From contig JAGQIK010000706.1 in assembly GCA_020431405.1 (NCBI GenBank), positions 1 to 34,269 on the forward strand: a stretch of DNA of 34,269 nucleotides. The letters run 5' to 3'. A program made the translations under genes and the position numbers. The stretch comes from Myxococcales bacterium. Lineage in GTDB: Bacteria > Myxococcota_A > Polyangia > GCA-2747355. Positions 1-34,269 of this stretch are shown piece after piece. Each line of letters starts with the position of its first letter. The stretch's first letter is position 1. Below the pieces are notes generated by a model. It saw only the letters and a program-made list of their open reading frames with translations. It made no database searches and was not told where the DNA came from.

Positions 1-364
1 CGCGATCGCTGGCGTTTCCGCGCGTGGTGCTCGGTGCAGAGCGGTAAGGACCGCCGGCCCTGCCGCCGCTTGGCGTGGGCGCGCTCGGCGTGGGTGCAGC
101 CGCGGCCGGCGCCGCGCCGAGCGACGCGGCGTCCTGGTAGCCCTTGCTGACCTTGGAGGAGACGAGCTTGTCGAAGATCTTGTCCGCCTCGGCGCGCGAG
201 ACCGGCATGACGGTCTTGGATCCGTCGCGCAGCGCGGCGCCGCGGCGGCCGTAGCGGAAGTTGACGACGTATTGATCGGTGCCGACCTCGCAGAGGTCGA
301 CCTCGTAGACCTTGTCGGAGGTGCCAACGCGGAACGCGAGGCTGGTCTGCTTGATGAGCTTCAC
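1..364 (-). CDS. WGR-domain protein (3' end outside window)
   Basis: The reverse strand is open from the window edge to a GTG at 362-364, giving about 121 residues of an incomplete protein. Residues 1 to about 80 read as a WGR domain: an MKLIKQTSL start, a KVYEV strand, then the signature as YGRRG (residues 38-42, Trp replaced by Tyr), then a helix rich in charged residues ending KVSKGYQ. After residue 80 comes an Ala/Pro/Gly-rich linker that runs off the edge. The GTG is preceded by GGAG five bases upstream, which decides the start. WGR domains occur in MolR-type regulators and PARPs and are thought to bind nucleic acid; bacterial stand-alone versions are not well characterised. The domain assignment is good, but the rest of the protein and its role are unknown. 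It diverges from the lipoprotein gene to its right. Confidence 0.75.
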   Translation of the reverse strand, partial: MKLIKQTSLAFRVGTSDKVYEVDLCEVGTDQYVVNFRYGRRGAALRDGSKTVMPVSRAEADKIFDKLVSSKVSKGYQDAASLGAAPAAAAPTPSAPTPSGGRAGGPYRSAPSTTRGNASDR

Positions 365-545
365 GCACACTCCATCCGTCGCACGACGCGAAGATCCTCG
401 CGCCGTGACCACGGGGGCAGAGCGAGAGATCTGCGGATCGAACGCGGATCCAGATCGATGATCCAACAGCTGGCGAACGGCGATGCTATGGCTGCGCTGT
501 CGTTGGCGTCAACAGCGCGCTGCACATATGCGAAACTACGCGGTG
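365..545. other. Divergent intergenic region, WGR gene / lipoprotein operon
   Basis: About 180 bases separate the start of the WGR gene (minus strand) from the preferred start of the lipoprotein gene (plus strand). Both promoters should lie here. I see GATC-rich stretches (ATCGATGATCC near 455-466) but no convincing -35/-10 pair and no strong inverted repeat. Confidence 0.4.
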
Positions 546-1253
546 ATGAGGGCGCTTCTTCCGGTCGCGCTGTGCGTGAGCTTCATTTTGTCGGCATGCT
601 GGGCGAGCTTTCCGAGCGAGCTTTTGCAGTCCGAGGGTGGTGTGGACGCACCGAGCGACGCCGCGCGCGACGGCGGCGGTGATGTGACCGGCGATGGGCC
701 TCGCGATGCAACGCCGCCGCCGGGTGAAGGCGTGCCGCCGAGCGAGGCGACACCGCCGAGTGAAGGCCCGCCGAGCGAAGGCGCGCCGCTCGCTGACACG
801 ACAGTCGATCAAACGAGCTGCCCCAGCGCGTGCATCAACGGCTGCGCGGGGCAGATCTGCGAGCTCGATTGCCGCCAGCAAGGGTGCAAGTGCCCAGCCG
901 GCTGGAGCTGCTCGACCAACTGCGGCACCAATCAGTGCAGAGACAGCATCGATTGCTCGGCCGGTGACGCGTGCACGGTCAGTTGCGGCACCAACGCATG
1001 CAGCGGCAAGATCACCTGCGGTTCGGGCGTGTGCTCGGTGACGTGCGCGACCAACGCGTGCAGCGGCGGCATCGAATGCGGCAGCGGACGCTGCAGCGTG
1101 AGCTGCGGCACCAACGCGTGCAGCGGCGGCGTGGACTGCAGCAACGCCTGCGCCTGCTCGGCGGGCTGCGGCGGCAGCTGCTCGGTGCAGTGCCCCAGCG
1201 CGTGCGGCGGCGGCTGCGCGCCGTCAGACCAGTGCGACAACTGTTCTCCCTGA
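546..1253 (+). CDS. Cys-repeat lipoprotein
   Basis: A 235-residue exported protein. From ATG 546 the N-terminus is MRALLPVALCVSFILSAC, a signal peptide with an LSAC lipobox, so Cys18 is the probable lipidated residue. An in-frame ATG at 528 adds six residues and neither start has a clear ribosome-binding site. After the lipobox come an Asp-rich spacer and a Pro/Ser/Glu/Gly linker with repeated PPSEG. The C-terminal half is Cys-rich and contains four tandem repeats of about 20 residues (DNA 909-1151). Each has Cys at positions 1, 5, 10 and 16 around a CGTNACSGG-like core. Such repeats suggest a disulfide-stabilised rod outside the cytoplasm. The next gene, a kinase, starts one base after the stop, so the two are co-transcribed. 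The specific function is unknown. Confidence 0.8.
   Translation: MRALLPVALCVSFILSACWASFPSELLQSEGGVDAPSDAARDGGGDVTGDGPRDATPPPGEGVPPSEATPPSEGPPSEGAPLADTTVDQTSCPSACINGCAGQICELDCRQQGCKCPAGWSCSTNCGTNQCRDSIDCSAGDACTVSCGTNACSGKITCGSGVCSVTCATNACSGGIECGSGRCSVSCGTNACSGGVDCSNACACSAGCGGSCSVQCPSACGGGCAPSDQCDNCSP
909..1151 (+). repeat. Four tandem ~60-bp Cys-rich coding repeats
   Basis: Inside the lipoprotein gene four consecutive units of 20-21 codons repeat. Each follows the pattern C-x3-C-x4-C-x5-C, with (G/A)TN(A/Q)C in the middle. Units two to four are the closest to each other, which suggests recent in-frame tandem duplication. Confidence 0.7.
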
Positions 1254-1254
1254 C

Positions 1255-2586
1255 GTGAGTCACACCGATCCGCTGATCGGCCGCGTGCTGGCCGACACCT
1301 ATCGCGTCGAGCGTCGCATCGGTCGCGGCGGCATGGGCACGGTCTACGAGGTGTCCAACGTGCGCCTCGGCAAGCGCTTCGCGATGAAGGTGCTCAACGT
1401 CGGCGAGGAGGCCGACGAGGCGGCGCTCTCGCGCTTTCGCCGCGAGGCGCGCGTCACCACCGAGATCGGTCATCCGCACATCGTCGAGGTCATCGACTTC
1501 AACGTCGCGCCCGGCGGCGCGCGATACATGGTGATGGAGCTTCTGGTCGGCCACAGCCTCGAACGGCAGCTCGAGCTCGAGCGGCAGCTCGACGTCGGAC
1601 GCGCGGTGTTCATCCTGCGGCAGGTCTGCTCGGCGCTACAGGCGGCGCACGAGCGCATGGTGGTGCACCGCGACCTCAAGCCGGCCAACATCTTTTTGTG
1701 CGAGGGGCAGGCCTTCGCCGACTTCGTCAAGGTGCTCGACTTCGGCATCTCGAAGGTCGTGGGCCGGCAGTCGGTGCAGACGCGACCCGAGGCGCTGGTG
1801 GGAACGCCGCACTACATGGCGCCCGAGCAGGCCGAGGGTGCGTCGGAGCGGCTCGGCACCTGGACCGACGTTTACGCGCTGGGCGCGATCGCGTACGAGG
1901 TGCTCGCCGGGGCGCGGCCTTTCGACGCAGGGTCGCTGCCGACGCTGCTCTATAAGATCGTACACGCCGAGCCAGCACCGCTTCCCGAGCGCGTGCCCGA
2001 GGCGCTGGCGCGCGTGGTGGCGCGTGCGATGCACAAGCAGCCGAGCGAGCGCTTCGCCTCGGCCAAGGAGCTGTCGCGCGCGCTGCTCGAGGCGCTGCCG
2101 GAGCCCGAGCGCGCGGCGCAGTCGCTGCTGCGCGAGCCGCCGACGATCCGACACGCGTCTCCGATCACGGACAGCACCGGCGGGCTCGGTACGGGCGTCG
2201 GCGCGGGCGCGGGGCGCGCGCGGCTGGTGATGTTGGGGCTGGTGGCGCTGGGGTTGGGTGTCGGCGCCGGGGTGTGGGCGGCGCTGCGCGACGGGGGGAG
2301 CGAGCGGCGCGCGGTGGATGCGGGCGTGGTGGCGGATGTCCGGGTGGCGAAGGACGTCGGGGTGAGGACGGATGTTGGGGTGAAGGCGGATGTTGGGGTA
2401 GCGGCGGATGTGGAGGTATCGGGCACGGCGGCGGAGCCGAAGGCGAAGCGGGGCACAGGCACAGGCACGGCGGAGCGGGGCAGGTTGGGTGTTAAGGTGA
2501 AGCGCATCAAGAAGAGGCGGCGCAAGAAGCGACGGAAGCGCGACCAGGACATGCCGACCAATCCGCATTCGGGGACACGCAAGTGA
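1255..2586 (+). CDS. Transmembrane Ser/Thr protein kinase (PknB-like)
   Basis: A 443-residue Hanks-type kinase starting with GTG one base after the upstream stop. The catalytic domain spans about residues 15-285. It has the glycine loop GRGGMG (23-28), the ATP lysine in AMKVL (Lys45), HRDLKPANIF (from 138), DFG (162-164) and APE (189-191). All catalytic residues are present, so it should be active. A single hydrophobic segment at about 323-344 predicts one transmembrane helix with the kinase inside the cell. The outer part has five hexapeptide repeats of the form D-V-x-V-x-x (361-390) and ends in a very basic tail (RIKKRRRKKRRKR). No PASTA domain is present. Translational coupling on both sides suggests it works with the lipoprotein and the TPR protein. 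Its substrates cannot be told from sequence. Confidence 0.92.
   Translation: MSHTDPLIGRVLADTYRVERRIGRGGMGTVYEVSNVRLGKRFAMKVLNVGEEADEAALSRFRREARVTTEIGHPHIVEVIDFNVAPGGARYMVMELLVGHSLERQLELERQLDVGRAVFILRQVCSALQAAHERMVVHRDLKPANIFLCEGQAFADFVKVLDFGISKVVGRQSVQTRPEALVGTPHYMAPEQAEGASERLGTWTDVYALGAIAYEVLAGARPFDAGSLPTLLYKIVHAEPAPLPERVPEALARVVARAMHKQPSERFASAKELSRALLEALPEPERAAQSLLREPPTIRHASPITDSTGGLGTGVGAGAGRARLVMLGLVALGLGVGAGVWAALRDGGSERRAVDAGVVADVRVAKDVGVRTDVGVKADVGVAADVEVSGTAAEPKAKRGTGTGTAERGRLGVKVKRIKKRRRKKRRKRDQDMPTNPHSGTRK
2335..2424 (+). repeat. Five 18-bp tandem repeats in the kinase gene
   Basis: These encode the hexapeptides DVRVAK, DVGVRT, DVGVKA, DVGVAA and DVEVSG just outside the predicted transmembrane helix. 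The DNA is G/T-rich (GATGTTGGGGT units), unlike the rest of the gene, and could change copy number in frame by slippage. Confidence 0.65.
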
Positions 2587-3761
2587 GACGAGCGCTCGCG
2601 CTCTTTTTGTTGCTGTGGCTCGTGACGAGCGCCGCTGTAGTGCGTGCCGATCGCCGTGCGGCGGCGGAGCTCTTCGACCGCGGGCTGAAAGCATATAGCG
2701 CGGGCAAGTTCGCCGAAGCGGTGACGGCGTTCGAGCGCTCCTATCGCGCGCGCGTGCATCCCGCCACGCTGTACGCGACGGCGCAGGCCTACCGGCGCTG
2801 GTACGTGCGCGACGGCAAGCGCGAGCACGCGCAGCGCGCGGCGTCGCTCTACCGGCGCTTTCTCGTCGCCGCGCCGCGCTCGCGCTTTGCCAAGAAGGCG
2901 CGAGGGCATCTGGCGCAGCTGCGCGCGCTGCTCGGCGAGGCGATTCGCGACGTGGTGCCCGCGTCCAACGCGGCGTCAGCGCGCACGCCGAAGAAGAAGC
3001 CGCACGCGGTGGTGAGCTACCGCGGCCCCGCGGGCAGCGTGGTGTCCATCGACGGAAAGCGCGTCGGACCGCCTCCGCACCGCTTCGAGCTATCGCCGGG
3101 CGAGCACCGCATCGAGGTGCGCAGCGCGTCGGGCAAGCGGCTGCACCAGCAGTCGGTGACGCTCGGCGCGGGCAAGGAGCTCGTGCTGGTGGTGCCCGAC
3201 GTGGACAGTGGGCCGAGCATGCCGGTGGGGCCGCACGCTGGCGGCGGCAGTGCTCACGGCGGCAGTGCTCAGGGTAATGGTGACGGCAACGCCGGGCGGG
3301 TGCGCGCGCGCGCGGGCGCTCGGTCCGCGCGCCCGTGGTACGTGGCGCTCGGTGGCGGGGCTTCAGTCGGCTTTGGTGATGCGGTGTCGCAGGTTCGCGT
3401 GCTCGGTGAGATGGGCTACCACATCGGCGGTACGCGTCGCGGCTTCGCGCTGGGGCTCGCCGTGGCGCAGACGTTTGCCAACGGGCGCTACGTCATCCAG
3501 CCCGGCGTGGTGCTGCGCTACGACCTTCAGCTCGCGCGTGCACTGCAGCTCGCGCCTGTGATCACGCCAGCCTTCCTTCACGTGCGCCGTGATGGCGTTG
3601 GCTTTTCGGGCTTCGCTGGCGAGGCGGCGCTCGAGCTGCGCTGGCTCGCAACCGAGTGGCTTTTCGCGGTCGTGCGCAGCGGCGCGACGCTGCTCGTATT
3701 CGCCGACGGCAGCACCGCCTCGCGGCTTGGTCTTGGCGTGGGGCTTGGTACGAGCTTCTGA
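2583..3761 (+). CDS. Exported TPR / PEGA-like protein with C-terminal barrel-like domain
   Basis: A 392-residue protein whose GTG start overlaps the kinase stop (GTGA at 2583-2586), a classic translational coupling. Residues 1-22 are a signal peptide ending VVRA. Residues 24 to about 120 are helical and TPR-like: FDRGLKAYSAGKFAEAVTAF is a good TPR helix pair. Residues 140-205 resemble a PEGA domain: GSVVSIDGKRVGPPPHRFEL followed by SPGEHRIEVR. A Gly/Ser/His/Asn-rich linker follows. The last 150 residues alternate polar and apolar residues and end in LGVGLGTSF, as expected of a small outer-membrane beta-barrel. Myxococcal kinases are often encoded beside TPR/PEGA proteins. A likely role is an envelope partner of the upstream kinase; this is inference. 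Confidence 0.75.
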   Translation: MRRALALFLLLWLVTSAAVVRADRRAAAELFDRGLKAYSAGKFAEAVTAFERSYRARVHPATLYATAQAYRRWYVRDGKREHAQRAASLYRRFLVAAPRSRFAKKARGHLAQLRALLGEAIRDVVPASNAASARTPKKKPHAVVSYRGPAGSVVSIDGKRVGPPPHRFELSPGEHRIEVRSASGKRLHQQSVTLGAGKELVLVVPDVDSGPSMPVGPHAGGGSAHGGSAQGNGDGNAGRVRARAGARSARPWYVALGGGASVGFGDAVSQVRVLGEMGYHIGGTRRGFALGLAVAQTFANGRYVIQPGVVLRYDLQLARALQLAPVITPAFLHVRRDGVGFSGFAGEAALELRWLATEWLFAVVRSGATLLVFADGSTASRLGLGVGLGTSF

Positions 3762-3855
3762 CGCGCCGACGCTTTTTCCCGAAACCAGTCGGCCGCGCGC
3801 GGCGTAATAGCGAGATCGCCCCAGGTCTCGATCCCCCCAGTTCGGCGAGGAGAGC

Positions 3856-3871
3856 CCGCTGAAGCGGTTTT
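3856..3871 (+). terminator. Weak intrinsic-terminator-like hairpin
   Basis: CCGC, loop TGAA, GCGG, followed directly by TTTT. The stem is only four base pairs, so termination is possible but not strong. It lies about 95 bases after the last gene of the upstream operon. Confidence 0.35.
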
Positions 3872-3880
3872 CCGCGCGAC

Positions 3881-3905
3881 ATGATAGTTGTCATATTGGT
3901 AATAT
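3881..3905. promoter_or_regulatory. AT-rich island with two overlapping inverted repeats
   Basis: This short AT-rich stretch lies in very GC-rich DNA, 44 bases before the radical SAM start. It contains ATGA-N6-TCAT (3881-3894) overlapping ATATT-GGT-AATAT (3893-3905). TAATAT at 3900-3905 could be a -10 box, but I see no matching -35. A regulator site or promoter for the radical SAM gene is the simplest reading. Confidence 0.4.
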
Positions 3906-3948
3906 CTCGCTGGACGCCTCGTCGAGCGTCCGCGAGGAGGGTGTGGGA

Positions 3949-5787
3949 ATGGCCGTTGATTGCGTGCTCGTAGGTTTCAACGATCGGACGTCGCTGCGCA
4001 GCGAGTCAGCAGATCGTCTGATGGCAGGCCGCATAACCAGCGGCCTCGATCGCATCTACCGCAAGAACATCGAGCTCAACTGGTTTCACGTCGGCGGCAA
4101 GTGGCGCCGGCCCTTCGAGGCCTTCAGCTGGATCCTCGACCGGCCGCACCAAGGCGCGTCCAACGGCACCCACAAAAAGCAGTGGTGGACGCTTGGCGAG
4201 GAGCCTAACTCCGCTTGCTTCTACTTGGCGTCGCACCTCTACACCAAGTGGAAGCACACCTCGCGCATCGTCAACTTCTTCCCAGCTCAGCTCGACGAGC
4301 TGCGCCGCTTGCTCGTCGAAGAGACGCCCAAGCTGGTCGTCATCAGCACGACGCTCTACACGCACCATCATCCGCTCGTCGAGGTGGTGCAGTTCATCCG
4401 GGCCCACAACCCGGATGTCAAGATCGCCATCGGCGGTTGGTATGTCACGCAGATGGTGAGCGTCGTCGAGCAGCCGCGGCTGAGCGAGGTCCTGTCGTTG
4501 CTCGGCGGCGACTTCTACATCGACGACTACCAGGGCGAGACGGCGCTCGGCCATCTGCTCGAGGCGATCAAGCGCGGCAACGGCGCGAGCGGGATCTCGA
4601 ACGTGCTCTATCGCGCCGGCGATCAGTTCGTCTGCGACAAGCGCGAGATCGAAGACAATGACATGGACGACTGCGCGCCCGACTGGTCGCTGTTCAGTCG
4701 CGAGGAGCTCGGACCGACCGTCCGCATGCGCACTGCCCGCAGCTGCGCCTACAAGTGCTCGTTCTGCAACTTCCCGATCATCGGCAATCTCGCGCTGTCG
4801 CGCGTAGAGACCGTCGAGCGCGAGATGAAGCAGCTCGCGGCGCTCGGTGTGAAGCAGATCGTCTTCGCTGACGACACCTTCAACATCCCTCTGCGCCGCT
4901 TCGAAGACATGCTGCGCATGATGATCGACAACGACTTCGGCTTCGAGTGGGAGGCCTTCATCCGCTGCGGCAACATTCGCCGCGAAGACACGTTCGACCT
5001 GATGAAGGACAGCGGCTGTGCCGGCGCCTTCCTCGGCTTCGAGTCGGGCGACCCCTCGATCCTCAAGAACATGAACAAGGCGGTGCCGGTCGAGCGGCTC
5101 GCTTCGGGCGCGCTCGAGCTGCACAAGCGCGACATCCCGTTCCTCGCGTCGATGATCGCCGGCTTCCCCGGCGAGACGTGGGAGACGATCGACACGACGG
5201 TGGCGTTCCTCAACCACATCGAGCCGACCTACTTCAAGATCTCACCGTTCTACTACGACCATCGCGCGCCGGTAGCGCAGCGTGCGTCCGAGTTCGACCT
5301 GCGCGGCGCCGGCTTCAACTGGAGCCACGCCACGTTCGACAGCCAGATGAGCGTCGACGCCGTCGACTACGTCCGTTCGAACGTGCGTAACTCGTGCTGG
5401 ATGCCGTCGGACTACTACACGTTCTTCGCCTTGCCGTATCTGCGCGGCAAGGGGCTGAGCAACGGTCAGATCCTGCGGCTAACGCAAGCGCTCGGAACCT
5501 GCGTCGACGTCAACCGGCTCGCCAACTCGACGTCGCTCGAGGCACGCTCGGCGCGCGCGAAGGCGCTGTCGACGCTCGAAGCGACCGTGCGCGCGCTGCC
5601 GTGGGAGGACGCACGCTTCGCGTTGGTCGAGGACAGCCCGCTCGACGCACCGTCGTTCAGAGCGGTCGTCGATCGCGTCAACGCCGACATCAGCGGCGTG
5701 CTCGCGCGCGCCACCGAGAACGTACGCACGCCCGAGATGCCGGTGGAGAATCTCGGCGTCGCCAGCTGGGCGCCGATGCCGACCTGA
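3949..5787 (+). CDS. PhpK-like radical SAM enzyme (B12-type methyltransferase candidate)
   Basis: A 612-residue protein. ATG 3949 is chosen over GTG 3943 because GAGGAGG (3934-3940) lies eight bases upstream of it. The N-terminal part (about 1-215) resembles a cobalamin-binding Rossmann region: VDCVLVGFND at the start, LVVISTTLY near 130 and VKIAIGGWYV near 160. It has no DxHxxG motif. The radical SAM cluster motif is C266-x3-C270-x2-C273 (SCAYKCSFCNFP). Downstream blocks VFADDTFNIP, FLGFESGDPSILKNMNKA and GFPGETWETI follow the pattern I recall for the PhpK family, named for the radical SAM P-methyltransferase of phosphinothricin-type biosynthesis. Many family members sit in unrelated clusters, so the substrate is open. 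No phosphonate genes are in the window. The next gene is an Fe/2-oxoglutarate-type oxygenase, a likely pathway partner. Confidence 0.82.
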   Translation: MAVDCVLVGFNDRTSLRSESADRLMAGRITSGLDRIYRKNIELNWFHVGGKWRRPFEAFSWILDRPHQGASNGTHKKQWWTLGEEPNSACFYLASHLYTKWKHTSRIVNFFPAQLDELRRLLVEETPKLVVISTTLYTHHHPLVEVVQFIRAHNPDVKIAIGGWYVTQMVSVVEQPRLSEVLSLLGGDFYIDDYQGETALGHLLEAIKRGNGASGISNVLYRAGDQFVCDKREIEDNDMDDCAPDWSLFSREELGPTVRMRTARSCAYKCSFCNFPIIGNLALSRVETVEREMKQLAALGVKQIVFADDTFNIPLRRFEDMLRMMIDNDFGFEWEAFIRCGNIRREDTFDLMKDSGCAGAFLGFESGDPSILKNMNKAVPVERLASGALELHKRDIPFLASMIAGFPGETWETIDTTVAFLNHIEPTYFKISPFYYDHRAPVAQRASEFDLRGAGFNWSHATFDSQMSVDAVDYVRSNVRNSCWMPSDYYTFFALPYLRGKGLSNGQILRLTQALGTCVDVNRLANSTSLEARSARAKALSTLEATVRALPWEDARFALVEDSPLDAPSFRAVVDRVNADISGVLARATENVRTPEMPVENLGVASWAPMPT

Positions 5788-5790
5788 TGC

Positions 5791-5859
5791 GCCACGTGCC
5801 ACGTGCAACATCGTCAACGTGACGATTAGCAGATTGATTGGACCGCTGACGCGGTCCAA
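5791..5859. repeat. Tandem repeat and two hairpins in the radical SAM / dioxygenase gap
   Basis: The 90-base gap holds a tandem GCCACGT GCCACGT (5791-5804). Next is the perfect inverted repeat ATCGTCA-acg-TGACGAT (5810-5826), then the perfect 9-bp inverted repeat TTGGACCGC-tgac-GCGGTCCAA (5838-5859). Neither hairpin is followed by a T tract, so they look more like regulator sites or mRNA-stability or attenuation elements than intrinsic terminators. Confidence 0.6.
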
Positions 5860-5877
5860 CTGTCGAGGTTAACGACC

Positions 5878-6762
5878 ATGAACGAGCGGATCGCCAAGTA
5901 CGACCCTTCAGACGAGGCCATTTCGACCTATCAGGAAGTGGGCGTGGTGTACCTGCCCGACATCCTCGACGCCGAGTGGATCAAGCATCTCGCCGCGAGC
6001 ATCGACGAGGTCGTCGAGCGAGACGACCTCATCGTCCGCAACTTCTCCAAGATCGCCGAGACGCTGGTCGATCCCGAGAAGCCGGCCGAGCCGGGCTCGC
6101 TGCAAGAGCGGCTCGCCGACAAGATCGGCAAGGCCACCGGGCGTTTTCTGATGGGCTGCGGCAACTGGTCGAAGACGCAGGACCTGCGCGCGTTGATCAC
6201 ACACACGTGCCTGGGGCGCATCGCCGGCGCGTTGATGCAGTCCTCCGAGGTCCGCGTGCACAACGACCTGATGTTCTGCAAGGAGCCCGGCTCGCTGCAC
6301 CGCACGGCGTGGCACCAGGACATGTCCTACTGGAACATCCAAGGCGACCAGTGCCTGACGCTGTGGATCCCCGTCGACGTGGTCGACGAGGGCAACGGCA
6401 TGATGGGCTACATCCGCGGCTCGCATCGCTGGCAGGACGAGTTCAAGAGCAACCGCATCGTCAGCGAGATCACGCACGAGGCGGCGGCCGGCAAGACCCT
6501 CACCGTCGAAGGCCACGAGGACGAGTTCGATATCGTCTACATCCCGGCCAAGCCAGGTGACATCATCGCTCACCACGTGCGCACGATTCACGGTGCCACG
6601 GGCAACACCGTCAGCCGCACGCGGCGCGCCGCGGCGTTCAGCTACGTCGGCGACGACATCCGCTACTTCCGCCGCTCGTTCACGCCCGAGTCGTTCGAAG
6701 GGACCAACGGCGACCTGCTGCGCGAGCCGCGGCACCCGGTGGTCTGGAGCGCCGCGGGGTGA
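5878..6762 (+). CDS. Phytanoyl-CoA dioxygenase (PhyH) family oxygenase
   Basis: A 294-residue non-haem Fe(II)/2-oxoglutarate-type oxygenase of normal family length. The iron ligands are visible as H146-x-D148 in TAWHQDMSYW and H238 in VRTIHGATGN. Arg247 or Arg249 about ten residues later is the expected 2-oxoglutarate carboxylate anchor. LWIPVDVVDEGNG and MGYIRGSHRW are typical of the double-stranded beta-helix core. The start is ATG 5878 with GAGG nine bases upstream. PhyH enzymes hydroxylate or otherwise oxidise small molecules, including natural products, lipids and phosphonates. Following the PhpK-like radical SAM gene, it may modify the same compound. The gene ends three bases from the convergent FHA gene. 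The substrate is unknown. Confidence 0.88.
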   Translation: MNERIAKYDPSDEAISTYQEVGVVYLPDILDAEWIKHLAASIDEVVERDDLIVRNFSKIAETLVDPEKPAEPGSLQERLADKIGKATGRFLMGCGNWSKTQDLRALITHTCLGRIAGALMQSSEVRVHNDLMFCKEPGSLHRTAWHQDMSYWNIQGDQCLTLWIPVDVVDEGNGMMGYIRGSHRWQDEFKSNRIVSEITHEAAAGKTLTVEGHEDEFDIVYIPAKPGDIIAHHVRTIHGATGNTVSRTRRAAAFSYVGDDIRYFRRSFTPESFEGTNGDLLREPRHPVVWSAAG

Positions 6763-6765
6763 TCG

Positions 6766-7689
<924 letters not shown>

Positions 7690-7712
7690 GGCGAGCTTCC
7701 AAGTGTACCGGC

Positions 7713-7728
7713 AATCGGCTGAAATTGC
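7713..7728 (+). promoter_or_regulatory. Shared 16-bp lipoprotein motif, copy A
   Basis: AATCGGCTGAAATTGC differs at one position from copy B (17262-17277, minus strand) and at two from copy C. It ends 56 bases before the ATG of the beta-helix lipoprotein. In this copy it sits inside GCAAT-N8-ATTGC and overlaps a direct repeat, GGCAATCnGCT, at 7710-7720 and 7729-7739. Promoter element or operator; the type is not known. Confidence 0.5.
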
Positions 7729-7784
7729 GGCAATCAGCTCGATCGCGACCTAATTAGAGGGCACGGTGGAGGGCCGGAAGCTTG

Positions 7785-9359
7785 ATGACGCCACGACGAT
7801 CGAGCGCATTGCTGATGGCGCTGCTGCTTGTAGGCTGCAGCGATGATGGACCGGGCACGGCGGATACACAGGGCACCCCCGACACGATCGTCGCCGACAC
7901 CGCGTCAGGCGACGGCGGCGTCGATGCCTCCGACGGTGGCGGCGACGCATTGCCCGCAACACCCGGTTGCTCGAAGACCTGCGGCGCGGACGAGGTCTGC
8001 TTTCAGGGCGCCTGCGCGAGCGCCGGGCCGCAGCTCGCCTGCGGCAGCGACACGTTCGCCAGCGGCCTGCCGAGCTCGGGCACGATCCTTTACGTAGACG
8101 CGTCGGCGAGCGCGCCGGGCGATGGCACCCGCACGCTTCCCTATCGCACCATCGCTGCCGCGCTCGCGGCGATCCCCGACGGACAGCACGCGACGGTGGC
8201 GATCGCCGCCGGCACCTACGACGAGGAGCTGACCATCGGCCAGCGCGCGAGCGGCGCGTTCAGCGCGGACCTCTACTGTCGCTGCCCCGACATGGTGCGC
8301 ATCACGCGGCCGCTGACGGTCCGGCCGCACGTCACCGCCACGGAGCTGACGGTCAGGGTGCATGGCTGCACCATCGCGCCGAGCGGCTTCGACGCCGACA
8401 CGGCGAGCGCCTGGCCGAGCTGCAACGGCGGAAGCGGCGACACGGTCGGCCTGCACGCCGCCGGCGGCAAGCTCGCGGCGCTCAACGTGCTCGTCGAAGA
8501 GAGCGTCGTCGCTGGTTGGTGCGCGGGCGTGCAGTTTTCCGCCGAGCCCGATCCGCTGCTCGCCAGCTCGCTATGCATCGCCCACAGCCGCGTCGCGGGC
8601 AACGTCACCGGTCTCGATGCGCGCACCGCGCCGCAGGCGAAGATCGGCGCGGGCCCGTTCGCGGCGTGCAGCACGCTCGTCGAGAGCATCGGCGTCACGC
8701 GCAGCCGCGTCGATCACAACCGCGACTACGGCGTCTACCTTCGCACCAGCGCGCGAGGCATCGCCCTCGACGCCAACGTGATCGAACGCTCGGGCCAGCT
8801 CGGCAGCACCAGCGGCGGCGAAGGCTTCGGCGTCTACCTGGGAGACATCGACTCGGCCACGTTGACCACCAACATCGTGCGCGACAACGACAACCGCGGC
8901 ATCGCGCTGCGCAACGAGACGGCCAAGGTCAGCACCGGCGTGACCATCGAGAACAACCGCATCCTCGCCAACGCGGGGGCCGGCATCGCGCTGCAGAAGC
9001 TGTCAGCCACGTTTTACGTGCGCGCGCGCGGAAACCACGTCAGCGGTACGCGCGCGCGCGGCAGCGAGCCCGGCGGCGATGGCATCCAAGTCAGCCTCGA
9101 CGAAGGCTCGCCCTACAACGTCGAGGTCAGCGGCAACCTGGTCGACGGCAGCGCGCGCGTCGGCATCTTCTACGACGGCGTGGGCGGCAGCGTGACCAAC
9201 AACGTCGTCTCGAAGAGCGCTTCCTACGGTCTGTATCTGCAGCGCACCAGCAGCGTCAACGTCGGCGGCAACAGCTGGCGCGACAACGGCGCGGGCACCC
9301 GCTTCACGTCGGCCACGCTGCAGCTCAAGTACGGCGCGCTGCCCACGCCACCGCCCTAG
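7785..9359 (+). CDS. Beta-helix (pectate-lyase-like fold) lipoprotein
   Basis: A 524-residue protein from ATG 7785. The TTG three bases earlier is in frame but less likely, and GGAGGG lies 11 bases upstream of the ATG. The signal peptide MTPRRSSALLMALLLVGC has an LVGC lipobox with Cys18 as lipid anchor, followed by an Asp/Thr/Gly-rich spacer. At about residues 98-130 TILYVDASASAPGDGTRTLP and YRTIAAALAAI form the usual N-terminal cap of secreted right-handed beta-helix proteins. From about 290 onward there are short repeated coils with Asn-rich turns (NIVRDNDNRGIAL, IENNRILANAGAGIAL, GNLVDGSARVGIFYDG). Such folds bind or cleave polysaccharide, but I see no recognisable catalytic set, so it may be a binding or structural protein. 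A kinase gene follows 21 bases later and is probably co-transcribed. Confidence 0.82.
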   Translation: MTPRRSSALLMALLLVGCSDDGPGTADTQGTPDTIVADTASGDGGVDASDGGGDALPATPGCSKTCGADEVCFQGACASAGPQLACGSDTFASGLPSSGTILYVDASASAPGDGTRTLPYRTIAAALAAIPDGQHATVAIAAGTYDEELTIGQRASGAFSADLYCRCPDMVRITRPLTVRPHVTATELTVRVHGCTIAPSGFDADTASAWPSCNGGSGDTVGLHAAGGKLAALNVLVEESVVAGWCAGVQFSAEPDPLLASSLCIAHSRVAGNVTGLDARTAPQAKIGAGPFAACSTLVESIGVTRSRVDHNRDYGVYLRTSARGIALDANVIERSGQLGSTSGGEGFGVYLGDIDSATLTTNIVRDNDNRGIALRNETAKVSTGVTIENNRILANAGAGIALQKLSATFYVRARGNHVSGTRARGSEPGGDGIQVSLDEGSPYNVEVSGNLVDGSARVGIFYDGVGGSVTNNVVSKSASYGLYLQRTSSVNVGGNSWRDNGAGTRFTSATLQLKYGALPTPPP

Positions 9360-9380
9360 AGATGTAACGATACGTCCCTC

Positions 9381-12300
9381 GTGAACGCGCCGCCGAAACA
9401 GCTCGGCCTATACATCCTCGAGTCCTGCGTGGCCTCGGGTGGCATGGGCGAGATCTGGCGCGCACACCACATCGAGACGGGCGAGGTGGTCGCCATCAAG
9501 CGGCTTCTCGATTCGCGCGGCTTCGACGAGCGCACGCGCGCGCGGCTCCTGCGCGAGGCGCAAGCGCTCGAGCGCGTCGACCACGAAAGCGTCGTGCGCT
9601 ACTACAGCTCCGGCGTCGACGAGGAGGGGCTGCCCTACATCGTCATCGAGTGGCTCGAAGGCGAGGACCTGCTGCAGCGCCAGCGGCGCGCGCCGCTCGA
9701 TCTGGCGCAGACGCTCGAGGTCGCGCGGCAGGTGCTCGGCGGTCTCGCCGCCTGTCATGAAAGCGGCCTGATCCACCGCGACCTCAAGCCGTCCAACATC
9801 TTCCTCGTCGAACACGATGACGGGCGCATCGCCGTCAAGCTGGTCGACTTCGGGCTCGTGCTGGCGCTCGATGACAGCGTGCGCCTGACCGCCGAGGGCG
9901 CGGTGGTTGGCACCTGCAGCTTCATGTCGCCCGAGCAGGCGCGCGGCATCAAGACCATCGACCATCGCACCGACATCTACTCGGTGGGCGTGGTGCTCTA
10001 TCTGCTGTGCAGCGGGCGCTTGCCGTTTCTGGCAGAGACGGCGGTAGGCGTGCTGATCAAGATCGCCACCGAGTCGCCGCCGCGGCCGCGCCACATCCGG
10101 CCGCATCTGCCCGAGTGGCTCGACGCGGTGATCATGACCGCGATCTCTCGCGCGCCCTCGATGCGCTTCAGCAGCGCGCGCAGCATGCTCGAAGCGCTGC
10201 AGCGCCAGGTCAACATCGGCGACGACGTGCCGGTGATGCACACCGTCACGCTCGACGATCATACCGCCTTCGATATCAGCCTCGTCTCGCGTTCGATCGA
10301 GGTGCGGCTCGTCTCGCTGCTGTGCATCCAGGCGGTGCACGGCGCGCTCGAAGACCGCGAGCCGATCCTCGAGGCGATCCGCCAGCGCGGCGGCGAGACG
10401 CGCGACCTGCTGGGCGGCCGGCTGCTGCTCGGCCTCTTCGGCATCGAGCGCACCAGCGGCGACGAGGTCACGCAGGCCATCGAGGTCGGGCTCGAGCAGC
10501 GCCAGCGCCTCGGGCGCGCGACGAAGATGCTGGTGGCGACGATCCACGTGCAGGTGGGCGAGGGGCTGCAGCTCTACATCAACGATCTCGACGAGACCAT
10601 CGACATGCTGCAGCGGCTGCCGCCGGGGCAGCTCGTGGTCGACGCCGCGAGCCGCAAGCTCGCTGGCGAGCGCTTCGAGATGACCCAGAGCGGCGTCTAC
10701 CACTCGGTGGTGGCGCACGCCGATCAGCCGCCGGTGCGGCGCCGCGTGCTCGAGGTCGAGACGCCGCTGGTTGGCCGCGAGACGGAGCTGGCCTCGCTGC
10801 GGGCGGCGTTTTATCGCGTGCTCGACAACGAGGAGGCCGACGCGGTGCTGATCACCGGGCCGGCCGGCAGCGGCAAGAGCCGCTTGCTCTTCGAGCTCTT
10901 GCCCGAGATCGGCCAGCGCAGCGCGCTGAGGCTGCATGCCACGGCGAGCGCGGCGGTGGACAAGCGGCCGTTCAGCCTCTTTGCCGACGGGCTGCGGCGC
11001 GCGGCGCTGCTCACCACGGGCAGCGGCGCCATCGAGAGCCTGCGCGCGTTTGTCGAAGAGCACGTGTTGGGCGACGCCGCCGCCGAGGTGACGAGCTTCG
11101 TGGCCGAGGTGCTCGGTCTCGACGCCGGCGAGACGGCTTTGCTGCGCGCGGCGCGCCAGGACGTGCAGCTTTGGCGCGAGCGCGTGCGCTGGGCGCTGCG
11201 TACGCTGTTCGCCGAAGCGGCGCGGGCGGGGCCGGTGTGCTTGGTCTTCGAGGACGTACACCGCGCAGACGCCGAGAGCATCGCGCTGGTGGGCGAGCTG
11301 CTCGAGGAGCTCGAGGAGCTCTCGCTGTTCGTCGCGCTCGCCGCGCGAGAGGGTGCGGCGGGCGCGTTGCCGCCAGCGCTCTCGTCGCTCGAGTGCACGC
11401 GCCTGCAGCTGCCGCCGCTGCGCCCGCGAGCGGTCAAGCGGCTGGTGCGCGCGGTGTTCGGCGGCGACGTCAGCAAGCCGCTGCTGCAGCTCGTCGTCGA
11501 GCGCTGCGACGGCAACCCCTACTTCGTCGAAGAGCTTTTGGCGTGGCTGATGGAAGGCGAGCTGCTGCTGCTCGATCGCGACGGCTGGCGCCTGCGCGAC
11601 GAGGACCCTTCGCGCGTGGCGTTGCCGGTGGCGCTGTGGGGCGCGATCCAGGGCCGACTCGATCACCTCGAGAGCGCGCACAAGGAGCTGCTCAAGGTCG
11701 CCGCGGTGTTCGGCGAGACCTTCTGGCAGCAGGGCTGCGAGGCGGCGGTGCCCGGTGACATCGGCGCGCGCCTCGAGCAGCTCGAGCGCGAGGGCTTCGT
11801 CGTGCGCGAGCGCGACTCGCGCTACGCCGGCGCGACCGAGTGGCGATTTCGGCAGACGCTGCTCTGCCAGGTGGCCTACGAGATGATCGCGCCCTCGGTG
11901 CAAGCGAGCCTGCACGCGCTGGCGGCTCGCTGGCTGGAGAGCGTTGGCGAGTCGGACGCGGCGTTGCTGGCGTTTCACTTCGATCGCGGCGGCGACCCTG
12001 GCCGCGCCTGCGACTACTACCGCCTGGCTGGCCGGCGCGCGCTGATCGAGGGCCGCGCTCAGGTCGCGCAGAGCTGCTTCGGGCGCACGCTGGAGCCCGA
12101 CTGTCTGCCCGAGAGCGCGCGTGCCCGCCTCGACTGCCGCCGCGGGCTCGTACGCGCCTGCATCATGGCTGCCGATTACCAGCGCGCCACTGCGGTGCTC
12201 GACGAGATGAGCGCGGACTCGCACGCCGGCACGCTGCCCGACGCGCAGCTGCTTCGCGCGCGCGTGGCGGCGGGGCGCGGCGAATATGCCGCCGCCGAGG

Positions 12301-13298
12301 CGCTGCTGCAGAAGCTCGCCAGCGCGCCGCCTCCCGAGCTTCGCTTCGAGGTCGGCCAGCGGCTGTTCTGGGCCGTCTATCTGCAGGGGCGCTACGCGCA
12401 GGCGCGCGAGCTGGCGGTCCCGCTCGTCGAAGCCGCCGAGCTCAGCGCCGAGGACGACAAGCTCTCCGTCGCCAAGCTCGCCGCCGCCTACGGCGCCGCG
12501 GCCGACGGCGATCTCGCCGCCACCGTGGCCCTCAGCGAGCAAGCCATCGAGCACGCGCGCCGCATCGGGCATCGACAGCGCGAGGTGACCTGCTTGACCG
12601 TCGCCGCGTCGGCGCTCGAGCTCATCGGCCGCTACGAGCGCGCCGCCGAGCAAGCCGACCGCGCCGTCGAGCTCGCGCGCGCCGTCAAGCTGCTCGGCCC
12701 GCTCGCCAGCGCCTACACCTACCGCGGCCGCGCCGCCATCGCCCTCGGCGACGGCGAGGCCGGCCTCGAGTTCCTGCGCCTCGCTCGCGAGACGGCCGCC
12801 GCCATCGGCGACGCGCGCACCGAAGCGCTGGCCCTCGTCGGCGCCGCCAGCGCGCACCTCGGCGCCGCGGATCACGCCAGCTTGACAGCGGCCGCCGACA
12901 GCGCGCGCGTCGCCGTGCAGCTCACCGCCCAGAATGCCCCGCCCGTCGAGATCGAGGCGCGCCTCAAGCTAGCGCGCGCGCTGGTTGGCCTCGCTCGCGT
13001 CGACGAAGCGCTCGCCGAGGCCGAGCGCGCCCTCGAGATCCTCGACGAGCTCGGTGGTCACGAGACGTCGGAGGTAGAGATCCTCCTCGACGCCCACGAC
13101 GTGCTCGACGCGGCCGGCAAGGTCACCGACGCCAGGGCCTTGCTGCCGCGCGCGCTCGACGCCTTTCGCGAGCGCGAGTCCAAGCTCGACGAGACGGCGC
13201 GCGCGGTGTTCGGCCTAGCGCCCTATAACGCCCGCCTGCTCGCGCTCTGCGCGGATCATCCGCGTCGCCAGGGGAACAGCGCGGGGCGGCAACTCTAG
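9381..13298 (+). CDS. Giant Ser/Thr kinase with cyclase-like, AAA ATPase and TPR regions
   Basis: A 1305-residue multidomain sensor, GTG start, without a clear ribosome-binding site. The kinase domain spans about 9-275: Lys40 in VAIKRL, HRDLKPSNIF from 132, DFG 156-158 and SPE 183-185. The first glycine of the loop is Ala (ASGGMG). Residues about 305-445 resemble a nucleotide-cyclase-type domain without visible metal-binding Asp pairs, so probably inactive. Next is an AAA/STAND ATPase: LVGRETEL at 463-470, Walker A GPAGSGKS at 493-500, then a Walker B-like VCLVFEDVHRADAE. The last 450 residues are TPR-like helices. No transmembrane segment is seen, so it is cytosolic. This architecture is common in myxobacteria. 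The upstream beta-helix lipoprotein is likely in the same transcript. The input signal is unknown. Confidence 0.9.
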   Translation: MNAPPKQLGLYILESCVASGGMGEIWRAHHIETGEVVAIKRLLDSRGFDERTRARLLREAQALERVDHESVVRYYSSGVDEEGLPYIVIEWLEGEDLLQRQRRAPLDLAQTLEVARQVLGGLAACHESGLIHRDLKPSNIFLVEHDDGRIAVKLVDFGLVLALDDSVRLTAEGAVVGTCSFMSPEQARGIKTIDHRTDIYSVGVVLYLLCSGRLPFLAETAVGVLIKIATESPPRPRHIRPHLPEWLDAVIMTAISRAPSMRFSSARSMLEALQRQVNIGDDVPVMHTVTLDDHTAFDISLVSRSIEVRLVSLLCIQAVHGALEDREPILEAIRQRGGETRDLLGGRLLLGLFGIERTSGDEVTQAIEVGLEQRQRLGRATKMLVATIHVQVGEGLQLYINDLDETIDMLQRLPPGQLVVDAASRKLAGERFEMTQSGVYHSVVAHADQPPVRRRVLEVETPLVGRETELASLRAAFYRVLDNEEADAVLITGPAGSGKSRLLFELLPEIGQRSALRLHATASAAVDKRPFSLFADGLRRAALLTTGSGAIESLRAFVEEHVLGDAAAEVTSFVAEVLGLDAGETALLRAARQDVQLWRERVRWALRTLFAEAARAGPVCLVFEDVHRADAESIALVGELLEELEELSLFVALAAREGAAGALPPALSSLECTRLQLPPLRPRAVKRLVRAVFGGDVSKPLLQLVVERCDGNPYFVEELLAWLMEGELLLLDRDGWRLRDEDPSRVALPVALWGAIQGRLDHLESAHKELLKVAAVFGETFWQQGCEAAVPGDIGARLEQLEREGFVVRERDSRYAGATEWRFRQTLLCQVAYEMIAPSVQASLHALAARWLESVGESDAALLAFHFDRGGDPGRACDYYRLAGRRALIEGRAQVAQSCFGRTLEPDCLPESARARLDCRRGLVRACIMAADYQRATAVLDEMSADSHAGTLPDAQLLRARVAAGRGEYAAAEALLQKLASAPPPELRFEVGQRLFWAVYLQGRYAQARELAVPLVEAAELSAEDDKLSVAKLAAAYGAAADGDLAATVALSEQAIEHARRIGHRQREVTCLTVAASALELIGRYERAAEQADRAVELARAVKLLGPLASAYTYRGRAAIALGDGEAGLEFLRLARETAAAIGDARTEALALVGAASAHLGAADHASLTAAADSARVAVQLTAQNAPPVEIEARLKLARALVGLARVDEALAEAERALEILDELGGHETSEVEILLDAHDVLDAAGKVTDARALLPRALDAFRERESKLDETARAVFGLAPYNARLLALCADHPRRQGNSAGRQL

Positions 13299-13305
13299 CG
13301 CGCTA
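13296..13305. other. Palindrome joining two convergent stop codons
   Basis: TAGCGCGCTA is a perfect 10-bp palindrome that contains the TAG stop of the large kinase on one strand and the TAG stop of the matrixin-like gene on the other. No T tract flanks it. A terminator role is doubtful because the stem would have no loop. Confidence 0.4.
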
Positions 13306-14232
13306 CCGTCGACGGCGCCGCACCGTGAAGAGGAACGCGAGCAGCAGCAGCCAGAGCGCTGGGTTGCTGGCGTGGCTGCCGCTGCCGGCCGCCGTGCAGC
13401 CACCTTCGCCAAACGCGGGGGGCGGCGCGATGCACTTGCCCGCTGCGCACTGGCGGCCATCGCTGCAGTCGGCCGCCGAGCTGCAGCTGTTGCTCGCGGC
13501 GGGCGGGGTCGGCGTTGGATCGCCGGGGTCGAGGCTGGTCGGCCCAGGGGCTGGCGTGCTCGTGCCGCCGCCGCCGCCGCTCGAACAGCCCGTCGCCGAG
13601 TTGGGCACCTTGGCCAGCGCGCAGCCGTCTTTGTAGTAGAGGTACTGCAGCGCCTCGATGTCGTCCGTGCTGAGCTTGCCGCCGCCTTCGCCTGGCGACT
13701 GGCGCGTCAGCGAGCTCGCCACGTTGGATGTCTCGAGGCCGACCACGTCGGCGATGATGCGCGCCACCTCGGCGCGGATGTCGATCCCTCTCGAGCCGTC
13801 GGCGCTCCACTTGTAGGCGAAGCCGTTGAGGCCGATGGAGGCTTCGCTGAGCGCGCCGTTGATGTCCGTGCCGTGCGACGTGTAGCTGACGTACTGCGCG
13901 TCGGTGGGATAGCTGGCCGCGTCGGTGAAGAAGAAGACGTAGATGGCGTACTTGCGGTGGAACTGGAAGGGCACGCGATCGATCTCGAAGCTGCCGCCTT
14001 TGCGAAAGCGCAGGGTCGAGCACTCCACTTCCCCCCAAGCTTTGAATGCAGCGTCGATGGCGTCGAGCAGCGCGGGGTCGGTGATGGTGTCGGAGACGAA
14101 GTAGGGCACTTCCTTCGTCCAGGTCGCCTCCACCGCGGCGCCCTTCTTCTTGTTGATGCAAAAACCCTCGGCCGCCGCGGAGGCGACGAGGATCGAGAGC
14201 GCGATCGATACGCCAAAGATTGTTCGCCGCAC
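13303..14232 (-). CDS. Inactivated matrixin-like protein with MYXO-CTERM-like tail
   Basis: A 309-residue exported protein. The start is GTG 14232 with GAGGAGG eight bases upstream. The signal peptide ends near residue 22 (VASAAAEG). Residues 25-205 follow the layout of myxobacterial matrixin-type metalloproteases: KKGAAVEATW near the start, an AFKAWGEVECSTLRF helix, SEASIGLNGF, and LSTDDIEALQYLY closing the domain. At the catalytic helix the expected HExxHxxGxxH reads R158-I-I-A-D162-V-V-G165-L-E-T168, so all three zinc histidines and the Glu are gone while the Gly stays. Then come a Ser/Gly/Pro/Thr linker, a short Cys-rich unit and the C-terminus GGC, 16 mostly apolar residues, RRRRR. That tail matches MYXO-CTERM, a surface-sorting and lipidation signal. 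Probably a non-catalytic binding protein. Confidence 0.82.
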   Translation of the reverse strand: MRRTIFGVSIALSILVASAAAEGFCINKKKGAAVEATWTKEVPYFVSDTITDPALLDAIDAAFKAWGEVECSTLRFRKGGSFEIDRVPFQFHRKYAIYVFFFTDAASYPTDAQYVSYTSHGTDINGALSEASIGLNGFAYKWSADGSRGIDIRAEVARIIADVVGLETSNVASSLTRQSPGEGGGKLSTDDIEALQYLYYKDGCALAKVPNSATGCSSGGGGGTSTPAPGPTSLDPGDPTPTPPAASNSCSSAADCSDGRQCAAGKCIAPPPAFGEGGCTAAGSGSHASNPALWLLLLAFLFTVRRRRR

Positions 14233-14386
14233 GCGCGTCGCCTCCTCGCTTCGGTGATGCCGCCTACGCCGTTACGCGAAGCAACACGGATGCCAACAGG
14301 CGACTGTCGTACTGCCGCCTACTTGCGCGGTTTGGGCTGGGCATCGGGCGCCGCACGCGTGGTGAGCGAGGTCCCCGATCGGAGAC

Positions 14387-17203
14387 TCAGGGCGCGTGCT
14401 CGAGGATCAGCTCGTTGTTGCCTACGGCGTAGCCATCCTTGACGTCGAGCAGAGCGCGGCACTTGAGCGAGCCGACCTCGCGCAGGTCGGCGCGCGCGTC
14501 TTTCCAGCTCGTGCCGTCGTAGCTGCGCATCGTGACGATGTACGGCACCGTGCTGGTGTTCGAGCCGACGGCGTGGAGGTCCGTCGGGCTGGTGCCCCAC
14601 AGGCCATAGACGCGCATGTCGCTCGGGTTGTAGAACGAGACGAACGACGCGCCGTCGAAGCGCCGGATGCCGCTGCTGTATTCGAACGTGTAGACGTCGC
14701 TTTGCGAGAGGCCCCACACCGAATGGAAGCCCGTCGAGGGCAGCGCGCTGCGCGTCCAGCTGGTGCCGTCGTAGCGCAGTAGATCGGTGCGGCCCACGGC
14801 GAAGACGTTGGTTTTCGAGCTGCCCCAGACCGAGTGCAGGAAGTCGCTCGAGCCGGTGGTCATCGGCTTGAAGCCGCTGCCATCGTTGTGCAGCATGGTG
14901 CCCGCAGGGCCGACGACAAAGACGTCGGTCTTCGAGCTGCCCCAGACCTTCTGCAGAAATTCGGTCGTGCCCGAGGCCACGCTCGTCCACTGCGTGCCGT
15001 CGTAGTGGATGATCTGGCCGTTTTCGCCGACGGCGTAGACGTCGCTCGGCGAGCTTCCCCACACGCTGGTGAGAAAGCCGCTGCCCGGCGTGCTGACGCT
15101 GGACCAGCCCGTGCCGTCGAAGTGCAGCACCAGGCCACTCTCGCCGACGGCGTAGGCTTCGCCCGAGGTGGCGTCGCGCCAGACGCTGATCAGGGTGTCG
15201 GTGATCGTCGCGCCGGTGGAGGCGAAGCCGCTGCCGCTGTCGTAAAACAGCGCGCCGCCTTCGGCCGAGACAAACGTGTGGCCGGGCGCGACCCACAGCC
15301 CGTGGAATTTGGTCGTCGACGTGACCTTGGTCTCCGTCCACGTGGTGCCGTCGAAGTGCACCACGCGGCCGAAGAGGCCGATGGCGGTCATGTCGGTGGC
15401 GGAGTTGCCGGTGATGGTCTGCATCGCGGCGCCCAGGCCGGTGTTGAGCAGCGTCCAGCCGTTGCCGTCGTAGTGCAGGGCCGTGCCGAGCGTGCCGACC
15501 ACGTAGACGTTGGTTGGCGAGGTGCCCCACACGCCGCTGAGGTTGCGCGGCGTGCCCGAGGTCATCGCCTGCCACTGACCGGCCGCGTAGCGCACGATGC
15601 GGCCCGCGTCGCCGGCGGCGAAGGCCTCGCCGTCGCTGGCGGCCCACACGTTGTAGAGCGCGCGGTTTCCGGACTGGCCTACGGTCCAGCTCTGGCCGTC
15701 GTGGCGCATCACGAGGCCCTTGTTGCCGACGGCGAAGAGGACCGACGCCGTGCCGTGGATGCCGTAGATCGACTGGGTGGTGCCCGACGTCATCGCTGAC
15801 CAGCGCGTGCCGTCGTAGTGCAGCATCGTGCCGTCTCTGCCGACGGCGTAGACATCGGTAGCGGAGCGGCCCCACACGTTGTAGAGGGCCTTGCTGGTGC
15901 CCGACGTCATCGGCGTCCAGCGGCGCCCGTCCCAGCGCAGGATCGCGCCGACCTCGCCGACGGCGAAGACGTTGTCCGGCGCGCTGCCCCACAGCCCGTA
16001 GAGGTTCTCGGTCAGCGCGGTGAAGCCGCCCTGGCCATGCACCATCTTCCACGCGCACTTGCCGCAGTCCTCGGGGCACGTAGCGCACGACTCGACCTGG
16101 TCCCAGTCGCAGACGCCGACGCCCTGACAGACGCCGTCGCCGCACATCGACGGGTTTTTCCAGACCGTCTCGCAGACGGGGCTTCCGCTGAGGGTGACGG
16201 TGCAGTCGGCGGGGCAGCTGGTAGGCGTCTCGCCGAAGTCGCACGTTTGATTACCGCAGATTCCGCCACAGACGCCTTCGACACGCGAGAAGGCGTACTG
16301 CCCGTCGGTGCGAAAGCCGCGGTCGCAGCGCTGGCCAGTCGGGCAGTTGGCCGTGCAGCAGGGCAGGATCTCGTTGGCCTTCCAACCAAAGACGGCCTCG
16401 GCGATGGCGTTGGAGACACACGAGCCGCCGGTGAGCTGACCGCACGCCTTTCCCGCGGGCACGCCGGCGCTGAGGGTGTCGACGCACGAGTGGCCGGCGG
16501 CGCAGTGGCAGGCCGTGCCCTGGCAGCTGTTGCCGCCGCAGATCGCCTGCGTGGTCTTGGAGGCGCGGTCGTAGCAAGCAAAGCCGGTGGCCGCGCCGTA
16601 GACGGCCTTGCCGGCGTGGCACGACGCGTCGCTGCAGCAATAGGTCGGCGCGTCGACGGGGCAGGTGGCGTTGTAGATCGTCGACGTGCCGGGAGGCGCT
16701 GGCAGCCACGGGTCCTTGAGGTCGCGCACGCAGCGCTTGCCCACGCCGGCGATGTCCATGCAGCAGTGGCCGGGCCCGCAGTCGCAGGCGTCGTTGCAGG
16801 CGAAGTTGGGGTCTTTGTCGCAGCGGTCGCGCGCGCCGCTGGACGTGACGCACCAGTGGCCGGGCGGACAGCCCGGTTTGCCGAGGTGGAAGATCTTGAC
16901 CAGCGGATCGGTGACGCAGCTGCCTTGATAGCAGTAGTCGCCCTGCGTGCAGTCGTGGTGCGTCAGGCAGGCGGGCGTGCCGTCGCGGTCGCCGCCGTCG
17001 ATGGCGTCGGGCGCCGTGGTGTCGCCGGTGGTGTCGCCGCGCGCGTCGTCGATCGCCACGTCGTCCGTGGCGTCGACACCGGCGTCTGCGCGGCGCCGCT
17101 CGTTCGCCGCGTCGCCTGGCTTGCCGCCGTCGCTGCCGCAACCGCAGAGGATCATCGCGATTGTCAGCAGCGCGAGATACGCGCGCGAGCGCGTTGTGAT
17201 CAC
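14387..17203 (-). CDS. Propeller-repeat lipoprotein, paralogue 1
   Basis: A 938-residue protein from GTG 17203, with GGAG seven bases upstream. The signal peptide ends in LCGC, so Cys22 is the likely lipid anchor, followed by an Asp/Thr-rich spacer. Residues about 75-390 are Cys-rich: CLTHHDCTQGDYCYQGSC, later CGNQTCDFGETPTSCPADC and CGDGVC with CPEDCGKC. These look like small disulfide modules. From about 395 to the end there are about 14 repeats of 37-46 residues, typically LxxVWGSSxxDVYAVGxxGxIxHYDGxxWxxMxSGT. Fourteen blades would suit two seven-bladed propellers. It is closely similar along its length to the protein at 19626-22418. Expected at the cell surface in protein or glycan binding; no enzymatic motif seen. 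Members of this repeat family are common in myxobacteria but uncharacterised. Confidence 0.85.
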   Translation of the reverse strand: MITTRSRAYLALLTIAMILCGCGSDGGKPGDAANERRRADAGVDATDDVAIDDARGDTTGDTTAPDAIDGGDRDGTPACLTHHDCTQGDYCYQGSCVTDPLVKIFHLGKPGCPPGHWCVTSSGARDRCDKDPNFACNDACDCGPGHCCMDIAGVGKRCVRDLKDPWLPAPPGTSTIYNATCPVDAPTYCCSDASCHAGKAVYGAATGFACYDRASKTTQAICGGNSCQGTACHCAAGHSCVDTLSAGVPAGKACGQLTGGSCVSNAIAEAVFGWKANEILPCCTANCPTGQRCDRGFRTDGQYAFSRVEGVCGGICGNQTCDFGETPTSCPADCTVTLSGSPVCETVWKNPSMCGDGVCQGVGVCDWDQVESCATCPEDCGKCAWKMVHGQGGFTALTENLYGLWGSAPDNVFAVGEVGAILRWDGRRWTPMTSGTSKALYNVWGRSATDVYAVGRDGTMLHYDGTRWSAMTSGTTQSIYGIHGTASVLFAVGNKGLVMRHDGQSWTVGQSGNRALYNVWAASDGEAFAAGDAGRIVRYAAGQWQAMTSGTPRNLSGVWGTSPTNVYVVGTLGTALHYDGNGWTLLNTGLGAAMQTITGNSATDMTAIGLFGRVVHFDGTTWTETKVTSTTKFHGLWVAPGHTFVSAEGGALFYDSGSGFASTGATITDTLISVWRDATSGEAYAVGESGLVLHFDGTGWSSVSTPGSGFLTSVWGSSPSDVYAVGENGQIIHYDGTQWTSVASGTTEFLQKVWGSSKTDVFVVGPAGTMLHNDGSGFKPMTTGSSDFLHSVWGSSKTNVFAVGRTDLLRYDGTSWTRSALPSTGFHSVWGLSQSDVYTFEYSSGIRRFDGASFVSFYNPSDMRVYGLWGTSPTDLHAVGSNTSTVPYIVTMRSYDGTSWKDARADLREVGSLKCRALLDVKDGYAVGNNELILEHAP

Positions 17204-17230
17204 AAGGCTTCTCCCGCTCTGTGGGGCCCG

Positions 17231-17243
17231 CGATCAATGATCG
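17231..17243. repeat. Inverted repeat upstream of propeller lipoprotein 1
   Basis: CGATCA-A-TGATCG is a perfect inverted repeat 28 bases before the GTG start and 18 bases downstream of motif copy B. The paralogue has ACGATCGT (22432-22439) at the same distance from its motif copy. Confidence 0.45.
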
Positions 17244-17261
17244 ACGCCCGTCGCGCGCGCG

Positions 17262-17280
17262 GCAATCTCAGCCGATTTCA
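17262..17280 (-). promoter_or_regulatory. Shared lipoprotein motif, copy B
   Basis: Read on the minus strand: TGAAATCGGCTGAGATTGC, ending 58 bases before the start of propeller lipoprotein 1. It overlaps the stop codon of the TetR gene. It matches copy C at 18 of 19 positions and copy A at 15 of 16. Confidence 0.55.
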
Positions 17281-17862
17281 ACGCGCTACGCAGGCGGTGG
17301 CAGCCACTTTGGCGACGGCAAGCAGCTCGCGGCACGAGGCGCCGTCGATGGCGAGCTGCGACATGCCGCGCATGGTGGTCATCAGGTACTTGGCCACGAC
17401 CCGCGAAGAGGCAGCCAGCGTGGTGTCATGCGTCTTCGCCGCCCGCGCCAGCGCGCGCTCGAGCTGCTGCTCGACGGCCGCTTTGACCTCGAGCGTGATC
17501 GCGGCCGCGCGCGAGTGGCGCGCGCCAGGGGCGCCGCCGCTCTGCATGATCGCGCAACCTGGGGGGAGATTGGGCGAGGTGTAAGCGCGCGCGGCGCCGC
17601 GCAGCACCTCGAGCACCAGCGGCTCGACGTCGAGATCGAGCTCTGCGGCGGCGAGAAAGCCCGTGTATTGCGCGACGTAGCGCTCGATGGCGAGCCGGAA
17701 GAGCGACTCCTTGTTGCCGAAGGCGTTGTAGATGCTCGACGGTCCGCCTTCGAGCGCCGCCGACAGATCGGCGATCGACGTCTGCTCGTAGCCTTTCTCC
17801 CAGAAGACCTTGAGGGCGCGGTCGATCGCCTGATCTCGCGGGATTGTGCGCGGCCTACCCAT
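17278..17862 (-). CDS. TetR/AcrR family regulator
   Basis: A 194-residue protein of usual TetR length. The N-terminal helix-turn-helix is clear: GRPRTIPRDQAIDRALKVFW, then EKGYEQTSIADLSAAL and SSIYNAFGNKESLF (residues 2-55). The C-terminal part is an all-helical ligand-binding domain and contains CAIMQSGGAPGARHSRAAAI; it fits the AcrR/CopR-type subgroup. It starts at ATG 17862, directly abutting an operator-like sequence, with a GATAAT -10-like box so close that the mRNA may be leaderless. It is divergent from the hydrolase gene, and matching sites lie before both genes, which implies that it represses itself and the hydrolase. Propeller lipoprotein 1 lies 74 bases downstream on the same strand. 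Confidence 0.9.
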   Translation of the reverse strand: MGRPRTIPRDQAIDRALKVFWEKGYEQTSIADLSAALEGGPSSIYNAFGNKESLFRLAIERYVAQYTGFLAAAELDLDVEPLVLEVLRGAARAYTSPNLPPGCAIMQSGGAPGARHSRAAAITLEVKAAVEQQLERALARAAKTHDTTLAASSRVVAKYLMTTMRGMSQLAIDGASCRELLAVAKVAATACVAR

Positions 17863-17883
17863 GTTTTGAAATTATCACTCCAA
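17863..17883 (-). promoter_or_regulatory. TetR operator copy 1, overlapping its own promoter
   Basis: Read on the minus strand as TTGGAGTGATAA followed by TTTCAAAAC, directly before the TetR ATG. It aligns with copy 2 (17920-17940) at 15 of 21 positions. GATAAT at 17872-17877 is a candidate -10, with TTGTCG 15 bases upstream as -35. A transcript from it would begin at about the ATG. Confidence 0.55.
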
Positions 17884-17919
17884 AAAAACCTCGACAAGGG
17901 GTCGGCCGCCCGCTACTTA

Positions 17920-17940
17920 TTGAAGCGTTCACTTCAAAAC
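17920..17940 (+). promoter_or_regulatory. TetR operator copy 2, before the hydrolase gene
   Basis: TTGAAG-cgttca-CTTCAA (17920-17937) is a perfect 6-bp-arm palindrome followed by AAC. It sits just after a weak promoter candidate (TCGACA 17891-17896, 17-base spacer, TACTTA 17914-17919). A repressor bound here would block the hydrolase gene. Confidence 0.6.
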
Positions 17941-17971
17941 GTCGCGCTCATGCCGATGAAGGAGATGCGAG

Positions 17972-18586
17972 ATGACCAAACCCATCGACTGGAAACGCTC
18001 TGCGCTGCTGATCGTCGACCCGCAGCTCGACCTGCTCGCTCCGAAAGGTGCCTTCTGGGACCTGGTAGGTGCCGAGGTGGAGCGCCTCGAGATCGTCGAC
18101 AAGCTCGTCTCGCTGCGCAGCGAGGCCGAGCGCGCCGGTGCGCCGGTGCTCTATGCCTGGATCCGGCTCACCGAGGAGGACCACCGCAAGATCACGCCGC
18201 GCAACGCGCTGCAGCAGCTGATGATCGAGCGCAAGATGGGGCTGCCCGACGGCGGCGGCCGCTTCCACCCGCGCCTCGAGCCGGGACCGGACACGATCGT
18301 GCTCGAGCCGCGCAAGGGCCCCTCGCCGGCAAACACCGACCTCTACAAGCAGCTGCGCCAGCGCGGCATCGAGACGGTGGTCGTCGCCGGTATGGTCGCC
18401 AACCTCTGCGTCGAAGCGCACGTGCGCGAGGGCGTCGAAGCGGGCTTCAACGTCGTGGTCGTGAGCGACGCCATCGGCACCACCGACGACAAGACGCTCG
18501 AGAGCACGCTGGCCAACTTCGGCTTGCTCGCCAGCGGCGTGAGCAGCACGCGCGACGTGATCGAGTCGCTGCGCGCCCGAGGCTAG
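17972..18586 (+). CDS. Isochorismatase-family cysteine hydrolase
   Basis: A 204-residue protein of normal family length. The start ATG 17972 has AAGGAGA six bases upstream. The catalytic triad is recognisable: Asp16 in ALLIVDPQLDLL, Lys115 in LEPRKGPSPANTDL, and the nucleophile Cys146 in VVVAGMVANLCVEAHVREG. VVSDAIGTTDD follows, as usual in the family. Members hydrolyse isochorismate, nicotinamide, N-carbamoyl compounds or similar amides and ethers; the sequence does not choose among them. It is probably controlled by the divergent TetR gene. Its TAG stop lies in CTAG (18583-18586), which also holds the stop of the convergent oxidoreductase gene. Confidence 0.9.
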   Translation: MTKPIDWKRSALLIVDPQLDLLAPKGAFWDLVGAEVERLEIVDKLVSLRSEAERAGAPVLYAWIRLTEEDHRKITPRNALQQLMIERKMGLPDGGGRFHPRLEPGPDTIVLEPRKGPSPANTDLYKQLRQRGIETVVVAGMVANLCVEAHVREGVEAGFNVVVVSDAIGTTDDKTLESTLANFGLLASGVSSTRDVIESLRARG

Positions 18587-19557
18587 TCTCGGACGACGTC
18601 GACGACGATCTTGCCCATGCTGCCGCCCGCGATGAGCAAGCGCAGCGCCTCGTCGGCCTGCGAGAGCGGGAAGCGGTGGCCGATGTGCGGCACCAGGTGG
18701 CCATCGCGGCAGAGATCGAGCAGCGTCTCGATGTCTGTGGCGCGCTGCTCGTGCAGCAGCAGACCCATCTGGCGCGAGCCGAGGCACGAGAGCAGCGCGC
18801 CGACGGTCACCGTCTGCAGCAAGCGCGGCACACTGCCGCCGACCATCACGTAGCGGCCGCGCGGCGCGAGCGCCCGGCGGTAGTCGAAGATCGAGCGGTG
18901 GGCGACGAAGTCGACGATGAGATCGAAGCGCGCGCCGCCGGCGGTGAAGTCGTCCTTTAGATAGTCGACCACGTGGTCGGCCCCGAGGGCGACCATCAGC
19001 TCGGCCTTGTCCGCGCGGTCGATGGCCGTGACCTGCGCGCCCGCGCGCTTGGCGAGCTGGATTGCGAAGCTGCCCGAGCCGCCGCCGGCGCCGTTGATCG
19101 CCACGCGCTGACCCGCCTCGAGCGCTCCTTTGCGCGTCAGCGCCTGCAGCGCGACGACGCCTGCTTGCGGCAAGCACGCGGCGTCGTCGAAGGGCACGTC
19201 GTCGGGCTTGCGCACCCACGACGACGCGGGCGCACAAACCTGCTCGGCGAGGCCGCCCCAGCCGCGCGCCATCAAGTCTGCCAGCACCGCGTCGCCCGGG
19301 CGCAGCGTTGTCACGTCGCGCCCCACCGCCTCGACGACACCGGCGATGTCCGAGCCGAGGATCGACGCGCGCGGCCGAAACGGGGCGTTGATGCGAATGT
19401 ACGCCGGCTTTCCGCGCAGAAACTCCATGTCCGACGCGTTGAGCGACGTCGCGTGAACGCGCACGCGCACTTCGTCGCGTGCGGGCTGCGGCACGGGTAG
19501 ATCGCGCAGGCGCATCACGTCGGGCTCCCCGTATCGCTCGAAGGTCCAGGCTCTCAT
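18583..19557 (-). CDS. Quinone-oxidoreductase-like MDR family enzyme
   Basis: A 324-residue NAD(P)-dependent reductase of the zinc-free medium-chain type. The frame is open well upstream, but ATG 19557 is chosen because MRAWTFERYGEPDVMRL is the canonical N-terminus. Family blocks are LNASDMEFLRG, ILGSDIAGVVEAVG, LRPGDAV, the cofactor loop INGAGGGSGSFAIQLAK (154-170, Ser where Val is usual) and GADHVVDY. Zinc-ligand cysteines of alcohol dehydrogenases are missing. Enzymes of this group reduce quinones, enones or aldehydes, often in stress or detoxification. It converges with the hydrolase gene and the stops overlap. The second propeller lipoprotein lies 68 bases upstream on the same strand, so co-transcription with it is possible. 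Confidence 0.9.
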   Translation of the reverse strand: MRAWTFERYGEPDVMRLRDLPVPQPARDEVRVRVHATSLNASDMEFLRGKPAYIRINAPFRPRASILGSDIAGVVEAVGRDVTTLRPGDAVLADLMARGWGGLAEQVCAPASSWVRKPDDVPFDDAACLPQAGVVALQALTRKGALEAGQRVAINGAGGGSGSFAIQLAKRAGAQVTAIDRADKAELMVALGADHVVDYLKDDFTAGGARFDLIVDFVAHRSIFDYRRALAPRGRYVMVGGSVPRLLQTVTVGALLSCLGSRQMGLLLHEQRATDIETLLDLCRDGHLVPHIGHRFPLSQADEALRLLIAGGSMGKIVVDVVRD

Positions 19558-19625
19558 GGCCTCACGAGAGCCCCCGTTGCAGGACGCTGTCAATGACAGC
19601 GGTGCGGAAACAAGCGCGGGGGTCG

Positions 19626-22418
19626 CTACGGCGCCCGCCTGAGGATCAGCTCGTTTTCGCCGACGGCGTAGCCGCCGCTGATGCCGAGCAGGCCGCGGCA
19701 GCGCAGCGCGCCAGCCTCGCGCAGGTCGGCGCGCGCGGGCTGCCAGGCGCTGCCGTCGTAGTGGTGCATGACGGTGCCTGGCGGGGCGCTCTGCCGCTCG
19801 CCGATGACGGTCAGGTCGCTGGCGCTGGTGCCCCACAGTCGCGTCAGCCGGTAGCCGCTCGGGTTGTAGAACGGCACGAAGGTCGACCCGCTGAGGCGAT
19901 AGATGCCGCTCGACAGATCGGTAGCGTAGACGTCGCTTTGCGAGAGGCCCCAGACGGTGTGGTAGCGGAGGCCGGGCAGCGCGCTCTTGGTCCACTGCGT
20001 GCCGTCGAAGTGCAGCAGGTCGGTCTGGCCCGTGGCGTAGATGTCGCTCGGCGAGCTGCCCCACAGCGAGATCAGAAAGTCGCTCGAGCTGCTGGCCATC
20101 GGCATGAAGCCGCTGCCGCTTCTGCCGCGCAGCACGGTGCCGCCCGGTCCGACGGCGAGCACGTTGTTCTTCGAGGTGCCCCACACCTGCTGCAAGAACG
20201 CTGTCGTGCCCGAGGCCAGCGCCGACCACTGCGTGCCGTCGTAGTGGATGATCCGACCGTCCTCGCCCACCGCGTAGACGTCGCTGGGCGAGCTTCCCCA
20301 CACGCTGCTCAGTGTGCCGCCGGCGGGGTTGTTCATGGGCGACCACGCCGTGCCATCAAAGCGCAGCACGCGCGCCGCCTCGCCGACGGCGAACGCCTCG
20401 CCCGAAGCGCCGACCCACACCGACGTGAGCCAGTTGGTGGTCTGCGCGGCGGTGGGCACGAAGCCGCTGCCGCTGTCGTGCAGCAGCGCGCCGCCGTCCC
20501 CTGCGATGAACACGTGCCCGGCGCTGGCCCATACGCCGTGCTGTTTGATCGCTGTCGTGCTCTCGCGCCAGCTCTGGCCGTCGTAGCGCAGCACGCGGCC
20601 GAAGAGGCCGACGGCGACGATCTCGTTCGCCGACGCGCCGCTGATGTCCTGAAACGAGGCGACGGAGGTGGTGCTGACGGCGCTCCAGCTGCTGCCGTCG
20701 AAGTGAAGCAGCGTGCCCAGCGCGCCGACCACGTAGACGTTGCTCGGCGAGCTGCCCCACACGCCGGCGAGGTTTCGCAGCGTGCCGGAGCTCATCGCCT
20801 GCCACTGCGTGCCGTCGAAACGGTAGATCTTGCCCAGATCGCCGCTGGCGAAGGCGACGCTGTCGCTGGCGGCCCAGACGTTGATCAGCGCCGGGCTGCC
20901 GAGCGACACGTTCGTCCAGCTCTGGCCGTCGTAACGCATCGCCAAGCCGCTCTGCCCGACGGCGAAGACGCGCGCGCTGGCGCCGTAGACCGAGTAGATC
21001 GCCTTGCTGGTGCCCGATGTCATCGGCGACCAGCGCACGCCGTCGTAGTGCAGGATCGTGCCGGCAGCGCCGACGGCGTAGATGTCACTCGCCGATCGGC
21101 CCCACACGCCGAAGAGGTCGTTGCTGGTGCCCGAGCTCATCGGCGTCCAGCGGCGTCCATCAAAGCGCAGCACCGCGCCGCCTTCGCCAACGGCGTAGAC
21201 CTCATCGGGCGCGGCGCCCCAGATGGCGTACATGTTTTCGGACCGCGCGGTGAAGCCGCCTTGGCCGTGCACGATCTTCCAGGCGCACTTGCCGCAGTCT
21301 TCGGGGCAGGTGGCGCACGACTCGACGCGCGTGACGTCGCAGACACCCGCGCTCTGACAGACGCCGTCGCCGCACATCGAGGGGGTGGTCCAGACCGCGT
21401 CGCAGACGGGGCTACCGCTGTGCGTGACGGCGCAGTCTGCGGGGCAGCTGGCGGGCGTCTCGCCAAAGTCGCAGCTTTGATTCCCGCAGGTTCCACCGCA
21501 AACGGCCGCGATGCGGGAGAATGCATACCTGCCGTCTGTTCGAAAGCCGCGGTCGCAGCGCTGGCCGACCGCACAGTTGGCCGTGCAGCAGGGCAGGATC
21601 TCGTTGGCCTTCCAGCCGAAGACGGCCTCGGCGATGGCGTTGGACAGGCACGAGCCGCCGGTGAGCTGACCGCAGGCCTTGCCCGCCGGTACGCCGGCGC
21701 TGAGCGTGTCGACGCACGATTGACCGGCGGCGCAGTGACACGCGGTGCCCTGACAGCTCTTGCCGCCGCAGATCGCTTGCGACGTCTTGGACGCGCGGTC
21801 GTAGCAGACAAAGCCGGTGGCCGCGCCGTAGGCGGCTTTGCCGGCGTGGCACGAGGCGTCGCCGCAGCAATACGTTGGCGCGTCGGCGGGGCAGCGGGCG
21901 CCATAGATCGTCGACGCGCCAGCCGGCGCGGGCAGCCACGGGTCTTCGAGGTCGCGCACGCAGCGCTTGCCCACGCCTGCGATTGTCATGCAGCAGTGCG
22001 CGGGGCCGCAGTCGCACGCGTCGTTGCAGGCGAAGCTGGGGTCCTTGCCGCAGCGGTCGCGCGCACCGCTGGGCGTGACGCACCAGTGGCCGGGCGGACA
22101 GCCCGGCTTGCCGTGGTGGAAGATCTTGAACAGCGGGTCGGAGACGCAGGCGCCGCGGTAGCAGTAGTCACCCTGCGGGCAGTCGTGGTGTGCCGTGCAG
22201 GCGGGTCCGCCGTCGCCGTCGTGGCGTGCGAGGTCGGCGGGCGTCGCGTCGCGGGGGCCATCGGGCGCGGCCTCGACGCCGCGGTCCGCTCGGTGTTCGC
22301 CGGCGGCGTCGGCGGGCTTGTTGTCGCCGCTGCCACACCCGCTCAACACCAGCACGACGAGCAAGATCAACGTCGATCGCGCGCTCGAGCCTCGGGTGAT
22401 CGCTTCGCGTGTTTCCAT
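19626..22418 (-). CDS. Propeller-repeat lipoprotein, paralogue 2
   Basis: A 930-residue paralogue of the protein at 14387-17203. The start is ATG 22418 with only a weak ribosome-binding site. The signal peptide ends LVLSGC with Cys28 as lipid anchor. The Cys-rich region is nearly the same as in paralogue 1 (for example HDCPQGDYCYRGACVSDPLF and KACGQLTGGSCLSNAIAEAV), as are the roughly 14 C-terminal blade repeats. Divergence is greatest in the Asp-rich spacer after the lipobox and in blades 3, 6, 7 and 10. In blade 10 the DG turn is replaced by RGRSGSG. The upstream motif is shared too, so the duplication included the control region. Probably a surface protein with a ligand different from that of its twin. 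Confidence 0.85.
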   Translation of the reverse strand: METREAITRGSSARSTLILLVVLVLSGCGSGDNKPADAAGEHRADRGVEAAPDGPRDATPADLARHDGDGGPACTAHHDCPQGDYCYRGACVSDPLFKIFHHGKPGCPPGHWCVTPSGARDRCGKDPSFACNDACDCGPAHCCMTIAGVGKRCVRDLEDPWLPAPAGASTIYGARCPADAPTYCCGDASCHAGKAAYGAATGFVCYDRASKTSQAICGGKSCQGTACHCAAGQSCVDTLSAGVPAGKACGQLTGGSCLSNAIAEAVFGWKANEILPCCTANCAVGQRCDRGFRTDGRYAFSRIAAVCGGTCGNQSCDFGETPASCPADCAVTHSGSPVCDAVWTTPSMCGDGVCQSAGVCDVTRVESCATCPEDCGKCAWKIVHGQGGFTARSENMYAIWGAAPDEVYAVGEGGAVLRFDGRRWTPMSSGTSNDLFGVWGRSASDIYAVGAAGTILHYDGVRWSPMTSGTSKAIYSVYGASARVFAVGQSGLAMRYDGQSWTNVSLGSPALINVWAASDSVAFASGDLGKIYRFDGTQWQAMSSGTLRNLAGVWGSSPSNVYVVGALGTLLHFDGSSWSAVSTTSVASFQDISGASANEIVAVGLFGRVLRYDGQSWRESTTAIKQHGVWASAGHVFIAGDGGALLHDSGSGFVPTAAQTTNWLTSVWVGASGEAFAVGEAARVLRFDGTAWSPMNNPAGGTLSSVWGSSPSDVYAVGEDGRIIHYDGTQWSALASGTTAFLQQVWGTSKNNVLAVGPGGTVLRGRSGSGFMPMASSSSDFLISLWGSSPSDIYATGQTDLLHFDGTQWTKSALPGLRYHTVWGLSQSDVYATDLSSGIYRLSGSTFVPFYNPSGYRLTRLWGTSASDLTVIGERQSAPPGTVMHHYDGSAWQPARADLREAGALRCRGLLGISGGYAVGENELILRRAP

Positions 22419-22457
22419 CGCTTCGAGAAAAACGATCGTCGCCGCGCACGCGCCGCA

Positions 22458-22476
22458 GCAATCTCAGACGATTTCA
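22458..22476 (-). promoter_or_regulatory. Shared lipoprotein motif, copy C
   Basis: Read on the minus strand: TGAAATCGTCTGAGATTGC, ending 39 bases before the ATG of propeller lipoprotein 2. It differs from copy B at one position. It lies in the 114-bp divergent region shared with the unknown lipoprotein at 22533, so it could act on both genes. Confidence 0.55.
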
Positions 22477-22532
22477 GTGGCCGGGCGCACGACGCGCAGA
22501 CGTTTTGCGCCCGCCCGAACGTACGATGATGT

Positions 22533-23639
22533 ATGCGCTGGCTCACGCGTAGCATCTGTGCCGCTGTCGTCGCGGTGACGCTCGCCTCGTGCCCGCCAGC
22601 ATCCAAGCGCGCGCGCCGCGCCGATTCCGCCGCCGCTGCCGCTGCGCCCGCGACATCCGCGCCGACGACGAAAAAGGCCGCATCGCCTGCCCGCCCGCGC
22701 GACTTGGCCCGCGACGTGGCACGCACAGCGCGCCCCGTGGTCAGCCCCGAGATCGCCGCCAGCGCGGGTAGGACCGCGACGGTGTGGATCGACCAAGGCG
22801 TCGGATGGCTCGTCGTCGACGGCGCCAGCGCGGCGCGCCGCGTGCACGAGGCGGGCGAGCGCGACCTGCAGCGCGTCGAGGTCTTCCCCGCGCCGGGCGG
22901 GTTCATCGCGGTTTGGTCGCGCGCCGGCGAAGCCAAAGACGAGGCCACTGTGGTCACTCGCGCGCGGCTGTTCGATCTGGCCGGTGTGCCGCGCGAGGCG
23001 CCGCGGCTGGTGCGGCGTGGTCGCGCGGCCCGCACGCGCCGCGTTGCCGCCGACGCGCACGCGCTCTACCTGTTCAACACCTACGCCACGCGCCGCGCAG
23101 GCCTGCCCTCGCAGCTTCTGCGTGTCCCGCTGGTGCCGGGCGGCAAGGTTGACGCCGTGGCGCTCGAGGGTGTCGGGCGCGTGGTCGGCTACAGCACGGC
23201 CACCGCGCTAGGCATGGGATCGAGCACGCACGGCGTCGAGCTGTTCTACGACTATCCGGGTGCCAGCGGTGTGTTGTGGACGCGCTTTTCCAGCGCGGGC
23301 AAGCCCACCGCGACGCTGGCGGTCTTTCATCAGCAGGTAGCGGGCCGCGAGCCGCACCGTGCCGTGTGGCACGCTGGCGCCCTGATTCAGGCGGCTGCCG
23401 ATCTGCCGCGCGACGACGAGTGGGGCGTACGCCTGATGCGCCGGCGCCTCGACCGAAAGCCCACCTATCGGCTCGTCGTGCGTGGGCAGAAGCACGTCGA
23501 GCAGGTGCGCTTCGCCGTGCTGCGCCTCGATGACCCGACCTCGCCCATCGCGCTCTTGTGGCAGTGCAAGCCACCCAAAGCCGCGGCGGCGAAGGCCTTC
23601 GCGCTGCGCCGCCTCGATGTGCCCTCGCCCTTCAGGTGA
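22533..23639 (+). CDS. Lipoprotein of unknown function
   Basis: A 368-residue protein from ATG 22533, with no clear ribosome-binding site. The N-terminus MRWLTRSICAAVVAVTLASC is a signal peptide with an LASC lipobox (Cys20), followed by a basic then Ala/Pro/Thr-rich linker to about residue 70. The rest is beta-rich, with spaced segments such as GRTATVWIDQGVGWLVVDGA, GGFIAVWSR, HALYLFNTY, GVELFYDYPG and HRAVWHAGALIQAA. This could be a propeller with degenerate blades, but I do not recognise a family. It is divergent from propeller lipoprotein 2 and converges with the PAP2-like gene. Its role is unknown; a cell-envelope location is likely. Confidence 0.75.
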   Translation: MRWLTRSICAAVVAVTLASCPPASKRARRADSAAAAAAPATSAPTTKKAASPARPRDLARDVARTARPVVSPEIAASAGRTATVWIDQGVGWLVVDGASAARRVHEAGERDLQRVEVFPAPGGFIAVWSRAGEAKDEATVVTRARLFDLAGVPREAPRLVRRGRAARTRRVAADAHALYLFNTYATRRAGLPSQLLRVPLVPGGKVDAVALEGVGRVVGYSTATALGMGSSTHGVELFYDYPGASGVLWTRFSSAGKPTATLAVFHQQVAGREPHRAVWHAGALIQAAADLPRDDEWGVRLMRRRLDRKPTYRLVVRGQKHVEQVRFAVLRLDDPTSPIALLWQCKPPKAAAAKAFALRRLDVPSPFR

Positions 23640-23650
23640 GCGGCGACAGC

Positions 23651-23665
23651 GCCTGCCGTTCAGGC
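23651..23665. terminator. Small hairpin between convergent genes
   Basis: GCCTG-ccgtt-CAGGC lies in the 32-base gap between the stop codons of the lipoprotein and PAP2-like genes. The stem is short and no T tract follows on either strand, so termination is only a possibility. Confidence 0.25.
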
Positions 23666-23671
23666 TGATCG

Positions 23672-24580
23672 CTAGGGCCACTCGCGCTTGGCCGCGACCT
23701 TGGCCACGCCGCGCGCGACGAGCGCGAGGGCCAAGCCGAAGACGACGTCGACGGCGTAGTGCCAGCGCAGAAACATCGTCGAGACGATGATGTTGCCGGC
23801 GGCGAAGAGCTCGATGGGCCAGGTGCGGCGGCGATGCGCGATGGCGTGCAGCGCGAAGTAGGTCGGGAAGGCGGTGTGCAGCGAAGGAAAGACGTCGAGC
23901 TGCGCGCCGGCCGAGCTCACCGTGCTCTGTACGATCGACCACCACAGGCCACCCGAGAGCGGCGTGTCGAAGCTCGCGGTGGCGTAGGGGCCGAGGGCAG
24001 GGACCAGCGTGTAGCCGATGTGACCGAGCGCCGAGACGACCATCGCGCCGGTGAGCAGCTCGCGCGCCGCCGGCGTGGTGCGCGCCAGCGCAGGAAAGAG
24101 GTTGAGCGCGAGGATAATGAAGTAGCTGAAGTAGAAGAACGAGAGCCACTCGACGAGCGCGGTGTTGCCGGCGAGATGTTGCCAGGCGAGGGCAGGCGTC
24201 GCGCCGAGCAGGGCGTTGTCGGCGGCGAGCAGCGCGCCGTCACGCAGCGTCGGTCCCAGCGCGGGCAGCACGGTGCGCAGCGAGATGTACGACAGCACCA
24301 TCGGCACGAACAGACCGGCGCGGTAGAGCAGGCTGCGCTGGCGCGCCGAGGTGACCGCGCCGCCGCGCGCGACGAAGATCGCCGTCGCGGCCACGGCCAG
24401 CAGCGAGGTCGTCCACGCCATCGCCAGCGGCCACGACTCGCCGCGCGGCGAGAGCGCGACGCGCAGCAGCATGTAGCTGTGATAGCCGAGACACAGCACG
24501 TCGAGCAGCGCCAGGCGGCTGCGCGTCGAGCGGGCGGCGTCGACCGCCAGAGAATCGAAAGACTGTGCGTGCTGCCACAT
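23672..24580 (-). CDS. PAP2-superfamily membrane enzyme, Aur1 / IPC-synthase-like
   Basis: A 302-residue polytopic membrane protein. ATG 24580 is preferred (GGGAG ten bases upstream); GTG 24625 would add 15 polar residues and lacks a ribosome-binding site. There are about six hydrophobic segments. The C-terminal half has the PAP2_3/Aur1 signature: GHIGYTLVPALGPY, then FPSLHTAFP with catalytic His235, then RWHYAVDVVFG with Arg272, His274 and Asp278. All catalytic residues are present. Family members transfer a phospho-head group from a phospholipid to ceramide or diacylglycerol, or hydrolyse lipid phosphates. Myxobacteria make sphingolipids, so a ceramide phosphotransferase is plausible but unproven. 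Confidence 0.82.
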   Translation of the reverse strand: MWQHAQSFDSLAVDAARSTRSRLALLDVLCLGYHSYMLLRVALSPRGESWPLAMAWTTSLLAVAATAIFVARGGAVTSARQRSLLYRAGLFVPMVLSYISLRTVLPALGPTLRDGALLAADNALLGATPALAWQHLAGNTALVEWLSFFYFSYFIILALNLFPALARTTPAARELLTGAMVVSALGHIGYTLVPALGPYATASFDTPLSGGLWWSIVQSTVSSAGAQLDVFPSLHTAFPTYFALHAIAHRRRTWPIELFAAGNIIVSTMFLRWHYAVDVVFGLALALVARGVAKVAAKREWP

Positions 24581-26193
24581 CGTGTCGCTGCTCCCGCTCG
24601 CGTGTTGCTCGACAGGAGAGTGCACGGGGCGTACCGGCGGCTAAGCGGCTGGAGTTACAGCACGGCGCGCTGCGGCAAAGCAGCCCAGGACGTGACGAGC
24701 TTTTGACAGGCGCGTCGCGCGCGCCACACACGCACATGCACCGCTTTCCTGGCACAATGCAGGAGCTGATGATCTGGATCGCCATCGCACCGCTCGCCCT
24801 CGTCGTCGTCTGGGGTACGACGTTGGCGGTGACGTCGCGGCGCAGCGACGCCGGGATCCTCACCTCGCGCTGGGGTCGCTGGCTGCGCATCTTCAGCGGC
24901 GCCGTGCGCATGACCTTTCGCCACATGCTGCGCAAGCTGCGCCGCGCGCTGACGCCCAAGCGGCGCCGCGAAGCGCTCGATCGCGCCTTTCACGAGCGCA
25001 CCGCCAAGGCCGCGCTCGAGACCATGGGCAACATGAAGGGTGCGCTGATGAAGCTGGGGCAGATCGTGTCGTTCATGGACGACACGCTGCCCGAGGCCTA
25101 CAAGCAGCAGCTCAAGCAGCTGCAGCGCGACGCGCCGCCGATGGACTACGACATCGTCGTGCGCGTGATCGAGGCCGAGCTCGGTCGCTCGCCGGAGAAG
25201 CTCTTCTCGCGCTTCGATCGCCAGCCGCTGGCGTCGGCATCCATCGGCCAGGTGCACCGCGCGCGCACGCGCGACGGGCGCGACGTGGCGGTCAAGGTGC
25301 AGTACCCCGGCGTCGACCGCGCCATCGAAGGCGACGTCAAGAACACGGCGATGCTGATGGGCGTCGTCGGCGCATTGACGCCCAACATCGACGTCAAGCC
25401 GATCGTCGAGGAGCTGCAGGCGCGCCTGCTCGAGGAGCTCGACTACGAGCACGAGGCGGCCAACCAGAAGCTGTTCGTCGACCTCTATGGCAACCACGAC
25501 AAGATCATCGTGCCACGCGTGCTGCCCGAGCTCTCGGCGCGCCGCGTGCTCACCAGCGAGCTGGTCGAAGGGCGCGGCTTCTACGAGTTTCTCGCCGACG
25601 CGACGCCGCAGCAGAAGAAGGCCGCGGTGGCGATCATCCGCGAGTTCGTCTTCGACTCGCTGATGCACCACAACGTCTTCAACGGCGACCCGCACCCGGG
25701 CAACTACATCTTCACCAAAGACGGGCGCATCGCCTTCGTCGACTACGGCAGCGTCAAGCGCTTCGACCCGCAGTTCATCGCCGACTTCAAGCACCTCAAC
25801 ATGTGCTACCTGACCGGCGATCGCGACGGCTACTTCGCCAAGGCCTGCGAGATGCGCTTCATCCGCGAAGGCCACGCGCACAAGGTCGACCGCGACTGGC
25901 TGTGGGAGTACGCGCGCTGGTTCTACATCCCGCTGCTCGAGGAGAACCAGCCGTTTCACTTCACCAAGGAGTATTGCGCCAAGGCGCTGGGCCAGATGTT
26001 CGGACCCAACATGCGCAAGCTCAACATGCCCGGCGACTACCTGCTGATCAACCGCATCACCTTCGGGCTCAACAGCATCCTCGCGCTGCTCGACGCCTGC
26101 GAGAACTGGCGCGAGCTGTCGATGCCCTACTACATGCCCGACAAGGTCGTCGCCCCCGCGGCCGCGCCCGCCGCCGATGCCGCGCCCGCGAGC

Positions 26194-27393
<1,200 letters not shown>

Positions 27394-27417
27394 GTCGCGG
27401 CGGGCGCTCGCGCGCGG

Positions 27418-29040
27418 CTACTCGACGCCGTGGGCGAGCTTCTTGAGCAAGCCCGACAGCACGCCGAGCAGAAGGCCCATCCCCCCGACCACGAAGCCGA
27501 CGACCTTGTAGACCGCCGAGTAGCGCGACAGCTTCGCCACGGGCGTCCACTTGTTGAAGCCGTGCGGCGTGGTCAGACCGGCGATGAAGCCGGCCGCCTT
27601 GTGCGCCATCGAGATCGTCAGAAACCACGAGCCCATCACGGTGCCCACCGCGCGCGGCGGCGAGAGCTTGGTGATCGCCGAGAGGCCGACGGGCGAGAGG
27701 CACAGCTCGCCGGTGGTGTGCATCAGGTAGGTCAGGATCATGTACAGCAGCGGCATCTTGGGCAGCACGGTGGCGCCCTCTTGCACGTTGCCGAGCACCG
27801 AGTGCGCGCCGAGCACGATCACGCCGAAGCCGAGCGCCGCGCCGAGGTTGCCGAGCGCGAACTTGGTCGGGATCGACGGGTTCTTGTCGACGCGCGTCAG
27901 GAAGTTCCACGTCCTGGCGAACAGCGGCGCCAGCATCACGATCATCGACGGGTTGACCACCTGGAACCACGACGTCTTGAGCTCGTAGCCGAAGACCTTG
28001 CGGTCGAGGAAGGTGTCGGTGAGGAAGGTGAACGAGCTCCCCGCTTGCTCGAAGACGGCCCAGAACGAGGTGTGAAAGACCATCAGCACCATCACCAGGA
28101 ACAGGCGATGGCGCGCGGTGCGCTCCTCGGTGAAGGCGACGTAGAGCAGATAGCCGAGCACGATGATCGCCACGGTGTAGAGCGCGTAGCCGATGTACTC
28201 GTTCTTCCAGAGGCCGAGCGCCGCCAGCGGGATCATCGCGATGGCGCCGACGAGGATCAGGATCAGCGGGTTGAGCCCGGCGACGATCGGCTTGACCAGC
28301 CGCTCGGCGCTCGGCGGCTCGCCGTGCCCCTCGAGGCGCGCGCGGCCCTTGATGAACCACGCCAGGCCGATGCACATGCCGACGCCGGCGAGGCCGAAGC
28401 CGTAGTGCCAGTTGTGCCAGTCGCCGCCCTCGCCGAGGTAGCCGCAGATCGCGGGCGCCAGCAGCGCGCCGAGGTTGATGCCCATGTAGAAGATCGTGAA
28501 GCCGGCGTCGCGCCGCGAATCACCTTCGTTGTAGAGCTTGCCGACCAGCGACGAGATGTTGGGCTTGAAGAAGCCGTTGCCGATCGAGATCAGCGCCAGC
28601 GCGCCGAAGAAGAACGTCGTGTTCTCGATGGTCATGATGAAGTGGCCGAGGGCCATCGTCACGCCGCCGATGATGATCGCCAAGCGGTAGCCGAGCAGCG
28701 AGTCGGCGAGCTTGCCGCCGATGACAGGGAAGGCGTAAACCAGCGCGCCGTACGCGTGGTAGATGTGCTGCGCGTGCTCTTTGCTGTAGCCGAGCCCGGG
28801 TTTGTTGGGCGTCTGGTTGTTGCGCAGACGCGTGCGCACGTAGTCGGCGTAGGCGGGCGTGTCGCGGCGCGGCGAGGCCATGTACAGCGTCAGCAGCGCG
28901 CGCATGCCGTAGAAGCTGAAGCGCTCCCACATCTCGGCGAAGAACAGGATCCACAGACCTGGCGGATGGTGGACTTTGGTCTTCTGGGCTTCGCCGGTGG
29001 GGGCGGCGGGCTTTCGCTTACCAGACTGCTCGGAGGACAT
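27418..29040 (-). CDS. POT/PTR2 family proton-coupled peptide transporter
   Basis: A 540-residue inner-membrane transporter of the major facilitator type. Signatures are in order: E36xxE39R40 in FFAEMWERFSFYGMRALL, GGKLADSLLGYR in loop 2-3, GNGFFKPNISSLVGKLY, FYMGINLGALLAPAICGYLGE, and TTGELCLSPVGLS late in the protein. ExxER is the proton-coupling motif and is intact. The N-terminal 27 residues are polar and basic. These proteins import di- and tripeptides with protons. ATG 29040 lacks a ribosome-binding site, but a promoter-like pair lies just upstream, which could give a nearly leaderless mRNA. It is followed by the DUF819 gene. Confidence 0.95.
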   Translation of the reverse strand: MSSEQSGKRKPAAPTGEAQKTKVHHPPGLWILFFAEMWERFSFYGMRALLTLYMASPRRDTPAYADYVRTRLRNNQTPNKPGLGYSKEHAQHIYHAYGALVYAFPVIGGKLADSLLGYRLAIIIGGVTMALGHFIMTIENTTFFFGALALISIGNGFFKPNISSLVGKLYNEGDSRRDAGFTIFYMGINLGALLAPAICGYLGEGGDWHNWHYGFGLAGVGMCIGLAWFIKGRARLEGHGEPPSAERLVKPIVAGLNPLILILVGAIAMIPLAALGLWKNEYIGYALYTVAIIVLGYLLYVAFTEERTARHRLFLVMVLMVFHTSFWAVFEQAGSSFTFLTDTFLDRKVFGYELKTSWFQVVNPSMIVMLAPLFARTWNFLTRVDKNPSIPTKFALGNLGAALGFGVIVLGAHSVLGNVQEGATVLPKMPLLYMILTYLMHTTGELCLSPVGLSAITKLSPPRAVGTVMGSWFLTISMAHKAAGFIAGLTTPHGFNKWTPVAKLSRYSAVYKVVGFVVGGMGLLLGVLSGLLKKLAHGVE

Positions 29041-29046
29041 CGGCGC

Positions 29047-29074
29047 ACTGTAGCCGAATGTCCCACCCTGTTAA
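29047..29074 (-). promoter_or_regulatory. Candidate sigma-70-type promoter for the POT gene
   Basis: On the minus strand TTAACA (29069-29074), a 16-base spacer and TACAGT (29047-29052) match the -35 and -10 consensus at five and four of six positions. The -10 ends six bases before the ATG (29040), so the transcript would have almost no leader. Confidence 0.45.
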
Positions 29075-29105
29075 AGGGCGACGCTTCGGCCGCTCCGCGG
29101 CGGCT

Positions 29106-30317
29106 CTACTGCACGGCGAGAACGAGCAGCGCCTGCAGGAAACCGACCCCCGCGCCGAGCACACCGCCGACGAGAATCAAAATGATCTCGTCCTCTTCGA
29201 AGATGCCGCGCAGGATGCGCTCGAAGCGGTCCTTGTCGAGGGCGGCCATCTTGTCCTCGATGTTGGCGCGCACTTCGAGCGTCTCGTCGAGGTACTTTTC
29301 GAGCTCGGGCTGAATCTCGGGCAGCGTGGCGAGCAGCTGCTCGACGATCTTGGCTTTGATCTTGGCGAGCTGCTCCTCGGTGACCTGCACCGGCATCATC
29401 GCCTTGGCCTGCTCCCACTCGGCGTCGATGCGCTCGCTGATCGCTTCGACCACGGCGAGGCCGAGCTTCTGGCCGGCTTCGCTCTCCATGATGTAGTCGA
29501 TCAGCGCCTTGGGCGTGAGGATCTCGCGCGCGGCGATCACGCCGTAGTCCTGCGCGATCTGCGACTGGCGCTTGGGAAACAGGCCCTGGTAGGTGACGAG
29601 GCCGAAGTACTTGGTGGGCTCTTTGGGCCGGAAGATCATCTGGATCGCCAGCCAGTTGGTCACCAGGCCGACGATGGCGCCCACGATCGGCATCAGCCAC
29701 CAGCGCTGCAGCACGCTCCACAGCGCCACCTGCGCGAGGCCGATCAGCCCGCCGAAGACGCCGCCGTAGTACTCGATGAACTTGAACTCTTTGCGGCCGA
29801 TGTACTTGGTCAGCCGCACCATCACCTGCACGTTCTCGCCGGTGAGCGAGCGGATGATGATCGCGTGCAGGTCGAGCGCCTTCATCAGCAGCGGTTTGAC
29901 CTTGTCGAAGACGAGGGTGACCATCTCCTGCGTCTTGAGCTTGATCTGCGCGAGCACCATCGCCTGCATCGGCTCGGGCAGGTTGGGCCACGCGCCGGGG
30001 GCGACGATCTCGCCGCACTCCTCGACGAGCTTCTTGGTGCTGTCGTCGAGCTTGTCGCCGAGCAGCTTCTCGACCTGCTTGGGGTCCACCGAGTTGACCA
30101 TCTGCTCGGCGGTGAGGAAGTTCTCGGTGACCATGTTCGCGACGTTCTGCGCGAACTTGGGCGCCTGCCGCGTGAGGATGCCCTGCCAGCCGACAGGGCC
30201 GATGCCGATGAACTTCTCGGGGTGGAAGATCATCTTCACCGCTGCCCAGTTGGTGATCCAACCGATCAACGCCGTAACGGTCGGTATGGTCAGCAGCAGT
30301 AAGACGATCTCGGGCAT
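29106..30317 (-). CDS. DUF445 family membrane-anchored protein
   Basis: A 403-residue protein with two copies of the DUF445 signature: GWITNWAAVKMIFHP (19-33), followed by GWQGILTRQAPKFA, and GLVTNWLAIQMIFRP (217-231), followed by YQGLFPKRQSQIA. Hydrophobic helices lie at the N-terminus, at about 185-220 and at the C-terminus (IILILVGGVLGAGVGFLQALLVLAV). The parts between are long amphipathic helices rich in Glu, Lys and Gln. Bacterial DUF445 (YheB-like) proteins are membrane proteins of unknown function. The start is ATG 30317 without a clear ribosome-binding site. It lies 70 bases after the secretin-like gene and 65 bases before the POT gene, all on the minus strand, although the POT gene may have its own promoter. 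Confidence 0.88.
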   Translation of the reverse strand: MPEIVLLLLTIPTVTALIGWITNWAAVKMIFHPEKFIGIGPVGWQGILTRQAPKFAQNVANMVTENFLTAEQMVNSVDPKQVEKLLGDKLDDSTKKLVEECGEIVAPGAWPNLPEPMQAMVLAQIKLKTQEMVTLVFDKVKPLLMKALDLHAIIIRSLTGENVQVMVRLTKYIGRKEFKFIEYYGGVFGGLIGLAQVALWSVLQRWWLMPIVGAIVGLVTNWLAIQMIFRPKEPTKYFGLVTYQGLFPKRQSQIAQDYGVIAAREILTPKALIDYIMESEAGQKLGLAVVEAISERIDAEWEQAKAMMPVQVTEEQLAKIKAKIVEQLLATLPEIQPELEKYLDETLEVRANIEDKMAALDKDRFERILRGIFEEDEIILILVGGVLGAGVGFLQALLVLAVQ

Positions 30318-30387
30318 GTGTCGAAGTGGCGGTGGCCGGGCAGAGGTGAGACGTCGAGAGGCCGACCCGAAGAATATGCGAAGTGTT

Positions 30388-32424
30388 TTACTCGCGCCAG
30401 CGGGTCGAGACGAGCAGCCCCAGCACGCCGCTGTGGGTGCTGCTGACGCCGGTGAGCACGCCGGTCTCGCTGGCGCCGATGAGGGCGCGCCCGTGGGTCC
30501 AGGTGGCGTCCACGGGCTGCTGCAGCACGGCGCCGGCGACGCTGCGCGGAGCGAGCCGCGAGAGGCGATAGTGGCGCATTTGCAGCGCGATGCCGCGCGC
30601 GTCGTCGCGGCCGACGCGCGGCGTGATGCCGAGCCGCGCGCCCTTCCAGTAGACGTGCACGTTGGGCGAGGTGGCGTCGGGCGCCCAGGCGCCCGAGAGC
30701 GTGGCGTGCATCTGGCCGACGAACATCTCGGCGCGCGAGCCGCCGCGCCCGACCACGTAGGCGGCCGGCAGCAGCGTGCGCCCGGCGCGCAGCTTGGCCG
30801 CGCGCGCCGCGGAGACGCGCGCGTCGCTGAGGCTGTCGAGGGCGTCGGCGCCGAGCAGCGGGAAGGCGATGTCGGTGACCACGCGCTGGTTGCGCCAGCG
30901 ATGCGTCTCGCGCAGCAGCTTGGCGAGCTTGTCGACGACGTCGCGGCGATGCACGACGAAGACGTGGTTGGCGATGAACTCGACGGCGGTGCCGGCCGGC
31001 CAGCGCTCGCGTGCGATGTCGGCCTTGAGCTTCTCGAGCGCCGGCGGCAGCGCGCCGAGGGCGCTGCTGGTCACGGGGCGATGAAACTGCGCGCGCAGTT
31101 GGTGGCTCTTCGACCAGCCCTGCGTGCGGCGTAGATACGTACGCGCGCGTTTGCTCACCGCGGCGCGTGCGCTGTAGGAGAGCGCCAGCTGGCCGGCGTG
31201 GTCCTGGAAGTTGTAGGTGCGCTTCTTCTGCTCGGCCTGGCTCGCTTCGGCGCGCTGGCGCCAGTAGCGCGCCGAGTGCTGCTTGATCGCGCTGCGGTTC
31301 TTGAACGAGCGCTGGTCGAAGGAAAACGCCGGGCCGCGCCCGTTGCGGCTCGACTGCTCGAGGGGCATAGCGATGGGGATCATCGAGAGCACGAAATCGT
31401 GGCCTTTGACGAGCGGATCGATGCGCGCCGTCTTGGCGCCACCGGACAGCGATTGCCAGTCGACCTTGACGATCACGCCGCAGAGCTTGCCGTTCTGGCG
31501 CGGCATCAGCGCGGCGACGGACCAGCGGCCGCGATCGACGACGAGCGTGTTTTGAAACTCGATCACCTGGCGCACGGGCAGGCGGAACTTGATGTCGTGG
31601 CCTTGCCAGCGGTGCTCGGTGGTCTTTTGGCGCGGGAGCTCGCGGTGCACGGTCTGCTGCACCTCGGCGCCGCCGACGGCCTCGCCGGTGTACGCGCCAG
31701 TGAGCGCTACGACGGCGCGCTGCTCGCCCCAGCGCCAGCCGGCGGCTTGCAGCGTGGCGCCCGAGGCGAGCGTCGTGGTGCGCGGCATCACGGTGCCGCC
31801 GTAGACGTTGACGCCAGAGAGGAACACGCGGCTTCCGAGGCGCTCGCTCTTGCTCCACACGCCGTTGTAGGCGGAGAACATCGCGCGCGCGAGGAAGCGC
31901 GCCTGCTTTTGGTCGACGGCCTTGCGAAAGGCGCGCGCGTCGAAGCGGCGCAGGCCGCGCTTGTCGCGGGCGAAGGCCTTGCTGGCGGTGGCGGAGTCGG
32001 CCTCGATGAAGGCGACCTGCAGGTAGAGCGGGCGCGCGAGGCGGCGCGAAAGCTCGGCGACGAGCTTCTGCACCTCGCCGATGACGTCGGGGCGATGGCG
32101 CACGCGCAGCGTGCTGGCGCGGTAGTCGACGGCGTGGTGCGCGTCGAGCCAGCTGCCGCGCGCGATCACCGAGCGGATCAGGCGCGGCAGCTGATAGGCG
32201 ATCTGCGGCCAGGCGGGCTCGAGGGCGCCGAGGTCGGCGACGTAGTCCTGCACCGGCTCGCTGGGCGGCTTGATCTTGGCGTCGGCCACGGCGGCGCCGC
32301 CGCCGATGAGCGGCGCGAGCGTTCTGAGGTTGCCGCGGCCGACGGCGCGCTCGGCGCAGCCGCTGAGCATCAGCAGGCTCAGGGGGTAGATCAGCGTGTG
32401 AGCGGCACACGAGCGCCAGCGCAT
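30388..32424 (-). CDS. Secretin-like lipoprotein with duplicated module
   Basis: A 678-residue exported protein. ATG 32424 has GGAGG five bases upstream. The signal peptide ends MLSGC (Cys23), so it is a lipoprotein. Residues 104-142 (STLRVRHRPDVIGEVQKLV, then LYLQVAFIEAD) look like the secretin N-domain segment seen in GspD/PilQ-type and planctomycete proteins. A second, similar stretch is at 480-520 (HVFVVHRRDVVDKLAKLL). The end (RLGITPRVGRDDARGIALQM, then RALIGASETGVLTG) resembles the secretin C-terminal beta strands. The middle, about 145-470, is unlike known secretins. It may be a pore-forming or secretin-accessory protein of the outer membrane. The overall family is not recognised and the assignment is moderate. 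It diverges from the kinase gene to the right. Confidence 0.65.
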   Translation of the reverse strand: MRWRSCAAHTLIYPLSLLMLSGCAERAVGRGNLRTLAPLIGGGAAVADAKIKPPSEPVQDYVADLGALEPAWPQIAYQLPRLIRSVIARGSWLDAHHAVDYRASTLRVRHRPDVIGEVQKLVAELSRRLARPLYLQVAFIEADSATASKAFARDKRGLRRFDARAFRKAVDQKQARFLARAMFSAYNGVWSKSERLGSRVFLSGVNVYGGTVMPRTTTLASGATLQAAGWRWGEQRAVVALTGAYTGEAVGGAEVQQTVHRELPRQKTTEHRWQGHDIKFRLPVRQVIEFQNTLVVDRGRWSVAALMPRQNGKLCGVIVKVDWQSLSGGAKTARIDPLVKGHDFVLSMIPIAMPLEQSSRNGRGPAFSFDQRSFKNRSAIKQHSARYWRQRAEASQAEQKKRTYNFQDHAGQLALSYSARAAVSKRARTYLRRTQGWSKSHQLRAQFHRPVTSSALGALPPALEKLKADIARERWPAGTAVEFIANHVFVVHRRDVVDKLAKLLRETHRWRNQRVVTDIAFPLLGADALDSLSDARVSAARAAKLRAGRTLLPAAYVVGRGGSRAEMFVGQMHATLSGAWAPDATSPNVHVYWKGARLGITPRVGRDDARGIALQMRHYRLSRLAPRSVAGAVLQQPVDATWTHGRALIGASETGVLTGVSSTHSGVLGLLVSTRWRE

Positions 32425-32491
32425 GGGATCCTCCGTCGTTCGGTGAGTTGGCTGATACGGTGAGACACGAGGGGTCTTGTCGTGGGTTCAC

Positions 32492-32503
32492 GCGTCATGA
32501 CGC
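32492..32503. promoter_or_regulatory. 12-bp perfect palindrome between divergent genes
   Basis: GCGTCATGACGC is a perfect palindrome in the 131-bp gap between the secretin-like gene and the kinase gene, 53 bases before the kinase ATG. TATCAT (32534-32539) may be a kinase -10 box, but there is no good -35. The palindrome is a candidate operator acting on one or both genes. Confidence 0.4.
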
Positions 32504-32555
32504 ACGCGATGCGCAAAAGTTGTCCCCATGGCGTATCATCAGTAGCCAAATCCCC

Positions 32556-34269
<1,714 letters not shown>

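What the first reader, a model, noticed from the sequence alone, without database searches (positions are those of the whole stretch)
3949..6762. PhpK-like radical SAM enzyme paired with a PhyH oxygenase, outside any recognisable biosynthetic cluster
Seen: an intact CxxxCxxC radical SAM protein with PhpK-family blocks, followed 90 bases later by an oxygenase with intact HxD...H. Known: PhpK methylates phosphorus in phosphinothricin-type pathways, and PhyH-family enzymes oxidise phosphonates and other small molecules. Inferred: the two act in sequence on one metabolite. No PEP mutase, NRPS or PKS gene lies in the window, so this may be a stand-alone two-enzyme system with an unknown substrate.
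Basis: partly seen in the sequence, partly recalled or inferred. Interest (0 to 1): 0.65.

Follow-up and report, generated by a model that had tools for sequence, protein, structure and literature searches.

The report
Divergent PhpK-like methylase beside PhyH oxygenase
A myxobacterium-like genome carries two intact neighbouring enzyme genes, a vitamin-B12 radical methylating enzyme distantly related to the one that methylates phosphorus in the herbicide phosphinothricin and an iron oxygenase, but the pair was not found side by side anywhere else searched and probably tailors some other small molecule.

Summary
In detail: an intact radical SAM gene (3949-5787, C266/C270/C273) is followed 90 bp later by an intact PhyH oxygenase gene (5878-6762). 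The radical SAM protein's best model is TIGR04479 (PhpK), but it scores 492 bits against a cut-off of 600. Compared with the PhpK of a phosphinothricin-type cluster recovered here, it is 39% identical, shares a one-residue insertion found in only 5 of 85 relatives, and groups with it and three Micromonosporaceae proteins (SH-aLRT 91). So it belongs to the PhpK subclade, on a long branch. The rest of the reading weakens. The genome does hold a PEP-mutase operon on another contig, apparently for phosphonolipids. It lacks the CPEP mutase and PhpG that make PhpK's substrate. Most PhpK-family genes found (49 of 65 loci) sit beside NRPS genes, and 5 of 48 carrier genomes have a PEP mutase, so 'P-methyltransferase' is a poor guide to substrate. 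The gene pair was not adjacent in any of 76 relative loci. Best reading: a B12 radical SAM methyltransferase, probably methylating carbon, with a 2-oxoglutarate oxygenase, of unknown substrate. A divergent member of a known kind; modest interest.

The parts
3931..3941 (+). GAGGAGG ribosome-binding-like stretch upstream of the radical SAM start
   Evidence: sequence; functional role inferred
3949..5787 (+). Cobalamin-dependent radical SAM methyltransferase-like gene, 612 aa; N-terminal Rossmann-type (B12-binding-like) region, radical SAM core with C266/C270/C273, extra C-terminal helices
   Evidence: AlphaFold2 model mean pLDDT 87.8; closest folds TsrM Z 21.3, MgmA 20.9, CysS 20.6, OxsB 20.3
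5838..5859 (+). Perfect 9-bp inverted repeat with 4-nt loop (TTGGACCGC TGAC GCGGTCCAA) between the two genes; no U-run follows, so possible attenuator, operator or processing hairpin
   Evidence: (only copy in the window; expected 0.02)
5878..6762 (+). PhyH-family Fe(II)/2-oxoglutarate oxygenase-like gene, 294 aa; likely iron ligands H146, D148, H238 and 2-oxoglutarate arginine R249 by analogy with phytanoyl-CoA dioxygenase
   Evidence: closest solved structure MysH (98.5 bits); ligand assignment of H238 and R249 from known PhyH spacing (own knowledge)
6766..7689 (-). Convergent FHA-domain protein; bounds the pair, not part of it
1255..3761 (+). Upstream Ser/Thr protein kinase (1255-2586) and unrecognised protein (2583-3761); not biosynthetic, bound the pair

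Best explanation
The radical SAM gene encodes a cobalamin-dependent radical SAM methyltransferase of the PhpK subclade. It most likely works as its class does: SAM methylates cob(I)alamin; a second SAM is cleaved at the [4Fe-4S] cluster held by C266/C270/C273; the 5'-deoxyadenosyl radical abstracts a hydrogen from the substrate; and the substrate radical takes the methyl group from methylcobalamin. The atom methylated is more likely an unactivated carbon of a small amino-acid-like or carrier-bound substrate than phosphorus. The PhyH protein is a non-haem Fe(II)/2-oxoglutarate oxygenase that would hydroxylate or demethylate a small molecule, possibly the same one. Shown by sequence and model: both genes intact, family and fold, cluster cysteines, HxD motif, kinship to PhpK. 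Inferred: cobalamin use, reaction order, shared substrate, carbon as target.
For: Family hits and intact motifs. Confident model whose nearest solved folds are B12 radical SAM enzymes, led by TsrM, MgmA, CysS and OxsB. 68 of 76 columns conserved in at least 90% of relatives are kept. PhpK subclade membership: 39% identity to the phosphinothricin-cluster PhpK, shared one-residue insertion in 5 of 85 rows, SH-aLRT 91. 49 of 65 core relatives lie beside NRPS-like genes, including the Micromonospora sister next to C-A-MT, A-T and T-TE proteins and a P450. Only 5 of 48 carrier genomes have a PEP mutase over cut-off. The own genome has no PhpG hit and no CPEP mutase, its two PEP-mutase-fold places scoring 100 and 27 bits on TIGR02319 against a cut-off of 420.
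Against: The Pfam B12-binding hit is below cut-off, 24.6 against 32.1 bits. The protein departs at 8 conserved columns, including P164W and M463F, as many as the most divergent of 72 relatives, so its reaction may have changed. It has no NRPS neighbour in the window, so a carrier-bound substrate is not indicated by its own context. Nothing shows that the two proteins share a substrate.
Confidence: 0.55

Rival explanations
1. True P-methyltransferase: it methylates an H-phosphinate or activated phosphonate made through the PepM operon on contig C291, and the PhyH enzyme hydroxylates the phosphonate carbon, giving a methylphosphinate head group or metabolite.
For: Groups with the phosphinothricin-cluster PhpK. 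The genome has PepM fused to an NTP transferase, phosphonopyruvate decarboxylase, an Sden_1164-family NTP transferase and a CDP-alcohol phosphatidyltransferase. NCBIfam calls the Sden_1168 family, numbered as a near neighbour of Sden_1164, a radical SAM P-methyltransferase.
Against: No CPEP mutase and no PhpG in the genome, so no known route to the P-H substrate. The PepM operon is on another contig, PepM is found in 34 of 289 class genomes including a same-family genome without the radical SAM gene, and PepM is not enriched among carriers (2 of 8 against 32 of 281, Fisher p 0.24). TIGR04479 score below cut-off.
Confidence: 0.1
2. Two unrelated genes that happen to lie next to each other, each with its own substrate; the hairpin between them separates two transcription units.
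For: The pair is not adjacent in any of 76 relative loci, and the two genes do not co-occur in 289 class genomes outside the window at the thresholds used. Perfect 9-bp hairpin in the 90-bp gap.
Against: Same strand, 90-bp gap, both flanked by non-metabolic genes, and both patchily distributed in the class, so joint arrival is plausible. No poly-U tract follows the hairpin. PhyH-type genes do lie in a few NRPS clusters that carry a PhpK relative.
Confidence: 0.3
3. The radical SAM protein has lost methyl transfer and performs another B12 radical SAM reaction (ring contraction, dehydration or other), following its long branch.
For: Terminal branch 1.6-1.9, the longest in the trees; departures at P164, Y384, M463 and A468, which are nearly invariant elsewhere. 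The radical SAM diol dehydratase AprD4 and the cobalamin enzyme OxsB are among the close folds.
Against: All cluster cysteines and most conserved columns are kept. Nearest kin by sequence include a known-pathway methyltransferase.
Confidence: 0.12

Closest known systems
PhpK / BcpD, P-methyltransferase of phosphinothricin-type pathways (TIGR04479); reference here L143:16646-18295(-), in a Streptomyces-genus genome with PhpG, CPEP mutase and PepM
   Same: 39% identity over 436 residues, CX3CX2C, shared one-residue insertion near residue 345, same subclade in trees
   Different: 492 against 729 bits on TIGR04479; no CPEP mutase, PhpG, NRPS or PepM around it; long branch; departs at conserved P164, Y384, M463 and A468
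NRPS-associated TIGR04479 radical SAM proteins, such as those of Micromonospora (L049, L050)
   Same: Best sequence match (41%), same insertion, HRAP motif
   Different: They lie in an NRPS cluster with C-A-MT, A-T and T-TE proteins and a P450; the window gene does not. Their substrate is also unknown
TsrM, CysS, TokK, OxsB (solved cobalamin-dependent radical SAM enzymes)
   Same: Overall fold, Z 17-21 over about 380-430 residues
   Different: 14-19% identity; different subfamilies and substrates
MysH, Fe/2-oxoglutarate dioxygenase of mycosporine-like amino acids (PDB 9c9n)
   Same: PhyH-type oxygenase, 98.5 bits, HxD...H region aligns
   Different: No family-specific model reaches its cut-off; no mycosporine pathway gene was recognised in the window

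Membership tests
TIGR04479 PhpK family radical SAM P-methyltransferase | Curated score cut-off of 600 bits | tested here: not met
   492.5 bits, although the best of all NCBIfam models; reference PhpK scores 728.9
PhpK subclade | Groups with a PhpK from a phosphinothricin-type cluster | tested here: met
   Unique one-residue insertion shared by 5 of 85 rows; SH-aLRT 91, below the 95 mark, and the window branch is long
PhpK P-methyltransferase (function) | Genome makes an H-phosphinate substrate (CPEP mutase, PhpG) | tested here: not met
   No PhpG match; only two PEP-mutase-fold places in the genome, TIGR02319 scores 99.9 and 26.7 against cut-off 420; genome 95.7% complete, so absence is not absolute
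PhpK P-methyltransferase (function) | Methylates phosphorus | not testable with these tools
   needs enzyme assay
Radical SAM superfamily | Pfam PF04055 over cut-off and CX3CX2C | tested here: met
   74.4 against 29.5 bits; C266/C270/C273
Cobalamin-dependent radical SAM methyltransferase | N-terminal B12-binding Rossmann domain | tested here: inconclusive
   Pfam B12-binding 24.6 against 32.1 bits; model matches cobalamin-bound TsrM and OxsB over nearly its whole length; binding itself untested
PhyH (PF05721) Fe(II)/2-oxoglutarate oxygenase | Pfam cut-off and HxD...H facial triad | tested here: met
   90 against 22 bits; H146-x-D148 and H238; third ligand assigned by analogy
MysH | Mycosporine-like amino acid substrate and pathway context | not tested
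   Only sequence similarity was measured; the whole genome was not searched for mycosporine genes

The most novel reading that the evidence does not exclude
A P-methylating enzyme working outside any phosphinothricin cluster: it methylates a phosphonate or phosphinate derived from the genome's PepM operon and the PhyH oxygenase hydroxylates it, giving a methylphosphinate head group or metabolite in a myxobacterium.
Probability: 0.07. Interest if true: 0.75.

Novelty: new member of a known kind. Interest (0 to 1): 0.3.

Why it matters
It shows that the label 'PhpK family P-methyltransferase' reaches far beyond phosphinate pathways. In the sample found here, members were mostly beside NRPS genes and the carrier genomes mostly lacked PEP mutase, so the name should not be used to predict phosphorus chemistry. 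The window protein and three Micromonosporaceae proteins are the nearest kin found to a PhpK in a phosphinothricin-type cluster, so they are useful for asking what changed when a radical SAM methylase moved between carbon and phosphorus.

Tried and rejected
A single-protein scan of genome contigs found no relative; the alignment scan found 77 loci. Rfam found no riboswitch, including cobalamin, in the window. A structure of the PhyH protein without an alignment was useless, mean pLDDT 33.6, and was not used. The Sden_1168 P-methyltransferase model finds only sub-cut-off radical SAM proteins in the genome, best 156 against 575 bits. The second PEP-mutase-fold gene (contig C610 edge) is a partial methylisocitrate-lyase-like fragment, not CPEP mutase. 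The own genome's two condensation-domain proteins (contigs C130, C178) are ligase-carrier-condensation proteins on other contigs. Paper searches gave no study of PhpK relatives outside phosphinothricin.

Full report
Observation. The radical SAM frame runs 3949-5787 and the PhyH frame 5878-6762, same strand, 90 bases apart. Cluster cysteines C266/C270/C273 and the HxD motif H146/D148 are intact. Pfam confirms both families. Upstream lie a protein kinase and an unrecognised protein, and downstream a convergent FHA protein, so the pair is bounded by non-metabolic genes. No NRPS, PKS or PEP mutase is recognised in the window.

What the radical SAM protein is. Its best NCBIfam model is TIGR04479 (PhpK) at 492.5 bits, below the cut-off of 600; the next best model scores 88. 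To get a true yardstick I searched 393 genomes of the genus of a fetched Streptomyces locus for CPEP mutase. One carries it at 672 bits, with PhpG at 682 bits, a PEP mutase, a phosphonoacetaldehyde-dehydrogenase-like gene and a PhpK at 729 bits, which is a phosphinothricin-type cluster. The window protein is 39% identical to that PhpK over 436 residues. In an alignment of 85 relatives, a one-residue insertion near window residue 345 occurs in five only: the window protein, this PhpK and three Micromonosporaceae proteins. A 31-row tree joins the same five with SH-aLRT 91. The window branch is the longest, so I treat the grouping as likely, not settled.

Fold and chemistry. An AlphaFold2 model built with 40 relatives has mean pLDDT 87.8. 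Its nearest solved folds are TsrM (Z 21.3), MgmA, CysS and OxsB, cobalamin-dependent or related radical SAM enzymes. The Pfam B12 domain is below cut-off, so cobalamin use rests on fold and kinship. Of 76 columns conserved in at least 90% of 72 relatives, the window keeps 68; it departs at P164, L293, D345, E347, V360, Y384, M463 and A468. The median relative departs at 2, the maximum is 8, and the reference PhpK departs at 3. The catalytic core looks functional while the substrate side may have diverged.

Context of the family. Of 65 distinct core relative loci, 49 have an NRPS-like gene within the fetched flank; of 11 more distant loci, none does. This rests on a motif rule and some flanks are cut short by contig ends. 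PEP mutase over cut-off is present in 5 of 48 carrier genomes, and in the class carriers do not differ from the rest (2 of 8 against 32 of 281, p 0.24). Yet 34 of those 48 genomes pass the TIGR04479 cut-off. The Micromonospora sister sits beside C-A-MT, A-T and T-TE proteins and a P450, with no PEP mutase in its genome. So the family name does not predict phosphorus chemistry.

The genome's phosphonate genes. Contrary to the stand-alone picture, contig C291 holds PepM fused to an NTP transferase (353 bits, cut-off 320), phosphonopyruvate decarboxylase (362, cut-off 312.5), a second NTP transferase of the Sden_1164 family and a CDP-alcohol phosphatidyltransferase. I read this as a phosphonolipid-type operon (inference). 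PepM occurs in 34 of 289 class genomes, including a same-family genome without the radical SAM gene, so it is independent of the pair. CPEP mutase and PhpG are not found.

The PhyH protein and the pair. Its closest solved structure is MysH at 98.5 bits; no NCBIfam model reaches its cut-off. Homologues in plasmid records are at most about 35% identical. No relative of the radical SAM gene has an adjacent PhyH gene; three loci show a clear PhyH-type gene within about 10 kb, in L058 about 1.5 kb upstream inside an NRPS cluster, and in L084 and L110 about 8-9 kb away. In 289 class genomes the PhyH homologue and the radical SAM homologue do not co-occur outside the window at the thresholds used. 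A perfect 9-bp hairpin lies between the two genes. A shared pathway is therefore a guess from adjacency.

Verdict. A real, intact and divergent PhpK-subclade radical SAM gene next to a PhyH oxygenase gene. Most likely a small tailoring pair or two neighbours of unknown substrate, probably acting on carbon. The phosphorus reading is possible but lacks the genes that would supply the substrate.

Noticed in passing
L046 (own genome contig C291) 8041-13978(-): PepM-NTP transferase fusion, phosphonopyruvate decarboxylase, Sden_1164-family NTP transferase and CDP-alcohol phosphatidyltransferase in a row: a likely phosphonolipid operon.
   Followed up: partly
L141 (own genome contig C178) 5642-11348(+): A ligase-carrier-condensation protein (1088 aa) followed 73 bp later by a 788-aa B12/radical SAM-like protein with only weak similarity to PhpK: a second, different pairing in the same genome.
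   Followed up: partly
L049-L112 (genome contigs relatives): TIGR04479 cut-off is passed by many NRPS-associated proteins whose genomes lack PEP mutase; the product name P-methyltransferase is probably wrong for most of them.
   Followed up: yes
G318 (genome of L080, Candidatus Aminicenantes): Nine TIGR04479 matches in one genome, several in NRPS clusters.
   Followed up: no
L005, L007, L008 (class relatives): PhpK-like proteins with an extra C-terminal region of about 200-300 aa of unknown role.
   Followed up: no
window 5838-5859: Perfect 9-bp inverted repeat with 4-nt loop, unique in the window, between the two genes.
   Followed up: partly
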